A DNA stretch of 64,000 nt, from assembly GCA_017399485.1 (NCBI GenBank), contig JAFQCA010000007.1, forward strand, positions 62,001 through 126,000, read 5' to 3'. The first letter of the stretch is position 1. Every line of letters begins with the position of its first letter. Source of the DNA: Alistipes sp. (GTDB lineage Bacteria > Bacteroidota > Bacteroidia > Bacteroidales > Rikenellaceae). A program made the translations under genes and the position numbers. Shown in pieces: positions 1 through 64,000 of this stretch. The notes beneath the pieces are model-generated. The model was not told where the DNA came from and ran no database searches. It was given only the letters and a program-made list of their open reading frames with translations.

Positions 1-2
1 TG

Positions 3-959
3 GCAACCTCGATGGATGAGAATTTTGTGCTGGAGCGTCAGTTGGCAAAGGCTTGGAGTGAGATATATGACCATAAGATATATGTTTATTCATACTTCTT
101 GGAGAAGGAGAATCGTGAGGATATATTGGAGATTACCGAGAGTATGATGATGGAGGCTCGTCAGCAGAAGTTGTTGTCGGTGGATAATTGCGCTTCGGAA
201 TCGTTGGCCGATTATTGCCTGCAGAAACCTGTGGCGTTGAATTATGAGATGTATGTGGCCAAATTGCTCAATCTGACCTCATCTATCGACTCCTTGTCGT
301 CGGCATCGCGCGCTGTTCGCCAAATTGATTATCGCTTGCCGATGATTGATATTGAGCGTCGCTCGTTTGTCGATTATGAGGCTATTGAATTTCATTCTCG
401 TAGCCCTTATAATTCGTCTAATCCTATACCCGAATGTGTTGTGTACGAATATGGTACAATATATCGCATATTGCTCGGAACATATAAGGTAAAGCAGTCA
501 CCTTCAATCTTTAGAGGTGCTGCCCCGCTGTTTGTTGAGGCTTTAGAGGATGGTCGTTTTGCCTATTATGCAGGTGGCCTACACTCAAGCGCTGAGGCTG
601 AGGCTGCCGTTGAGGTTATGAAGAAAAAGGGATTCCGTAATCCGCAGGTTGTGGAGTGGTGTGATGGCCGTAAGACAAATCTTGATGAGCAAGGCGAGGG
701 CGAACAGATTTCGTTCCGTGTTGTAATCAAGGGTGGCGTATTGGATGATACGGTCAAGGAGATTATTTCAACTATGGCTTCGGAGGCGCAATTGTCGAAG
801 GTGGCGGATGATGAGTTCTTGTTGGGTATGTTTACGAGTCGAGCAACGGCGGACCGTGTGGCACAAGCCATAATGAAGTGCGATGAGAATCTGTCGGTAG
901 AGGTTGTGGAGATACGTCCTGAGCCGGAGGAGGATGAGTCGGACGATGAAGATGAGTAG
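3..959 (+). CDS. SPOR-like C-terminal part of a larger protein (5' truncated by window)
   Basis: The reading frame is open to the left edge, so the ATG at 12 is probably internal and this is the C-terminal part of a longer protein. Residues about 150-215 have the pattern of Bacteroidetes SPOR-like repeats: GTYKV, then FRGAAPLFVEALEDGRFAYYAGG, then AEAAVEVMKKKGF and a closing VVEWCDGRKTNL. A second, weaker copy follows at about 228-300. The tail is very acidic (repeated E and D). SPOR modules bind peptidoglycan or occur as repeats in envelope proteins; the function here is not established. It lies 33 bases before the NfeD-like gene and probably shares its transcript. I do not recognise the N-terminal half. 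Confidence 0.6.
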   Translation, partial: ATSMDENFVLERQLAKAWSEIYDHKIYVYSYFLEKENREDILEITESMMMEARQQKLLSVDNCASESLADYCLQKPVALNYEMYVAKLLNLTSSIDSLSSASRAVRQIDYRLPMIDIERRSFVDYEAIEFHSRSPYNSSNPIPECVVYEYGTIYRILLGTYKVKQSPSIFRGAAPLFVEALEDGRFAYYAGGLHSSAEAEAAVEVMKKKGFRNPQVVEWCDGRKTNLDEQGEGEQISFRVVIKGGVLDDTVKEIISTMASEAQLSKVADDEFLLGMFTSRATADRVAQAIMKCDENLSVEVVEIRPEPEEDESDDEDE

Positions 960-992
960 TAAAATGAATAACCTTGAAATAAATTTATTGCT

Positions 993-1454
993 ATGGGCTT
1001 GACGATTTTTCTTGTTTTATTAGGCGTCTTTTTCCTTGTGGCAGAGTTGGTTTTCTTGCCGGGTGTGACGCTGGGTGCAATTCTTGCTGTGGCGAGTTAT
1101 GGTGCTGCGATATACTTTGCTTTTGCGCGATTGGGTGTTGTTGGAGGCGTATTGACCGTCGTCGCTGTTGTGGCAGTCTCGTTGATTGCTGTCGTTGTAT
1201 CGTTGCGAGCAAAAACGTGGCAGCGTTTGGCGTTGAAGGATAAGGTTGAGGGTACGAGTATGGACTCTCCTTCTTGGGCGTTAAAGGTTGGTGATAAGGG
1301 TGTTGCGGTGTCGCGCCTATCGCCTATGGGTAAGGTGAATATTGGCGGCAAGGTGTATGAGGCCAAGTCGGTGGATGCATATATCGACCAGCGTTGCGAG
1401 GTGGAAGTGGTTGATTTTGAGAATTTTAATGTAGTGGTTAAAAAGTCGGAGTAA
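993..1454 (+). CDS. NfeD-like membrane protein
   Basis: The 153-residue protein begins with two or three hydrophobic segments (about residues 3-20, 24-45 and 48-70). They are followed by a soluble domain containing GDKGVAVSRLSPMGKVNIGGKVYEA, the pattern of the small OB-fold (NfeDC) domain: G-x-G-x-A, then L-x-P-x-G-x-V-x-I-x-G. It is the short NfeD form, without the ClpP-like protease domain of long NfeD proteins. Short NfeD genes usually sit next to a flotillin gene, and floA follows here after 82 bases. The likely role is as an accessory membrane partner of the flotillin scaffold. Confidence 0.85.
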   Translation: MGLTIFLVLLGVFFLVAELVFLPGVTLGAILAVASYGAAIYFAFARLGVVGGVLTVVAVVAVSLIAVVVSLRAKTWQRLALKDKVEGTSMDSPSWALKVGDKGVAVSRLSPMGKVNIGGKVYEAKSVDAYIDQRCEVEVVDFENFNVVVKKSE

Positions 1455-1536
1455 GGTTGACTTAAAGTAATACTTTAACTACGACTTAAACCTCTGCTTG
1501 AGATGAATCGTGTAATATATTAAAATAAAGTTAGTT

Positions 1537-2511
1537 ATGGAAGAAGTACAGTTTGGTATTTTTGCAGTTGCGGGCGTATTGGGCTTCGTGGCTATTTGGC
1601 TTTTCTTCTATTTTATCCCTGTGGGATTGTGGTTCTCGGCGTTGGTTTCAGGCGTGAATATCAGTCTGTTGCAACTATTCTTAATGCGTTGGCGTCGTGT
1701 GCCGCCATCAGTTATCGTGTCGTCGATGATTGAGGGTACAAAGGCAGGCCTTAAGTTGGACCCCAACGAATTGGAGGCTCACTATTTGGCGGGCGGTAAT
1801 GTAACCAATGTCGTACACGCTTTGGTGTCGGCGCAAAAGGCTAACATTAATCTCGATTTCAAGATGGCTACGGCTATTGATTTGGCGGGTCGTGATGTGT
1901 TTGAGGCCGTGCAGATGTCGGTGAATCCTAAGGTTATAAACACTCCTCCTGTTGCTGCCGTTGCGAAGGATGGTATCCAGTTGATTGCAAAGGCTCGTGT
2001 TACAGTGCGTGCCAACATCAAGCAGTTGGTCGGAGGTGCTGGCGAGGAGACTGTGTTGGCGCGTGTCGGTGAGGGTATCGTGTCGTCAATCGGTTCGGCT
2101 ATGTCGCATAAGATTGTATTGGAGAATCCCGATTCTATCTCTCGCGTAGTATTGGAGAAGGGTTTGGATGCTGGTACAGCATTTGAGATTTTGTCGATTG
2201 ATATTGCCGATATAGATGTCGGTAAGAATATCGGTGCGCAGTTGCAGATGGACCAGGCGGATGCCGATAAGAATATCGCGCAGGCTAAAGCCGAGGAGCG
2301 TCGTGCTATGGCGGTTGCCTTGGAGCAGGAGAATCTTGCAAAGGCACAGGATGCTCGCGCAAAGGTTATTCTGGCCGAGGCAGAGGTGCCGTTGGCTATG
2401 GCTGAGGCATTCCGTAGTGGTAATCTGGGTATAATGGATTACTACAAGATGAAGAATATTATGGCTGATACGCAGATGCGTGATGCTATATCGAAGAACG
2501 ACAAGAAATAG
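1537..2511 (+). CDS. floA: Flotillin-like protein FloA
   Basis: 324 residues, the usual length for the bacterial FloA (YqfA) family. There is a hydrophobic N-terminal hairpin (about residues 6-50), then a band-7/SPFH-type domain with [33 protein letters not shown] and [21 protein letters not shown]. The C-terminal part is an Ala/Glu-rich coiled coil (about 235-295) that ends in [20 protein letters not shown]. FloA proteins form membrane scaffolds in functional microdomains. The gene follows the NfeD-like gene, the usual pairing, and a strong hairpin terminator lies 20 bases after the stop. Confidence 0.93.
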
Positions 2512-2531
2512 GTTGTTGTCGTAATAAAATG

Positions 2532-2570
2532 ATGAGGCTGTTCAATCAAAGTTGGACAGCCTCATTGTTT
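2532..2570. terminator. Bidirectional terminator between floA and the GH20-like genes
   Basis: A 14-bp stem with one G-T wobble (2532-2545 with 2552-2565) encloses a 6-base loop. It is followed by TTGTTT on the plus strand and by an A/T-rich stretch on the minus strand. It sits between two convergent transcription units and can serve both. Confidence 0.85.
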
Positions 2571-2589
2571 ATATGGTATAATCAATAGT

Positions 2590-3714
2590 CTATTTCGTCG
2601 CTTCGGCCAAAAGGTCAATGCCCTTTATTACCTTTTGGAAGTTCTCCTCCTTTTCGATATGTCGCTCCCACGTGGCTATCATAAAGCCCATCAAGTGCTC
2701 TTTGGAGATGTTCTTGCGGCCAAATTCTACCAACTTGCCAATAACATCGTCGGCTCCGATGCCTAATTGGCGACGTTTCCAGCCAACCCAATTTGAGCCA
2801 CAAGGAATCTGGTCGAAACCAGCCTCCTCCAACTTGAGGTATGCCTTTACGATTCGGGCGTCAGATGTGGTGTTGGTCTCGACATCAAAGCCTCCGTACG
2901 ACTCGTCGTAGAACCAATTCTGTTGTATTACGCTCTTGGGGCAACGCTCGAAGAACTCCTCGTTAGACCACCCGTAATCGCTCCACATCCAAGCACGTGC
3001 GCCGTGCTTCTCGACTTCACGCACGATGTGTAGAAAATCTTTCCACCAATATTCGCCTTTTCGTGCGCAGATGTATTGATATTTTCCCTCATCCTGAAAT
3101 GTTGCTCGCTCCTCGTCGAGACCAATGTGGAAGAATCGCGGATAGCCGAAAATCTCGACAACATCGCGGATAACATCCTCGCACATACGGTAATAAGGTT
3201 TAGACGACACCATATGGGAGTAGTCGCCCATCCAGCCATTGTGTGTGGTCGAGAAATTCAACTTTGGAATGACATCGATACCTAACTCGTTAAGGTACTT
3301 AATCTCGGCGCGCATTTTCTCGACGCTCCACGAGCCTTCGATAGCCAATTCGGGATGGCTTGGATAGAACAAGCCTTCGCCCAAATCGAGGACAATCATA
3401 TTGATGCCGGCTTCTGCAGCGTGTCCGGTTATGGCACGCCATTTTTCGTCGGTCCAAATCATATTGTATTCGGGCTTTCGGCTTAATGATTCGGCGCTCT
3501 CAGGTGCTGGGGCTCCCATCAGTTCGGTGGGATAGTCGCACCACATATTGTTTCCCAGATGGAGCAAAATAGCGCGGATGTCTCCTATTGGCGCAGTCGC
3601 AGTTTGCGGTTTGGCTTTGGGGATGCGCTTTGTCTTTTGTTTTGCATAACTTGTGCCTACGCTCAAAGTTGCCAGCCCAATGGCCGAACTGTAAATAAAC
3701 TCTTTTCGGTTCAT
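2590..3714 (-). CDS. GH20-like (beta-hexosaminidase fold) exported protein, copy B
   Basis: 374 residues. The N-terminus MNRKEFIYSSAIGLATLSVG resembles a Tat-like signal, but with Arg-Lys instead of Arg-Arg. The body reads as a TIM barrel: HAAEAGINMIVLDLGEG, MRAEIKYLNELGIDVIPKLNFS, then FFHIGLDEE at about residues 194-202. His196-x-Gly-x-Asp200-Glu201 matches the catalytic Asp-Glu motif of glycoside hydrolase family 20. Trp-rich stretches (GEYWW, ARAWMWSDYGW, IQQNWFYDE) fit a sugar-binding cleft. It is a close tandem duplicate of the gene at 3748-4887, 33 bases upstream, and probably its operon partner. Activity on N-acetylhexosaminides is an inference; these could belong to an uncharacterised GH20-related group. 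Confidence 0.7.
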   Translation of the reverse strand: MNRKEFIYSSAIGLATLSVGTSYAKQKTKRIPKAKPQTATAPIGDIRAILLHLGNNMWCDYPTELMGAPAPESAESLSRKPEYNMIWTDEKWRAITGHAAEAGINMIVLDLGEGLFYPSHPELAIEGSWSVEKMRAEIKYLNELGIDVIPKLNFSTTHNGWMGDYSHMVSSKPYYRMCEDVIRDVVEIFGYPRFFHIGLDEERATFQDEGKYQYICARKGEYWWKDFLHIVREVEKHGARAWMWSDYGWSNEEFFERCPKSVIQQNWFYDESYGGFDVETNTTSDARIVKAYLKLEEAGFDQIPCGSNWVGWKRRQLGIGADDVIGKLVEFGRKNISKEHLMGFMIATWERHIEKEENFQKVIKGIDLLAEATK

Positions 3715-3747
3715 ATTACGATGGTTTGATGTTTTGCTATAGTCGGT

Positions 3748-4887
3748 TTATTGTTTCATTGCTTCGGCCATAAGGTCGATGCCTTCTAATATCTTTTGGT
3801 GGTATTCGTTTTTGTCTATACCCTGCCAAGCGTAGATTTCCCACGTGGTCATCATAAAGCCCATAAGGTGCTCTTTAGAGATGTTTTCACGCCCGAATTT
3901 GACGAGTTTGCCAATTACGTCATCGGCACCTACGCCAAGTTCTCGACGTTTCCAGCCAATCCAATTTGTACCGCAGGGCACTTGGTCGAATCCCGCTTTG
4001 TCTAACTTGTAGAATGCGTCCAGAATTTTGGCGTCGGATGTGGTGTTGGTATTGATATCGAAACCACCGTACGACTCGTCGTAGAACCAATTCTGTTGAA
4101 TAACACTCTTGGGGCAACGCTCATAGAAGTCTTCTGACCTCCAAGCATAGTCACTCCACATCCAAGCGCGTGCGCCATATTGCTCAACGGTCTTTACGAT
4201 GTGAAGAAAATCCTGCCACCAATATTCGCCTTTGCGTACGCAAATATATTGGAACTTCTCGCTCTCCTGGAATGAGGCTCGCTCCTCGTCGAAGCCGATG
4301 TGGAAAAATCTGGGATTGCCGAAGATTTCGACAACGTCGCGGATGACATCCTCGCACATACGATAGTAAGGTTTGGATGATACCATATGGGAGTAGTCGC
4401 CCATCCAGCCGTTGTGGGTGGTCGAAAAATTTAATTTAGGTACTACTTCGATGCCTTGTTCGTTAAGGTGTTTTATCTCGGCGCGCATCTTCTCGACGCT
4501 CCAAGTCCCTTCGATGGCTAATTCGGGGTGGCTGGGATAGAATAATCCCTCGCCTAAGTCGATGACAATCATATTGATGCCTGCCTTTGCTGCGCGGTCA
4601 GTAACCTCGCGCCATCTCTCATCGGTCCAAACAAGTTTGAACTCGGGTTTTACGTCTAATGTTTGTGCGCTTTCGGGGGCAGGTGCGCCCATTTGCTCGG
4701 TGGGATAGTCGCACCACATATTGCTACCTAAATGTAGTAATAAAGAGCGAATGTCGCCAATCTCGGCTGCTGCCGTTTGTGGTCCGATTTTGGAGATTTG
4801 GCGACTCTTCTGTTTGGAGCAACTAACGCCAACACTCAAAGCCGCCAAGCCGATGGCGGTCTGGTAGATAAAGTCTTTTCGGTTCAT
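3748..4887 (-). CDS. GH20-like (beta-hexosaminidase fold) exported protein, copy A
   Basis: 379 residues, aligned almost end to end with the downstream copy, including His196-x-Gly-x-Asp200-Glu201 (FFHIGFDEE) and the same Trp-rich segments. Differences cluster at the ends. This copy has Cys23 after the hydrophobic segment (SVGVSC), a possible though imperfect lipobox, where the other has Tyr. It also carries a short insertion near the C-terminus (TWEIYAWQGIDKNEYHQK). It follows the rhodanese lipoprotein gene by 74 bases on the same strand. The two copies may be anchored differently, one as a lipoprotein and one soluble. The substrate is unknown. Confidence 0.7.
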   Translation of the reverse strand: MNRKDFIYQTAIGLAALSVGVSCSKQKSRQISKIGPQTAAAEIGDIRSLLLHLGSNMWCDYPTEQMGAPAPESAQTLDVKPEFKLVWTDERWREVTDRAAKAGINMIVIDLGEGLFYPSHPELAIEGTWSVEKMRAEIKHLNEQGIEVVPKLNFSTTHNGWMGDYSHMVSSKPYYRMCEDVIRDVVEIFGNPRFFHIGFDEERASFQESEKFQYICVRKGEYWWQDFLHIVKTVEQYGARAWMWSDYAWRSEDFYERCPKSVIQQNWFYDESYGGFDINTNTTSDAKILDAFYKLDKAGFDQVPCGTNWIGWKRRELGVGADDVIGKLVKFGRENISKEHLMGFMMTTWEIYAWQGIDKNEYHQKILEGIDLMAEAMKQ

Positions 4888-4961
4888 ATATTTTAAGTTT
4901 ATGGTTTTGTGCTGACAATGTTGAATTTATGAGCGGTAGTTGTTATGATATGTTCTCTCTA

Positions 4962-5369
4962 TTAGTTGGTGGTTTTGCCTCCTGATTTTACCCACCCGTC
5001 GTAGCCTGTAGAGAGTTCTACTACTTTGTAGCCGTGGGCGGCAAGTTGCGAGGCGGCAGTTTTACTGCGTACGCCACCTTTGCAATAGACGGCTATTATC
5101 CCTTTGTTGGGGAGGATTTTTTTTGCATCGTCAATGAAGGTGGATTTGCGCACGTCGATATTATGTTTTGCGCCTTCGATATGGCCCGCTGCAAACTCCT
5201 CGGAGGTGCGTACATCGACAAGTGTAACGTTGTCTTTTTGAATAAGTTTGCTAAAGTGTTCAGCGTCGAGAGAGCCGAATGATATGCGGTTGCTGCGTAG
5301 AGGTGAACAAGCGGCAAAGGTAATAAGCAAAAATAGGATGATGGTTTTTAGTAAAGATGTTGTTTTCAT
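4962..5369 (-). CDS. Rhodanese-like lipoprotein
   Basis: 135 residues: a lipoprotein signal with lipobox FAAC (Cys21), then a single rhodanese domain. The hallmarks are VTLVDVRTSEEFAAGHIEGA and the active-site loop Cys96-Lys-Gly-Gly-Val-Arg-Ser, followed by GYKVVELSTGYDGWV. The length is normal for single-domain sulfurtransferases of the GlpE/PspE kind. The catalytic Cys is present, so it may transfer sulfane sulfur or handle other thiols in the periplasm. It is the first gene of the minus-strand unit that continues into the GH20-like pair, although a functional link is not obvious. Confidence 0.9.
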   Translation of the reverse strand: MKTTSLLKTIILFLLITFAACSPLRSNRISFGSLDAEHFSKLIQKDNVTLVDVRTSEEFAAGHIEGAKHNIDVRKSTFIDDAKKILPNKGIIAVYCKGGVRSKTAASQLAAHGYKVVELSTGYDGWVKSGGKTTN

Positions 5370-5394
5370 AGTCTGTTATTATCGTTGTTTGGTG

Positions 5395-5402
5395 TAAAGT
5401 TA
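5395..5402 (-). promoter_or_regulatory. Possible -7 element for the rhodanese gene
   Basis: On the minus strand the bases read TAACTTTA, one mismatch from TAnnTTTG, 26 bases before the rhodanese start. No clear -33 element was seen. Confidence 0.4.
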
Positions 5403-5438
5403 AGAAAATTTTTCGAATTGCCGTTGAAAGGTGGAATT

Positions 5439-5472
5439 TTTGTAAAAAACGAGAATATTTTGATTATCTTTG
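5439..5472 (+). promoter_or_regulatory. Bacteroidetes-type promoter of dapB
   Basis: TTTG at 5439-5442 and TATCTTTG at 5465-5472 match the Bacteroidetes -33/-7 pattern, with a slightly long spacer of 22 bases. It is divergent from the rhodanese promoter and leaves a dapB leader of about 100 bases. Confidence 0.6.
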
Positions 5473-5481
5473 CAAGATAAT

Positions 5482-5545
5482 ACACGCGTAATGCGCGTGT
5501 GAGCGCGAACAGCGAAGAGGTTTTAGGATAAAAGCCTTTGTTCGC
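5482..5545 (+). promoter_or_regulatory. Two-hairpin 5' leader of dapB
   Basis: The first hairpin has a perfect 7-bp stem (5482-5488 with 5494-5500, loop 5489-5493). The second is longer: 5505-5511 pairs with 5539-5545, with an inner A-G-G-T-T-T-T / A-A-A-A-G-C-C-T helix around 5518-5537. The leader is too short for a lysine riboswitch, and there is no T-run terminator. It could be a regulatory or stabilising leader; no known RNA family was recognised. Confidence 0.45.
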
Positions 5546-5581
5546 ATTGTGTGGTATAGTGCAAAATAATATAATCGAAAT

Positions 5582-6292
5582 ATGAAAGCAGCAATTATCG
5601 GTTACGGTAAAATGGGCCGTGAGATAGAGAAAATATTAAAACAGAGAGGTCACGAAGTAGGCTTGATAATAGATGTTGATAATGCCGCAGATTTGACAGC
5701 GGAGAATTTGGCGAAGGTGGATGTCGCGATAGAGTTCACTACCCCATCGACGGCTTATGGTAATATCCGCAAGTGCTTGGAATGTGGAGCGGCTGTTGTG
5801 AGTGGTACGACGGGGTGGACCGATAAGTTGGCCGAGTTGCAAGAGTTGTGCAAGCAGACGGGCGGTGCGATGTTTTATGCGTCGAACTATTCGTTGGGTG
5901 TAAATTTGATGTTTAGACTAAATCGCGAGTTAGCCCAGATGATGAACAGATTCAAGGGTTATGAGGTGTCTCTCACAGAGACTCACCACACCGAGAAGAA
6001 GGATTCGCCGAGTGGTACGGCGGTTACGTTGGCTGAGGATATTATTGCGAGATTGGATGACAAGAGTGGTTGGGTGAATGAGCCTACGACTGATGAGAGT
6101 CTTGTGGGTATTGAGTCGTTCCGCGTGGGAATGACGCCAGGTGACCACTCGGTGACCTATACGTCGGAGGATGATGTATTGGAGATTCGCCATTCGATAA
6201 AGAATCGTCGTACGTTGGCTTTGGGCGCTGTGGTGGCTGCGGAGTTCCTCTGTGGTAAGAAGGGCGTATATACGATGGATGATTTGTTTTAA
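5582..6292 (+). CDS. dapB: 4-hydroxy-tetrahydrodipicolinate reductase
   Basis: 236 residues, near the usual DapB length. It reduces the dihydrodipicolinate precursor with NAD(P)H in diaminopimelate/lysine synthesis. The N-terminal Rossmann fold has MKAAIIGYGKMG. Further family motifs are VVSGTTGWTDKL, YASNYSLGVNLMFRLN, and the signature ETHHTEKKDSPSGTA with the catalytic His pair and Lys. The C-terminus ends GVYTMDDLF. In Bacteroidales dapB is commonly followed directly by lepB; here a restriction-modification pair lies between them. Confidence 0.96.
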   Translation: MKAAIIGYGKMGREIEKILKQRGHEVGLIIDVDNAADLTAENLAKVDVAIEFTTPSTAYGNIRKCLECGAAVVSGTTGWTDKLAELQELCKQTGGAMFYASNYSLGVNLMFRLNRELAQMMNRFKGYEVSLTETHHTEKKDSPSGTAVTLAEDIIARLDDKSGWVNEPTTDESLVGIESFRVGMTPGDHSVTYTSEDDVLEIRHSIKNRRTLALGAVVAAEFLCGKKGVYTMDDLF

Positions 6293-6314
6293 GGGTAAGA
6301 TAAATATAACCATA

Positions 6315-6995
6315 ATGAAAATGAAGAAATCACTATCAGAATTATTTATCCAATTGGCTTCTCCAAATGAAAATGGAGTAAGTAGATGGGTATATGTTGA
6401 TGAATTTGTGGGAGAATATGAATCTCTAAAATTAGGAAATGGTGGTAGTTGGTGTCGTCGAGAGTCTCCTTTGGCTAAAAGATATAATATTGAATTAAAC
6501 AAATCAATTAGTAAAGGAGTTTCTATAGATGCAATAAGATTAAATGGATATAAAACAGAAGAAACTTTCAACCAAACAATACGCAAGGATATTAGAGATT
6601 TCTATAAGACACAAAAATGTGTGATGTTAGGAATTAATGGCAAATCGGAAAATACTAAAATAGAAATAGACCATAAGGATGGTCGAAAGAATGATTCTAG
6701 AGTTGCGGATTTATCTCAACAGACATTGAATGATTTTCAACCATTGTGTAAGGCTGCTAATGATGTTAAGCGTCAAATCTGTAAACGATGTAAGGAAACG
6801 GATAAAAGGTGGGATGCGAAAAATATAAAAGGAAATCCTTATTCGTTTTATGAGGGTGATGAAAATTATACAGAAGGGTTAGGTTGTGTTGGTTGTTATC
6901 AATATGACCCAGTGGCTTATAGAATGGAATGCGCAAAGAAGATAAGTCAGGAGGCATCAGAATATATAATGCGTAGATTGTATCCAGAAGAATAA
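6315..6995 (+). CDS. HNH-type restriction endonuclease, NlaIII/IceA1-like
   Basis: 226 residues from the ATG at 6315; a longer frame to 6252 would overlap dapB and is less likely. A beta-beta-alpha-metal nuclease core is visible. Asp119-His120 (EIDHKDGR) is followed by LCKAANDVKRQ, with Asn149 and Lys152 where HNH enzymes carry their third ligand. Two CxxC pairs (156/159 and 191/194) suggest a zinc site. The N-terminal stretch GVSRWVYVDEFVGEY...LKLGNGGSWCRR resembles, from memory, the NlaIII/IceA1 restriction enzymes that cut CATG. It lies 16 bases before its adenine methyltransferase. The gene is visibly richer in A and T than dapB and lepB (many ata, aaa, aat codons), which suggests horizontal acquisition. 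The absence of CATG across the window supports the specificity. Confidence 0.8.
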   Translation: MKMKKSLSELFIQLASPNENGVSRWVYVDEFVGEYESLKLGNGGSWCRRESPLAKRYNIELNKSISKGVSIDAIRLNGYKTEETFNQTIRKDIRDFYKTQKCVMLGINGKSENTKIEIDHKDGRKNDSRVADLSQQTLNDFQPLCKAANDVKRQICKRCKETDKRWDAKNIKGNPYSFYEGDENYTEGLGCVGCYQYDPVAYRMECAKKISQEASEYIMRRLYPEE

Positions 6996-7011
6996 ATAAG
7001 TAAAATAGATT

Positions 7012-8016
7012 ATGAATTATATCGGGTCAAAATTATCTCTTATACCGTTTATTACAACCACAGTCGAGAATGTGGTTGGAGGTGATTTGTCTGCATATGT
7101 GTTTTGTGATATATTTGCAGGAACCGGTATTGTGGGTCGCTCATTCAAAACATTGGTAAATAAAATAATTTCGAATGATATTGAATATTATAGTTATGTC
7201 TTGAATAAAAATTATATTTGGAATCATCGAGAAATAGAAAGGAAGGATGAGTATATTTGTAAATTAAATAACTTATCTCCAATTGTAGATGGCTTTATTT
7301 ATAAAAATTACTGTTTGGGAGGTAATAGTGGTCGTCAATATTTTTCAGACTATAATGGAATGATGATTGATGCGATGCGTACCCAAATAGAGAAATGGAA
7401 ATATATAGGAGAAATAGATGACAATTTATACTATTTCTTGTTGTGTAGTCTATTGGAATCGGCAGATAAAGTAGCAAATACAGCGTCTGTATATGGAGCA
7501 TATCTTAAAAGTCTAAAAAAAGCAGCGCAGAAACCACTCGTTGTAACTCCAGCAAACTATCAACTTAATAGCAATGAGCACGAAGTGTATAATGCAGATG
7601 CCAATGAATTGATAAAATTAGTTAGTGGCGATATATTGTATTTAGACCCTCCATATAATGCAAGGCAATATGGGGCTAATTATCATATGTTAAATACTAT
7701 TGCCGAGTATAGACCTTTTCAACCTAAAGGTAAAACGGGTTTGCGAGAATATACACGTTCAAAGTATTGCAGTCGGACAACTGTTAAAAGTAAGTTTGAA
7801 CAATTAATATCTGATGCTAATTTTAGATTTATATTTTTATCATATAATAATGAAGGTTTGATGTCGTTTAATGAGATATCCGATATAATGAAAAAATATG
7901 GTCGTTATGATGTGGTTAATACGAAATATCATCGTTTTAAGGCCGATAAAAGTGAGAATAGAAATCACAAATCTACTTCGACTGTGGAATATCTACATAT
8001 TCTAGAGAAATATTAA
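7012..8016 (+). CDS. D12-class DNA N6-adenine methyltransferase, NlaIII-like
   Basis: 334 residues. It starts MNYIGSKLSLIPFI, the typical opening of D12 adenine methyltransferases. The SAM-binding motif I is FCDIFAGTGIVGRSF (31-45), and catalytic motif IV is DPPY at 212-215 within LDPPYNARQYGANYHMLNTIA. That extended motif is unlike Dam/DpnM (GATC enzymes) and resembles methyltransferases partnered with NlaIII-type nucleases. It should methylate the adenine in the site cut by the upstream nuclease and protect the host. Composition is AT-rich like its partner. lepB begins 17 bases after the stop, so the pair sits inside the dapB-lepB unit in the same orientation. Confidence 0.9.
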   Translation: MNYIGSKLSLIPFITTTVENVVGGDLSAYVFCDIFAGTGIVGRSFKTLVNKIISNDIEYYSYVLNKNYIWNHREIERKDEYICKLNNLSPIVDGFIYKNYCLGGNSGRQYFSDYNGMMIDAMRTQIEKWKYIGEIDDNLYYFLLCSLLESADKVANTASVYGAYLKSLKKAAQKPLVVTPANYQLNSNEHEVYNADANELIKLVSGDILYLDPPYNARQYGANYHMLNTIAEYRPFQPKGKTGLREYTRSKYCSRTTVKSKFEQLISDANFRFIFLSYNNEGLMSFNEISDIMKKYGRYDVVNTKYHRFKADKSENRNHKSTSTVEYLHILEKY

Positions 8017-8033
8017 TTAGAATTTTTAGAAAA

Positions 8034-9380
8034 ATGGAAAAGATAAAGAAATTTCTTGGCAATAAATGGGTGGGGTTTGCTTTGGCTACGTTGCTCTATG
8101 TATTGTGGTTTGTGGTGTGGACCGGTAACTTGTGGTTGCTGTTGGGCGTAGTGGTGATTTACGACCTCTATATCACGAAGTATATGTACCGTTATGTGGG
8201 TAGTAAAAATGAGGCTCTGTGTGAGAAGTATTCGACGTATCGTAACATATATGAGTGGGTAAATGCGATAGTGTTTGCTACGGTTGTGGCTTCGCTGATT
8301 CATATATTTTTCTTTCAGATGTATGTGATTCCGTCGTCGTCGATGGAGAAGACATTGTTGGTTGGGGATTACCTCTATGTGAGTAAGGTGACCTATGGCC
8401 CCAAGATGCCCAATACCCCACTATCGTTTCCGTTTGTTCATCATACAATGCCGTTGTCGGCTACCAAAAAGTCGTTCAGTGAGGCTATAAAATGGCCATA
8501 TAAACGATTGAAGGGTTTGCAAGACATAGAGCGCAACGATGTAGTGGTGTTTAACTTCCCTGCGGGCGATACTGTATTGTTGGAGAATCAGGCTGTGACA
8601 TATTACGATGTTTTGCGTGAGTATGAGGCTGAGTTCGGTCCTGTGGCTGGACGCAAGGCTTTGGAGCGTGATTATACGATTATCAGTCGTCCTGTCGATA
8701 AACGTGAGAATTACATCAAACGATGTGTAGCCTTGCCGGGTGATGAGGTGCGTATCGTTGATGGCGAACTATTCGTAAATGATAAGCCACAGGAGAAGGT
8801 TGGGGATGTGCAGTATTGTTATACGATTCGTACATCGTCGCCGTTGAGCGCTTATGCCGTAGAAAATATGGGCATTACGGAGATGTCGGGTAACGGCGCA
8901 AGTTATTTTACACCCCTGACGGAGAGTATGGTTGAGCAGATGCTCAAGATGGATAATGTAATCAGTGTAGAGCGTTTCACAGCCGAAGATGAGGCCTTCC
9001 CACATAATGAGGCATATAATTGGACGGCAGATAATTTTGGACCGCTGTGGATACCCAAGAAGGGTGAGTCGATTGAGTTGAATGAGAAGACGTGGCCTCT
9101 GTATGAGCGCGTGATTGATGTTTATGAGGATAACGATGTAGAGGTGCGTGGCGGTGAGTATTATATAAACGGCGAGAAGTGTGATAAATACACCTTTAAG
9201 ATGGATTACTATTGGATGATGGGTGATAATCGCCATAACTCGGCAGATTCACGCTATTGGGGATTTGTGCCAGAGGACCATATCGTAGGTAAAGCATCGT
9301 TTATATGGTTGTCGTTGGATGCTAATAAGAGTTTCCCCGCTAATATACGTTGGGAGCGATTGTTTAACAAAGTACGATAG
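8034..9380 (+). CDS. lepB: Signal peptidase I
   Basis: 448 residues, a long Bacteroidetes-type SPase I that cleaves signal peptides at the outer face of the inner membrane. Two N-terminal hydrophobic segments (about 13-48) precede a third (about 78-96). The nucleophile is Ser103 in the box VIPSSSMEKTLLVGDYLYVSK. The general base is Lys229 in ENYIKRCVALPGDEV. The C-terminal box MMGDNRHNSADSRYWGFVP is intact. Between these lies an insertion typical of the phylum. It follows the restriction-modification pair closely and may now be transcribed together with it. Confidence 0.96.
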   Translation: MEKIKKFLGNKWVGFALATLLYVLWFVVWTGNLWLLLGVVVIYDLYITKYMYRYVGSKNEALCEKYSTYRNIYEWVNAIVFATVVASLIHIFFFQMYVIPSSSMEKTLLVGDYLYVSKVTYGPKMPNTPLSFPFVHHTMPLSATKKSFSEAIKWPYKRLKGLQDIERNDVVVFNFPAGDTVLLENQAVTYYDVLREYEAEFGPVAGRKALERDYTIISRPVDKRENYIKRCVALPGDEVRIVDGELFVNDKPQEKVGDVQYCYTIRTSSPLSAYAVENMGITEMSGNGASYFTPLTESMVEQMLKMDNVISVERFTAEDEAFPHNEAYNWTADNFGPLWIPKKGESIELNEKTWPLYERVIDVYEDNDVEVRGGEYYINGEKCDKYTFKMDYYWMMGDNRHNSADSRYWGFVPEDHIVGKASFIWLSLDANKSFPANIRWERLFNKVR

Positions 9381-9391
9381 ATTGCATAGAG

Positions 9392-10003
9392 GTGGAGCAG
9401 ACCAAAGATAGTTATTTGACCGTTGAGGGTAATGCTGAGGCTATCTTCAAAGAGAAGAGCAGCAAGTTCCTCTGCTACGCTTTCCACGTCGAGAGCGAAG
9501 AGGAGATTGTGTCTCATTTGGAGCGTCTGCGCAAACAATACTACGATGCAACCCACCACTGCTATGCTTGGCGTCTGGGCCCGTTTGGTGAGAGATTTCG
9601 TGCAAACGACGACGGTGAGCCTTCGAGTACGGCAGGAAAACCGATTTTGGGGCAGATGTTGTCGCGTGAGGTGACTAATTGCCTTATTGTGGTTGTGCGG
9701 TATTTTGGAGGTACGAAGTTGGGTGTGCCGGGATTGATTGCAGCATATAAAGAGTCGGCAGCAGCAGCGCTGGATGCATCGGAGGTCGTGGAGCGTACGG
9801 TGGATACGCGAATAAGAGTAGAGTTCTCGTATGTCGTTATGAATGACGTGATGCGAATAATCAAGGAGGAGCAACCTGTTGTAGAGTCGCAGACGTTTGA
9901 TAACCTATGCTCGATAATGCTTGCCGTGAGAAATAGCAAGGCTGATGTGGTGCTGGGCCGTCTGCGTAAGGTAGAGGGAGCAATAGTGGAGATTGTAGAG
10001 TAA
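9392..10003 (+). CDS. YigZ/IMPACT family protein
   Basis: 203 residues from a GTG start 11 bases after the lepB stop; no in-frame ATG is near, so GTG is the best start. The family signature is visible as SKFLCYAFHVESEEEI, HHCYAWRLG, then NDDGEPSSTAGKPILGQM and VVVRYFGGTKLGVPGLI, followed by AYKESAAAAL. The C-terminal part fits the ferredoxin-like second domain. Members are linked to translation or stress (eukaryotic IMPACT binds GCN1), but the bacterial role is not settled. Confidence 0.92.
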   Translation: MEQTKDSYLTVEGNAEAIFKEKSSKFLCYAFHVESEEEIVSHLERLRKQYYDATHHCYAWRLGPFGERFRANDDGEPSSTAGKPILGQMLSREVTNCLIVVVRYFGGTKLGVPGLIAAYKESAAAALDASEVVERTVDTRIRVEFSYVVMNDVMRIIKEEQPVVESQTFDNLCSIMLAVRNSKADVVLGRLRKVEGAIVEIVE

Positions 10004-10019
10004 TGTAGAAAACGAAGAG

Positions 10020-12809
10020 ATGTCACAAGACAAAACCATATATATCAAGGGGGCGAGAGTTCATAACCTGAAGAGTGTTGATTTGGAGATTCCGCATAAT
10101 ACACTAACCGTGATTACGGGTTTGTCGGGGTCGGGAAAATCGACACTTGCATTTGATACTATATATGCCGAAGGCCAGCGTCGTTATGTGGAGAGCCTGT
10201 CGGCTTATGCTCGTCAGTTCTTGGGGCGTATTACCAAACCTGATGTAGATTTGATTGCGGGAATAGCGCCCGCTATTGCCATCGAGCAGAAGGTAAATAC
10301 GCGTAATCCTCGCTCGACGGTAGGTACAACAACAGAGATATACGACTACCTGAAACTGCTTTTTGCGCGTGTGGGGCACACTTTCTCGCCTGTGTCGGGG
10401 CAAGAGGTCAAATGTTATGGCGTGGATGATGTGGTGGCCTATATGGTTGAGAAAGGGCTGGGTGAGAGAGCCGTTATTACGACTCCTCTGAGATTAAGAG
10501 GGGGCGAGACACTTATAGAGAGGCTGTTGCAACTGCTTTCGGACGGATTTATGCGTCTGTGGGTTGCGGGTGAGGCTATCACTATAGAGGAGTTTATGCC
10601 GACAATATCGTTGGAGAGTAGAGCCGATGATGTGGCTCTGGTCGTGGACCGTCTGCGAGTGGCGGATGATGACGAGACTTTGTTGCGTATGCGTGATTCG
10701 GTAGCCAGAGCATATAGTTATGGCGATGATGAGTGTACGGTAATAATTGGAGGTGTTGAGCGAGATTTCTCGGCTCGATTTGAGGCTGATGGTATAGAGT
10801 TCGAACAACCGACAGAGCATCTGTTTAGTTTCAATAACCCGATTGGTGCTTGCCCTGTGTGTGAGGGTTATGGTAAGATTGTCGGTATTGATGAGGACTT
10901 GGTCGTGCCGGATAAGAGTAAGACCATATACGAAGATGCTGTGGCGTGTTGGCGAGGTGCCACGATGCGAAAGTGGAAAGAGCAGTTGATAAATAATGCA
11001 TATCTGTTTAACTTCCCGATTCACGAGCCATACTATAAACTGAGCGAAGAGCAGCGACATCTGTTATGGAGTGGAAATGAGTATTTTCACGGGCTGGATG
11101 AGTTCTTCCAATATATTGACAGTGAGCGTCGCAAGATTCAGTTCCGTGTGATGAAGGCTCGCTATACGGGTAAAACGACGTGCCATACCTGTGGCGGTAG
11201 CCGTCTGCGCAAGGAGGCTCTCTATGTCAAGGTCGGAGGCCGTAATATCGCGGAGTTGGTGAAAATGACCGTCGATGAGTTGATAAAGTTTTTCTCGGAC
11301 ATAGAACTCGATGCCTACGACAAGAAGACCGCAAAACGAATATTGATTGAGATAAAGAATAGACTCTCATATCTGTCGGACGTAGGGCTTGGTTATTTGA
11401 CTTTGGACCGTTTGTCTTCGACTCTTTCGGGCGGTGAAAGCCAGCGTATTAATCTATCGACATCGTTGGGTAGTAGCCTTGTGGGTTCGTTATATATTCT
11501 TGACGAGCCAAGTATAGGATTGCATCCGCGTGATACACATCGCCTGATAAAGGTGTTGAAGCAGTTGCGTGATTTGGGCAATACGGTAATCGTCGTTGAA
11601 CACGAGGAGGAGGTTATTCGTGCTGCGGATTATGTGGTGGATGTAGGTCCTCGTGCAGGCGAAAAAGGTGGCGAGATTGTTTTTAGTGGTCCGCTAAAGA
11701 GTCTGTTGAAGTCGAATAATAGTTTGACGGCAGATTATCTAACCCGTAGGCGTGAGATTGAGCGCCCTGCATCGGTGAGAGGTTGGAGCAATAGCATTGT
11801 GCTGAAAGGAGCAAGGGAGAATAATTTGCAGAACGTGGATGTGCGTGTGCCGTTGGGCGTTATGACCTGCATAACGGGTGTGAGCGGTAGCGGTAAATCG
11901 TCGCTGGCAAAGGGAATACTATACCCTGCGCTGCGTCGCCATCTGTTTGACTCGGGACTGAAACCCGGTGATTTTGACTCGTTGGAGGGTGATGTGGCTA
12001 TGCTGTCGTCGGTGGAGATTGTGGACCAAAATCCTATAGGAAAGTCGTCACGCTCAAACCCCGTGACATATCTCAAGGCGTATGACGAGATAAGAAAACT
12101 ATTTGCAGACCAGCCGCAGGCCGTGCATACGGGATTGTCGGCAGCCTCGTTCTCGTTTAATGTGGCGGGAGGTCGTTGTGAGGAGTGTCAGGGCGAGGGA
12201 ACAATCAAGGTCAGTATGCAGTTTATGGCCGATGTGGAGTTGGTGTGCGATGCGTGTCACGGTAAACGATTCAAAGATGAAGTGTTGGAGATAAAATATC
12301 GTGGCAAGACGATTTATGATGTGTTGGAGATGACCGTTGATGATGCCATAGAATTCTTTGACGAAGATAAAAGTGACTCGACGTGCCGTCGTATAGTAGA
12401 GCGTCTGCAACCGTTGCAGGATGTTGGTTTGGGGTATATTCGTTTGGGTCAGTCGTCATCTACCCTTTCGGGTGGCGAGAGCCAGCGTGTTAAGTTGGCA
12501 TCGTTCCTTGCGAAGGATAGCGTGCAGCGACAGATTATGTTTATATTTGATGAGCCGACAACGGGTTTGCACTTCCACGATATAAATAGATTGTTGAGGG
12601 CTTTTGATGCATTGATAGCAAATGGGCATACGATAGTCGTTGTGGAGCATAATATGGAGGTGATAAAGTGCGCTGACTGGGTGATAGACCTTGGCCCTGA
12701 AGCGGGCGATAAGGGTGGACAGGTGGTGTTTGAAGGAACTCCTAAAGATTTGGAAGAGTGTAAGGAGAGTTATACGGGCCGCTTTTTAAGAGAGCATAAT
12801 AAGGCATAA
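10020..12809 (+). CDS. uvrA: Excinuclease ABC subunit A
   Basis: 929 residues, full length. UvrA is the damage-recognition ATPase of nucleotide excision repair and works with UvrB and UvrC. Two ABC ATPase halves are visible. The first has Walker A GLSGSGKS at 34-41 and the UvrA motif YAEGQRRYVESLSAYARQFL. The first signature is STLSGGESQRINL with DEPSIGLHP. The second Walker A is GVSGSGKSS near 619, with STLSGGESQRVKLA and DEPTTGLHFHD. Zinc motifs are present as CPVCEGYG/CHTCGGSR in the first half and CEECQGEG/CDACHGKRF in the second. Bacteroidetes often carry two uvrA genes; which of them this is cannot be told from this window. Confidence 0.96.
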   Translation: MSQDKTIYIKGARVHNLKSVDLEIPHNTLTVITGLSGSGKSTLAFDTIYAEGQRRYVESLSAYARQFLGRITKPDVDLIAGIAPAIAIEQKVNTRNPRSTVGTTTEIYDYLKLLFARVGHTFSPVSGQEVKCYGVDDVVAYMVEKGLGERAVITTPLRLRGGETLIERLLQLLSDGFMRLWVAGEAITIEEFMPTISLESRADDVALVVDRLRVADDDETLLRMRDSVARAYSYGDDECTVIIGGVERDFSARFEADGIEFEQPTEHLFSFNNPIGACPVCEGYGKIVGIDEDLVVPDKSKTIYEDAVACWRGATMRKWKEQLINNAYLFNFPIHEPYYKLSEEQRHLLWSGNEYFHGLDEFFQYIDSERRKIQFRVMKARYTGKTTCHTCGGSRLRKEALYVKVGGRNIAELVKMTVDELIKFFSDIELDAYDKKTAKRILIEIKNRLSYLSDVGLGYLTLDRLSSTLSGGESQRINLSTSLGSSLVGSLYILDEPSIGLHPRDTHRLIKVLKQLRDLGNTVIVVEHEEEVIRAADYVVDVGPRAGEKGGEIVFSGPLKSLLKSNNSLTADYLTRRREIERPASVRGWSNSIVLKGARENNLQNVDVRVPLGVMTCITGVSGSGKSSLAKGILYPALRRHLFDSGLKPGDFDSLEGDVAMLSSVEIVDQNPIGKSSRSNPVTYLKAYDEIRKLFADQPQAVHTGLSAASFSFNVAGGRCEECQGEGTIKVSMQFMADVELVCDACHGKRFKDEVLEIKYRGKTIYDVLEMTVDDAIEFFDEDKSDSTCRRIVERLQPLQDVGLGYIRLGQSSSTLSGGESQRVKLASFLAKDSVQRQIMFIFDEPTTGLHFHDINRLLRAFDALIANGHTIVVVEHNMEVIKCADWVIDLGPEAGDKGGQVVFEGTPKDLEECKESYTGRFLREHNKA

Positions 12810-12835
12810 AGGCGCAAGGCAAAGAGATAACGACG

Positions 12836-14053
12836 ATGAAGGAATTTGAAACATATACACTACCCAACGGAATAAGAGGCATACATCGCAGAGTTAAAAG
12901 CGGTGTGACGCACTGCGCGTTGGTGGTAAATGCCGGTACGCGCGACGAGAGACCTGATGAATATGGTTTGGCGCATTTTGCCGAACACGCCATATTTAAG
13001 GGAACAAAGCACCGTAAGGCTTATCAGGTTAATTGCCGTTTGGAGAATCTGGGTGGAGAACTTAATGCATATACGACAAAAGAGGATACGACAATTCACG
13101 CCACTACCCTACGCGGTGATTTCGCAAAGGCCGTAGAGTTGATTTCGGATGTGGCGTTTAACTCCACTTTCCCCGAAAAAGAGTTGGCGAAAGAGCGTGA
13201 GGTGATTATTGATGAAATCAATACATATAAGGACTCGCCTGCCGATATGATTTTCGATTCGTATGAGGATATGTTGTTTGCGGGCTCGGAACTGGGACAC
13301 AATATATTGGGAACAAAGGCGGCTCTTGCCAGATACAATGGTGATTCGATAAGAGGATTTATTGCTCGCACTCATACTACCGACCAGATGGTATTTTCGT
13401 CAATAGGCTCGATGTCGGTTAGCGCGGTGCAGAGAGTGGTGGGCAAATATTTAGAAAATACCGCTAAGACACAGCGCGAGTTTGTACGAGTGAAGCCGCA
13501 AGAGGTTGAGCCCTTTGAAAAAGTGGTAAATAAGCATACGCATCAGACTCATTGTATCGTTGGTGCGCGGGCTTATGATATTAATTCGGAAAAACGATTA
13601 CCTCTGTCGTTGTTGATAAATATTTTGGGCGGGCCGTCGGCAAATTCTCGTCTGAATGTGGTTTTGCGCGAGAAAAACGGCCTGTCGTATAATATTGAAG
13701 CGGCATATACGCCCTATAACGATTGTGGCGCGGTAGCGATATACTTCAGTTGCGACCATCATAATAGAGACTATTGCCGCGAGTTGATTGATAAAGAGTT
13801 GCAAGCGTTGCGTGATGAGCCACTGTCGGCTCGTCGATTGTCGATGATAAAACGCCAATTTTTGGCGCAGATGGCTATCTCGATGGAGAACAATGAGGGT
13901 TATATGCTTGGTGCTGGCAAGAGCCTGTTGGTGCATAATGAGATAGATACTCTGGAAGAGGTTTATAAAAAAGTGCAGGCTGTAACTGCCGAGCAGATAA
14001 TGGAGGTGGCAGAGGAGATTTTTGCGCAGACCTCGACGTTGATTTATCATTAA
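12836..14053 (+). CDS. M16 family zinc peptidase
   Basis: 405 residues with the inverted zinc motif His47-Phe-Ala-Glu50-His51. The third ligand Glu127 (VIIDEI) lies 75 residues later, the M16 spacing. NLGGELNAYTTKEDTTIHA is the usual following block, and NILGGPSANSRLNVVLREKNGLSYNIEAAYTPY marks the C-terminal M16 domain. The length fits the single-chain processing-peptidase type (pitrilysin/MPP-beta-like). No clear signal peptide is visible, so it may be cytoplasmic. It follows uvrA by 26 bases. Confidence 0.92.
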   Translation: MKEFETYTLPNGIRGIHRRVKSGVTHCALVVNAGTRDERPDEYGLAHFAEHAIFKGTKHRKAYQVNCRLENLGGELNAYTTKEDTTIHATTLRGDFAKAVELISDVAFNSTFPEKELAKEREVIIDEINTYKDSPADMIFDSYEDMLFAGSELGHNILGTKAALARYNGDSIRGFIARTHTTDQMVFSSIGSMSVSAVQRVVGKYLENTAKTQREFVRVKPQEVEPFEKVVNKHTHQTHCIVGARAYDINSEKRLPLSLLINILGGPSANSRLNVVLREKNGLSYNIEAAYTPYNDCGAVAIYFSCDHHNRDYCRELIDKELQALRDEPLSARRLSMIKRQFLAQMAISMENNEGYMLGAGKSLLVHNEIDTLEEVYKKVQAVTAEQIMEVAEEIFAQTSTLIYH

Positions 14054-14093
14054 TTGAGATTGAAGCAGCGGGATTGGTTATGATATATTGAAA

Positions 14094-14756
14094 ATGGTTG
14101 CTGCAAATGATGAGACAGTTATGGATTTATTAGAGAAATATATACACGAGCACTCGTCGGCAGAGGATAGTCTGTTGCACGAATTGGACCGTCAGACGCA
14201 TCTTCGAGTGCTGAATCCGAGAATGATATCGGGGCATATTCAAGGTAAGTTGCTGGAACTGATAGTTAAGATGTTTCGCCCGAAAAACGTGCTGGAGATA
14301 GGCACATTTACAGGCTATTCCGCTTTGTGTATGGCTGCAGGATTGGAGAATGATGCTGTGATTGATACGTGTGAAGTGGATGACGAATTGGAGTCGTTGG
14401 CGCAGACATTCTTTGACCGCTCGCCGTATGGGCACAAGATTCATCTGCACGTTGGCTCGGCGTTGGATGTTGCTCCAAAGTTGGGTAAGCAGTTTGATTT
14501 GGTATTTATGGATGGCGACAAGAGGGAGTATCCTGCATATTACGATATGTTGATGGATGGTGGATTGTTGCATAGCGGTTCGGTTATATTGGCGGATAAT
14601 ATTTTGTGGTATGGCAAGGTCGTACAACCCGTTGCCCATAATGACCATCACACACAGGCGTTGATAGAGTTTAATCGACGAGTGAGAGAGGATGAGCGCG
14701 TAGAGAGTGTGATTCTGCCTTTGAGGGATGGAATAAATATTATTCGGGTGAAATAA
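14094..14756 (+). CDS. SAM-dependent O-methyltransferase (caffeoyl-CoA type)
   Basis: 220 residues from the ATG at 14094. The family core is present: VLEIGTFTGYSALCMAAGL as SAM motif I, then DLVFMDGDKREYPAYYDMLMDGGLLHSGSVILADNILWYGKV, which carries the metal-binding Asp residues typical of class I metal-dependent O-methyltransferases. The C-terminus VILPLRDGINIIRVK also matches the family. The substrate cannot be deduced. It is the last gene of the lepB-uvrA run, 40 bases after the M16 peptidase. Confidence 0.92.
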   Translation: MVAANDETVMDLLEKYIHEHSSAEDSLLHELDRQTHLRVLNPRMISGHIQGKLLELIVKMFRPKNVLEIGTFTGYSALCMAAGLENDAVIDTCEVDDELESLAQTFFDRSPYGHKIHLHVGSALDVAPKLGKQFDLVFMDGDKREYPAYYDMLMDGGLLHSGSVILADNILWYGKVVQPVAHNDHHTQALIEFNRRVREDERVESVILPLRDGINIIRVK

Positions 14757-14845
14757 ATTTGTAGCCGCATAAATAATAAATTGAATCGAAATACGTTTGC
14801 AAAGTGAGGATTTTGGGCGTAGATGAGAAATAATTAATTATTTCG

Positions 14846-14877
14846 TTGCGCAATCTCGTAGGTTTTTGATATATTTG
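14846..14877 (+). promoter_or_regulatory. Bacteroidetes-type promoter for the FISUMP-like lipoprotein
   Basis: TATATTTG at 14870-14877 matches TAnnTTTG exactly. A TTG-containing -33 candidate (CGTTGC) lies 21 bases upstream. The gene starts 38 bases downstream. Confidence 0.6.
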
Positions 14878-14915
14878 CGGATGTTTTGAACGTGATTAAA
14901 GATAAAAAACAAAAT

Positions 14916-16409
14916 ATGAAGACTCTTTTTCGAGGTGTTTTGACAACAGTGGTGGCAATGATGATAGCATCGGTTGCTTTTGTGTCTTGTAAGACAGAGG
15001 AGGTTTACGATTTCGAATTTAAGTTGCCGGGTAGTGTTGTGACGGAATTTGAAGAGACTATTGTTTTGCCTTTCAAGGCACGCAATATTGTCAGTGTGTC
15101 GGTGTCGGCGCGTCCCAAAGGCTGGACGATTGATGATATCGACTTGATTAATAGTACCATTACTATCACCGCCCCAAAGTCATATACTGCCGACGATAGT
15201 TCGGTTGAGGAGAATGGTACGTTGCGTTTGACCGGTTACACCGCTGCGGGTACATCGGTGCAGACATCTTCTTATCTGTCGTTGTTGAATCAGAATATTG
15301 ACCTGTCGGATAAATATTCAAACTGCTATGTGTTGTTGCAGAAAGATACACGCTATTATATTGATGTGACACATAAGGGTGAGAGTAATGAGAGAATTAA
15401 GCCCGATAATGTTGTGATATTGTGGCAGAGCGATAGAAATGTATTTAACTACGATAGTTATGATGCTGCAACGGGTAAATATACATTCTTTTTGGGGCAC
15501 GAAGATGTTGAGGATGAGGATGGAAATGTGACTTCAACCCGTATTCCCGATTGTAATGCCGTTGTGGCTGCATTGGATGCCAATGGCGAAGTGCTGTGGA
15601 GTTGGCATTTGTGGGCTACAGGCTCGGATATTGAGACTACGGCAATAGCGACATCGGTGGGTACGTTTATGGATAGAAACTTGGGCGCATATCACAATAG
15701 CGACGGCTCGGTAAAGCAGGATGATGTATATCGTTCTTATGGTATGTATTATCAGTGGGGACGTAAGGACCCGTTCGTTCGTCCGGAGGATTATAAGTTC
15801 TCGGCAAATGAAGACAAAATTATATATGGTACTAACACATTGACTACATCATATAAGTATGTGAATGCTGAGGATGGTGATGATGTGGGTACTATGGAGT
15901 ATGCCGTAAAGAATCCTATGTCCTATATTTTGGGCTCATCGACAGATGGTTACGATTGGTTGTATGGTGCGCATAAATCTGATTTGTGGAGCAAAGAGCA
16001 GAAGAGTGTCAATGACCCGTGTCCGCGCGGATGGCGTGTGCCTGAGAGTGATGTGTTTGAGGCGTTTGATATTGATGAGAATGAGGATGCTGCAGCGTGG
16101 GGCGATGTGAGCAATATGTATGGCTGGCATCTTGTAGATAAGGCAACAGGCGTTAAGATGTTTATGCCGGCGGCTGGTCGTCGCAGTTTTGAGACAGGAG
16201 CGCTGACCAATGTAAATGATTATGGTTATGATAATGTGCCAAGACCTTGGATAGGCTATTATTGGACGGCAACGGCAGGTGAAGATAATAAGGCAAATTC
16301 GTTGTTCTTTGACTTGAATACTACTCGCGCCGTTAATAATCGTTATGAGGCCGTTAAGGCAATGTATCGTGCAAATGGAATGCAGGTGCGTTGTGTGAGA
16401 GATAATTAG
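14916..16409 (+). CDS. FISUMP-domain-like surface lipoprotein
   Basis: 497 residues from the ATG at 14916; an upstream in-frame codon at 14886 lacks a signal sequence at its start. A lipoprotein signal ends at VAFVSC. The middle has short beta-rich segments. The C-terminal third shows the pattern of the Fibrobacter-succinogenes-type major paralogous domain: FMDRNLGAY, YGMYYQWGRKDPF, DPCPRGWRVP, then FMPAAGRRS, GYYWTA and a final GMQVRCVRDN. Such domains are common in Bacteroidetes surface lipoproteins and in tips or anchors of fimbria-like systems. It converges on the DUF3868/DUF3575 pair. The exact role is unknown. Confidence 0.75.
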   Translation: MKTLFRGVLTTVVAMMIASVAFVSCKTEEVYDFEFKLPGSVVTEFEETIVLPFKARNIVSVSVSARPKGWTIDDIDLINSTITITAPKSYTADDSSVEENGTLRLTGYTAAGTSVQTSSYLSLLNQNIDLSDKYSNCYVLLQKDTRYYIDVTHKGESNERIKPDNVVILWQSDRNVFNYDSYDAATGKYTFFLGHEDVEDEDGNVTSTRIPDCNAVVAALDANGEVLWSWHLWATGSDIETTAIATSVGTFMDRNLGAYHNSDGSVKQDDVYRSYGMYYQWGRKDPFVRPEDYKFSANEDKIIYGTNTLTTSYKYVNAEDGDDVGTMEYAVKNPMSYILGSSTDGYDWLYGAHKSDLWSKEQKSVNDPCPRGWRVPESDVFEAFDIDENEDAAAWGDVSNMYGWHLVDKATGVKMFMPAAGRRSFETGALTNVNDYGYDNVPRPWIGYYWTATAGEDNKANSLFFDLNTTRAVNNRYEAVKAMYRANGMQVRCVRDN

Positions 16410-16437
16410 TAGGCTTCGGTTTAGAATGAAAATATGG

Positions 16438-16480
16438 AAAGAGGTTGTCTGCTTTTTAGGCGGACAACCTCTTTGCTTTG
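16438..16480. terminator. Bidirectional terminator
   Basis: A 15-bp stem with one wobble (16438-16452 with 16460-16474) and a 7-base T-rich loop lies between the convergent FISUMP-like and DUF3868 genes. The arms begin AAAG and end CTTT, so it can act both ways. Confidence 0.85.
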
Positions 16481-16493
16481 TGAGAGATTTATG

Positions 16494-17969
16494 TTACTCT
16501 TTGGCGGCCATAAGTTGCTTTAGTAGATTGATGTTGTATGTAGCCTCGCTCACTCCAGCCTTTGCAGCACCCTCGAAGAGAGTCATAGCCTGCGTGTAAT
16601 TGCCTTGTGACATAGCAAGTATACCGCGTGAATTCATCGCCTCAGGCATTGTGGCGGGTAGGCCTTGCAGATATGTTGCGGCTTGTGCATAGTTGCCGTT
16701 GGCCATCGCTACATTGGCAGCGTTTACTCTCGCTTCGGGCGATTGAGGATAGGTCTGAACAGCCAATATTATAATGTCGTTCCACTCCTTGCTTCCCTTA
16801 TCGAATGTGAGAGCCACAAGATATATATCCTCAAGGGATAGTTGCGACGGATTCTCGTTCAACAACTTCTTGGCAGTCGCTACGTCCATCTTTGCAGGTG
16901 TGTGCTCGATGCTGATGTCGGTTGTACGCAACTTGGGGTACCATTGACGGAACATAAAATTGTAGGCAACGGGGAACTGCTTGCGGATAGCGGCATTTTT
17001 GTCGGCTTCGGCTATCGAGTTGTCGTCAATAATAGCGATAATCTTTAAGTAATTCTCGATGCGCGACGAGTTGAGCCAATCCTTGATTGCATTCCAATCG
17101 GTGGTTGCCGAATCAACAGTAATAGGTACCGATGTGCCAATGTTGTTCTTTGTCATATAATCCTTGATGACAGCGGCACGTTTGGCTGCCAATGCCTTGT
17201 TGAATGGCAGCGGACCTTCGGGAGAGGCATATCCCATCAGTTTAACAGATTTGATGTCTTTGCTGTTGGCAAAGAGCGTGCGCAGAGAGTCGATGGTGTG
17301 TTGATTGCCCATATATGACGGCTCGATGTTGCTCTTGTTTATATGAAAATATATGGCTGCATCATAATGCGTGGGGCTTGGAGCGTCACCAGCGGCAGGC
17401 ATCGCATAAGCCATACGAGGCTTGATGTCTGTAACGAGAGCCTGCTGGTGGGCGATGTCACTACCCTGCTGGGCTGTTTTGCTCGGCATAGATGCAACGG
17501 CTAATAAATCTTCGGTATAAGGAGCGTCGTGACAGGCGCACCACTCTTCGCGTAATATCAATTCGGCGTTAGCCATCCACGGCTGATAGGTGACGTTGGC
17601 ATCGTAATCCAAAACCTGTTCGCTGCGATTTTTACGACGAACATAGGTGTCTGCTGACGGGAAAATCTCGTCAGAACGACGCTCGTGAATGATGCTACGA
17701 CGACGTCCGTCAATTATGACAGCAGGGAGTTGCAGCATCTCACGACCATCGGATAACAACGGAGTGATGCGCAATGAACGATTGGAACGTACGTGAAGAT
17801 TACTCATATCGAATGTCATAGCAATGTCCAGACGTTCGTTTGTTTGTTGCATTGTAATATCATTTACGCTCACACCGTTGGCCGTTACGTTGTTTTGTGC
17901 CTGCGTAGATGATATCGCCAACAGTAGCGTACAGCAGGCAAGAAATAGATATTTGGTAATATGTTTCAT
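16494..17969 (-). CDS. DUF3868 + OmpA-like C-terminal domain protein
   Basis: 491 residues with a clear signal peptide ending STQAQ. The N-terminal half has DUF3868 features: VNDITMQQTNERLDIAMTFDMSNLHVRSNRSLRITPLLSDG, and PAVIIDGRRRSIIHER. The central part contains an OmpA-type peptidoglycan-associating segment, IYFHINKSNIEPSYMGNQHTIDSL, followed by VKLMGYASPEG and NKALAAKRAAVIKDYM. The C-terminus has TPR-like helices. Such proteins usually occur beside DUF3575 proteins in Bacteroidetes fimbrial (Fim/Mfa) loci. Here the DUF3575 gene is 12 bases upstream, but no fimbrillin gene is present in the window. Confidence 0.85.
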   Translation of the reverse strand: MKHITKYLFLACCTLLLAISSTQAQNNVTANGVSVNDITMQQTNERLDIAMTFDMSNLHVRSNRSLRITPLLSDGREMLQLPAVIIDGRRRSIIHERRSDEIFPSADTYVRRKNRSEQVLDYDANVTYQPWMANAELILREEWCACHDAPYTEDLLAVASMPSKTAQQGSDIAHQQALVTDIKPRMAYAMPAAGDAPSPTHYDAAIYFHINKSNIEPSYMGNQHTIDSLRTLFANSKDIKSVKLMGYASPEGPLPFNKALAAKRAAVIKDYMTKNNIGTSVPITVDSATTDWNAIKDWLNSSRIENYLKIIAIIDDNSIAEADKNAAIRKQFPVAYNFMFRQWYPKLRTTDISIEHTPAKMDVATAKKLLNENPSQLSLEDIYLVALTFDKGSKEWNDIIILAVQTYPQSPEARVNAANVAMANGNYAQAATYLQGLPATMPEAMNSRGILAMSQGNYTQAMTLFEGAAKAGVSEATYNINLLKQLMAAKE

Positions 17970-17981
17970 AATCGGCTGATT

Positions 17982-18554
17982 TTAGAATAGATATACGAAT
18001 GAAATGGAGAGTTTTGTTATGCCCCAATAGTTTTTGTTAAGGTCGGAGGCTATCTTTGCTCCGCCGTCTTGATATTCGTATTGGTCATACCAGGCGTGTA
18101 CATAGCCTACGCCAATCTCGGCTTCGAGATTCCAGCGTTTGCCTATCATCCACGCATAACCGTAACCTATACCTCCTCCGAAGGCGTGGCCTTTCAGTCG
18201 GTTGTTCTCCAATGCGTCCCACATACTGAATGGGAAAAATGATACGTTACCGACATTGAAGCCGCCGCCAATAAGATGGCCCGCCAAAAAGTGACCGCCA
18301 AATCGTTCACACGTCCACCAACGAAATTCGGGTTGAACGAGCCAATGGCGCCACTGGCGGTTGTGAGAGAATTTGAAGGGATTGAAACCTGCCGAGATGT
18401 CGAGGGTCGTTTGCGGACCCATACCAATCTCAACACCCAAGTTGGGTGATGCGGTAGCCGAATAGAGCAGATTGCTCTTAAGACCGACAACCTGTGCATC
18501 ACTCTGTCCGATAAATGCTGTAAGTGACAGCAGTAAAAGTAGAAATTTTCTCAT
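17982..18554 (-). CDS. DUF3575 outer-membrane beta-barrel protein
   Basis: 190 residues with a signal peptide (about 1-20, ending SDAQ). The family pattern starts VVGLKSNLLYSATASPNLGVEIGMGPQTTLDISAGFNPF, then WRHWLVQPEFRWWTCERFGGHFLAGH, GGGIGYGYAWMIGKRWNLEAEIGVGYVHAWY, and ends in an aromatic residue (YLF), as expected for an outer-membrane barrel. DUF3575 proteins are found at fimbrial loci in Bacteroidetes. It is the first gene of a two-gene unit with the DUF3868 protein. Confidence 0.9.
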   Translation of the reverse strand: MRKFLLLLLSLTAFIGQSDAQVVGLKSNLLYSATASPNLGVEIGMGPQTTLDISAGFNPFKFSHNRQWRHWLVQPEFRWWTCERFGGHFLAGHLIGGGFNVGNVSFFPFSMWDALENNRLKGHAFGGGIGYGYAWMIGKRWNLEAEIGVGYVHAWYDQYEYQDGGAKIASDLNKNYWGITKLSISFVYLF

Positions 18555-18656
18555 AGTTTGAAGTTTGCCTATTAATTCAAAAGGCTAATATTCAAACTTT
18601 GCACCAAAACGCTATTTCGTTGAGGAAAAATGAAAATGAGATAGGATTACCTATAA

Positions 18657-19118
18657 TTAAAATAAGGAGTTGATACCCTGAAGGGCATACAATAATAAAA
18701 GATAGCGGACAAATTTGCCGATAAACATAGTGATGGTTGTAATATAGATGTTGGCCCGCATAAGTCCCAATAGAACTATGATGGCCTCGCCAACCCACGG
18801 TAGAACGCCGAAGATACCCATCCACGCTCCTCTGCGTTGTACGAATCCCGATACCTTGTCTATCTTTTGTTTGTCGATTTTGAGCCAACGTTCAATCCAC
18901 TCTAAATTACCCAGATATCCCAGCCAATAGCATATCAAGCCGCCGATGGTGTTGCCTATGGATGCAGAAAGCAGACTTAATGTCGGGTCGGCTCCCATTT
19001 GCACCAATACGGTTAGGACCACTTCGGAAGAGAATGGCAATATACTGCCAGCGATGAGCGCCGACAAGAAAAGGCCGATATAACCCCACTCGATGAAAAA
19101 ATCAATTAAAGCATCCAT
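18657..19118 (-). CDS. YqaA/DedA-like membrane protein
   Basis: 153 residues from the ATG at 19118; seven extra upstream codons are possible but unlikely. Hydrophobic segments alternate with short loops. The sequence GYIGLFLSALIAGSILPFSSEVVL and later SASIGNTIGGLICYWLGYLG match the SNARE-associated/DedA superfamily in its short YqaA form. GAWMGIFGVLPWVGEAIIVLLGLMR is the second half-repeat with the conserved re-entrant Gly/Pro residues. DedA proteins act in lipid transport and envelope stability; the function of YqaA members is not well defined. Confidence 0.9.
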   Translation of the reverse strand: MDALIDFFIEWGYIGLFLSALIAGSILPFSSEVVLTVLVQMGADPTLSLLSASIGNTIGGLICYWLGYLGNLEWIERWLKIDKQKIDKVSGFVQRRGAWMGIFGVLPWVGEAIIVLLGLMRANIYITTITMFIGKFVRYLLLLYALQGINSLF

Positions 19119-19230
19119 TGTGAATCGTTGTGGGTGCAAAATTAAGAAATTTTATTGCTCTTTGCTATAACGGGAAGAGTGTTTTTGTGCATAAAAATGT
19201 GCGCAAGGATGCAAAAAAGGGTGTAAGATG

Positions 19231-19260
19231 TTGGGGGAATGGCTTTTTTTATTATATTTG
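19231..19260 (+). promoter_or_regulatory. Bacteroidetes-type promoter of the TonB-dependent receptor
   Basis: TATATTTG at 19253-19260 matches TAnnTTTG, with TTG at 19231-19233 about 19 bases upstream. The leader to the ATG at 19369 is about 100 bases. Confidence 0.6.
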
Positions 19261-19368
19261 CAACGATACTCTGCGATGTACGTCGGTTGGCAAAGGTTGG
19301 CTTAAAGGGTATAGAGCAGGGAATATGTGTAAAATTTGCACCGTAAATAGGTGCCCAAACAAATCGAA

Positions 19369-22300
19369 ATGAAGAAATTACTTTCTCTTTTAATGGTATT
19401 ATTGTGCCTTGAGGTGTCGGCACAGATTACTACAGCATCGTTGAGAGGTGCGGTGACAGATTCGGCTAATAAGCCACTTGCAGGAGCAGCAGTCTTGCTC
19501 CAACAATCAAAAACGGGTGTTGAATATTATGCTATCGTCAATCGTGACGGCAGGTACTCTATACACGGCATTAAGCCTGATGATGGCTATGTGCTGACGG
19601 TAGAGTTTATAGGATATGAGTCTTATAAAGTATCGAATGTTGTATTGCGTTTGGGTGAGACTCTGAATGAGAATGTTGTATTGAAAGAGAGCGCCGTTTC
19701 GCTTGACGAGGTTGTGGTGGCTTCGCAAGCGGTAAAATCGGCAGGAGTGACAGAGAACTTCGATAAGCAACAGATAGAGAAGTTGCCTACAGTATCGCGT
19801 TCACTATATGATGTGGTGCGATTGATGCCGCAGGCCAATGCGGTAAGAGGTGGCGGAATGTCGTTTGGCGGCGTGTCGAATCGCTATAATGCGTTTATGG
19901 TAAATGGCGTGGCAAATAATGATATGTATGGTTTGTCATCGTCGGGAACTCACGGAGGCTTGTCAAATGCCAATCCTGTAGCATTAGATGCCATTGAGCA
20001 GATAGAGGTGGCTGTGGCATCGTATGATGTGCGACGTAGCGGTTTTGGAGGTGGAATGATAAATGCCATTACAAAATCGGGAACTAATAGTTTTACGGGT
20101 AGCGCATACACGTATTATAATAATCAGGATTTTTATGGTACTACGGCTGGACGTGATGTTGAGCATAGAGAGAAATTGGAACAGCAGTCGTCGCGTATTC
20201 ACGGTGTGACGTTTGGTGGCCCGATAGTTAAGGATAAGTTGTTTTTCTTTGTTAGTGGAGAGTATAATATAAACTCTTCGCCATCGTCACACTATCTGGG
20301 TTTTGACGGTGTGGCTTTGCAACAGAGCGAGTTGGACCGTGTGTCAGCCCGATATAAAGCACTTACGGGATATGATGGCGGTGGTTACTCGCGTCGTGAT
20401 GTGGAGCGAATGTCGTTATCGTTGCTGGCTAATGTGGATTGGTATATAAATAAGGAAAATCGTTTGTCGGCAAGTTATAGTTTCTTGGATGCGCAGGCTG
20501 AGGAGTATGCCAATTCGTTGTCGTCGTTTACGTTTGTAGGCTCGGGATATGCTAATTATAGTTCGGCGCACCATTTGTCGTTGTCGTTGGAGTCTCGCCT
20601 GGCGGATGATTTGCACAATACGTTGAAGGTGGGCCTGTCGCGTGTGGAAGATGGGCGCAAACCCGATGTTGAGGGTAGTATGCCGAGTGTGATAATAAAG
20701 AATACGGGTACTACGGGTGGTGTGACGCTAAATATTGGCAATAATCGCTATGCGGGCGTTAATTCGTTGAAGCAGAATGTTTTGACGTTGACGGATAATC
20801 TTATTTGGGAGCGAGGTGCGCACTCTGTCGTTTTTGGAATGCATCACGAATTGTATAATATACATAATAAGTATCTTGCCAACTCTCTGGGTACATATAC
20901 CTATAATTCGATTGAGGATTTTGAGCGAGATATGGCCGCGATGTATGAATATAATTATACCGACCCTGCGGTGACAGGAACAACTACTTGGGGGCCTCGA
21001 TTTAAGGCCGCAGAATTTAATGTATATGCACAAGATAGTTGGGATTTGGGCAGAGGCTTTCAACTGACCTATGGTGTGCGTGCTACCCTGCCCGTAATAT
21101 TCAATACGCCAACACCTAACAGTAGTTTTAATGGCGGAGATATTGCATCGAAGTATGGCGTGCGTATAGGTGATGTTCCCGAAACGCAACTGTTGCTCTC
21201 GCCGCGTGTGGGATTGATGTGGCGCAAGTATTACGATGAAGGTGTTATCTCTGTTGAGGGCGGTGCCGGCATATTTACAGGGCAAGTGCCATTTGTGTGG
21301 ATTGTGAATAATTACTCGAATACGGGCGTTGAACAAAAGGGACTGCGATTGACGGCCCCTATGCAGGATGGTAAGGTTGTGGAGTCGGCTGCCGAATTTA
21401 CGACAGAGCCATCGCCGACGTCACTTTCGAATACGAGTTTTATGCTTAATGCGATGAACCGCAAGTTTAGATATCCACAGAATTTCAAGGCAAATGCCGT
21501 TGTGGAGTATTCTACACGTGATGGTTGGGTGTTGAGGGCTGAGGCTCTGTATACCAAAGTGTTGCAGGGTGCAGTATTTAGAAATCTGGCGGTTGAAAAT
21601 ACGGGCGATGTGGTTTATGCAGCGCCTGCGGCGGGCGCAATGCCTATGATGAAACGAGTACAGTCGGATTATTCGGCAATATATTATATGGATAATACGT
21701 CGAAGGGGTATTCGTATTCGCTGTCAGGCAGTGTGTCAAAGCGATTTGCTATGGGGTTGGATGTGGCCCTGTCGTATATATTTGGACACTCATATGCTGT
21801 GTGTGATGTGCCGTCTACATCGTCGTCATCGAATTGGAATCGTACCTATGCGCTCGACTTGAATAGTCCTGCGTTGAGTTTTTCATCGTATGATGTGCCG
21901 CATAAGTTGTCGGTGTCGGCAGCATATCATAAGCGATATGCAAGGTTGTTTGATGTGACGGCTGGTGCTGTATATCAACTGTCGTCAGGCCAGCGATATT
22001 CGCTTACGTTTGGTGAGTCGGTGGATTTTAATGGTGATGGCGTTTATGGCTCTACTTTGATGTATATCCCGACTGAGGAGGAACTCTCGCGTATGCGATT
22101 TGCGGATGATGAGTCACAGCAGAAATGGAATGACTTTATTGAGTCGGATAATTATCTGCGAAAGCATAGAGGTGAGTTCTCGGAGCGTAATGCAATGCAG
22201 GCGCCTGCCGAGGGTCGCGTGGATGTACATCTGGCTCACGGTTTCTATTTCGGACGAGAGACTTCGCGTAAGGTGGAGTTAACGCTCGATATTATGAACT

Positions 22301-22485
22301 TCGGTAATATGCTGTGTCGCCATTGGGGTAGTTATTACAATGTGGGTAATGTGCGTCTGCAACCCGTAAACATTGTGTCGGAGCAAGATGGTGAGGCGGT
22401 GTATCGTTTTACAAATAGCGCCCTTACTCCTAATGACCTGATGTCGCGTTGGCGTATGCAATTGGGCGTAAGAGTTAAGTTCTAA
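19369..22485 (+). CDS. TonB-dependent receptor, Oar-like
   Basis: 1038 residues from the ATG at 19369. A signal peptide (to VSAQ) is followed by a carboxypeptidase-regulatory-like beta domain (about 20-105; LRGAVTDSANKPLAGAAVLL ... GRYSIHGI). The plug domain (about 130-230) has LPTVSRSLYDVVRLMPQANAVRGGG and VASYDVRRSGFGGGMINAITKSGTN, typical of the Oar/CarboxypepD-type TonB receptors. The rest is a large 22-strand-type barrel. No SusD partner follows, so this is a stand-alone receptor. The substrate (peptide, metal complex or other) cannot be told. Transcription likely starts at the promoter near 19260. Confidence 0.93.
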   Translation: MKKLLSLLMVLLCLEVSAQITTASLRGAVTDSANKPLAGAAVLLQQSKTGVEYYAIVNRDGRYSIHGIKPDDGYVLTVEFIGYESYKVSNVVLRLGETLNENVVLKESAVSLDEVVVASQAVKSAGVTENFDKQQIEKLPTVSRSLYDVVRLMPQANAVRGGGMSFGGVSNRYNAFMVNGVANNDMYGLSSSGTHGGLSNANPVALDAIEQIEVAVASYDVRRSGFGGGMINAITKSGTNSFTGSAYTYYNNQDFYGTTAGRDVEHREKLEQQSSRIHGVTFGGPIVKDKLFFFVSGEYNINSSPSSHYLGFDGVALQQSELDRVSARYKALTGYDGGGYSRRDVERMSLSLLANVDWYINKENRLSASYSFLDAQAEEYANSLSSFTFVGSGYANYSSAHHLSLSLESRLADDLHNTLKVGLSRVEDGRKPDVEGSMPSVIIKNTGTTGGVTLNIGNNRYAGVNSLKQNVLTLTDNLIWERGAHSVVFGMHHELYNIHNKYLANSLGTYTYNSIEDFERDMAAMYEYNYTDPAVTGTTTWGPRFKAAEFNVYAQDSWDLGRGFQLTYGVRATLPVIFNTPTPNSSFNGGDIASKYGVRIGDVPETQLLLSPRVGLMWRKYYDEGVISVEGGAGIFTGQVPFVWIVNNYSNTGVEQKGLRLTAPMQDGKVVESAAEFTTEPSPTSLSNTSFMLNAMNRKFRYPQNFKANAVVEYSTRDGWVLRAEALYTKVLQGAVFRNLAVENTGDVVYAAPAAGAMPMMKRVQSDYSAIYYMDNTSKGYSYSLSGSVSKRFAMGLDVALSYIFGHSYAVCDVPSTSSSSNWNRTYALDLNSPALSFSSYDVPHKLSVSAAYHKRYARLFDVTAGAVYQLSSGQRYSLTFGESVDFNGDGVYGSTLMYIPTEEELSRMRFADDESQQKWNDFIESDNYLRKHRGEFSERNAMQAPAEGRVDVHLAHGFYFGRETSRKVELTLDIMNFGNMLCRHWGSYYNVGNVRLQPVNIVSEQDGEAVYRFTNSALTPNDLMSRWRMQLGVRVKF

Positions 22486-22556
22486 AACCACTAATGCTGG
22501 TGGTGATGGCGTATAGGTGCTTATGGCGAGAAAATATTGCAGAAAAATTGGACTTT

Positions 22557-22591
22557 TTTGCACGAAGATTGAAATATTTTTCTTAACTTTG
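22557..22591 (+). promoter_or_regulatory. Promoter of the pyrC-carAB-pyrKD operon
   Basis: TAACTTTG at 22584-22591 matches TAnnTTTG. A TTTG -33 candidate at 22557-22560 has a somewhat long spacer of 23 bases. The distance to the pyrC start is about 180 bases, which leaves room for the leader described next. Confidence 0.6.
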
Positions 22592-22611
22592 CACCAATCA
22601 AATAGTGAGGT

Positions 22612-22737
22612 ATGTCTAAACAAATGAAGATAGTCGTTTCTGCTGCGAATCAATGTGCGGTTTGGCAGTCAAGAGATTATTTTTCAATTTGTGAAGTTGA
22701 TACCAATCAGGTAGTTACAACTGTTTATTGTTATTAA
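22612..22737 (+). CDS. Short ORF in the pyrC leader (41 residues)
   Basis: An ATG 20 bases after the -7 element opens a 41-codon frame that stops just before a terminator hairpin. Residues 5 onward read MKIVVSAANQCAVWQSRDYF, then SICEVDTNQVV. The layout loosely resembles the start of NifX/NifB-type dinitrogenase-cofactor domains (M-K-I-A-V ... F-x-I-Y-E-V), which are about 100 residues long, so it could be a truncated remnant. Its position also fits a leader peptide whose translation sets the state of the downstream hairpin. The 5-base segment AGTCG at 22632-22636 inside it can pair with CGACT in the terminator stem. Expression is unproven. Confidence 0.4.
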   Translation: MSKQMKIVVSAANQCAVWQSRDYFSICEVDTNQVVTTVYCY

Positions 22738-22742
22738 TATAG

Positions 22743-22766
22743 GGCGACTGTTTAGTCGCCTTTTTT
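22743..22766 (+). terminator. Intrinsic terminator inside the pyrC leader (candidate attenuator)
   Basis: A perfect 7-bp G-C-rich stem (22743-22749 with 22754-22760, loop GTTT) is followed directly by six Ts, only 8 bases before the pyrC ATG. It lies downstream of the operon promoter, so unless read through it would stop transcription before pyrC. This is the expected geometry of an attenuator. Confidence 0.75.
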
Positions 22767-22773
22767 GTGATAT

Positions 22774-24045
22774 ATGGCAAGTGATAGAGTGATACTGAAA
22801 TCGGGACGTATAGTACGTGGCGGAACGTCGGAGATGGCCGATGTGGTTGTTTGTGATGGTAAGATTGTGCAGATTGCACCTGAAGTAACAGTTGCTGAAG
22901 GTGATAAGGTCGTAGATTGTGAGGGTAAGGTTGTGATGAGCGGCTTGGTTGATTTGCACGTTCATTTGCGCGAGCCCGGTTTTGAAGCAAAGGAGACTAT
23001 TGCGACTGGTACGGCTGCTGCGGCTCACGGAGGATTTACAACAGTATGCTCTATGCCAAACCTTAACCCTGCACCCGATACGGTGGAGCATCTGCAAGTG
23101 CAGTTGGATGCAATAAAGCGCGATGCAGTGGTGAAGGTACTACCCTACGCAACAATCACTCGCGAGAGATATGGCCGCGAATTGGTGGATTTTGCAGCGT
23201 TAAAACCTATGGTGGCAGGATTCTCGGATGACGGTAGCGGTGTGCAGAGTGATGGTGTTATGCGTGCGGCTATGGCTGAGGCTGTGAAAGCAGATGCCAT
23301 TATTGCAGCGCATTGCGAAGTTAATGAGTTGCTGAAAGGCGGTTATATTCACGATGGAGAGTATGCTGCAAAGCACGGCCATAAGGGTATTTGCTCTGAA
23401 AGCGAGTGGCAGCAGATTGAGCGAGATATAGAGTTGGCTGGCGAGTGCGGTTGTCGTTATCACGTATGCCATATCTCGACCAAAGAGAGTGTGGAGTTGA
23501 TTCGTCAGGCTAAAAAACGTGGTGTGAAGATTACTTGCGAGACGGGACCCCACTATTTGACGATGTGTGATATGGATTTGCAGGAGGAGGGCCGATTCAA
23601 GATGAATCCCCCTATTCGCTCAGCCGCAGATAGAGATGCTCTGGTCGAGGGATTGAAAGATGGAACAATCGATGTTGTGGCTACAGACCACGCACCACAT
23701 ACTGCCGAGGAGAAGTCACGCGGATTGGCGGGTAGTGCAATGGGTGTTGTAGGTTTGGAGACATCGTTTGCTGTGATTTATACGAAATTGGTGCGCGAAG
23801 GTGTTATTTCGCTCGAAAAGGCTATTGAGGTGTTGAGTGAGGCTCCGCGTAAGATATTTAACATAGGCGGTGGTTTGAATGCTGGGCAGGCTGCAGATAT
23901 TGCAGTGTTTGATTTGGAGGCCGAGTTTGATGTAAACCCCGAAGATTTCCACTCGAAGGGTCGCAGTACTCCGTTTGCGGGATGGCACCTGTGGGGAGAG
24001 TGCTGTTTGACTATGGTCGATGGCAAAATAGTATGGCAGAAATAA
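22774..24045 (+). CDS. pyrC: Dihydroorotase
   Basis: 423 residues, the length of the class I (AllB-like) bacterial dihydroorotase. It cyclises carbamoyl-aspartate to dihydroorotate. Metal-binding motif DLHVHLREPGFEAKETI (His-x-His), then TTVCSMPNLNPAPD, HCEVNELL, HVCHISTKESV and the catalytic VVATDHAPHT are all present. It is the first gene of a co-directional pyr operon and directly follows the leader terminator. The start is the ATG at 22774, with only the T-run and a few bases before it. Confidence 0.95.
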   Translation: MASDRVILKSGRIVRGGTSEMADVVVCDGKIVQIAPEVTVAEGDKVVDCEGKVVMSGLVDLHVHLREPGFEAKETIATGTAAAAHGGFTTVCSMPNLNPAPDTVEHLQVQLDAIKRDAVVKVLPYATITRERYGRELVDFAALKPMVAGFSDDGSGVQSDGVMRAAMAEAVKADAIIAAHCEVNELLKGGYIHDGEYAAKHGHKGICSESEWQQIERDIELAGECGCRYHVCHISTKESVELIRQAKKRGVKITCETGPHYLTMCDMDLQEEGRFKMNPPIRSAADRDALVEGLKDGTIDVVATDHAPHTAEEKSRGLAGSAMGVVGLETSFAVIYTKLVREGVISLEKAIEVLSEAPRKIFNIGGGLNAGQAADIAVFDLEAEFDVNPEDFHSKGRSTPFAGWHLWGECCLTMVDGKIVWQK

Positions 24046-24091
24046 GAAATAAACAATAGAATAATAATAAAAAAGTCTAAATCGAAAGACA

Positions 24092-25180
24092 ATGAAACCA
24101 TTTACAAAAAAATTAGTTCTTGAGAACGGACGCGAGTTCCTCGGTTATGGCTATGGGGCCAACGTGGAGCGTGTATGCGAAATCGTTTTCAATACTTCGG
24201 TGGTAGGTTATCAGGAGATTATCTCAGACCCCTCGTACCTCGACCAAATCGTGGTAATGGCCTATCCGTTGATTGGTAATTACGGTATTACGGACGAGGA
24301 TTTCGAATCAAAGCAGCCTGTTGTAGGCGGTATGGTGGTTCGTGAGTGTAATGAGAATCCGAGTAATTTCCGTTATACAAAGACATTCTCGGAGACACTC
24401 GAAGAGCAAGGTATTCCTTGTATTGCAGGTGTTGATACACGTATGATTGTACGTATTATTCGTGATGAGGGTAGCCAGCGTGCTGCTATCGTGAATGTGG
24501 ATACACCAACGGAGAAGGCTATCGAGATGATTAAGAATACTCCGAAGCCAGAGAATCAGGTGGCGCAGGTAAGTTCGCGTAAGCGCTGGTTTTCGCGTAC
24601 ACCCAACCACAAGTATGATATTGTGGCAGTGGATTGTGGTATCAAGCATAATATCATTCGTGAGTTTATCAGCCGCGAGTGCAATGTGACAGTGGTACCT
24701 TACAATACAACATTGGATGAGATTTTGGCTTTCAACCCCGATGGAATATTTATCTCAAACGGTCCCGGTAGTCCGGAAGTTCTTCCCGAAGTGGTAGATA
24801 TTATTAAGGCGGTAAGTGGTCGTATACCTCTGTTTGGCATCTCGCTCGGTATGCAACTCATATCGTTGGCTTATGGTGCGAAGGTGTATAAGATGAAGTG
24901 CGGTCACCACGGTTGCCCCGCAGTACGTGATATCGAGACAGGTCGCATAGATATGACCTCACAGAGTCACGATTATGCTGTGGATGCCGAGTCGTTGAAG
25001 GCAACACGCCTTGAGGCTACACATCTGAATGTATTAGATGGTACTATCGAGGGTATAGAGTGTAAGGCTGATAAAGTATATGCCGTACAGTTCTACCCCG
25101 AAAGCGCACCCGGTCCGCAGGATTGTGCATATCTTATTGATAAATTCATTAAACTGATGGAGGAGAAACAAAATGCCTAA
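24092..25180 (+). CDS. carA: Carbamoyl-phosphate synthase small subunit with a degenerate glutaminase site
   Basis: 362 residues, normal CarA length. The N-terminal domain (LVLENGREFLGYGYG ... VVGYQEIISDPSYLDQIVVMAYPLIGNYG) is well conserved. The class I amidotransferase domain (about 176-350) is not. The nucleophile elbow, normally G-I-C-L-G-H-Q, reads Gly-Ile-Ser251-Leu-Gly-Met-Gln, and the catalytic His of F-H-P-E is Tyr335 (FYPES). The glutamine-pocket segment T-S-Q-N-H-G-F/Y reads TSQSHDY, and the usual G-H-H-G-x-N-H-P-V reads GHHGCPAV. Only the Glu337 position of the triad remains. The subunit should not hydrolyse glutamine; CarB would then need free ammonia, as in mammalian CPS1. It overlaps carB by 8 bases. 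Confidence 0.93.
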   Translation: MKPFTKKLVLENGREFLGYGYGANVERVCEIVFNTSVVGYQEIISDPSYLDQIVVMAYPLIGNYGITDEDFESKQPVVGGMVVRECNENPSNFRYTKTFSETLEEQGIPCIAGVDTRMIVRIIRDEGSQRAAIVNVDTPTEKAIEMIKNTPKPENQVAQVSSRKRWFSRTPNHKYDIVAVDCGIKHNIIREFISRECNVTVVPYNTTLDEILAFNPDGIFISNGPGSPEVLPEVVDIIKAVSGRIPLFGISLGMQLISLAYGAKVYKMKCGHHGCPAVRDIETGRIDMTSQSHDYAVDAESLKATRLEATHLNVLDGTIEGIECKADKVYAVQFYPESAPGPQDCAYLIDKFIKLMEEKQNA

Positions 25181-28100
25181 AAGAACAGATATAAAGAAGG
25201 TTATGGTAATCGGCTCAGGTCCGATTGTCATTGGTCAGGCCGCAGAGTTCGACTATGCAGGTACACAGGCGTGCTTGGCACTTAAGGAGGAGGGTTATGA
25301 GGTTATACTTGTGAACTCAAACCCCGCAACAATTATGACCGATACCAACATCGCCGATAAGGTTTATATGGAGCCTTTGACGTTGGAGTATGTAGCAAAG
25401 ATTGTACGCTATGAGCGTCCTGATGCTATCGTGCCGGGTTTGGGCGGTCAGACAGGTCTTAATTTGGCCGTGCAGTTGGCTAAAAAGGGTGTTTTGGATG
25501 AGTGTCACGTTGAGATTCTCGGAACATCATTTACAAGTATTGAGGAGGCTGAGGATAGAGAACTCTTCAAAGAGTTGTGTTTGAGAATCGGTGAGCCTGT
25601 GTTGCCCTCGATTGTGGTAAATACAATGGAGGACGGTGTTAAGGCTGCTGAGGAGATTGGCTATCCTGTTGTGTTGCGTCCTGCATTTACACTTGGTGGA
25701 ACAGGTGGCGGTTTTGCCGATAACGAGGAGGAGTTACGTGAGATTATGCGCAATGCTCTTGTCCTTTCACCCGTACATCAGGTACTGGTGGAGAAGAGTA
25801 TCAAGGGCTACAAGGAGATAGAGTTTGAGGTGATGCGTGATAAGAACGATACCGCTATCGCTATCTGTAGTATGGAGAATATTGACCCCGTGGGAATACA
25901 TACGGGAGACTCAATGGTTATTGCTCCTGCGCAGACTTTGACCGATAAGGAGTATCAGTTGTTGCGTGGTAGCGCATTGAAGATTATCCGTGCATTGAAG
26001 ATTGAGGGCGGATGTAACGTACAGTTCGCTTTGGACCCCTTGTCGTTCAATTACTATATTATTGAGGTTAATCCGCGTGTATCGCGTTCATCGGCTTTGG
26101 CATCAAAGGCGAGTGGTTTCCCGATTGCCCGTGTGACAGCAAAGATTGCTGTTGGTCTTACTCTGGACGAGATTATGCTTTCAGGTCGTCCTGCTTGCTT
26201 CGAGCCGGCTTTGGACTATGTGGTGTTGAAGGTTGCCCGTTTCCCGTTTGACAAGTTTAGCGATGCTTCGAATGAGTTGGGTACTCAGATGAAGGCTACG
26301 GGCGAGGTTATGAGTATAGGCCGCACTATCGAGGAGGGTATATTAAAGGCGTTACGCTCTTTGGAGACAGGTGTTTGCCATATTCATAATAAGAAGTTTG
26401 ATGATTGGCAGAATGACGCTCTGTTGGAGTATATCCGTAAGGGTACCGATGATAGAGTGTATGCTATTGCACAGTTAATCCGTAATGGTGTCGATTTGTT
26501 GATTATATACAACCATACCAAGATTGATATGTTGTTCTTGGAGAAGTTCAAGAATATTGTCGAGATGGAGAAGGTTGTGGCAGCCAATGTAGGTGATGTG
26601 AATGTTCTGCGCGAGGCAAAGCGTATGGGCTTCAGCGATAAGTTTATCGGACAGTTGTGGAATAAGTCGGAGGCCGAGATGTTCCAGATGCGTAAGGCTG
26701 AGAAGATATTCCCCGTATATAAGATTATCGACTCTTGCGCAGGTGAGATAGATACCTATGTACCCTACTTCTACTCAACTTATGAGCAGGAGAACGAGTC
26801 GTTGCGTAGTGAGCGCAAGAAGATTCTTGTGTTGGGTTCTGGCCCGATTCGTATCGGTCAGGGTGTGGAGTTCGACTATTCGACAGTACACGCTATATGG
26901 ACTATCAAGGATGCAGGTTATGAGGCTATAATTATCAATAACAACCCCGAAACAGTATCTACGGATTATACTATCAGTGATAAACTCTATTTCGAGCCAT
27001 TGACAGTGGAGGATGTTATGAACGTTGTAGAGTTGGAGCAGCCCGAAGGCATTGTGGTGTCGTTGGGTGGCCAGACTGCTATTAACTTGGCAGAGCCTTT
27101 GGCTGATTTGGGTGTAAACATCATTGGTACAGGTATTCAGGCTATTAACAATGCTGAGGACCGTAAGTGCTTTGAGCGTATTATGAATGAGGTTGGTATT
27201 CCTCAGCCCGAAGCAGAGGCTGTTACGGATATTGAGGCAGGAGTTCGTGCTGCTGCACGTATCGGTTATCCCGTATTGGTGCGCCCGAGTTTCGTGTTGG
27301 GAGGTCGCGCAATGCAGATTGTAGCAAACGAGGAGACTCTGCGCCACTATTTGCGCTCGGCGGTAGAGATTAACGAGAAGTCGCCTGTATTGGTTGATAA
27401 GTATATTCAGGGTAAGGAGTTGGAGGTTGATGCTATCTGCGACGGTAAAGATGTATATATCCCGGGTATTATGGAGCACGTAGAGCGTACAGGTATCCAC
27501 TCTGGAGACTCTATAAGCGTCTACCCCACTTTCAGCGTGAGTCAGCAGGTGAAGGATACTATCATCGGTTATACTCAGCGCCTGGGATTGGCTATTGGTA
27601 TTGTAGGTTTGTTTAATATCCAATTTATTGTAGATGAGGATGATAAGGTGTATGTGATTGAGGTTAATCCTCGTTCTTCACGTACCGTGCCGTTCCTCTC
27701 TAAATCTACGGGCGTGCCTATGGCCAAGATTGCAACTATGGTTATTCTCGGTCATTCACTTAAGGAGCAAGGCATTACTGAGGTGTATGGTAAGGAGAAG
27801 GGTCGTTGGTATGTTAAGTCGCCCGCGTTCTCATTTGCCAAGATTCGTGGTGTAGATTCATACCTCTCACCTGAGATGAAGTCTACGGGTGAGGCTATCG
27901 GTTACGACAAGAGTCTTAATAGAGCGTTGTACAAGTCATTGCGCTCGTCGGGTGTGGCAGTGGCAAACTATGGTACAATCTTCGTGACTATTGCAGATGC
28001 TGATAAGGAGCGAGCATTGCCTCTGATTCGTCGTTTCTACGATTTGGGCTTCAATATCGAGGCTACGAAGGGTACTTGTGAGTTCTTGCGTAATAATGGT

Positions 28101-28355
28101 GTACGTACACGTCACTTGCGTAAATTGAGCGAGGGTAGTTCGGAGATTTATGACGAGTTGCGTAAGGGCCACGTTACCTATGTTATCAATACTATCGATG
28201 TGAATCAGCATAGCACACGTCGTGACGGATATGATATTCGTCGCGCCGCAGCCGAGAACAATGTAACTCTGTTTACAGCGTTGGAGACAGTGAGCGTATT
28301 GCTTGATGTATTGGAGGAGATAACTCTCGGGGTATCAACTATTGATGCTGAATAG
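25173..28355 (+). CDS. carB: Carbamoyl-phosphate synthase large subunit
   Basis: 1060 residues, near the usual 1070. Two homologous ATP-grasp synthetase halves are seen: VMVIGSGPIVIGQAAEFDYAGTQA at the start and ILVLGSGPIRIGQGVEFDYSTVHA near 550. Each is followed by PATIMTD/PETVSTD and by VRPAFTLGGTGGG / VRPSFVLGGRAMQIV. Both glycine-rich ATP loops and the EVNPR metal sites look intact. The C-terminal MGS-like allosteric domain (about 930-1060) is present. It makes carbamoyl phosphate from bicarbonate, ammonia and two ATP. Given the altered CarA, this subunit may work with ammonia directly. It overlaps carA and precedes pyrK by 2 bases. Confidence 0.96.
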   Translation: MPKRTDIKKVMVIGSGPIVIGQAAEFDYAGTQACLALKEEGYEVILVNSNPATIMTDTNIADKVYMEPLTLEYVAKIVRYERPDAIVPGLGGQTGLNLAVQLAKKGVLDECHVEILGTSFTSIEEAEDRELFKELCLRIGEPVLPSIVVNTMEDGVKAAEEIGYPVVLRPAFTLGGTGGGFADNEEELREIMRNALVLSPVHQVLVEKSIKGYKEIEFEVMRDKNDTAIAICSMENIDPVGIHTGDSMVIAPAQTLTDKEYQLLRGSALKIIRALKIEGGCNVQFALDPLSFNYYIIEVNPRVSRSSALASKASGFPIARVTAKIAVGLTLDEIMLSGRPACFEPALDYVVLKVARFPFDKFSDASNELGTQMKATGEVMSIGRTIEEGILKALRSLETGVCHIHNKKFDDWQNDALLEYIRKGTDDRVYAIAQLIRNGVDLLIIYNHTKIDMLFLEKFKNIVEMEKVVAANVGDVNVLREAKRMGFSDKFIGQLWNKSEAEMFQMRKAEKIFPVYKIIDSCAGEIDTYVPYFYSTYEQENESLRSERKKILVLGSGPIRIGQGVEFDYSTVHAIWTIKDAGYEAIIINNNPETVSTDYTISDKLYFEPLTVEDVMNVVELEQPEGIVVSLGGQTAINLAEPLADLGVNIIGTGIQAINNAEDRKCFERIMNEVGIPQPEAEAVTDIEAGVRAAARIGYPVLVRPSFVLGGRAMQIVANEETLRHYLRSAVEINEKSPVLVDKYIQGKELEVDAICDGKDVYIPGIMEHVERTGIHSGDSISVYPTFSVSQQVKDTIIGYTQRLGLAIGIVGLFNIQFIVDEDDKVYVIEVNPRSSRTVPFLSKSTGVPMAKIATMVILGHSLKEQGITEVYGKEKGRWYVKSPAFSFAKIRGVDSYLSPEMKSTGEAIGYDKSLNRALYKSLRSSGVAVANYGTIFVTIADADKERALPLIRRFYDLGFNIEATKGTCEFLRNNGVRTRHLRKLSEGSSEIYDELRKGHVTYVINTIDVNQHSTRRDGYDIRRAAAENNVTLFTALETVSVLLDVLEEITLGVSTIDAE

Positions 28356-28357
28356 TT

Positions 28358-29098
28358 ATGTATAAAAAAGGGATATATAAAGTTGTTGCAAATGCACCTT
28401 TGACACGCGATGTGTATCGTATGGTCTTGGAGGGCAATACGCAATGGATTATACGTCCGGGACAATTTGTAAATATTGAGTTGGACGGCCTGTATTTGCG
28501 CCGTCCAATCTCTATTTGCGATTGGGACGAACATACTATAACGATAATCTACAAGGTCGTAGGTCGCGGCACCGAGCAGATGAGTAAAATGTCTGTAGGT
28601 AAGGAGTTGGATGTGCTTACAGGGCTTGGCAATGGCTTTAATGCCGAGGCTGAGTGCAGTGAGGCTTTGCTCGTCGGAGGTGGTGTTGGAGTGCCCCCAC
28701 TCTATCGTTTGGCTAAGGAGTTGTTGGCTCAAGGCAAGAAGGTGAGTGTAGTGTTGGGTTTCAATACCGCAGCAGAGGTTTTTTATGCTGAAGAGTTTCG
28801 TCAGTTGGGTGCAGAGGTATATGTATCTACCGCAGATGGCTCTGTCGGTGTAAAGGGTTTTGTTACAGATGCTATACGTGAGTCGGGAGTTACATTTGAT
28901 TATTTCTATGCCTGCGGTCCGCTGCCGATGCTAAAAGCCTTGTGTGATAACTGTACACAACGTGGTGAGTTGTCGTTTGAGGAGCGTATGGGTTGCGGAT
29001 TTGGTGCTTGTATGGGCTGTAGTTGCAAGACATTGACGGGAAATAAACGAATCTGCAAGGAGGGGCCCGTGATGCGTCGAGAGGAGATAATTTGGTAA
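28358..29098 (+). CDS. pyrK: Dihydroorotate dehydrogenase electron-transfer subunit
   Basis: 246 residues. PyrK passes electrons from the class 1B dihydroorotate dehydrogenase PyrD to NAD through FAD and a 2Fe-2S cluster. The FAD domain has RPGQFVNIEL and LYLRRPISICDWD (R-x-x-S/T-x pattern), the NAD domain LLVGGGVGVPPLYRLAKEL, and the cluster motif is C-G-F-G-A-C-M-G-C with a fourth Cys in RICKEGPV. It lies 2 bases after carB and 6 before pyrD, the typical pairing for an NAD-linked PyrD. Confidence 0.96.
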   Translation: MYKKGIYKVVANAPLTRDVYRMVLEGNTQWIIRPGQFVNIELDGLYLRRPISICDWDEHTITIIYKVVGRGTEQMSKMSVGKELDVLTGLGNGFNAEAECSEALLVGGGVGVPPLYRLAKELLAQGKKVSVVLGFNTAAEVFYAEEFRQLGAEVYVSTADGSVGVKGFVTDAIRESGVTFDYFYACGPLPMLKALCDNCTQRGELSFEERMGCGFGACMGCSCKTLTGNKRICKEGPVMRREEIIW

Positions 29099-29104
29099 AT
29101 CGGA

Positions 29105-30031
29105 ATGAGTATGGCAAAGTGTTTAGATATGTCGGTGGAGTTGTGCGGCGTGAAGTTGGACAACCCTGTAATCCCTGCAAGCGGAACATTTGGTTTTGGC
29201 AGGGAACATAATGATTTTTACGATATTAATATTCTCGGCTCAATCTCAATAAAAGGTACTACCCGCGAGGCTCGTTTCGGTAATCCTACACCCCGTATTG
29301 CAGAGTGCCGTGCAGGCTTGATTAACTCTGTGGGCTTGCAGAATCCCGGAGTGGATGCTGTCGTAGCGCAGGAGTTGCCACGCTTGAGAAAGATTTTCCG
29401 CAAGCCTATTATAGCCAATATCAGCGGATTCTCGATTGATGAATATGTGGAGTGTTGCTCGAAGATTGATAAGGAGGAGCAAGTGGCTATCATTGAGGTT
29501 AATGTATCGTGCCCCAACGTGCATAATGGCGGTATGAGTTTTGGTACGCAACCCGAAATGGCTGCGGAGGTAACACGTGCCGTTAAGGCTGTAACAATGA
29601 AGCCCGTGTTTGTTAAGTTGAGTCCTAATGTTACCGATATTGTAGCGATTGCAAAGGCGTGTGAGGAGGCTGGTGCTGATGGTATATGCTTGATTAATAC
29701 GTTGCTCGGTATGCGAATCGATATCAAGCGTCGTCGTCCCGTTATCGCCAATAAGATGGGCGGATTCTCGGGCCCTGCGGTATTCCCTGTTGCAGTGCGT
29801 ATGGTGTATCAGGTGGCTAAGGCTTGTAATATTCCCGTTATGGGATGCGGTGGCGTAGAGTCGGCAGAGGATGTTATCGAGATGATGATGGCTGGTGCTA
29901 CGGCGGTGCAGGTTGGCGCCGCGAATCTGAAAAACCCTTATGCTTGCAAGCAGATAATAGAGGATTTGCCTGTTGTGATGGAGCAGTTGGGTATTGAGCG
30001 CTTGAGCGATATCATAGGTATTGTAGAGTAA
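29105..30031 (+). CDS. pyrD: Dihydroorotate dehydrogenase class 1B, catalytic subunit
   Basis: 308 residues. FMN-binding TIM-barrel enzyme that oxidises dihydroorotate to orotate. VKLDNPVIPASGTFGFG and NSVGLQNPG are the opening motifs. The catalytic base is the Cys in NVSCPNVHNGG, which marks class 1 (class 2 uses Ser). VKLSPNVTDI, INTLLGM, GGFSGPAVFPVA and GCGGVESAEDVIEMMMAGATAVQVGAA complete the FMN site. An alternative ATG lies two codons in. It is the last gene of the operon, and a strong terminator follows 20 bases after the stop. Confidence 0.96.
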   Translation: MSMAKCLDMSVELCGVKLDNPVIPASGTFGFGREHNDFYDINILGSISIKGTTREARFGNPTPRIAECRAGLINSVGLQNPGVDAVVAQELPRLRKIFRKPIIANISGFSIDEYVECCSKIDKEEQVAIIEVNVSCPNVHNGGMSFGTQPEMAAEVTRAVKAVTMKPVFVKLSPNVTDIVAIAKACEEAGADGICLINTLLGMRIDIKRRRPVIANKMGGFSGPAVFPVAVRMVYQVAKACNIPVMGCGGVESAEDVIEMMMAGATAVQVGAANLKNPYACKQIIEDLPVVMEQLGIERLSDIIGIVE

Positions 30032-30051
30032 TTGATACAAGAGGATTGATA

Positions 30052-30089
30052 GGCTGCACAATCAGTAAATGGTTGTGCAGCCTTTTTTT
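30052..30089 (+). terminator. Terminator of the pyrC-pyrD operon
   Basis: A perfect 10-bp stem (30052-30061 with 30073-30082) and an 11-base loop are followed by seven Ts. Confidence 0.92.
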
Positions 30090-30124
30090 GTGCAATAATG
30101 TGGTGTAAATTGACGTTTATTGAG

Positions 30125-30132
30125 TAACTTTG
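30125..30132 (+). promoter_or_regulatory. -7 element of the DUF4294 gene
   Basis: TAACTTTG matches TAnnTTTG exactly, 17 bases before the ATG. The -33 region is not convincing. Confidence 0.5.
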
Positions 30133-30148
30133 TTAAAAATACTCTTCT

Positions 30149-30718
30149 ATGCGACTCTGGTTGATTGCTCTGTTATTAGTGTTGTGTGTTGTTCCCGATG
30201 CGGGGGCGCAACGCACACGAGGTGCTATACGTCAGGGGCTTGTGAAAGATGGTAATGAGGAGATTTTACAAGTGGATATTCTCTCTGTGCCGGTGTTTAG
30301 TCGCCCGATAGATATGCGTCGATATCAGAAGTTGGTTGCGGCAGTAAGGAAGGTATATCCGTTGGCGCAGACGGCAAAGAATATGATGCGTGAAATGGAG
30401 GATACCCTACTGACGATGAGTAAGGCTGAACAGAATAAATATATCAAGCAGTGTTATAAGCAGGTGCTTGATGAATATACTCCCGTAGTGAAGCGAATGA
30501 CACGCACGCAGGGCAAGGTGTTAGTAAAATTGATTGACCGCGAGACTGAATATACGGCCTACGGTGTTATCAAGGAGTTTCGAGGTGGCTTTGTTGCAAG
30601 TTTCTGGCAGGGAATAGGTAAGATTTTTGGCCAAAACCTTAAAGCGCAATACGATAAAGAGGTCGAAGACAGAGTGCTGGAACAGATTGTAGTCTATTAC
30701 GAAGCAGGCTTGCTGTGA
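30149..30718 (+). CDS. DUF4294 family exported protein
   Basis: 189 residues: a signal peptide (ending DAGAQ), then the DUF4294 pattern YQKLVAAVRKVYPLAQTAKNMMREMEDTL, followed by VKRMTRTQGKVLVKLIDRETEYTAYGVIKEFRGGFVASFWQGIGKIFGQNLKAQYD. The family is restricted to Bacteroidetes and has no assigned function; it is probably periplasmic. It has its own -7 element and stands alone between the pyr operon and a convergent LytTR gene. Confidence 0.88.
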   Translation: MRLWLIALLLVLCVVPDAGAQRTRGAIRQGLVKDGNEEILQVDILSVPVFSRPIDMRRYQKLVAAVRKVYPLAQTAKNMMREMEDTLLTMSKAEQNKYIKQCYKQVLDEYTPVVKRMTRTQGKVLVKLIDRETEYTAYGVIKEFRGGFVASFWQGIGKIFGQNLKAQYDKEVEDRVLEQIVVYYEAGLL

Positions 30719-30776
30719 TTTTGTGCTTACCCTACCCTGCTTGTAAATGTATGTATGATAGATATTTTGTCGTCTG

Positions 30777-31703
30777 TTATTCTGATACAGGCTCCGTGGT
30801 CTCACCCGCCTTTGGTCGCTTGGCTAAAATGGCGGCGTTGCAACTATCGATTTTCTCGATTAGATTCTTAAAATAACTCTTCGATACGGGAATGGGTTTT
30901 ATGCTATTGTTTGTAAGAACAATATAACGCGCCTTGCCCTCCTTGCGAATGTGATTAATATTTACAACATTGACCATATATGAACGGTGGCATCGTACCA
31001 TACTCGTGTCGGCGAGACTCTCCTCGATGGTTTTGGTGCGACAACGTAGCATATAGGATTGTAGTTTGCCTTGATTCTCATAATATATCTTGACGTAGTT
31101 GTCTTGTGACTCCATATAATATAAAGAATCAGAGTTGATGGTTAGTTTGAGCGTACCGTTGTAATCATAAAGATTGACCAGCGAAGGATATGCTACCGAA
31201 GGCTCGTTGGCCAATGCTAATTCGTATTGTAACATCTGCAACTCCTCGTTTTTTGCCTTGTACGCAGCGTATAGCGTTATTATGGTATATGGAATTACCA
31301 TAATAAGCAGAATACATCCAAAAGCCTTAAAGAGTATGTGCCACATATTATCCTCTATGGGGGTGATGAAGACGTATGTGAAATAGGTATAAAATAGAGA
31401 TATGATTATAATCTCGGCAATAACCCATAATACATATTGTATCAATGTTAGGTTACGGCGGCTTTGGATGGCATAGATGGCTAATTTGCTGATGAAGAGA
31501 AATGCCACGGCAACCAAATAGAATGCTATGGTCATACCCAAATGCTCAGCGTTCTTGAAACTGAACCACGCCGTCATCGAAAAAGGCGTATAGATGAGCA
31601 TAAAGAGTATAGAAAAGGTCAATATGAATACAACAGACCCTAATAAGTATCGTCTGTCGAGTAGAAACTTGGGAATATCGTAGTTTTTATATAATTTTGC
31701 CAT
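30777..31703 (-). CDS. Membrane-bound LytTR transcriptional regulator
   Basis: 308 residues. Four hydrophobic segments lie in the first half (about 18-42, 55-78, 88-112 and 125-148). The C-terminal LytTR DNA-binding domain spans about 185-290: LTINSDSLYYMESQDNYVKIYYENQGKLQSYMLRCRTKTIEESL, then MVRCHRSYMVNVVNI and ISVSKSYF-like PIPVSKSYFKNLIEKI. There is no receiver domain, so this is the membrane-LytTR type found widely in Bacteroidetes, where the signal is thought to be sensed by the membrane part. It is divergent from fabH, 225 bases apart. Confidence 0.88.
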   Translation of the reverse strand: MAKLYKNYDIPKFLLDRRYLLGSVVFILTFSILFMLIYTPFSMTAWFSFKNAEHLGMTIAFYLVAVAFLFISKLAIYAIQSRRNLTLIQYVLWVIAEIIIISLFYTYFTYVFITPIEDNMWHILFKAFGCILLIMVIPYTIITLYAAYKAKNEELQMLQYELALANEPSVAYPSLVNLYDYNGTLKLTINSDSLYYMESQDNYVKIYYENQGKLQSYMLRCRTKTIEESLADTSMVRCHRSYMVNVVNINHIRKEGKARYIVLTNNSIKPIPVSKSYFKNLIEKIDSCNAAILAKRPKAGETTEPVSE

Positions 31704-31840
31704 ATAAGTTTTCGGTTAAATTCCGTTGCAAAGATTGTAAAATTACTTCAAAAAACATAATTTTTACCACAGATAATGGCATTTTCGTCACAAAAGCAGA
31801 GTATCTACCGCACGTAAGAGGTGTTTGAGAGTGGTTTGAA

Positions 31841-31848
31841 TATTTTTG
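31841..31848 (+). promoter_or_regulatory. -7 element upstream of fabH
   Basis: TATTTTTG matches TAnnTTTG, 80 bases before the fabH ATG. A TTTG at 31824-31827 is too close (13 bases) to be a normal -33 element. Confidence 0.5.
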
Positions 31849-31928
31849 CATCGTGTTCTTGTGAGACGCTTTTTGAGGGGACGTAAAGAACAAAAAAAAG
31901 TATTTACCGTAAAACATTTTTTTTGAAG

Positions 31929-32882
31929 ATGAAAATTATTGGAACAGGTAGGGCGCATCCTGCTAAAGTGGTTACCAATGCTATGCTTGAAGAGTTTCTC
32001 GATACGAGCAATAAGTGGATTGTCGAGAGAACAGGAATATCGGAGCGAAAACTCATCACCAACGAGCGGTTGGAGGAGTTGGCTGTTAAGGCGTCGCTTT
32101 TAGCGATTGAGGATGCAGGGCTTAAACCTAAGGATATTGACTATATAATATGTTCAAATGTGGTGAATGAATATATCACCCCATCTTTGAGTTGTATAGT
32201 GCAAGGTGCTATCGGCGCGAAGTGCGCTTGTGTCGATGTCAATGTTGCTTGTGCCGGCTTTGTTTATGCACTCGATATGGCAGATGATAGGATTAAGTGT
32301 GGTAAGGCAAAAAATATTCTTGTTCTGGCTGCCGAAGAGCCTACAAGAATGGTTGATTGGTCAGACCGTGCAACGTGTGTGCTCTTTGGAGATGGTGCGG
32401 GCGCAGTGGTAGTTACCGAGGGCGAAGGATATATGGGTTCTCGCCTATCGGCTGTAAGTATGACCGATAGTTTACATTATATGCGTTGTTTAGAGCCTAC
32501 TCCATATATTACAAAGGAGGAGTTGAGCGCCCCGATGTATATGAATGGTCGTCAGGTATTCAAGACGGCAGTGATGTTGTCGTCGCGTGATATAAAGGCT
32601 CTGCTTGCCGACGAGGGATTAGCCCCAGAGGATATAAAATATTATATACTTCATCAGGCTAATATGCGAATCATAGAGGCTGTTGCCAACCATATGGAGT
32701 TGGATATGTCATACTTTCCGCATAATGTGGAGTATTGTGGTAATACATCATCGGCAAGTGTGGCTCTATTGTTGGATGAGTTGCATCGTGCAGGTAAATT
32801 ACAACGTGGCGATAAGTTGATATTAAGTGCTTTTGGAGCAGGATTCACTACGGGTACCTGCCTGATAGAGTGGACAAAATAG
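31929..32882 (+). CDS. fabH: 3-oxoacyl-ACP synthase III
   Basis: 317 residues from the ATG at 31929 (a TTG two codons earlier is less likely). KAS III starts fatty acid synthesis by condensing acetyl-CoA with malonyl-ACP. The triad is Cys108 in VNVACAGFVYAL, His in ILHQANMRI and Asn in CGNTSSAS. WIVERTGISER and LFGDGAGAVVV are also typical. It is the first gene of fabH-fabF-fabG; acpP and fabD are not in the cluster. Confidence 0.94.
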   Translation: MKIIGTGRAHPAKVVTNAMLEEFLDTSNKWIVERTGISERKLITNERLEELAVKASLLAIEDAGLKPKDIDYIICSNVVNEYITPSLSCIVQGAIGAKCACVDVNVACAGFVYALDMADDRIKCGKAKNILVLAAEEPTRMVDWSDRATCVLFGDGAGAVVVTEGEGYMGSRLSAVSMTDSLHYMRCLEPTPYITKEELSAPMYMNGRQVFKTAVMLSSRDIKALLADEGLAPEDIKYYILHQANMRIIEAVANHMELDMSYFPHNVEYCGNTSSASVALLLDELHRAGKLQRGDKLILSAFGAGFTTGTCLIEWTK

Positions 32883-32911
32883 TAGGAAATAGAAAAGAAC
32901 GATAGATATAA

Positions 32912-34162
32912 ATGGAACGTAGAGTTGTTATTACGGGTTTGGGCGTTATTACACCCGTAGGAAATTGTGTTGCGGATTTTTGGAACAATTTGGTTGCCGG
33001 TCATTGCGGAATAGATAAGATTAAGGGTTATGAGGAGTATGAGTTGCCAATTCACGTGGCAGGGCAAGTGAAGGATTTTGACCCTGCGGCAAATGGTTTG
33101 GATGCAGGCAATGTGCGACGTAGTGATGTATATTGTCAGTTTGCTATGGCGGCAGCATATCAGGCGATGATGGATAGCGGTTTGGTGAGTGGCGAGAATA
33201 TCGCGCCTGAGCGATTGGGTACATATATAGGCTCTGGTATCGGAGGTATGCAGACATTTGTCGCCGAGACCAAGAAATTGCTTGAGGAGGGTGTACACCG
33301 TATCTCTCCCCTATTTGTGCCGATGATGATTGGTAATATTGCTTCGGGTAATGTGGCAATTAAGTATAATGCGCAGGGTGTGTGCTTGCCCGTTGTGACG
33401 GCTTGTGCTACGGGTACTCACGCCATAGGTGAGGCGTATCGCGCAATCAAGCACGGTTATGCCGATGCAATTATTGCAGGTGGCGCTGAGGCGTCGGTGC
33501 ATCCGTTGGCTATTGGAGGTTTTGCCAATAGTAAGGCTTTGTCACGTTCGGAGGACCCAAAGAAGGCGTCGTTGCCGTTTAACTTGAATCGTGGAGGTTT
33601 TGTGATGGCCGAAGGTGCAGGTGTAATGGTCATAGAGTCGTTGGAGAATGCTCAAAAGCGTGGCGCGAAGATTTATGCCGAGGTTGTCGGTTATGGTAAT
33701 AGTTGTGATGCTCATCACTACACTGCCCCACGTCCTGATGGATTGGCCGCATCGCGTGCGATAAAGCAGTCGCTTGATGAGGCTGGCTTTGATGCCGAGA
33801 AGAATTTGTTGTATATAAATGCACACGGAACGGGTACACCGCTGAATGATAAATCGGAGACGGTGGCCATAAAACTCGCTTTGGGTGAGGAGGCGGCCCG
33901 CAAGGCAATGATTAGTTCTACGAAGTCGATGACAGGTCATATGTTGGGTGCTACGGGCGCTGTGGAGTTGGTGGCGTCGACATTGACACTCCAGAATGGC
34001 ATCGTGACACCGACTATCGGTTTGGATACACCCGACCCGGAGTGTGATTTGGATTATGTGCCCAACGTGGCTCGCAAGGCCGATGTGACAATTGCTATCT
34101 CTAACTCGTTGGGATTCGGAGGTCACAATGGATGCGTGGCCTTGCGTAAATGGAGCGAATAG
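32912..34162 (+). CDS. fabF: 3-oxoacyl-ACP synthase II
   Basis: 416 residues. KAS II elongates acyl-ACP with malonyl-ACP. The nucleophile is Cys165 in VVTACATGTHAIGEA. The two catalytic His are in INAHGTGTPLND and MTGHMLGATGAVE, and the C-terminal loop reads ISNSLGFGGHNGCVAL. GVITPVGN near the start is the usual opening. It lies 29 bases after fabH. Its product and that of fabH feed the FabG reductase encoded next. Confidence 0.95.
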   Translation: MERRVVITGLGVITPVGNCVADFWNNLVAGHCGIDKIKGYEEYELPIHVAGQVKDFDPAANGLDAGNVRRSDVYCQFAMAAAYQAMMDSGLVSGENIAPERLGTYIGSGIGGMQTFVAETKKLLEEGVHRISPLFVPMMIGNIASGNVAIKYNAQGVCLPVVTACATGTHAIGEAYRAIKHGYADAIIAGGAEASVHPLAIGGFANSKALSRSEDPKKASLPFNLNRGGFVMAEGAGVMVIESLENAQKRGAKIYAEVVGYGNSCDAHHYTAPRPDGLAASRAIKQSLDEAGFDAEKNLLYINAHGTGTPLNDKSETVAIKLALGEEAARKAMISSTKSMTGHMLGATGAVELVASTLTLQNGIVTPTIGLDTPDPECDLDYVPNVARKADVTIAISNSLGFGGHNGCVALRKWSE

Positions 34163-34187
34163 TAACTTAAAACTTAATATAGATAGT

Positions 34188-34934
34188 ATGAAACTTTTGC
34201 AAGGAAAGGTGGCTCTTGTAACGGGTGCTGCCAGAGGTATAGGTAAGGCTATTGCACTGCGTTTTGCTGAACAGGGTGCCGATGTGGCTTTTACCGATTT
34301 GGAGATAAATGAGGCTGCCGAGCAGACTCTCGCAGAGTTGGAGGCATTGGGCGTTAAGGCGAAGGCTTATGCATCGAATGCAGCATCATTTGAGGAGTCG
34401 CACGAGGTGGTGAAGCAGATTGTGGAGGATTTTGGTCGTATCGATGTGTTGGTTAATAATGCGGGTATTACGAAGGATGGCTTGATGATGCGTATGTCGG
34501 AGGCACAATGGGACGCCGTAATCAATGTAAATCTGAAGTCGGCTTTCAACTTTATACACGCTGTAACGCCCATTATGGCAAAGCAACGCGGTGGCTCAAT
34601 TATCAATATGTCATCCGTTGTGGGTGTTTCGGGTAATGCAGGCCAGTGCAATTATTCGGCATCGAAGGCAGGTATGATTGGCTTGGCGAAGTCTATCGCC
34701 AAGGAGATGGGACCGCGTGGTATTCGTGCAAACGCTATTGCTCCAGGATTTATCATTACCGAGATGACCAATAAATTGCCGCAGGAGGTGCGTGATGCTT
34801 GGAATCAGCAGATACCTTTGCGACGTGGTGGTACGCCTGAAGATGTGGCCAATGTGGCGTTATTTTTGGCGAGCGACCTTTCGTCATACGTCAGCGGACA
34901 GGTTATCCACTGCTGTGGTGCAATGAATTGCTAA
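34188..34934 (+). CDS. fabG: 3-oxoacyl-ACP reductase
   Basis: 248 residues from the ATG at 34188; an upstream in-frame extension into fabF is not needed. The NADPH fold is VALVTGAARGIGKAIA, then VLVNNAGITKDGLMMRM, and the catalytic Ser in NMSSVVGVSGNAGQ with Tyr-x-x-x-Lys in NYSASKAGMIGLAK. Substrate-lid residues RGIRANAIAPGFI follow. The C-terminus GQVIHCCGAMNC fits the Bacteroidetes form of the usual G-Q-V-x-x-x-x-G-G-M end. It closes the fab unit. A palindromic element and a terminator follow. Confidence 0.95.
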   Translation: MKLLQGKVALVTGAARGIGKAIALRFAEQGADVAFTDLEINEAAEQTLAELEALGVKAKAYASNAASFEESHEVVKQIVEDFGRIDVLVNNAGITKDGLMMRMSEAQWDAVINVNLKSAFNFIHAVTPIMAKQRGGSIINMSSVVGVSGNAGQCNYSASKAGMIGLAKSIAKEMGPRGIRANAIAPGFIITEMTNKLPQEVRDAWNQQIPLRRGGTPEDVANVALFLASDLSSYVSGQVIHCCGAMNC

Positions 34935-35058
34935 GCGAAGCGTACATAAGACTATTTTGGTATCTGCCTTGTTCGTAAACTCCTCACATACGCATAGTAT
35001 GCTGCGGGTTTGCTCACTGCGAGCATCTTCAAAATAGCCTCATTATCTACACTTCGAT
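34935..35058. repeat. Intergenic palindromic element, copy 1 (after fabG)
   Basis: A roughly 124-base imperfect inverted repeat starts directly after the fabG stop. Outer arms are GCGAAGCGTA (34935-34944) against TACACTTCGA. Middle arms are CTATTTTG against CAAAATAG. The core is CTCACATACGCATAGTATG around 34983-35001. It shares its layout and core with the elements at 38904-38999 and 60449-60566. Confidence 0.7.
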
Positions 35059-35065
35059 AAAAATA

Positions 35066-35098
35066 AACGATGTCGAATTTTCTCGGCATCGTTTTTTT
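35066..35098 (+). terminator. Terminator of the fab operon
   Basis: A 10-bp stem with one wobble (35066-35075 with 35084-35093) is followed by a run of Ts to 35098. It lies immediately after palindromic element 1. Confidence 0.85.
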
Positions 35099-35228
35099 GT
35101 TGCGTCATAATGAGTTTTATTATTGATTTATCGGAGGATTTTGAATCCGTGATTTTGAATTTTGAATTAGAATTGCTAAATTAGCACTTTGAAAGAGAAT
35201 ATATAAATCAAAATACTATAATAGAACT

Positions 35229-35930
35229 ATGAGCCAGAGAGATGTAATTATTGCGTGTGATTTCGACAGCGCTGAAACCACACTCGCTTTCCTTGACAAA
35301 TTTACCGATTGCAAACCTTTCGTGAAGATTGGTATGGAGTTGTATTATGCGGCTGGCCCCGCTATCGTGAAGGCTATCAAAGAACGTGGTCACAAGATTT
35401 TCCTCGACCTTAAGTTGCACGATATCCCCAATACGGTAAAGAAAGCAATGGCTGTTTTGTCGAAGATGGATGTCGATATGTGTAATCTGCACGCCGCAGG
35501 TACTGTCGAGATGATGAAAGCTGCTTTGGAGGGCCTTACTCGCGAGGATGGTACGCGTCCGCTGTTGATTGCCGTAACGCAACTTACATCAACCAGCGAG
35601 GAGCGTATGCAGAAGGATTTGTTGATTAACGCTACGATTAATGATACAATTGTACATTATGCCAAAAATGCGCAGGTAGCAGGCTTGGACGGTGTGGTAT
35701 GTTCTCCGCTGGAGGCTGGTATGGTTAAGGAGGCTTGCGGTGCAGGTTTCGTAACTGTAACGCCTGGTGTGCGTTTTGCTGACGGTGAGGTTGGTGACCA
35801 GGTGCGTGTGACTACACCTGCTCGTGCTAAAGAGATTGGTACAGATTACATCGTAGTGGGCCGTCCTATTACACAGGCCGCAGACCCCGTTGCAGCGTAT
35901 AAGCGTTGTGTGGCAGAATTTGTTGGATAA
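35229..35930 (+). CDS. pyrF: Orotidine 5'-phosphate decarboxylase
   Basis: 233 residues, the compact PyrF type. It decarboxylates OMP to UMP. The opening [20 protein letters not shown] and the catalytic Asp-x-Lys-x-x-Asp in [13 protein letters not shown] are intact. LTSTSEE, VCSPLEA, VTPGVRF and [14 protein letters not shown] form the phosphate-binding end. It is the first gene of the second pyrimidine cluster, pyrF-pyrE-pyrB-purT. No strong TAnnTTTG promoter was found just upstream. Confidence 0.96.
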
Positions 35931-35950
35931 TATTAAAACTATAAAGAGAT

Positions 35951-36583
35951 ATGGAAAAGAGTATTGCTAAAGATTTGCTTTCGATTGGTGCTGTATTTTT
36001 GCGTCCCGAGCAGCCGTTTACTTGGGCAAGTGGTATCAAGAGCCCGATATATTGCGACAACCGTTTGACCTTGACTGCACCTCGTGTGCGTGACAACGTT
36101 GAGAAGGGTTTGGCTGAGTTGGTCAAGAAATATTATCCCGAATGTGAGGTGCTGATGGGTACAAGTACTGCCGGTATTGCTCACGCAGCCATTGTGGCTA
36201 CAATTATGGATTTGCCTATGGGTTATGTGCGTAGCGGCGCAAAGGACCACGGACGCACAAACCAGATTGAGGGTAAATTGGAGAAGGGCCAGAAGGTTGT
36301 TGTAGTAGAGGATTTGATTTCTACGGCTGGTAGTTGCATCGAGGTGGTGAAGGTCTTGCGAGAGGCTGGTGCTGATGTGCTGGGTGTTGTGAGCATCTTT
36401 ACCTATGGTATGCAGAAGGGCTTGGACCGTATGGCAGAGGCTGAGGTGGAGAATCACTCGCTCTCAAATCTCGATGCTTTGGTAGAGGCTGCTGCCGAAG
36501 AGGGGTACATTAAGCAGGAGGATTGCGCTCGCATTATCGCTTTCCGTAACAATCCTTCAGACGAGAGTTGGATTAATAAATAA
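35951..36583 (+). CDS. pyrE: Orotate phosphoribosyltransferase
   Basis: 210 residues. It makes OMP from orotate and [16 protein letters not shown] is the family opening. [16 protein letters not shown] and [17 protein letters not shown] carry the flexible-loop basic residues. The PRPP-binding motif is [26 protein letters not shown]. It lies 20 bases after pyrF and 7 before pyrB. Confidence 0.96.
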
Positions 36584-36590
36584 AAGCATT

Positions 36591-37673
36591 ATGCGACACT
36601 TGATTGATACAACCGATATTTCGGTTGCTGAAGTTGATAAGATTATCAATACGGCACTCGATATTATAGCCAACCGCGAAAAATATAGTACAGTATGTAA
36701 AGGCAAAAAACTTGCTACATTGTTCTATGAGCCAAGTACACGTACTCGATTGAGTTTTACGTCGGCTATGATGGAGTTGGGTGGCAACGTGTTGGGTTTC
36801 TCGGATGCAGCGTCGTCATCGGTAAGCAAAGGTGAGACCGTAGCCGATACAGTGCGCGTTATTGGTTGCTTTGCCGATATTATCGCTATGCGTCACAGCA
36901 AGGAGGGCGCACCTCTGGTTGCGTCACATTACTCGGATGTGCCTATTATTAACGCAGGAGATGGTAGCCACGCCCACCCTACTCAAACATTGACCGACCT
37001 TTTGACTATTCGTCGTGAGAAGGGCCGTTTGGATAATCTGACAATCGGTTTTTGTGGCGATTTGAAGTTTGGTCGTACTGTTCACTCGCTTATCAAGGCT
37101 TTGTCACGTTATGAGGGTATTAACGTTGTGCTGATTGCTCCTGAGGAGTTGCGATTGCCATCGTATATTCGTCGTGAGGTCTGCGATAAAAACAATGTTC
37201 CTACGCGTGAGGTGGCAACTATGGAGGAGGTATTGCCGGAGTTGGATATCCTATATATGACTCGCGTACAGAAGGAGCGTTTCTTGGATGAGGAAGAGTT
37301 TGAGCGCTTGAAGGATAGTTTTATTCTCAATCCTGAGAGAATGAAATTGGCAAAGGAGGATATGATTGTCCTGCATCCGTTGCCTCGTGTGAACGAGATT
37401 ACACGCGATGTGGATAACGACCCCCGAGCCGCATATTTCCGTCAGGTGGAGAATGGAAAATTTGTGCGTATGGCTTTGATTTACACTCTGCTTCAGTGGG
37501 CAAATGAGCAACCTGCAGAGGGCCAGACTCCTCGCTTGGATGAGGCGCAGGTGCATAATGATTGGCGATGCAGCAACCGTCAATGTATATCGAATTGGGA
37601 GGATGTGGATAAATTATTCCACCAGACTGAAGACGGCTATCGTTGCTCATATTGCGAGGCTCGCAAGAAATAG
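36591..37673 (+). CDS. pyrB: Aspartate carbamoyltransferase fused to a PyrI-like zinc domain
   Basis: 360 residues, about 50 more than an ordinary catalytic chain. The catalytic part (about 1-305) is complete: FYEPSTRTR (Ser-Thr-Arg-Thr-Arg at 49-53), Lys80 in [28 protein letters not shown], and HPLPRVNEI at 262-270. After a short linker comes a zinc ribbon with Cys327-x4-Cys332 and Cys352-x2-Cys355 ([11 protein letters not shown] ... [10 protein letters not shown]). This closely resembles the zinc domain at the C-terminus of PyrI (C-P-N-S-N-C-I-S ... C-K-Y-C-E). The nucleotide-binding N-terminal domain of PyrI is missing, and no separate pyrI follows. The tail may stabilise the catalytic trimer or link trimers. 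Confidence 0.93.
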
Positions 37674-37703
37674 AATTTGTAATTTAGGTAATAGAAATAG
37701 ATT

Positions 37704-38894
37704 ATGGTAAAAATAGGTACTCCTATGACTCCCGTAGGCAAGAAGGCTATCTTGTGTGGCTCGGGAGAGTTGGGTAAAGAGGTTGCTATCGAGTTGCAGC
37801 GTTATGGTGTGGAGGTGATTGCTCTTGACAAATACCCCAATGCACCCGCTATGCAGGTTGCACATCGCTCGTATGTGTTGTCGATGCTTGATGGTGAGCG
37901 TCTGCGTGAAATTATCGAAAAGGAGAAACCTGATTATATTATCCCCGAGGTGGAGGCTATTGCTACACCTACGTTGGTGGCTTTGGAGAAGGAGGGTTAT
38001 AATGTGATTCCTACAGCCAACGCTACCCTACTGACGATGAATCGTAAGGGAATACGTCAGTTGGCAGCCGAGGAGTTGGGTATCCCTACATCACCCTATT
38101 GCTTTGCCGCTACGCGTGAGGAGTTTGATGCAGCAGTAGCAAAGGTTGGTACGCCTTGCGTTGTGAAGCCTATTATGTCATCGTCAGGTCACGGTCAGAG
38201 CGTAATGCGTAGCGCGGCTGATGCTGATGCATCGTGGAAAATTGCGCAAGAGGGAGGCCGTGCAGGTGGCGGTGAGGTTATTGTCGAGGGCTTTGTGAAG
38301 TTCGACTATGAGATTACATTGCTTACTGTTCGTCACTCTGGTGGTACATCGTTCCTTAACCCTATCGGTCACCATCAGGTAGATGGCGACTACCGTGAGT
38401 CTTGGCAACCACAGCCTATGAGCGAGGTGGCTTTGGCGCAGGCGCAAGATATTGCAAAGAAGGTTACTGACGCACTTGGCGGTTATGGTATCTTTGGTGT
38501 GGAGTTGTTCGTATGTGGTGATAAAGTGTTATTCAGCGAGGTGTCGCCGCGTCCACACGATACGGGTATGGTAACGATGATTTCGCAGGATTTGTCGGAG
38601 TTTGCATTGCACGCGCGTGCGGTGTTGGGCCTGCCCATTCCATCAATTAACTTCTATGGCCCCAGCGCATCGAAGGCTGTTGTTGTGGAGGGCGATACCG
38701 ATAAGGTCGTTTTTGGTAACTTGGATAAGGTATTGGCCGAGCCTAATGTGCAGGTGCGTATCTTTGGTAAGCCCGAAGTCAAGGGACATCGCCGTATGGG
38801 TGTGATTCTGGCTCGTGGCGAGAGTGTCGAGGATGCTTTGGCAAAGGCCGAGAAGGCTTATGCAACCTTGGAGGTAGAGGCATTGCCGAGATAA
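37704..38894 (+). CDS. purT: Formate-dependent phosphoribosylglycinamide formyltransferase
   Basis: 396 residues, an ATP-grasp enzyme that makes formyl-GAR from GAR, formate and [27 protein letters not shown] is the start, then [46 protein letters not shown], and [17 protein letters not shown] for ATP binding. [19 protein letters not shown] and [13 protein letters not shown] complete the site. It follows pyrB by 30 bases and ends the cluster. A folate-dependent PurN that does the same step is encoded at 43959-44534. Confidence 0.96.
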
Positions 38895-38903
38895 AAGTTT
38901 TCT

Positions 38904-38999
38904 AACAAGGCTCTTTTGGCATCTTGCTTGCCATCGAAATCCTCATTTACGCTTAAGTAAATTGTGGTTTTCGGGCTGCCGAATCAAAATGCCTCTTAT
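38904..38999. repeat. Intergenic palindromic element, copy 2 (after purT)
   Basis: An imperfect inverted repeat of about 96 bases. The left arm (AAGGCTCTTTTGGCATC, then GCTTGCC and CGAAATCC) pairs with the right arm (GGTTTTCG, GGCTGCC, CAAAATGCC). The core is CTCATTTACGCTTAAGTAAA around 38942-38961. Arms differ in sequence from copy 1 but keep pairing. Confidence 0.7.
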
Positions 39000-39020
39000 T
39001 ATTCACATTTTAAGCAAATT

Positions 39021-39055
39021 AAAGGTGTTTCAAGATTATTTGAAACACCTTTTTT
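39021..39055. terminator. Bidirectional terminator between purT and the sigma-factor unit
   Basis: A perfect 12-bp stem, AAAGGTGTTTCA (39021-39032) against its complement ending near 39052, is followed by a T-run. It sits 20 bases after palindromic element 2. Confidence 0.88.
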
Positions 39056-39056
39056 G

Positions 39057-39635
39057 TTACTCTTCAAATTGCTTGAGAGCCATTATACGTTGTTTGATTT
39101 CAGCAATGTGTTCTTTTTCTTGCAGATAACGCCAGCAGCCTAATATGAGACTTGCAATGATTGTAAGAATCATCCATAGCCACCACTCGGATGATGGTGC
39201 AGAATGACGATTAATAGCATCTATTATAACATAGGCAAAAATTGATGCGAGGAAACAAGCCTCTACTATATTGTTGCGAACAAATAATCGCTCGAATTTT
39301 AATATCATCTGTTCTTGCTCGACGATATTAGCATCGAATTTAGCCAGACGCTTGATTATTCTCCACATAGGCGAGAATAGGAAAATATCCATAACAACAA
39401 CGCTTCCGATAACAATCCAGCCAAATGGGTCGTTTTGAATATTTTGTACGAAGAGTATTCCGATTGCACATATTAGCACTATCCATCCTAAATATTGGTT
39501 CATTCGGATTCTGCTCCAATAAGATTTTACTCTATTTTCAGCAACCATCTGTAACTCCTGCTTGTGTAGTATCTCATTATGTTCTAATTGCTCGGATAGC
39601 CTGTCCCACGATTGTTTTAATTGTTCAAGTTCCAT
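39057..39635 (-). CDS. Membrane protein partner of an ECF sigma factor
   Basis: 192 residues. A charged N-terminal helix (about 1-40, MELEQLKQSWDRLSEQLEHNEILHKQEL) precedes two hydrophobic segments (about 48-66 and 70-88). A helical stretch and two more segments (about 122-140 and 148-166) follow, and the tail is charged. It lies 11 bases downstream of an ECF sigma gene, in the place of an anti-sigma factor. I see no zinc-binding anti-sigma motif, so the regulatory role rests on position only. Confidence 0.7.
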   Translation of the reverse strand: MELEQLKQSWDRLSEQLEHNEILHKQELQMVAENRVKSYWSRIRMNQYLGWIVLICAIGILFVQNIQNDPFGWIVIGSVVVMDIFLFSPMWRIIKRLAKFDANIVEQEQMILKFERLFVRNNIVEACFLASIFAYVIIDAINRHSAPSSEWWLWMILTIIASLILGCWRYLQEKEHIAEIKQRIMALKQFEE

Positions 39636-39646
39636 AGTTCTACTAA

Positions 39647-40123
39647 TTAAGCATTAAACATCTCTTTGATTTTATTTTTAGCGCGCATAAGTTTTACAGC
39701 AACATTCGATTCCGTGAGACCTGTAATCTCGGCTATTTCGTTGTATGCATAGCCATCGAGCCATAAGATTATCAAGGCTCGGTCGATGTGGCCCAAACGA
39801 TTGATTACAGAGTGCAGTTCTTCCAATCGCTCCTTTAGGGCAGGGTCCTCATCTGTAGAAATATCGAATGATAATGATATGAGGGCGGGTTGCTTACGTC
39901 GGATAAACGATATGCAGGTGTAAAGAGCAATGCGATATATCCAGGTTGTAGGTTTACTTTTACCCTCAAATCTATCGTAACTTTGCCATAAATTACACAA
40001 TACCTCCTGATAGTAATCCTCTATCATCCCTTTGGGTGCGTATATGTAGCATACCTTATATATAATATTTCGGTTGGCGTATACTGCGTCTAAAAATCGT
40101 TGTTTTTTTGTTTGGGTTTCCAT
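39647..40123 (-). CDS. ECF-type RNA polymerase sigma factor
   Basis: 158 residues. Region 2 reads YAPKGMIEDYYQEVLCNLWQSYDRFEGKSKPTTWIYRIALYTCISFIRR, matching sigma-70 region 2.1-2.4. Region 4 reads LGHIDRALIILWLDGYAYNEIAEITGLTESNVAVKLMRAKNKIKEMF, with its helix-turn-helix. The linker is short and there is no region 1 or 3, as in group 4 (ECF) factors. It is co-transcribed with a membrane protein that may control it. Targets are unknown. Confidence 0.93.
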   Translation of the reverse strand: METQTKKQRFLDAVYANRNIIYKVCYIYAPKGMIEDYYQEVLCNLWQSYDRFEGKSKPTTWIYRIALYTCISFIRRKQPALISLSFDISTDEDPALKERLEELHSVINRLGHIDRALIILWLDGYAYNEIAEITGLTESNVAVKLMRAKNKIKEMFNA

Positions 40124-40202
40124 TTGATTAATGTTTTGTTTGCCTTATTAGTCGCAAAAGCAATGGAAAAATTACAAACAGGGTGATTTTTTTTCGTGAT
40201 AT

Positions 40203-40242
40203 TATAAAACAACCTGTCTAATCATCAGTTAGACAGGTTGTT
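40203..40242 (-). terminator. Terminator of the purine operon (after folD)
   Basis: A perfect 14-bp stem (40208-40221 with 40229-40242, 7-base loop). On the minus strand it is followed by TTTTAT. It lies between folD and the sigma gene. Confidence 0.85.
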
Positions 40243-40290
40243 GAAATTCTTATGTCTTAATTCTAATTTTGAATTTTGAATTCTCCTCTC

Positions 40291-41142
40291 CTATTTCTGC
40301 ATCTTGCGCAAGAAGCACTCAATGGTATTCTCCATCAAACAAGTGATAGTCATAGGGCCTACACCTCCAGGAACGGGAGTGATAGCCGAAGCCTTAGGTT
40401 CGATGGCTGCAAAATCGACGTCACCACACAACTTGTTGGTCTCGGGGTCACGATTAACACCTACATCAATAACAACAGCGCCCTCCTTAACCATATCTGC
40501 TGTTACGAACTTCGCACGACCTATGGCTACAACCAATATGTCGGCACGACGTGTTACCTCAGCCAAATCCTTTGTGCGGCTGTGAGCGATTGTGACTGTC
40601 GCATTTTCGTTCAACAACAACTTCGATACGGGAAGACCTACGATGTTACTGCGACCAATAACTACAACCTCCTTGCCTGCAATCTCTACGTTTGCACGCT
40701 TCAACAACTTTATAATACCCTTTGGTGTGCAAGGAAGTGTGCAGGGCTGCTTGAGCCACAAGTTGGCTACGTTCATCGGGTGGAAACCGTCAACGTCCTT
40801 CTCCGCGCTGATAGCCGCGATAACTTTGTCGGAGTCAATGTGTTTTGGCAATGGCAACTGTACCAAGATGCCGTCAACGCTATCGTCGGCGTTAAGTTCG
40901 TCAATGATGCCTAACAATTCGGCCTCCGAGATAGTGTCGGGCTTGCGGATTGTAGTGTTCTTTAGGCCAACCTCCTCGGATGCTTTCGCCTTGCCTGTAA
41001 CGTATGATACGCTACCAGGGTCCTCGCCTACAAGTATTACAACCAAGTGAGGTACACGTCCGTACTTCTCTGTGAAAGTGGCAACATCAGCCGCCATCTC
41101 CTGCTTCAAAGAGAGTGCTAACTCTTTACCGCTTATAATCAT
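40291..41142 (-). CDS. folD: Methylenetetrahydrofolate dehydrogenase/cyclohydrolase
   Basis: 283 residues. FolD interconverts methylene-, methenyl- and formyl-tetrahydrofolate; 10-formyl-THF is the donor for PurN and PurH encoded in the same operon. The catalytic YVTGKAKASEEVG (Tyr and Lys) is present, then DGILVQLPLPKHID, KDVDGFHPMNV, and the NADP fold VVVIGRSNIVGLPVSKLLL. VAIGRAKFV and PVPGGVGPMTITCLMENT close the protein. It is the last gene of the minus-strand pur operon, 18 bases after purD. Confidence 0.96.
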   Translation of the reverse strand: MIISGKELALSLKQEMAADVATFTEKYGRVPHLVVILVGEDPGSVSYVTGKAKASEEVGLKNTTIRKPDTISEAELLGIIDELNADDSVDGILVQLPLPKHIDSDKVIAAISAEKDVDGFHPMNVANLWLKQPCTLPCTPKGIIKLLKRANVEIAGKEVVVIGRSNIVGLPVSKLLLNENATVTIAHSRTKDLAEVTRRADILVVAIGRAKFVTADMVKEGAVVIDVGVNRDPETNKLCGDVDFAAIEPKASAITPVPGGVGPMTITCLMENTIECFLRKMQK

Positions 41143-41160
41143 AATTCGATAAGTTTTAAG

Positions 41161-42408
41161 TTAATATTTGAATGCTTTGTCACCGATGTCTGTGCGGTGG
41201 AACAGGTTGTCGCACTTGATTTTTGCAACCTCTGCAACGGCTTTCTGCTGGGCCTCACGCAGTGTGGGGGCTTGGCATACGACAATCATTACGCGGCCTC
41301 CAGATGTTACATATTTGCCATCCTTCAAGGCTGTACCCATATGATAGATTGAGCCATCTACATCCTCTGTACCCTCGATAACGAATCCCTTCTCATAAGG
41401 GCCCGGGTAACCCTTCGATGCCAAGACAATGCCCAATGTTGCAAAGTCGTGCCACTCAATTGTCGGTTGCTTGCCATCGGCTACATCGCAGAATACTTGA
41501 CAAATGTCGCTCTTGATACGGGGAAGTATAACCTCTGTTTCGGGGTCGCCAAAACGAGCGTTAAATTCGATGACCTTTATACCCTGCTTTGTCTTCATCA
41601 ATCCACCGTACAATACACCGCAGAAGGCGCAACCCTCCTCGACCATAGCCGAAGCGGTACGACGCATAATATTCTGCATAGCGTAATCCAAATCCTCATC
41701 GGTGATAAAGGGCAACTCTGTGTATGCTCCCATACCGCCTGTGTTGGGGCCTTTGTCGCCATCGTATGCGCGTTTGTGGTCCTGCGATACGGGCATAGGA
41801 TATACGTCGTGACCATTAACGAAGCAGAGCAATGAGAACTCTGGGCCTTCAAGATACTCCTCGATGACAACTTTCCCCTTGCCAAACTTCGAGTCAAGCA
41901 ACATATCGCGCAGAGCCTCCTCGGCCTGCTCCATAGTCTCGGCAATAACAACACCCTTACCTGCAGCCAGACCATCGTACTTGAGAACTGTGGGCAATGA
42001 GCCGCTCTTAACATACGCCAATGCAGCATCGAAATCCTCGAATGTCTCGTATGCCGCAGTCGGAACGTCATATTTCTTCATCAAATCTTTGGCGAACTGC
42101 TTGCTGGTCTCGATTTGAGCCGCAGCCTTTGTCGGGCCAAAGATGCGAAGACCGTTCTGCTTGAATGTGTCGGCGATGCCTGCCTCCAATGCAACTTCGG
42201 GGCCTACGACAGTAAGTTCGATATTATTCTCCTTTGCAAAATCGCAAAGAGCATCGACCTGTGTCTCTTTGATGGCCACGCACTCGGCCAATGCGGCAAT
42301 ACCCGCATTACCCGGTGCGCAAAAAATCTTATCTACTTGAGGTGACTTGCTCAACGCCTCGACAATGGCGTGACAACGTCCACCTGAACCTACTACAAGA
42401 ACTCTCAT
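41161..42408 (-). CDS. purD: Phosphoribosylamine-glycine ligase
   Basis: 415 residues; ATP-grasp enzyme that forms GAR from phosphoribosylamine and glycine. The start is MRVLVVGSGGRCHAIVEALSKSPQVDKIFCAPGNAGIA. VVGPEVALEAGI, FGPTKAAAQIE, LKYDGLAAGKGVV and QDHKRAYDGDKGPNTGGMGAYTELP are family motifs. IEFNARFGDPETEVILPRIKSD is the metal site. The conserved initial G-G-R-E-H-A is changed to GGRCHA (Glu to Cys), a minor oddity. It lies 12 bases after purH. Confidence 0.95.
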   Translation of the reverse strand: MRVLVVGSGGRCHAIVEALSKSPQVDKIFCAPGNAGIAALAECVAIKETQVDALCDFAKENNIELTVVGPEVALEAGIADTFKQNGLRIFGPTKAAAQIETSKQFAKDLMKKYDVPTAAYETFEDFDAALAYVKSGSLPTVLKYDGLAAGKGVVIAETMEQAEEALRDMLLDSKFGKGKVVIEEYLEGPEFSLLCFVNGHDVYPMPVSQDHKRAYDGDKGPNTGGMGAYTELPFITDEDLDYAMQNIMRRTASAMVEEGCAFCGVLYGGLMKTKQGIKVIEFNARFGDPETEVILPRIKSDICQVFCDVADGKQPTIEWHDFATLGIVLASKGYPGPYEKGFVIEGTEDVDGSIYHMGTALKDGKYVTSGGRVMIVVCQAPTLREAQQKAVAEVAKIKCDNLFHRTDIGDKAFKY

Positions 42409-42420
42409 AGACCTATTATA

Positions 42421-43950
42421 TTAATGCTTGAAGTGACGCATACCTGTGCAGACCATAGTAATGCCGCACTCGTTGGCTTTCTTAACAGAATCTTCGTCGC
42501 GTACGCTACCGCCCGGCTGAACGATAGCCGTTACACCGTACTGCGCTGCCAAAGTGACTGTATCATCGAAGGGGAAGAATCCGTCAGATGCCAAAACCAA
42601 CCCCTCGGTAAAGCCTGCGGCCTGTGCCTGCTTGAGTGCAATCTCGGCAGAGCCTACGCGGTTCATCTGGCCAGCACCAACACCTACTGTATGACCATCC
42701 TTAACGACAACAATGGCGTTAGATTTAACGTGCTTAACGACTCTCCAACCGAAGTTAAGGTCTGTTACCTGCTCCTCTGTCGGCTTAACATCTGTAACGC
42801 ACATATCGGCTGTAACGGTAGCCGTAGTCTTGTCCAAATCCTGAACAAGCAAACCGCCGTTTACGCTTACATATTGATTTACTACGCTGTCATCCTTGCT
42901 CATATCAACCTGCAACAGACGCAAGTTCTTCTTTGTAGAGAGTACCTCCAAAGCCTCGTCAGAGAACGATGGAGCCATAATAATCTCCAAGAAGATGGGC
43001 TTCATAAGTTCGGCTGCCTCACGATTAACCTCGCGGTTTACGGCTACGATACCGCCGAAGATACTAACCTTGTCGGCCTCGTACGCTTTAGTCCAAGCAT
43101 CTACTACATCCTTGCCGATTGCAGCACCGCAAGGATTCATATGCTTAAGGCCTACGCAGAATGGCTCTTCAAACTCGCGAACGATAGAGAGGGCTGCATT
43201 GGCATCCTGGATATTGTTGTATGAGAGTTCCTTGCCATTCAACTGCTTTGCATTGGCCAATGAGAATGAGCCAGCCTCGGCGCTGCCATAGAACTTAGCC
43301 TGCTGGTGGGGGTTCTCACCATAACGTAAGCCCTGAACCAAGTCGAACTCCAAGAAAAGTTTTTCGTTTAGACCGGCAGCCTTGCGCATATATGTAGCAA
43401 TCATTGAGTCGTACTCTGCTGTGTGAGTATATGCCTTAGCCGAAAGTTGCAAGCGAGTCTCAACGGTTGTGTTGCCTGTAGCCTTAATCTCCTCGATAAT
43501 CTGTGCATAGTCTGCAGGGTCGCAAACTACGGTTACGTCCTTATAGTTCTTGGCTGCCGAACGCAACATTGATGGACCACCGATGTCGATGTTCTCGATA
43601 GCGTCTTCCATAGTTACATCGGGCTTTGCGATTGTCTGGCGGAAAGGATAGAGGTTTACGCAAACCATATCGATAAACTCAATCGAGTTATCCTTCAAAG
43701 CCTTTAGATGGCTCTCGTCATCACGGCGTGCCAGCAAGCCTCCGTGAACTTTGGGGTGCAATGTCTTAACACGGCCGTCGCAGATTTCGGGGAAACCTGT
43801 AACGTCGCTGATGTTGATAACCTCCAAACCGCTATCGCGAAGGAGTTTCATCGTGCCTCCTGTGGCGATAATCTCCCAGCCTAAAGAACGCAGTTGTTGA
43901 GCAAATTCCACAACGCCGTTCTTGTCGCTTACACTGATTAATGCTCTCAT
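42421..43950 (-). CDS. purH: AICAR transformylase/IMP cyclohydrolase
   Basis: 509 residues, bifunctional enzyme for the last two steps to IMP. The N-terminal IMP cyclohydrolase part has RALISVSDKNGVVEFAQQL, GTMKLLRDSGLEVINISDVTGFPEICDGRVKTLHPKVHGGLLARR and ENIDIGGPSMLRSAAKNY. The C-terminal transformylase part has LRYGENPHQQAKFY, CVGLKHMNPCGAAIG with the catalytic Lys-His pair, and SDGFFPFDDTV. The end GITAIVQPGGSVRDED ... ITMVCTGMRHFKH is intact. Confidence 0.96.
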   Translation of the reverse strand: MRALISVSDKNGVVEFAQQLRSLGWEIIATGGTMKLLRDSGLEVINISDVTGFPEICDGRVKTLHPKVHGGLLARRDDESHLKALKDNSIEFIDMVCVNLYPFRQTIAKPDVTMEDAIENIDIGGPSMLRSAAKNYKDVTVVCDPADYAQIIEEIKATGNTTVETRLQLSAKAYTHTAEYDSMIATYMRKAAGLNEKLFLEFDLVQGLRYGENPHQQAKFYGSAEAGSFSLANAKQLNGKELSYNNIQDANAALSIVREFEEPFCVGLKHMNPCGAAIGKDVVDAWTKAYEADKVSIFGGIVAVNREVNREAAELMKPIFLEIIMAPSFSDEALEVLSTKKNLRLLQVDMSKDDSVVNQYVSVNGGLLVQDLDKTTATVTADMCVTDVKPTEEQVTDLNFGWRVVKHVKSNAIVVVKDGHTVGVGAGQMNRVGSAEIALKQAQAAGFTEGLVLASDGFFPFDDTVTLAAQYGVTAIVQPGGSVRDEDSVKKANECGITMVCTGMRHFKH

Positions 43951-43958
43951 ATTTTCTG

Positions 43959-44534
43959 TTATTTTAATAATTTTTGTAACGTTTTAATGTATAATTTATA
44001 CTCTGCTGCGTGAATTAATGCAGTCAGTTCTTCAATATTGTCGCCTTCGTATTCTATGGCTTGCTGTGCGATAATCTTACCTCCGTCGAGCGTTTCATCA
44101 ACATAATGTATGGTCGCACCATAGACTTTAACGCCATACTCCATAGCCTGCTCTATAGCCCTTGCTCCGGCAAATGCAGGAAGTAGAGATGGGTGTATGT
44201 TGATAATACGTCCTTTGTAGGCATTGAGCAACTCTTCACCCACGATGCGCATATATCCTGCGAGACAGATTAACTCTATCCCACATTCGCGGCAGCGTCG
44301 TACTATCTCGCGCTCATAGTCGCTCTTGGTCGGATAATCTTTAGCCGAGAAGACAAACTTCTCGACACCCATAGCATCGGCTAATGAGCAGACTCTTGCC
44401 GAAGGTTTGTCGCATACCATCAGCACCACATCGGCAGGAATCTCTCCCGACTGTGCTGCTCGTGTGATAACCTCGAAGTTTGAGCCGTAACCGCTGGCAA
44501 AGACAGCAATCTTATGTCTGGATTGCGTAGCCAT
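43959..44534 (-). CDS. purN: Phosphoribosylglycinamide formyltransferase (folate-dependent)
   Basis: 191 residues. It transfers formyl from 10-formyl-THF to GAR. IAVFASGYGSNFEVI is the phosphate loop. LICLAGYMRIVGEELLNAYKGRIINIHPSLLPAF has the catalytic Asn and His, and GATIHYVDETLDGGKIIAQQ the catalytic Asp. Its start overlaps the end of purM. It duplicates the step done by PurT (37704-38894), which uses formate instead. Confidence 0.95.
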   Translation of the reverse strand: MATQSRHKIAVFASGYGSNFEVITRAAQSGEIPADVVLMVCDKPSARVCSLADAMGVEKFVFSAKDYPTKSDYEREIVRRCRECGIELICLAGYMRIVGEELLNAYKGRIINIHPSLLPAFAGARAIEQAMEYGVKVYGATIHYVDETLDGGKIIAQQAIEYEGDNIEELTALIHAAEYKLYIKTLQKLLK

Positions 44535-45559
44535 TATTTAATGGTAACGCCCTCGCCCTCTACGATACGACCGATAACCGATGCCTTCTCGCCTGCGGCA
44601 GTAAGAATCTCGATAGCCTTCTCAGCCTCTGACTCGTCGAGTGCGATAACCATACCTACACCCATATTGAAGATGTTGAACATCTCGCGGTGTGCTACGC
44701 CACCCCACTTCTCCAAGAAGCGGAATACGGGAAGAATCTCCCAACTACCCTCTTGAACTTCAACACCCTGGCCATCCTGCAAGATGCGGGGGATGTTCTC
44801 GTCGAAACCACCACCTGTAATGTGGCTGATACCGTGAACGTTGCACTGATGGATAACCTCTAATACCTGCTTAACGTAGATGCGTGTCGGTGTAAGCAAT
44901 ACCTCGCCCAATGGCTTCTCGCCCAAGTCGGCGTGAGGCTGGTGCAAATCGAAGTTGTTGTCGCTTACAATCTTACGAACGAGGCTGAAACCGTTAGAGT
45001 GAACACCGCTTGATGCGATACCAATCAAAATATCGCCAACCTTGACCTTTGAGCCGTCGATTAACTTCGCACGCTCTACAACGCCGCAAGTGAAACCTGC
45101 GATATCGTACTCGCCACCGCCGTACATTCCCGGCATCTCGGCTGTCTCACCACCGATGAGTGCGCAACCTGCCTGACGGCAACCCTCTGCTACACTTGCT
45201 ACGATAGCCTCAATCTTGGCGGGCTCGTTGTGACCAACGGCTACATAATCCAAGAAGAACAAAGGCTCGGCGCCCTGTGCCAAAACATCATTTACACACA
45301 TTGCAACAGCATCGATACCGATTGTGTCGTGCTTGTCCATCTCGAATGCGAGCTTGAGCTTTGTACCTACGCCATCGGTACCACTAACCAAGATAGGCTC
45401 CTTGATGTTGAGTGATGCCAAGTCGAACATACCGCCGAAGGCTCCAATATTACCCATCACGCCTGTGCGTGCAGTAGATTTAACGTGTGATTTGATTCTG
45501 CGAACCACCTCGTAGCCGGCCTCAAGATTTACACCGGCATTTTCATAACTTTTTGCCAT
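44534..45559 (-). CDS. purM: Phosphoribosylformylglycinamidine cyclo-ligase
   Basis: 341 residues; AIR synthetase. [19 protein letters not shown] is the opening. [43 protein letters not shown] and [13 protein letters not shown] carry the ATP-site residues. [18 protein letters not shown] and [15 protein letters not shown] follow. It overlaps purN by one base and lies 42 bases downstream of the EEP lipoprotein gene, which separates it from purL. Confidence 0.96.
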
Positions 45560-45601
45560 ATACTTTATTTGTTTATTGTTTTATTCTTGATTCTCTCTTC
45601 T

Positions 45602-46570
45602 CTACTCTATCTCAAAATCAACCAATATGGGCAGATGGTCTGACGGGAAATAGAAGTTTGTTGCTTCGTCAAGTCGTGCATTCGTCGATGTGTAGTCATC
45701 GCGTACGACATAGGCATCAACGATACGCTCGTAGAGCGGTTGTGTGCAATATACAAAGTCAATACGCGCATTGCCCTGTGTCGTTGTGTGGAACTCCCCT
45801 TTATAACGCTCACCTATTATATCTATATAAGGAGTGTTTTGCAAAATATAGTCGTGGACTAAAAATGCAGTCGAGTTCTCGTCGTATTTATAGAAGTGAT
45901 TATCCTTGCGAGTACGAGAGTTGAAATCTCCCGCCATAAGCCACATCCCATTTTCGGCATTTTCTTGCTCAATGATTGTGTGCTTGCAGATGTATTCCAT
46001 CTCCATACGGCGATAGTGGTCACCTCCATTCTCTGCCCTACTTGCCTCAATGTCTTTCGCGCGAAAAGCGTGGCGTTGTGGCCAAGTGTGCAGAGTGACG
46101 ATGTTTACCTTCTTGCCGTTGAATTCTACACGGAAATGTCCTGCTCCGTGTGTCACAACATTGTCAGGTTCCTCGCCAATAATCTGCTCAACGGTTTCGA
46201 TAGGTAGTTTCGAAGTTATGACTTGTGGATAATTGTCGCGGTGGCCTCCTTTCGCCCAATATTGATGACCAAAACGTGCAGCAAGTTCACCCCAATTATC
46301 TACCAAGTAACGCTCCTCTGCTTTGCAACCTTTATTGGTGCCCGTCTCATAGATGGTCTGGGCCTCGCACCATATACATACATCGGGGTCGTACTGCTTA
46401 ACCCACTCAACAAAGTTGTCGTAGTTGTTAGGCTCGTCGGCCCACATTCCGTTTTGGAAATTCCAATATAGCACACGTAACGATGTGTCGCGTTTGCATC
46501 CGCACAATGTGACTACGGCGACCATAAAGGCCGCGGTAGTCAATGTGCGTATAAAGCGTTTGATAGTCAT
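45602..46570 (-). CDS. Endonuclease/exonuclease/phosphatase-fold lipoprotein
   Basis: 322 residues. The signal ends at the lipobox LCGC, so it is likely membrane-anchored outside the cytoplasm. The EEP fold shows VLYWNFQNGMWADE, DPDVCIWCEAQT, VNIVTLHTWPQ, WLMAGDFNSRT (the Gly-Asp-Phe-Asn motif) and FPSDHLPILVDFEI (Ser-Asp-His). The catalytic Asp/Asn and His are present, so it is probably active on a phosphodiester or phosphomonoester. It sits inside the purine operon, between purL and purM, where an envelope protein is unexpected. The substrate is unknown. Confidence 0.88.
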   Translation of the reverse strand: MTIKRFIRTLTTAAFMVAVVTLCGCKRDTSLRVLYWNFQNGMWADEPNNYDNFVEWVKQYDPDVCIWCEAQTIYETGTNKGCKAEERYLVDNWGELAARFGHQYWAKGGHRDNYPQVITSKLPIETVEQIIGEEPDNVVTHGAGHFRVEFNGKKVNIVTLHTWPQRHAFRAKDIEASRAENGGDHYRRMEMEYICKHTIIEQENAENGMWLMAGDFNSRTRKDNHFYKYDENSTAFLVHDYILQNTPYIDIIGERYKGEFHTTTQGNARIDFVYCTQPLYERIVDAYVVRDDYTSTNARLDEATNFYFPSDHLPILVDFEIE

Positions 46571-46587
46571 TGAAAATTGATTTTAAT

Positions 46588-49500
46588 CTATTTGCCTCTA
46601 AAGTAATTTACGGCGTTAGCAAAGATGCCCTGTGCCTTGTTCCCGTGGATATTCTTAAAGAGATTCTCCTCATAACGTTCCGTATGGCCCATCTTACCCA
46701 AGATTTGACCATCGGCACTGATGATGCCCTCGATGCCGAAACTTGAGCCGTTGGGGTTGTATGGCGCACAGAGAGTTGCCTCGCCTGCGGGGTCAACATA
46801 TTGGAATGCAACCTGTCCGTTTGCAAACAACTCTTCGGCCATCTCGTCGCTAACGACGAACTTACCCTCACCGTGACTCACGGCGATAGAGTGCAACTCA
46901 CCCAACTCGAATGATGACAACCAAGGTGAGTTGGTTGTCGCAACACGAGTCGATACAATCTGCGAGATGTGACGGTTGATGTCGTTACGGAACAATGTGG
47001 GTGACTCCTTCACAACCTGTCCCAAGCGACCATAAGGCAGCAATCCTGACTTAACCAAAGCCTGGAAGCCGTTGCAGATACCCAAAATCAAACCACCTCT
47101 ATCGAGAAGAGCGTGTATGGCATCGGTGATAATCTTGTTATTCAAGACATTTGCGATAAACTTACCACTTCCGTCGGGCTCATCACCTGCAGAGAAACCA
47201 CCGCTCAAAACAAAGATGTTACACTCGTCAATCTTCTGTTTCATAGTCTCGATAGACTTGAAGATGTCGTCAGCCGTCAAGTCGCAGAATACGCTTGTCG
47301 TAACCTTTGCACCTGCACGCTCAAATGCCTTGCCTGTATCGTAGTCGCAGTTTGTACCGGCAAATACGGGCAAATATGCGATAGGCTGCTCGACGGGAGT
47401 ACCTGCATATTTAATCTCTCTCTTTGTGGGTTCGCTCTTGCGAGTAGAGCCACCTTCGATTCCTCTGTCGGGATATACCTTGCAGAATTTCTGTGAGTTG
47501 ATTTTCTGCAATTCGTCGATGCAGAATGCTGTGCCGTTGAATACAACCTCTGCCTTGTCGATTGTCTGACCGATAACCTCAGCAGCAGCAAAGTCCAAAT
47601 CCTCGGCAGCCTCGACAACAAATGAGCCGTAAGCATAGTCAAACAATGCCTGCTCGTCCATAGTAATTGTTGCACCAATCTTATTGCCAAATGACATCTT
47701 CGATACAGCCTCGACTATACCTCCAAAGCCAACAGCGTAGGCTGAAATAATCTTACCCTGCTCGATGGCTGAACTTACGAATGAGAAGTTCTCTTTCAAA
47801 GCCTCCGTGTCGGGCATATAGTTGTTCAGCGGTGTATGCTTTATAAGGTAGAGTTTGTTTCCAGCCTTCTTGAATTCGGGACTGATAACAGTACGGGCAT
47901 CAACTGTAGTGATACCAAATGCCATAAGCATAGGTGGTACGTTGATGTCCTGGAATGTTCCGCTCATTGAGTCCTTACCTCCGATTGATGGCAAGCCCAA
48001 TTCAATCTGCATCTTCAATGCGCCGAGCAGTGCCGACAAAGGCTTACCCCACGACTCCTCGCTGTTCATACGCTCGAAGTACTCCTGATATGAGTAGCGC
48101 ATTTTGTCGTAACGAGCACCTGCAGCAACAACTTTTGATGCTGCCTCGATTACTGCGTAAGCGGCGCCGTGATACGGACTCCACGAAGCGATGAAGGGGT
48201 TGTAGCCGAATGCCATAATGCTGGCGGTGTTGGTTGTAGCATTGCCAACGGGTAACTTTTGAACAGAAACCTGCGTCTCTGTATTTTGTGTGCGACCACC
48301 AAACGGCATCAAAACGGTAGATGCGCCGATTGTAGAGTCAAACATCTCAATCATACCACGCTGTGAAACAACATTATCATCTTCAAGATTAGCCTTAACC
48401 TTCTCTACAAGTGTTGCTCCCTCTATCTTGCGCTCAAAAGGATTTTTGTCTTCAACGGCAGCGATACGAATCTTTGTGTAGTGCTTTGCACCAGCCGAAT
48501 CGATAAACTCGCGAGAGAGATTAACCAACATTTCACCATTGTAGAACATCTTCAAACGGTTGGTGTCGGTAACATCGGCAACGTGAGTAACTTCGATGCT
48601 CTCCGAATGGCAATACTCAATAAATGCATCCATATCCTTGCGCTCGATAACAACGGCCATACGCTCCTGCGACTCGCTGATAGCAAGTTCTGTCGAATTA
48701 AGTCCACTATATTTTGTAGGTACGCGGTCAAGATATATATCCAAACCTGGAGCCAACTCTCCGATAGCAACGCTCACACCACCTGCACCAAAGTCGTTCG
48801 ATTTCTTGATAAGGCGTGTAACTTCGGGACGACGGAACAAACGCTCCAACTTGCGCTCCTCGGGAGCATTACCCTTTTGTACTTCAGAACTACACTCTTC
48901 GATAGATTTTACATTATGCTCCTTTGATGAACCTGTCGCTCCGCCGATACCGTCGCGGCCTGTGCGACCTCCCAACATAAGGATGATATCTCCAGCCGCA
49001 GGTGATTCACGACGTACATCCTCGGCTCGAACCGCTCCTACAACAGCACCGACCTCCAGTCGCTTGGCAACGTAGTCGGGGTGGTAAATCTCGCGTACGT
49101 GTGTAGTGGCAAGACCAATCTGGTTACCGTAACTTGAATAACCTGCAGCAGCCTTTGTCGAGATGATACGCTGCGGTAACTTACCCTCCATAGTCTCAGC
49201 AACACTCTTGTATATGTCGCCTGCACCTGTTACGCGCATAGCCTGATATACATAACTGCGGCCTGACAATGGGTCACGAATGGCACCACCAAGACAAGTT
49301 GATGCTCCTCCGAAAGGCTCAATCTCTGTAGGGTGATTATGTGTTTCGTTCTTGAACTGCAAGAGCCACTTCTCCATCTTGCCATCAACATCAACATTGA
49401 CATAGATACTGCAAGCATTATTCTCCTCGCTCTGCTCCAAATTGTCCAGAACGCCAGTCTTCTTCAAATAACGTGCGCCGATTGTAGCCAATTCCATCAG

Positions 49501-50295
49501 GCATAGGCTCTTGTTTTCGCGGCCCAACTCCTCGCGTATCTGTTTGAGTGTTTCGAGTGAAGAGTCCAACTCTGCCGAGAGGAAAGAGTCGTCGATGGTA
49601 ATCTCCTCAATCTCGGTAGTAAATGTTGTGTGACGGCAGTGGTCACTCCAATATGTATCCAAGATACGCAACTCAGTCTCTGAAGGGTCGCGGCCTTCGG
49701 CCTTATAGTAATTTACGACTTCGCGTAAATCGTCGGCATTCATAGCCAGCCCATACTGCTTGCAGTAGTCGGCCAACTCCTCATCCTTCAAGGCTGTCAA
49801 ACCGTGCAAAATGGCTACGGGCTTAACTTCGGCATTCTCCATATCTGTAAGTACGCTCAAATCCTTGCGGCGAGACTCAACGGCGTTGATGTAATAACGC
49901 TCGACACGAGCCAACTCCTCGTCGGTAATGGCATTGTCGAAAATCAACAACTTTGAACTCTTGATGCGTACGTTAGCCGTAGGCTCAATCAAACGTACGC
50001 AGTCCACAGCCGAACTTGCACGTTGGTCAAACTGACCGGGCAGATACTCGACGGCCAAATATTTGCAACCCGTGAGGTCGCACTCATCGCTAACGCAGTC
50101 GGTCACAATCTCACCGAATACGGCGTAGCGGCTCTTCTCCAATAACTCCTCCGAGAAACCAAACAAGTCATAGACGTTCAGCAGTCGCAATGAAGCCAAC
50201 TTGAGCCCTAAGTTGTTATTCAACTCCTTACGCAGAGTCTCTGCCTCGACTTGGAATCGCGGATATTTCTCTACAAAAATGCGGTAATTTTTCAT
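46588..50295 (-). CDS. purL: Phosphoribosylformylglycinamidine synthase (long form)
   Basis: 1235 residues, the single-chain large PurL with its own glutaminase. The N-terminal PurS-like part leads to YWSDHCRHTTFTTEI. The synthetase halves have FKNETHNHPTEIEPFGGASTCLGGAIRDPLSGR and GKDSMSGTFQ. The C-terminal class I amidotransferase has LPVFAGTNCDYDTGKAFERAGA, LSGGFSAGDEPDGSGKF, the nucleophile Cys in ILGICNGFQALVKSGLLP, and the His in AVSHGEGKF. Here the glutaminase triad looks intact, in contrast to CarA. It follows purE by 51 bases. Confidence 0.96.
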   Translation of the reverse strand: MKNYRIFVEKYPRFQVEAETLRKELNNNLGLKLASLRLLNVYDLFGFSEELLEKSRYAVFGEIVTDCVSDECDLTGCKYLAVEYLPGQFDQRASSAVDCVRLIEPTANVRIKSSKLLIFDNAITDEELARVERYYINAVESRRKDLSVLTDMENAEVKPVAILHGLTALKDEELADYCKQYGLAMNADDLREVVNYYKAEGRDPSETELRILDTYWSDHCRHTTFTTEIEEITIDDSFLSAELDSSLETLKQIREELGRENKSLCLMELATIGARYLKKTGVLDNLEQSEENNACSIYVNVDVDGKMEKWLLQFKNETHNHPTEIEPFGGASTCLGGAIRDPLSGRSYVYQAMRVTGAGDIYKSVAETMEGKLPQRIISTKAAAGYSSYGNQIGLATTHVREIYHPDYVAKRLEVGAVVGAVRAEDVRRESPAAGDIILMLGGRTGRDGIGGATGSSKEHNVKSIEECSSEVQKGNAPEERKLERLFRRPEVTRLIKKSNDFGAGGVSVAIGELAPGLDIYLDRVPTKYSGLNSTELAISESQERMAVVIERKDMDAFIEYCHSESIEVTHVADVTDTNRLKMFYNGEMLVNLSREFIDSAGAKHYTKIRIAAVEDKNPFERKIEGATLVEKVKANLEDDNVVSQRGMIEMFDSTIGASTVLMPFGGRTQNTETQVSVQKLPVGNATTNTASIMAFGYNPFIASWSPYHGAAYAVIEAASKVVAAGARYDKMRYSYQEYFERMNSEESWGKPLSALLGALKMQIELGLPSIGGKDSMSGTFQDINVPPMLMAFGITTVDARTVISPEFKKAGNKLYLIKHTPLNNYMPDTEALKENFSFVSSAIEQGKIISAYAVGFGGIVEAVSKMSFGNKIGATITMDEQALFDYAYGSFVVEAAEDLDFAAAEVIGQTIDKAEVVFNGTAFCIDELQKINSQKFCKVYPDRGIEGGSTRKSEPTKREIKYAGTPVEQPIAYLPVFAGTNCDYDTGKAFERAGAKVTTSVFCDLTADDIFKSIETMKQKIDECNIFVLSGGFSAGDEPDGSGKFIANVLNNKIITDAIHALLDRGGLILGICNGFQALVKSGLLPYGRLGQVVKESPTLFRNDINRHISQIVSTRVATTNSPWLSSFELGELHSIAVSHGEGKFVVSDEMAEELFANGQVAFQYVDPAGEATLCAPYNPNGSSFGIEGIISADGQILGKMGHTERYEENLFKNIHGNKAQGIFANAVNYFRGK

Positions 50296-50346
50296 ATCTG
50301 TTTACTTTGTTTTTTGCGATAAAACGGTAGGTGGGTTTGCCGAATA

Positions 50347-50814
50347 TTACAATTCTGCCTCTAATACCTTCTCGGTTTGTGCTTTGCGGAATGCCTCCAG
50401 CCGAGCCTCCAAATCCTTGTCGGTCAAGGCGAAGATTGAAGCGGCAATCAAAGCGGCATTCTTTGCTCCGTTAATGGCTGTGGTTGATACGGGTATGCCA
50501 CCGGGCATCTGTACGATTGAAAGCAATGAGTCCAAGCCTCCGAGAGCCGAAGTCTTGATGGGCACACCAATTACAGGAACAGTAGTCAATGCAGCCGTTA
50601 CACCTGCAACGTGAGCCGCACCGCCTGCTCCGGCGATAATTGCACCAATGCCGCGCTCCTTGGCTGTTGTGGCATATTCGACCATCAAATGAGGTGTGCG
50701 GTGTGCGCTGATAACTCGCTTCTCGTATTCGATTCCCAATTCCTCCAATGTCTCACAAGCGGCTGACATAACGCCCCAATCGCTTGTCGAGCCCATAATA
50801 ACTGCAACTTTCAT
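50347..50814 (-). CDS. purE: N5-carboxyaminoimidazole ribonucleotide mutase
   Basis: 155 residues from the ATG at 50814; a longer frame to 50850 adds a stretch that does not belong to the family. Class I PurE signature: [14 protein letters not shown], then [68 protein letters not shown]. No purK is in the window. It is the first gene of the pur operon, preceded by a leader of about 270 bases. Confidence 0.95.
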
Positions 50815-51089
50815 ATTGTGTGTAATGTTAAAATGCAGCCGCTGTAGCAAAACTACAACGGCCCGTTTTGTTATTTAATTAATTATTTGTTTGTCTTGTT
50901 TGTCCTCAAAAGAGTGGCTGCCCGTTGCTGAACGGTCATCGCATAATGTCTGTTCTGTGCAATTTGGCATTGGGCTATATATAGACTCAAGAAGACCATT
51001 AACCGACTTTGTGCCGTACTCTGGAACGGCGAAAATGCGTAAAAACGGCCTGCTGAATGAGTTATGTATCCACGTGTAGTTCATACGTG
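50815..51089 (-). promoter_or_regulatory. Long 5' leader of the purine operon
   Basis: About 270 bases between the -7 element and purE. A strong hairpin (10-bp stem with one mismatch, 50838-50847 with 50853-50862) lies 24 bases before the ATG, without a T-run. Upstream is a smaller GCCGT/ACGGC hairpin near 51013-51030. A 69-codon open frame (50875-51084) begins almost at the expected transcript start; it matches nothing I know and may be chance or a leader peptide. No known purine, ZTP or PRPP riboswitch was recognised. Confidence 0.45.
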
Positions 51090-51097
51090 CAAAAATA
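51090..51097 (-). promoter_or_regulatory. -7 element of the purine operon
   Basis: On the minus strand the bases read TATTTTTG, an exact TAnnTTTG match. No clear -33 element at the normal distance. Confidence 0.5.
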
Positions 51098-51380
51098 CAT
51101 TATTTTTATTAGAAAAAGAAATAATAATAGCACAAAAGTTTCAACAATTTTCCCACTTTTGTAAAGGTTTGTTTCCCATCTTTCGAAAATGAGATTTCGG
51201 TTGTATAATTTCTGTAGAAAATTAATCATTGAAATGGGAGATTTGGGTGGTGAAAAATAGTCCGAAATTGTTGGCTGTTAAATGCGAAATATGGACAAAT
51301 AATAATCTGAATCGCCTGTTTACTAAAGGCGTTTGATTCAGGTAAAATGATGTGCAAAAAATCTCCTTTGAAAAAGTAGA
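51098..51380. other. Gene-free AT-rich spacer between purE and feoAB promoters
   Basis: The divergent spacer between the purine and feoAB promoters. I see no convincing gene, RNA or repeat in it, only a small hairpin (CGCCTgtttactaAAGGCG, about 51314-51331). A Fur-type box could lie here but none was recognised. Confidence 0.5.
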
Positions 51381-51411
51381 TTGGGATATGTCGAAAAAAT
51401 GTGTATTTTTG
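51381..51411 (+). promoter_or_regulatory. Promoter of feoAB
   Basis: TTGG at 51381-51384 and TATTTTTG at 51404-51411, spacing 19 bases, match the Bacteroidetes pattern. The ATG is 30 bases downstream. Confidence 0.65.
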
Positions 51412-51440
51412 CAAGCAAAAATAGAGAACAAACATAACGT

Positions 51441-53858
51441 ATGCTGTTGTCAGAACTTAAAACAGGCTCTTCTGCCGTTGTGGTTAAAGTGTTGGGACAC
51501 GGAGGTTTCCGCCGTAGAATTCTTGAAATGGGATTTGTGCGAGGGCAACGTGTGGTCTCGGTACTCAACGCTCCGCTGCGTGACCCTATAAAGTATAGAA
51601 TTATGGGGTACGAAGTCTCTTTACGACGTAGTGAGGCCGCTATGGTTGAGGTACTTACTCCTGAAGAGGCACGCGAATATCAACTACAGAGTGGTAAGGT
51701 GACAACCGCACAGAACGAAGATATTGTTCAAAATGTCTTCAATGAAAAGGTACGTCATATAAAAATCGCTTTGGTAGGTAACCCGAATAGTGGCAAAACC
51801 TCGTTGTTCAATGCCTTGTCGGGAGGTCACGAACACGTTGGTAATTATAGTGGAGTGACGGTTGATGCAAAGAGTGGCTCGCTGGAATATAAGGGATATA
51901 AAATCAATATTACCGATTTGCCGGGAACCTATGCATTGTCGGCTTATACCCCTGAAGAGTTGTATGTTCGTCGCCACTTGATGGATGAGTTGCCCGATGT
52001 GGTGGTGAATGCAGTTGTGGCGTCAAATCTTGAGCGAAATCTATATCTTACTACCGAACTTATCGACATAAGCCCAAAGATGGTCGTGGCGTTGAATATG
52101 TATGATGAGTTGGAGCGTAGCGGTGCCACACTTGATTACGAACAGTTGGGACGAATGATTGGAGTCCCTGTGGTGCCTGTGGTGGCACGTGATGGGCGAG
52201 GTCTGGAGAATCTATTGGATGAGGTAATCTTGACTTATGAGAATCAGAATCCCAAAGTGCGTCATATTCATATCAACTATTCGTCATCCATAGAGACCGA
52301 AATAGCGTCGTTGTCGAAGTTGATGAAGCGTAATGTCGAGGAGTTGCCAAAGTCATTCCCGCCGAGATATTGGGCTATTAAGATGTTGGAGGGTGATAGT
52401 AGCGTTCAAGAGTTGCTGCGTCAAAGTCCCCATTTCAAGGAGTGGAAAACGCAAAGTGTTAAGGGTGCCGCGCGTATCATTACTGCATTGAATGAGGATG
52501 TAGAGAGCGCCATAACTAACGAGAAATATGGTTTTATCGAAGGCGCTTTGGCTGAAACATATACCCCATCGGAGAAGCAGAGCGATGTGCCTACATCTTA
52601 CATTGACCGTGTGGTGACTCACAAATATCTGGGTATTCCTATATTCTTGACCCTTATGTTTGTGATGTTCTGGTCGACGTTTACTCTGGGCGCATATCCT
52701 CAGGAGTGGATTGAGAGTGGATTTCAATGGCTGGGAGATTTCGTGCTGAGTATTATGGCTGAAGGCGAATTACGCGACTTGATAGTAGATGGTGTTATCG
52801 GAGGCGTTGGCTCGGTGGCGGTATTCTTGCCTAATATTTTGATTCTCTATCTGTTTATTTCACTGATGGAGGATTCGGGTTATATGGCGAGAGCAGCCTT
52901 CATTATGGATAGACTGATGCACTTGGCGGGCCTTCACGGAAAATCGTTTATCCCGCTTGTAATGGGCTTCGGATGCAACGTGCCTGCTATTATGGCGACA
53001 CGTACAATCGAGAGCCGTAGTAGCCGTTTGATAACAATCCTGATTAACCCCTTTATGTCGTGTAGTGCGCGACTGCCTGTGTTTGTATTCCTTGCGGGTA
53101 CATTCTTCCCCGAATGCGCGGGTGTGATGTTGTTTGCCATATATCTGTTTGGTTGTCTGGCGGCTATTGTGACGGCGCGTATATTGCGTAGATTTAAGTT
53201 TGGCCCTGACGAAACGCCATTTGTTATGGAGTTGCCACCATATCGAGTGCCGACGCTGAATGCTACGTTGCGACATATGTGGGAGCGTAGCGAGCAGTAT
53301 CTGCGTAAAATAGGAGGCCTGATTTTGGTGGCGGCAGTCGTTATATGGTTTTTGAGTTATTATCCTCACGTTGAGCCGTCGGCATACGCTACAGATGTTG
53401 TTGAGCAGGTTGCTGCTGGTTCTTCGGAGCAGGAGATTGAGGTGATGCATATTTCACAGGCCGAGAACTCATATCTGGGGCGTATAGGTAAGGTGTGTGA
53501 GCCGATAATGCAACCCTTGGGCTTGGATTGGAAAGCGAGCGTGGCGTTGTTGTCCGGAGCGGTGGCCAAAGAGATTATTCTCTCTACATTGAGTGTGTTG
53601 TACTCGGTTGACGATAGCGAGAGTGGCTCGGCTACCCTATCGAATTTGATGCTTCAGTCGGGTACTTATTCGCGAGCATCGGCTTTGGCATTTATAATTT
53701 TTATATTGCTATATTTCCCTTGTATGGCAACCGTTGCGACCATAGCACGTGAGACGGGAGGCTGGAAATGGGCCGTATTTTCTGTCGTATATAATACCCT
53801 GCTTGCTTGGGTGTTGGCGTTCGCAGCATATCAGATTGGAATGATGGTTGGATTGTAA
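51441..53858 (+). CDS. feoAB: Ferrous iron transporter FeoA-FeoB fusion
   Basis: 805 residues. Residues 1-75 form a FeoA-type SH3 domain (LSELKTGSSAVVVKVLGHGGFRRRILEMGFVRGQ ... MGYEVSLRRSEA). The FeoB G domain follows, with GNPNSGKT at 113-120, DLPG at 159-162 and NMYDE. The C-terminal membrane part has two Gate-type repeats, including FLPNILILYLFISLMEDSGYMARAAFIMDRLM, FGCNVPAIMATRTI and FMSCSARLPVF. FeoB imports Fe2+ across the inner membrane; the fusion to FeoA is common in Bacteroidetes. It has its own promoter and stands alone. Confidence 0.95.
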   Translation: MLLSELKTGSSAVVVKVLGHGGFRRRILEMGFVRGQRVVSVLNAPLRDPIKYRIMGYEVSLRRSEAAMVEVLTPEEAREYQLQSGKVTTAQNEDIVQNVFNEKVRHIKIALVGNPNSGKTSLFNALSGGHEHVGNYSGVTVDAKSGSLEYKGYKINITDLPGTYALSAYTPEELYVRRHLMDELPDVVVNAVVASNLERNLYLTTELIDISPKMVVALNMYDELERSGATLDYEQLGRMIGVPVVPVVARDGRGLENLLDEVILTYENQNPKVRHIHINYSSSIETEIASLSKLMKRNVEELPKSFPPRYWAIKMLEGDSSVQELLRQSPHFKEWKTQSVKGAARIITALNEDVESAITNEKYGFIEGALAETYTPSEKQSDVPTSYIDRVVTHKYLGIPIFLTLMFVMFWSTFTLGAYPQEWIESGFQWLGDFVLSIMAEGELRDLIVDGVIGGVGSVAVFLPNILILYLFISLMEDSGYMARAAFIMDRLMHLAGLHGKSFIPLVMGFGCNVPAIMATRTIESRSSRLITILINPFMSCSARLPVFVFLAGTFFPECAGVMLFAIYLFGCLAAIVTARILRRFKFGPDETPFVMELPPYRVPTLNATLRHMWERSEQYLRKIGGLILVAAVVIWFLSYYPHVEPSAYATDVVEQVAAGSSEQEIEVMHISQAENSYLGRIGKVCEPIMQPLGLDWKASVALLSGAVAKEIILSTLSVLYSVDDSESGSATLSNLMLQSGTYSRASALAFIIFILLYFPCMATVATIARETGGWKWAVFSVVYNTLLAWVLAFAAYQIGMMVGL

Positions 53859-53860
53859 AC

Positions 53861-53952
53861 CGTTGGTTATTAAACAGAACATTTTGAGTTGTAGAGATGT
53901 CACTCCACCGAGCCTGCAGGGCGAGGATTGGAGCCTCTAAATAACAACCGTT
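53861..53952. repeat. Possible small inverted-repeat element after feoAB
   Basis: Imperfect terminal inverted repeats, CCGTTGGTTATT near 53861 and AATAACAACCG ending near 53951, enclose an inner palindrome with CTCC (53903-53906) and GGAG (53930-53933) around CGAGCC-TGCA-GGGCGAG. Size and structure are those of a tiny non-coding mobile or repeat element. Only one copy is in this window. Confidence 0.35.
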
Positions 53953-53956
53953 AGAG

Positions 53957-53994
53957 ATTCCATTCATCACTCGCATTCGCTCGTGATGTGGAAT
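53957..53994. repeat. Palindromic repeat (ATTCC...GGAAT)
   Basis: ATTCC (53957-53961) and CATCAC (53965-53970) pair with GTGATG (53983-53988) and GGAAT (53990-53994). It resembles the common bacterial intergenic palindromes of the type ATTC...GAAT flanking CG-rich centres. A single copy in this window. Confidence 0.4.
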
Positions 53995-54036
53995 GACGTT
54001 AATATGATAGCAATGCTAATGTAGGTAATTCTGCCT

Positions 54037-54077
54037 AAAAAAGTCTGCTAATCTTCGATAGATTAGCAGACTTTTTT
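54037..54077. terminator. Bidirectional terminator (feoAB region / MBL gene)
   Basis: A perfect 17-bp stem (54037-54053 with 54061-54077, 7-base loop), with A-run and T-run as part of the arms, lies directly against the stop codon of the minus-strand MBL gene. Confidence 0.92.
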
Positions 54078-55331
54078 CTATTGTTTACTGTCGAATGGCC
54101 CATAGACGGTTTGTATTTTCATATTCTCGTCATCGGCGGATAGACGGTAAATTTTATACTTCTTTCCTTTGTTGTAAACTTTTACTACGATATGTCCATT
54201 GTGAGGCCCTACGCGCTTCAGCCACTCCGCTGTGCTATGTTGTTTGCGGGCTGATTCGACTATATATTGCGTTAGTACCATCGTTGGCTGGGCGTTCTTT
54301 TCGCCTGAATATTGCTCCTGTGAGAGCATTCGCTCGATGATTGCTGGCTGTGTGTGGAATTGGTCCCAAACGGGATTGATATATGCTTGTGCATTTATGT
54401 GTTTCAAAAAGTCGGGATGCATAGCATCTTTGTATGCGTGATGATTACATTTGCAGACATCAACCTCACCACACGCCTCGCCTGCTTTGGCTTCGAGGTT
54501 TATGTTGTTGCCATTGGTATCTTTGACGCCGAGGGTTAAATCTCCTCCTGCAAAATATGAGAATGGTCCGTAGTCAATTCTGAAGGCAATGCTCTTTGTG
54601 TTTTCGTTACCATTGTTTTTTGTATTGTCGGGGTGTAGGTCGTAGTAGCGTGTTGTGCTACCCTGCTCGTCGCCATTCCATATTTCTCCACTTGCGGCTA
54701 TGTTGCGAATAGAGAATGTTTTGGCATATTTTGCAGGTTTCTTCTGCAATTTTATCTGATTTACTGCACCAACCTTGAATGCCTCCTGCTTTGCTCCGTA
54801 TTGTTGTTTGTGCCAGCGGACAAAGTTTTTGTAGTTCGATATGTGAGAGTCGTTAATTGCCGTTGGGTAGTTGTAATTGGGAAAACCTCGGTCAATGAAA
54901 TTGCCGAAAATAATGCTCTCGCCAACGTCGGCAATGCCGACAAGTTTATAGTCGGGGGTGCGTCCTTCGGTTTTGGGAACGTTGAGTGATGCAGAGCCTG
55001 AATGGTCGCTGTGGAAGTGCGATAACATCATATAATCTACCTCGCGCCCAGCGGGGTTTACCCTCTCGATGTAGCGGGCTACCCACTCACCACCTCGTCG
55101 TGAGAGGTCGGGTTTGGGGTCTGTCATAGGTACTGAGGCCTGATGGTCACCAGCATCTACCAACATCGACGTGCCATCGGGAAAAATATAGAATACAGCC
55201 TCTCCTCTACCTGTGTAGATGAAATGAATATCTAATTCACCCTTCTTCCAGCCTTTATATGTGTCGTCTGTTTGGGAATGTGCGACACTCGATAACATAA
55301 GTGTTATTGCTAAAAAAAGAAATTGTTTCAT
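54078..55331 (-). CDS. Exported metallo-beta-lactamase-fold hydrolase
   Basis: 417 residues with a signal peptide (to AHSQ). The N-terminal part has FIYTGRGEAVFYIFPDGTSMLVDAGDHQ and the metal motif His105-Phe-His107-Ser-Asp109-His110 in MLSHFHSDHSG. The later blocks YFAGGDLTLG and CKCNHHAYKDA fit the remaining metal ligands. The order is that of ComEC/Rec2-like or related MBL hydrolases outside the membrane context. The substrate is unknown. It lies 12 bases downstream of the TlpA-like lipoprotein gene, so they probably form one transcript. Confidence 0.85.
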   Translation of the reverse strand: MKQFLFLAITLMLSSVAHSQTDDTYKGWKKGELDIHFIYTGRGEAVFYIFPDGTSMLVDAGDHQASVPMTDPKPDLSRRGGEWVARYIERVNPAGREVDYMMLSHFHSDHSGSASLNVPKTEGRTPDYKLVGIADVGESIIFGNFIDRGFPNYNYPTAINDSHISNYKNFVRWHKQQYGAKQEAFKVGAVNQIKLQKKPAKYAKTFSIRNIAASGEIWNGDEQGSTTRYYDLHPDNTKNNGNENTKSIAFRIDYGPFSYFAGGDLTLGVKDTNGNNINLEAKAGEACGEVDVCKCNHHAYKDAMHPDFLKHINAQAYINPVWDQFHTQPAIIERMLSQEQYSGEKNAQPTMVLTQYIVESARKQHSTAEWLKRVGPHNGHIVVKVYNKGKKYKIYRLSADDENMKIQTVYGPFDSKQ

Positions 55332-55343
55332 ATCGGTTTTGTG

Positions 55344-56606
55344 TTATTTGTTTATGCGTTTCTCTACCTCTGCAGTCAATTGCTCTATGGTTGGGTCAAA
55401 TGCTATGATTTTACCTTGAGCGTCAAACAAAATACGACGACCTGCGGCATTGTTGCAACCATATTTGGCCCAGATATTCGCGCGGTCATCCAACTCAACG
55501 AGTTGCGGCCATTTGTAACCATCTTGTTTAACGGCCTTTTCCATTGCTTTGGTAGAGCCTGATTCTCGTGCTACGCCAATGATTTGGAAGCCTTTGTTGT
55601 GGTATTTATCGTATAGAGGAATCATTTCGATTGATGCCGTGCGGCACGGACCGCACCACGAAGCCCACAAGTCGAGCAAGACTAACTCTGCGTCTTTAAT
55701 CATATCAGACAGTTTGTGCATCTGCCCATCGAGGTCGGGTGCCTCGAAATCGATATATTGCGCCCCGATTTGTAATTGAAAACCCTCTATTTGGCGCAGA
55801 CAAAATTTGGTAATTGCATTGTCGGGCATTTTGACAGCATAGATGTTGTTGAATGCATCAACGAGTTCTTGAGGTGGTAGTTTGTATTTCATCTGTTTGG
55901 CCAGCATAGCAAGTCGAGCCGTTGATGGCTCGCCTGTAACAATTTCGAGCATTTTAGCCAAACGCTCGGCTTGATAACGTTTGCGCTCGGCCAAAGTCTC
56001 GGGGGCATACGTCTGCTCTTCAGTCATTGCTTGTATCTGCTCGATTAATTGCTTCTGTTTTGGCGAATTGTTCTCCAATGCCTCGATTTGTGTAATTAAA
56101 GACGAGTACTCCTCTGTGTAGGTTTTGCCTTCTGCTTTGAGTTTGTTACGCACCTCGTTCGTAGCGTCTTGTAATTTACGCAATTCAACTTTATATGATT
56201 GATATTCATTGGTTGAAGCAGGACCTTCGATGTCGGTTTTGCCGACCTCCTCTGTTGGGTAAAGATTCATATTTATGGTGCCGTCATCGGCGATGAAATC
56301 AATGGCTTGCCAATAGCCGTTTTTGAATTCATCCTCAAATACGAGTTCACAATATTGAGGTTCATCGAGGTAGAGGTCGTATGAGAATTGGCTGTCGCTA
56401 ATTTTTATCTCGCAGTATGGCTGCGATGATCCTGCAATGTTTCCATCAACCCCGATATATAGAAGTAATTTGCTTGATTCGGGCCTGTCGTGAACTACAC
56501 CATTGATATGACAATGAATAGTAGCGTCGGTTTGCTGATTTTTTGTTTGGTTGCCAGAGCAGGCACAAATAATCAGCGCAATCATAATAGTGGATAATCG
56601 TTTCAT
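55344..56606 (-). CDS. DUF4369/TlpA-like thioredoxin-fold lipoprotein
   Basis: 420 residues. The lipobox is ICAC (Cys16). The N-terminal part (about 30-130) fits DUF4369: IHCHINGVVHDRPESSKLLLYIGVD and FSYDLYLDEPQYCELVFEDE. A helical, Gln/Glu-rich linker follows (about 140-230). The C-terminal thioredoxin domain has YIDFEAPDLDGQMHKLSDMIKDAELVLLDLWASWCGPCRTAS with the redox motif Cys-Gly-Pro-Cys. Such proteins are periplasmic thiol-disulfide reductases. It is the first gene of a two-gene unit with the MBL-fold protein. Confidence 0.9.
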   Translation of the reverse strand: MKRLSTIMIALIICACSGNQTKNQQTDATIHCHINGVVHDRPESSKLLLYIGVDGNIAGSSQPYCEIKISDSQFSYDLYLDEPQYCELVFEDEFKNGYWQAIDFIADDGTINMNLYPTEEVGKTDIEGPASTNEYQSYKVELRKLQDATNEVRNKLKAEGKTYTEEYSSLITQIEALENNSPKQKQLIEQIQAMTEEQTYAPETLAERKRYQAERLAKMLEIVTGEPSTARLAMLAKQMKYKLPPQELVDAFNNIYAVKMPDNAITKFCLRQIEGFQLQIGAQYIDFEAPDLDGQMHKLSDMIKDAELVLLDLWASWCGPCRTASIEMIPLYDKYHNKGFQIIGVARESGSTKAMEKAVKQDGYKWPQLVELDDRANIWAKYGCNNAAGRRILFDAQGKIIAFDPTIEQLTAEVEKRINK

Positions 56607-56692
56607 CGTAAATGTATATTTGTTTGTTTCGCAAATATACGGAAAATATTACTTTTTTCGGCGTTACTTTAATATAATAAGAAAATAATAGT

Positions 56693-56700
56693 TATATTTG
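56693..56700 (+). promoter_or_regulatory. -7 element of the metY-metX-hom operon
   Basis: TATATTTG, an exact TAnnTTTG match. The predicted transcript would start near 56707, leaving a leader of about 220 bases before metY. Confidence 0.6.
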
Positions 56701-56722
56701 CACATAATAATAACGTGTACAA

Positions 56723-56791
56723 ATGAGAAGACTCTGCAACATATTGTCGATGGTCACTATCCCTATGCACTCGATGCGAATGTGCCGATAG
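56723..56791 (+). CDS. Met-rich 22-residue leader peptide
   Basis: An ATG about 16 bases after the predicted transcript start opens a 22-codon frame (MRRLCNILSM, then residues 11-22) with Met at positions 1, 10, 15, 18 and 20. Four Met codons fall within an 11-residue stretch. A Met-rich short ORF at the head of a methionine operon is the hallmark of ribosome-mediated attenuation. Its stop codon lies inside a small hairpin (56782-56795). Not a known family; expression is unproven. Confidence 0.5.
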   Translation: MRRLCNILSMVTIPMHSMRMCR

Positions 56792-56905
56792 GCACTTCTT
56801 TAATCATAGGCGACTACGAGTTGCCGTGTGTCAATGGACACAAAAATCCCTTAACAATTATTAATTTGAGTTTTTATAAGTGTTCGGCTTGCGAGAGTAG
56901 CCGAA
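56782..56905 (+). promoter_or_regulatory. Hairpin series in the met operon leader
   Basis: Three perfect stems follow in order. GTGCC/GGCAC is at 56782-56786 and 56791-56795. TGTGTC/GACACA is at 56827-56832 and 56837-56842. TTCGGCT/AGCCGAA is at 56883-56889 and 56899-56905, 19 bases before the metY ATG. Segment 56791-56795 can also pair with 56828-56832 (one G-T), so the first two hairpins are mutually exclusive with a 2:3 pairing. None has a T-run, so termination is uncertain; the last could control metY translation. Confidence 0.4.
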
Positions 56906-56924
56906 TAATAAATATTTCAGAACT

Positions 56925-58208
56925 ATGGCAGATAATAAATTGCGTTTTGAAACCAAGCAGATTCACGGTGGTTATCACGTGGACCATACAGGCTCGCGTG
57001 GCGTGGCAATATACCCTACTGCGGCCTATCATTTCAAGAGTTGCGACTATGCGGCTCGCTTGTTTGAGTTGAGCGAGGGCGGTAATATATATACCCGTTT
57101 GCAGAATCCTACATCTTCGGCTTATGAGGAGCGTGTGGCTGCATTGTATAATGGTGTTGGTGCGTTGGCTTTGTCGTCGGGAATGTCGGCTATACTTATC
57201 ACGGTTACGGCGTTGGCTTCGGCAGGTGATAATATTGTTGCATCGCCCTATCTTTATGGTGGTACATACAACCAATTCCGAATATCGTTGCGTAAGTTGG
57301 GCGTTGATTGCCGTATTGCCAAAAGCGAGCGAGTGGAGGATTTTGAGGCGCTTATTGATGATAAGACGAAGATGATATTTGCCGAGAGTATGGGTAATCC
57401 GACCTGCTATGTTCCCGATTTGGAGGCGTTGGGTGAGTTGGCAAAACGTAAGGATGTGCCTTTTGTGGTTGATAACACTTTCGGTGCAGCAGGTTTCCTC
57501 TGCAATCCGTTTGATTGGGGCGCAAATATCGTAGTAGATTCTGCAACGAAGTGGATTAACGGTCACGGAACGGCTATGGGTGGCATCATCGTCGATGGCG
57601 GTAACTATAATTGGGCAAACGGCAAATTCCCGCAGATTGATGGCCCATCGGAGGGTTATCACGGATTGAATCTCTATGAGGCGTTTGGTGCTGCGGCCTT
57701 TGTCGTGAAGTGTCGAGTAGATGGTTTGCGCGATTTTGGTTGTTGCCCCTCGTCGTTTGATTCATATTTGATGTTGTTGGGCCTTGAGACTCTGTCGTTG
57801 CGTGTTAAGCATCAGGTGGAATCTACTTGGCGTTTGGCCGAGTATTGCCGCAACCATCCGAAAGTGGAGCGTGTAAGTTTCGTAGGTTTTGAGGACCACG
57901 CAGGATATGAGAATGCCAAGAAGTATTATCGCTATGGCTCGTCGGGTGTCTTCGCAATCGAACTGAAAGGCTCGCTGGATAGCACCGTACGTTTTGTTGA
58001 GGCGTTGAAGTTGGCAGCCAATATGACGATGATTGGAGATTCGATAACAGTTGTTACTCATCCCGCATCGACTACACACAAGCAGTTGAACGAGGCCGAT
58101 TTGAAGGCCGCAGGAGTTACGCCTACTCTGTTGCGTATCTCTTTGGGCTTGGAGAATGTTGAAGATATAATTGAAGATTTCGAGCAGGCATTTGCCGCAG
58201 CAGAATAA
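56925..58208 (+). CDS. metY: O-acetylhomoserine aminocarboxypropyltransferase (sulfhydrylase)
   Basis: 427 residues. A PLP enzyme of the cystathionine gamma-synthase fold, making homocysteine from O-acetylhomoserine and sulfide. FETKQIHGGYHVDHTGSRGVAIYPTAAYHF is the opening, then YTRLQNPTSSAYEERVAALYNG and ALSSGMSAI. The PLP lysine is Lys209 in VVDSATKWINGHGTAMGG. Near the C-terminus VVTHPASTTHKQLNE and LLRISLGLENVEDIIEDFEQA are typical of MetY. It precedes metX by 11 bases. Confidence 0.95.
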   Translation: MADNKLRFETKQIHGGYHVDHTGSRGVAIYPTAAYHFKSCDYAARLFELSEGGNIYTRLQNPTSSAYEERVAALYNGVGALALSSGMSAILITVTALASAGDNIVASPYLYGGTYNQFRISLRKLGVDCRIAKSERVEDFEALIDDKTKMIFAESMGNPTCYVPDLEALGELAKRKDVPFVVDNTFGAAGFLCNPFDWGANIVVDSATKWINGHGTAMGGIIVDGGNYNWANGKFPQIDGPSEGYHGLNLYEAFGAAAFVVKCRVDGLRDFGCCPSSFDSYLMLLGLETLSLRVKHQVESTWRLAEYCRNHPKVERVSFVGFEDHAGYENAKKYYRYGSSGVFAIELKGSLDSTVRFVEALKLAANMTMIGDSITVVTHPASTTHKQLNEADLKAAGVTPTLLRISLGLENVEDIIEDFEQAFAAAE

Positions 58209-58219
58209 GCGAAAAACGA

Positions 58220-59236
58220 ATGGCTCAATTCTATAGATACGATAAACCTTTTGAGTTGGAGAGCGGAGGTGTGCTACCCTCGCTTACGATTGCTTACGAT
58301 ACGTTTGGAGAATTGAATGCCGAGCGTAGTAATGTCGTTTGGGTTTGTCACGCATTGACGGCTAACTCGGATGTTGCTGATTGGTGGCCGCATACTGTCG
58401 AGCAGGGGTGTTTTTTGGACCCAGCGAAATATTTTACGGTATGTGCCAACTTCCTTGGTTCGCATTATGGTACGACAGGCCCATTGAGCGTGAATCCCGC
58501 AACGGGTGAGCCGTGGTATGGCGATTTCCCTCTGGTAACGGTGCGCGATATGGTACGTGCCCATCAACTTTTGGCAGAGCATTTGGGCATTAGTCGCGTG
58601 AAGTTGCTCATTGGTAGTTCTATCGGCGGTTTTCAATGTTTGGAGTGGTGTGTTATGCAACCAGATTTTGCCGAAAAGGCAGCGTTCATTGCTACTACGC
58701 CGCGTACAAAACCTTGGGCTTCGGCGTTTAATGAGTCGCAACGTATGGCTATCGAGTGTGACCCGACATTTGGTGAGCGGAGTGCCGAGGCAGGTCTGCA
58801 AGGTATGGCTACTGCTCGCAGTATAGCGCTTATGAGTTATCGTGGCGGTATGGCGTATGATAAAACGCAGGAGGATGAGAATCCTGATGAAGTGGGCTTC
58901 CAGCGTCGGGTCCTCTCGTATCAGCGTTATCAAGGTGAGAAGTTGCGTCGCAGATTCAACGCCTACTCATATTATCGTCTGTCGCAGGCTGTAGATTCTC
59001 ACAATTTAGGTCGTGGCCGAGGTCGTGTAGAGGATGTGTTGCGTCAGATTAAAGCAAAGAGTTTGGTTGTTGCAATCACGTCGGATATTTTGTTCCCACC
59101 CTCTGACCACGCTATACTTGTCGATAATATAGCAGATGTGCGCTATCATTTGATTGATTCGGATTTCGGTCACGATGGTTTCTTGGTTGAGCATAAACAA
59201 CTCAATGATATTATCATTAATTTTTTGAACGAATAA
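58220..59236 (+). CDS. metX: Homoserine O-acetyltransferase
   Basis: 338 residues, an alpha/beta hydrolase that acetylates homoserine for MetY. FELESGGVLPSLTIAYDTFGELNAERSNVVWVCHALTANSDVADWW is the start. The nucleophile elbow is Gly-Ser-Ser-Ile-Gly-Gly in LLIGSSIGGFQCLEW; the usual residue before Gly-Gly is Met. The Asp and His of the triad are in VAITSDILFPPSDH and DSDFGHDGFLVE. Acetyl versus succinyl specificity is inferred from family and from pairing with metY. Confidence 0.93.
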   Translation: MAQFYRYDKPFELESGGVLPSLTIAYDTFGELNAERSNVVWVCHALTANSDVADWWPHTVEQGCFLDPAKYFTVCANFLGSHYGTTGPLSVNPATGEPWYGDFPLVTVRDMVRAHQLLAEHLGISRVKLLIGSSIGGFQCLEWCVMQPDFAEKAAFIATTPRTKPWASAFNESQRMAIECDPTFGERSAEAGLQGMATARSIALMSYRGGMAYDKTQEDENPDEVGFQRRVLSYQRYQGEKLRRRFNAYSYYRLSQAVDSHNLGRGRGRVEDVLRQIKAKSLVVAITSDILFPPSDHAILVDNIADVRYHLIDSDFGHDGFLVEHKQLNDIIINFLNE

Positions 59237-59255
59237 AATAGAAAAACATATTATT

Positions 59256-60446
59256 ATGAATGGTAAAAAATTAAATATCGGTCTTTTTGGTTTTGGAACC
59301 GTAGGTAGCGGTTTGTATGATGTGCTGAAACGTATCGGCTCGAAGAATGTGGAAATCAAACGAATCTGCGTGCGTGATTTGAATAAGCAACGAGGTGTGG
59401 ATGCAGAATTCACAAATAACGCCGATGATATTTTCAATGACCCGGATATTAACTTTATTGTTGAGTTGATTGATGATGCCGATGCCGCATATACTATCGT
59501 TAAGCGAGCATTGCAAATGAGCCTGCCCGTAGTGTCGGGTAATAAGAAGATGCTTGCCCACCATATCGAGGAGTTGATAGAGTTGCAGGCTCGTTATAAT
59601 GTGGCTCTGTTGTACGATGCTTCGGCTTGTGGTAGTATTCCTGTAATTCGTAACTTGGAGGAGTATTACGATAACGACCTTTTGACTTCGGTTAAGGGTA
59701 TCTTGAACGGCTCGTCGAATTTCATTCTGTCGAAGATTTTTAACGAGAAGATGTCGTATGCCGATGCACTGAAGTTGGCACAGGATTTGGGCTTTGCCGA
59801 GAGTAATCCTACGCTCGATATTGACGGTTGGGATTCGTTGTTCAAACTTATCATCATCACCATCCACGCCTTCGGTTTGTATGTTGCACCAGAGGAGATT
59901 TTTACCTACGGTATATCTAATATGAATGACGATGATATCCGTTTTGCAAACGAGAAGGAGCGTCGATTCAAGTTGGTTGCTCACGTTGAGAAGATTCAGG
60001 GTAATAGACTTATTATGAGCGTTATGCCTCAACTTATTTCGCGTAATAAGTATATCTACAGCGTAGAGGATGAATTTAATGGTGTAGTTATCAAGGGCTT
60101 GTTCTACGATAAGCAATTTATGTTTGGTCGTGGAGCGGGTGGCTATCCTACAGGCTCTGCTGTGTTGAGTGATATTACGGCTTGCTTGTATGATTATAAG
60201 TATGAATATAAGAAACGTAATGATTCGCAACTGCCGACATATACTACAGACCACTCATTCCGTGTATATTACCGCTATTCGGATTATGCCGACCTCGATT
60301 TGGTGAAGTTTGAGTCAGTTAGCGAAAATTATATCTCGGACGAGTATAAGTATGTTGTTGGTAAGGTGTCGTTGCGCGAGTTGCATAAGATTCAGGATGA
60401 GTTGCGCCGTCGCAATGTATTCATTGCGGCCTACCCTAACGACTAA
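59256..60446 (+). CDS. hom: Homoserine dehydrogenase
   Basis: 396 residues. It reduces aspartate semialdehyde to homoserine. The NAD(P) fold is LNIGLFGFGTVGSGLYDVLK. VVSGNKKMLAHHIEELIEL and LLYDASACGSIPVIRNLEEYYDNDLLTSVKGILNGSSNFILSKIF carry the catalytic and binding residues, with GFAESNPTLDIDGWDSLFKL and GRGAGGYPTGSAVLSDI following. It is not fused to an aspartokinase. As the last gene of metY-metX-hom it supplies the MetX substrate, so the operon covers homoserine to homocysteine. Confidence 0.95.
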   Translation: MNGKKLNIGLFGFGTVGSGLYDVLKRIGSKNVEIKRICVRDLNKQRGVDAEFTNNADDIFNDPDINFIVELIDDADAAYTIVKRALQMSLPVVSGNKKMLAHHIEELIELQARYNVALLYDASACGSIPVIRNLEEYYDNDLLTSVKGILNGSSNFILSKIFNEKMSYADALKLAQDLGFAESNPTLDIDGWDSLFKLIIITIHAFGLYVAPEEIFTYGISNMNDDDIRFANEKERRFKLVAHVEKIQGNRLIMSVMPQLISRNKYIYSVEDEFNGVVIKGLFYDKQFMFGRGAGGYPTGSAVLSDITACLYDYKYEYKKRNDSQLPTYTTDHSFRVYYRYSDYADLDLVKFESVSENYISDEYKYVVGKVSLRELHKIQDELRRRNVFIAAYPND

Positions 60447-60448
60447 TC

Positions 60449-60566
60449 CATTTGCCTAACAAGGTGATTTTTGCGTTATGCTTGTGCTCAAAATGCTCAT
60501 TTACGTTTAAGTAAACTCCGCTTTTTCGCATTTCGCAAGCCTTAAACTCCCTCTTGTTATACAAAT
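60449..60566. repeat. Intergenic palindromic element, copy 3 (after hom)
   Basis: A roughly 118-base imperfect inverted repeat begins just after the hom stop. Outer arms are CATTTG...AACAAG (60449-60463) against CTTGTTATACAAATG (to 60566). The core is CTCATTTACGTTTAAGTAAA (60497-60515), nearly that of copy 2. Confidence 0.7.
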
Positions 60567-60572
60567 GAATAT

Positions 60573-60614
60573 AAAAAGACTGTCATAACCATCGTGTTTG
60601 ACAGTTTTTTTTGT
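60573..60614 (+). terminator. Terminator of the metY-metX-hom operon
   Basis: The arm at 60573-60585 (AAAAAGACTGTCA) pairs with the arm starting at 60599 (TGACAGTTTTTTT), with one wobble and a 13-base loop. It ends in a T-run and lies directly after palindromic element 3. Confidence 0.8.
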
Positions 60615-60651
60615 ATCTTGCGAAAGTAAACTTGTTAAACCTTATTTAGTT

Positions 60652-61938
60652 ATGAAAATCTTAAGAGTAATTATTATTGCGTGTGTGAGTGCGTGTGTTG
60701 CTTCGTGTGCGCCACAACAGGGTGCAGTTATCCGAAAAAAAAGTAACGGATTTGAACTGCGAGTGGATGGAGAAGTATCGTATATCAAGGGCGTGGGAGG
60801 AACAAACCGTTTGGATGTTGCTTCGGCATCGGGTGCAAATGCGTGTCGTACTTGGGGCGGTGATGTGAAGAGTGTTCGTCGCACTTCGGAATTGGCTGCG
60901 AAGAATGGTATGCGTGTTATGCAGGGTATCTGGTTGCCTAAGGAGGTTGAGAAGTACTCTGACGAGAAGTTTAAGAACGAGATGCGCGAGACCTGCCGCG
61001 AATTGGCCGAGACATTTAAGGATGACCCCAATATTCTCTGCTGGGGCATTGGCAACGAGATTGAGTTGAGTGGCGCTAATAACGGTGTAGTATGGGGCTT
61101 TGTCGAGGAGTTGGCTGCAATGATGAAGTCAATCGATAAGCGCCATCTTGTTGCTACTGTTATTGCGCATAATAAGAGTGCGTTGGATTCTATTGCTCGT
61201 TATGCACCGTCGCTTGATATCGTAGGTATCAATAGTTATGGCCCAATTTTGGAGGTTAAGGATATGGTCGCCGAGTCAGATTATAAAGGCCCATATATGA
61301 TTACCGAGTGGGGCCCGACAGGTTGGTGGGAGACCTCATCTACAGAGTGGAAGGCTCCAATCGAGCAGACAAGTGAGCAGAAGCGTATAGTTTACGAGGA
61401 GCGTTATAATAATGCTATCTTAGGCGATAAGCGTTGCCTTGGCTCTTTCGTATTCCTCTGGGGACAGAAGGAGGAGCGTACACCTACGTGGTTTAGTATG
61501 TTTGTCGAGGGTAATGTCGAGGGCCTGCCGTTGAAGGGCGAGAAGACTCCTATGGTGGAGGCTATGCAGCGCGTTTGGTCGGGCGAAGAGCCTGAGCAGA
61601 CAGCCCCTGTTGTTACGGGTATAAAGGTTGAAGGAAAGACTCCGAAGGAGAGCCCTACCTTGCAGAAAGGTAAGCCGTTCCGTGTTGAGGTGGCTGCTAC
61701 AGACCGCGAAGGCGACAAGATGACTTATATCTGGGAGGTATTGCGCGAGGCTACTGTATTGGGTTTTGGTGGCTCGTATGAACCGCGTCCGGAGCGTTAT
61801 GGCGAGGTGATTACTACAAATGAGCCCGTAGCCGAGATAACAATTAACGAGGAGGGTAACTTCCGCGTATATGCCTATGTGGCTGACGGTACGGGATTCG
61901 TTTCTACCGTAAATTCTCCCATTCAGGTGCAGAAATAG
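60652..61938 (+). CDS. Clan-A (GH2-like) glycoside hydrolase lipoprotein
   Basis: 428 residues from the ATG at 60652; the upstream in-frame extension lies in the terminator. The signal ends at lipobox VASC (Cys19). The TIM-barrel part (about 30-300) has FELRVDGEVSYIKGVGGTNRL and SGANACRTWGG. The catalytic acid motif is Asn-Glu in CWGIGNEIELSG and the nucleophile Glu is in YMITEWGPTGWW, the clan GH-A pattern closest to GH2 barrels. The C-terminal part (about 320-428, IKVEGKTPKESPTLQKGKPFRVEVAATDREGDKMTYIWEVL) is a PKD/Ig-like beta domain. Natural substrate unknown. The next gene is a putative polysaccharide lyase. Confidence 0.85.
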   Translation: MKILRVIIIACVSACVASCAPQQGAVIRKKSNGFELRVDGEVSYIKGVGGTNRLDVASASGANACRTWGGDVKSVRRTSELAAKNGMRVMQGIWLPKEVEKYSDEKFKNEMRETCRELAETFKDDPNILCWGIGNEIELSGANNGVVWGFVEELAAMMKSIDKRHLVATVIAHNKSALDSIARYAPSLDIVGINSYGPILEVKDMVAESDYKGPYMITEWGPTGWWETSSTEWKAPIEQTSEQKRIVYEERYNNAILGDKRCLGSFVFLWGQKEERTPTWFSMFVEGNVEGLPLKGEKTPMVEAMQRVWSGEEPEQTAPVVTGIKVEGKTPKESPTLQKGKPFRVEVAATDREGDKMTYIWEVLREATVLGFGGSYEPRPERYGEVITTNEPVAEITINEEGNFRVYAYVADGTGFVSTVNSPIQVQK

Positions 61939-61977
61939 ATATTATTATAGTGAGGAGTTTTAGTGTCGAGAGTTGTT

Positions 61978-63789
61978 ATGAAAAAATATCTTTTAACTAT
62001 AATTTCAGTTGCTCTTTTTGTGTCGGTATCGGCATTTGCGCAGGATGTTGATTACAGTAAATTGGCTCCGCATCCGCGTTTGTTAATCAACAAGGGCGAT
62101 ATTGCCGCGATGAGAGCATTTCGTGACCGTTCGGAGAATGCGCAGTATGTGAACGATATGATAGTAAATGAGGCTACCCGATTCCTATCAACGTCGTCTG
62201 CTGTTCGTAAGTTGGAGGGACGTCGCTTGTTGCAGGTGTCGGGTGAGGTGCTGAAACGTGTGTTTTATCTCTCGTACGCCTATGTTATGACCGATGATGT
62301 ACGCTATGCCGAACGTGCCGAGCGTGAGATGTTGGCCGCCAGCGAATTTATTGATTGGAATCCTTCTCATTTCTTGGATGTGAGTGAGATGACTATGGCT
62401 TTGGCTATAGGCTACGATTGGCTGTATCATTTTCTGTCGGAAGAGTCGCGTAATAAAATCGCTACGGCAATTTATGAAAAAGGCTTGCGCCCGTCCGAGA
62501 ATGATAAACACGCGTGGTTTTTCAAGGCTGACCATAATTGGAATCAGGTCTGCAATGCAGGTATGATTTATGGTGCTTTGGCGATTATGGACCGCTCGCC
62601 TGAATATTGCCAAGCGTTAATCGAAAAATGTCTCAAATCAAATCCTATAGCACAAAAATGTTATGAGCCCGATGGTGGTTACCCCGAAGGGGCAGGCTAT
62701 TGGGACTATGGTACAAGTTTCGAGGTTATGTTGGTTGCGGCTTTGCAATCGGCATTGGGAACAGATGCGGGGATTGCGTCGCAGAAGAGTTTTATGCAGA
62801 CGGCATCATATATGACCTATATGGCAACTCCGTCGGGTAAAAGTTATAATTTTGCCGATTCGGGCTCTGCAATGTCTTGCATATCTTCTAAGTATTGGTT
62901 TGCCCGCCAACTCAACGATGCTTCGATTGTTGCGGTGGATGAGTTATTTGTAAAAAATAAGAAAGTACTAAATGTGAGATTGTTGCCTACCTATATGGTA
63001 TTTGGCTCGGCGCTCGATTTCAGTAAATCACAACTGCCCGATAATACTTGGGTTAATCACGGCGAAACACCTGTGTTTGTCTATCGCAGCGGCTGGGAGA
63101 GTAGCGACGATACCTATTTTGCCATTAAAGGCGGCAGGGCAAGTACCAATCACGCCCATATGGATGTAGGCTCATTCATCTATGAACGCGATGGCATACG
63201 TTGGGCTATCGATTTGGGCTCGCATAACTATCACGTCTTGGAGGAGGCAGGCCTCGACCACGGAAATACAAAACAGGAGAGTGTGCGCTGGGATATTTTC
63301 CGAACAGGGCCAGAGTCGCACAATATACTAATGTTTAATGGTCATCGTCATAATGTCAAGGGGCTGGCTGAGATTGTTAAGACCTTTGCTACTCCGCGCC
63401 GTAAGGGCGCTGTCGTTGATTTGAGCGCTGCTTTTGAAGGCGATGCTAAAGAGGTTATTCGTACTGCCGAATTGGATAAGAACGATGATTTGACAATCAC
63501 AGACCATATAGAGTGTGGCGAAACACCCTCTGTTGTCGAGTGGCGTATGGCGACCAATGCCGAGGCACAAATTGTGGCTCCAAATACGATTATGCTAAGG
63601 CAGGATGGCAAGACACTCTATCTTAAGTTCAAAGGAAAGGTCAAGGCTGAGGCAAAAATTTGGCCCGACCACAAATATCGAGAGTACGAGATAGTGGATA
63701 AGAACTTGCGTCGTGTGGGCTTTGTAATGCAACTGAAGGCTAATCAGACGGTAGATATCGAAGTTTCGATGTTGAGCGAGATAGATTAA
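61978..63789 (+). CDS. Heparinase II/III-like exported protein (polysaccharide lyase fold)
   Basis: 603 residues from the ATG at 61978. A signal peptide (to AFAQ) is followed by an alpha-toroid region (HPRLLINKGDIAAMRAF ... YVMTDDVRYAERAEREMLAASEF, AIGYDWLYHFLSEESRNKIATAI). HNWNQVCNAGMIYGALAI and YPEGAGYWDYGTSFEVML carry the catalytic-type Asn/His and Tyr. The beta-sheet half has ASTNHAHMDVGSFIYERDGIRWAIDLGSHNY, typical of heparinase II/III domains. It probably cleaves uronic-acid-containing glycans by beta-elimination. It lies 39 bases after the glycosidase lipoprotein gene, likely one operon. Confidence 0.88.
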   Translation: MKKYLLTIISVALFVSVSAFAQDVDYSKLAPHPRLLINKGDIAAMRAFRDRSENAQYVNDMIVNEATRFLSTSSAVRKLEGRRLLQVSGEVLKRVFYLSYAYVMTDDVRYAERAEREMLAASEFIDWNPSHFLDVSEMTMALAIGYDWLYHFLSEESRNKIATAIYEKGLRPSENDKHAWFFKADHNWNQVCNAGMIYGALAIMDRSPEYCQALIEKCLKSNPIAQKCYEPDGGYPEGAGYWDYGTSFEVMLVAALQSALGTDAGIASQKSFMQTASYMTYMATPSGKSYNFADSGSAMSCISSKYWFARQLNDASIVAVDELFVKNKKVLNVRLLPTYMVFGSALDFSKSQLPDNTWVNHGETPVFVYRSGWESSDDTYFAIKGGRASTNHAHMDVGSFIYERDGIRWAIDLGSHNYHVLEEAGLDHGNTKQESVRWDIFRTGPESHNILMFNGHRHNVKGLAEIVKTFATPRRKGAVVDLSAAFEGDAKEVIRTAELDKNDDLTITDHIECGETPSVVEWRMATNAEAQIVAPNTIMLRQDGKTLYLKFKGKVKAEAKIWPDHKYREYEIVDKNLRRVGFVMQLKANQTVDIEVSMLSEID

Positions 63790-63860
63790 GAAATGTCGTT
63801 ATCCAAATTGACTCTCGGGCATAATTGGAAATAGATTCCGATAATTTTAGCGATACAGAA

Positions 63861-63900
63861 GAGAGGTTGCCTAAACAAAATAGGCAACCTCTCACTGTTT
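63861..63900. terminator. Terminator after the lyase-like gene
   Basis: A perfect 13-bp stem (63861-63873 with 63881-63893, 7-base A-rich loop) is followed on the plus strand by ACTGTTTTT. It separates the plus-strand unit from the minus-strand gene at the right edge. Confidence 0.88.
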
Positions 63901-63928
63901 TTATATCTCTTTAAGTCGTGGATGAAGG

Positions 63929-64000
63929 TTATTTACGTAGTAGGTAATTTATAAAGGCATAACCGCCTAAAATCTGCAATGCCATACCTGCTACGCCAAG
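63929..64000 (-). CDS. C-terminal end of an unidentified, probably membrane protein (cut by window)
   Basis: On the minus strand the frame is open from the window end to a TAA at 63929-63931. It gives 23 residues, LGVAGMALQILGGYAFINYL plus LRK: a hydrophobic stretch followed by two basic residues. This looks like the last transmembrane helix of a membrane protein. Too little is present to name it. A hairpin terminator lies 36 bases after its stop. Confidence 0.55.
   Translation of the reverse strand, partial: LGVAGMALQILGGYAFINYLLRK

Follow-up and report, generated by a model that had tools for sequence, protein, structure and literature searches.

The methionine-biosynthesis operon metY-metX-hom of an Alistipes sp. 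genome is preceded by a short, Met-rich leader, which we read as an attenuator that works through the ribosome and responds to charged elongator Met-tRNA. We put the probability of this reading at about 0.7. The leader, termed class A here, would be a terminator-less variant of such attenuators without an Rfam family. With its Met-rich peptide and the RNA fold behind it, both conserved ahead of the methionine genes in Alistipes-like bacteria of the gut, the ribosome itself probably reports methionine shortage. Most known control of methionine genes works through SAM riboswitches, Met T-boxes, or repressors. The features below, all on the plus strand, are numbered along the whole 64,000-nucleotide stretch of DNA that was analyzed (the window).

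56693..56700, plus strand: -7 promoter box of the Bacteroidota type, TATATTTG (TAnnTTTG); seen in the sequence, with an equivalent box in most relatives
56723..56791, plus strand: leader ORF of 22 codons, MRRLCNILSMVTIPMHSMRMCR-stop; from the sequence, comparison with relatives, and in-frame ATG counts
56739..56744, plus strand: ACAUAU element, +15 to +20 from the leader start; position conserved, reading frame differing
56774..56795, plus strand: near-invariant motif ATGCGAATGTGCCGNTAGGCAC, comprising MRMCR-stop and hairpin H1; from comparison of relatives (CGA in 76/76)
56782..56795, plus strand: hairpin H1, GUGCC / GNUA loop / GGCAC, with the stop codon UAG (56789-56791) in the loop; from alignment and covariation
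56796..56808, plus strand: G-poor, U/C-rich spacer of about 12-13 nt between H1 and H2 (G about 1-9% at positions 2-11)
56809..56825, plus strand: hairpin H2, GGCGAC / UACGA / GUUGCC; two-sided covariation in all six pairs
56828..56841, plus strand: hairpin H3, GUGUC / AAUG / GACAC; close relatives only
56883..56905, plus strand: distal hairpin (H4) of the initial annotation; exists, variable in sequence, missing in some close relatives
56925..58208, plus strand: metY, O-acetylhomoserine sulfhydrylase; TIGR01326 above cut-off
58220..59236, plus strand: metX-like homoserine O-acyltransferase; best model TIGR01392, below its curated cut-off
59256..60446, plus strand: hom, homoserine dehydrogenase; NF004976 above cut-off

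The Met-rich leader and its relatives

The leader ORF runs from the ATG at 56723, 30 nt downstream of the TAnnTTTG box, to the TAG at 56789-56791. Its peptide holds five Met residues, four of them at positions 10, 15, 18, and 20. The initial annotation had described a 22-codon Met-rich ORF between the promoter and a methionine-synthesis operon, and its coordinates, Met count, and gene assignments agree with ours. The gap between the leader stop and metY is about 133-135 nt in the window, and the distance from promoter box to leader start is 25-31 nt in most relatives. The metY-metX-hom order was kept in all 29 long loci compared. In two relatives (L036 and L132), a TATATTTG box lies between the distal hairpin and metY, directly ahead of the gene; transcription in some relatives may thus also start at a second promoter, past the leader.

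Among named organisms, the genome is closest to Alistipes and other Rikenellaceae MAGs, of which many come from ruminants. The class A layout, consisting of a start codon, a variable Met-rich stretch, the near-invariant end ATGCGAATGTGCCGNTAGGCAC, the spacer, and H2, is shared by 76 metY-linked relatives. Nearly all of these are Rikenellaceae, joined by three Prevotella and one Muribaculaceae MAG. The motif of each metY-linked copy shares its reading frame with a start codon upstream. For the Prevotella copies, the start deduced from the sequence is likely TTG, which gives MRTFSKNIVLCSTFMMRMCR-stop and leaves the promoter distance unchanged. One MAG carries two metY loci (G054:C26 and G054:C70), each with a class A leader, and their MetY proteins are 95% and 97% identical to that of the window; either duplication or a mixed bin would account for the pair.

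A relaxed scan for the class A motif over 84,980 species returned 87 stretches. Matches without a metY link lay mostly inside long coding genes and did not exceed chance (estimate, about 30). With three mismatches or fewer allowed, 79 of the 268 genomes of the family matched, a few of them spuriously, and the motif was rare elsewhere. A motif scan of 395 genomes of the phylum found it in the genome of the window only. A covariance-model search of 393 genomes of the order, whose coarse first filter leaves absence unproven, returned the window and a chance match in a peptidase gene. Short ORFs ending in MCMRMCR-stop, such as MTANKTSFASAMRVCMCMRMCR-stop, were seen in three Microbacteriaceae MAGs (L067:518 +, L089:60 +, and L127:6688 +), about 116-120 nt ahead of a protein of ~220 aa resembling a winged-helix regulator, of which a 150-aa piece had no match in Pfam. 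This looks like an unrelated Cys/Met leader.

When the leaders of 74 relatives were aligned for Met codons, as had been proposed with the initial annotation, ATG was found at 188 of 1534 in-frame codons (12.3%), but at only 11 of 2920 codons (0.4%) when the two other frames were read (Fisher p = 1.9e-75). Thus, the Met codons are under selection. They are concentrated in the second half of the leader (167/785 codons, versus 21/749 in the first), and the commonest site outside the motif, two codons ahead of it, is occupied in 36 of the 74 leaders. Four minimal leaders have no Met outside MRMCR-stop. On this comparative evidence, the leader is translated in the frame expected, with selection acting on its Met codons.

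Across the genus sample, the region upstream of metY was of three kinds: class A, a sister class B, and those with no leader or with metY directly after another gene. Class A and class B leaders occur in different genomes. Class B comprises about 17 loci in the genus (e.g., L025 and L022, and loci of the L205-L224 set such as L216), with leaders such as MDARTTYRMNTGMVSFGTMMMVMCMCSRICRV-stop, and its in-frame ATG count is 99/494 versus 7/956 out of frame. The leader end GCCGGGUG(UAG) can pair with AUCCGGC to form an antiterminator (GCCGGGU/AUCCGGC), and AUCCGGC doubles as the 5' half of a terminator stem that is followed by a T-run. With the ribosome stalled at Met codons, GCCGGGU would stay free for antitermination, while a ribosome that reaches the stop would cover it. 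Judged by these pairings, the class B leader is a textbook methionine attenuator, and Met-tRNA sensing by the class A leader is therefore more credible. The two classes share the operon, a Met-rich leader, ACAUA at +16, and a similar C-terminus containing Cys and Arg, whereas class B has an antiterminator and a U-tailed terminator where class A has H1 and H2. No description of class B metY leaders was found in the literature searched. A class B-type leader of another family (L175, G797), ending in MSMMMVTCMRNRRSRV-stop and with a GGCCGGCTT...ATGCCGGCTTTTTTA terminator, precedes a MetY 75% identical to that of the window.

Conserved RNA at and behind the leader stop

The leader RNA of the window folds better than shuffled sequences (z = -2.9). 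The overlap of the leader stop with a hairpin, already pointed out in the initial annotation, is borne out: in the window H1 reads GUGCC(GAUA)GGCAC, with the UAG in its loop. The 3' arm of H1, at and past the stop codon, pairs in all 60 aligned copies and has one variable position only, at which U-A becomes U-G in three of them. H2 lies about 13-16 nt past H1 in relatives, with a conserved YACG-type loop. The stems, whose conservation was also to be checked, are thus preserved in two ways, H1 by a nearly invariant 3' arm and H2 by covariation in all six pairs. By these alignments, H1, the spacer, and H2 constitute conserved RNA.

MRMC is invariant across the metY-linked copies and is followed by R or L. 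In the two copies with Leu (L048 and G598), the H1 stem is retained. The first Arg codon of MRMCR is CGA in 76/76 copies, versus 12% of the Arg codons of the window; at the wobble position of the last Arg, by contrast, all four bases occur. Coding in an overlapping DANVPIGT frame was rejected: the single base of the motif that is free to vary alters a residue of this frame, yet the third positions of the frame are all constant.

At the position of the ACAUA element, CATA occurs in 53 of 73 class A leaders versus 6.1 in shuffles, and the element is present in 13 of 16 class B leaders. It falls in two reading frames in class A and in a third in class B, and is therefore not a peptide feature; a search for an RNA pairing partner found none. 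The invariant CGA codon and the ACAUA element suggest further RNA-level signals. The MRMCR-stop/H1 motif, the covariation of H2, and the ACAUA element were all absent from the initial annotation.

Pairings of the 1:2, 2:3, or 3:4 type had been proposed, and hairpins H1, H2, and H3 do exist. In the 2:3 type, the 5' arm of H3 could instead pair with the 3' arm of H1 (GUGUC with GGCAC); this alternative is seen mostly in close relatives with an H3. When mutually exclusive structures were examined, H1 and H2 were conserved and the alternatives confined to subgroups. The idea that the invariant motif pairs in general with segments further downstream was rejected: a weak excess was found for GCCGU and GGCAC only, and the G-rich arm of H2 can explain that of GCCGU. 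The minimum-energy fold of the window suggested that the leader 5' region pairs with the metY start. This was rejected as well, since the two regions of one locus paired no better than regions exchanged between loci (permutation p = 0.99).

A ribosome-mediated sensor and its alternatives

In the proposed mechanism, a ribosome would load on the leader soon after the promoter. Under Met-tRNA shortage, it would stall at the Met codons, which cluster within the ten codons upstream of MRMCR-stop. With ample Met-tRNA, it would reach the UAG in the H1 loop, open H1, and cover the spacer. A ribosome covers about 12 nt beyond the A-site codon. Most Met codons outside the motif are placed such that a stalled ribosome would leave the 5' arm of H1 free, and at the commonest Met site its edge would come right up to H1. 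H1 and H2 would thus form in starvation, and a ribosome terminating at the stop would disrupt them. The starvation state would raise expression of metY-metX-hom through some mechanism other than intrinsic termination. Here, we infer the stalling, the direction of control, and the role of H1 as a switch.

The ribosome-mediated Met-tRNA sensing put forward in the initial annotation is strengthened by the extreme in-frame Met enrichment and by the canonical Met leader, antiterminator, and terminator of the sister species. It is also supported by the constant presence of the operon after the leader (29/29), by an ORF that is always open to MRMCR-stop, by the covariation of H2 and the near-invariance of the H1 3' arm outside the coding part, by the occurrence of the two leader classes in separate genomes, and by the lack of a SAM-I match in the genome. 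The four leaders without Met outside MRMCR-stop count against it. The two Met residues inside MRMCR do not fit simple upstream stalling, since a ribosome stalled there would cover H1. The invariance of CGA is not explained by Met sensing.

As the initial annotation had noted, there is no terminator. In the window, no U-run follows a hairpin near metY, and H1, whose tail is poor, is the sole terminator-like match in the leader. Between the motif and metY, 1 of 76 loci has a stem followed by a U-run, and H1 tails scored 1.6 on average versus about 4 for class B terminators; intrinsic termination in class A was rejected on these grounds. The suggestion that metY translation is controlled through the hairpin at 56883-56905 found no support. 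This hairpin is missing from four close relatives (L010, L082, L092, and L111), was discarded as the key element, and is dispensable for the leader architecture. In a thermodynamic model, predicted accessibility of the metY start hardly shifted with ribosome position (0.506, 0.510, and 0.519), which speaks against such control through this hairpin and against sequestration of the start by H1/H2. The lack of a terminator and the near-independence of modeled metY start access from the ribosome also count against the attenuator reading. Candidate output steps are Rho, mRNA decay, RNA polymerase pausing, and translation initiation.

Among the alternatives, it is conceivable but unlikely that the leader encodes an arrest peptide. 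As with TnaC or SpeFL, the nascent ...MRMCR would stall at UAG on a small molecule, either methionine or SAM, the stalled ribosome would set the downstream RNA structure, and the Met-rich part would add or tune sensitivity. TnaC and SpeFL act at the stop codon and have conserved C-terminal residues beside it. The invariance of MRMC in all metY-linked copies, minimal leaders that retain this end alone (e.g., MNLSSYI-MRMCR-stop), and the short MCMRMCR-stop ORF ahead of a regulator-like gene in three Microbacteriaceae MAGs are consistent with such a peptide. However, the terminal residue tolerates Leu, and the wobble base of CGA and the untranslated GGCAC are invariant too, so that the constraint need not act at the peptide level; nor does arrest predict the strong selection for Met codons upstream of the motif. 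Slightly less probable again is a dual peptide/RNA sensor, in which MRMCR-stop would arrest at UAG on methionine or SAM with the stop in the hairpin and the Met-rich part would serve as a second, tRNA-based input.

There is little likelihood that the RNA binds a metabolite or protein directly through the invariant ATGCGAA, H1, and the H2 loop, with the ORF secondary. Nucleotide-level invariance including CGA, conservation of unpaired bases, covariation of H2, and the conserved ACAUA element would suit such an RNA, but the in-frame Met enrichment and the always open frame argue against it, and a search of the window against Rfam gave nothing at gathering and, at E<=10, only two matches, both far below threshold. 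A SAM riboswitch was rejected, with no match in the window for any Rfam family and no covariance-model match to SAM-I above gathering in the window or the whole genome. SAM riboswitches (RF00162 and others) control methionine genes in other phyla, and the class A element differs in containing a translated ORF. Least probable, by a small margin, is a classical attenuator with H1 or the distal hairpin as intrinsic terminator: the U-rich spacer after H1, the detection of H1 by the terminator scan, and the terminators of class B speak for it, but the H1 tails and the single stem plus U-run do not, and with Met in good supply the ribosome terminating at UAG would melt H1, which gives the wrong direction of control.

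Known attenuators and the two RNA back-ends

Met-tRNA sensing by class A resembles trp/his/leu/ilv-type attenuation in its short ORF rich in codons for the amino acid of the operon, its hairpins at or after the ORF end, and its place ahead of biosynthetic genes. Class A differs in that the intrinsic terminator of the transcriptional subtype is missing after the leader ORF, the stop is locked in an invariant hairpin, the C-terminal motif is nearly invariant, and the amino acid is methionine, in Bacteroidota. Translational attenuators such as erm and Bacteroides tetQ, which sense antibiotics, likewise combine a leader ORF and hairpins without a terminator, whereas sequestration of the metY start is unsupported by our model in class A. 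Neither the leader peptide MRMCR nor a Met-codon leader or attenuation in Bacteroidota was mentioned in the literature open without subscription. PMC4833913 cites a 2010 comparative survey of attenuation.

Within one genus, Met-rich leaders of one operon are thus backed by two kinds of RNA, with and without a terminator. The class A/class B pair provides a natural comparison for a change in the output stage of an attenuator. These bacteria rarely use Shine-Dalgarno initiation. The terminator-less form offers a testable case of a stalled ribosome controlling a gene about 135 nt downstream.
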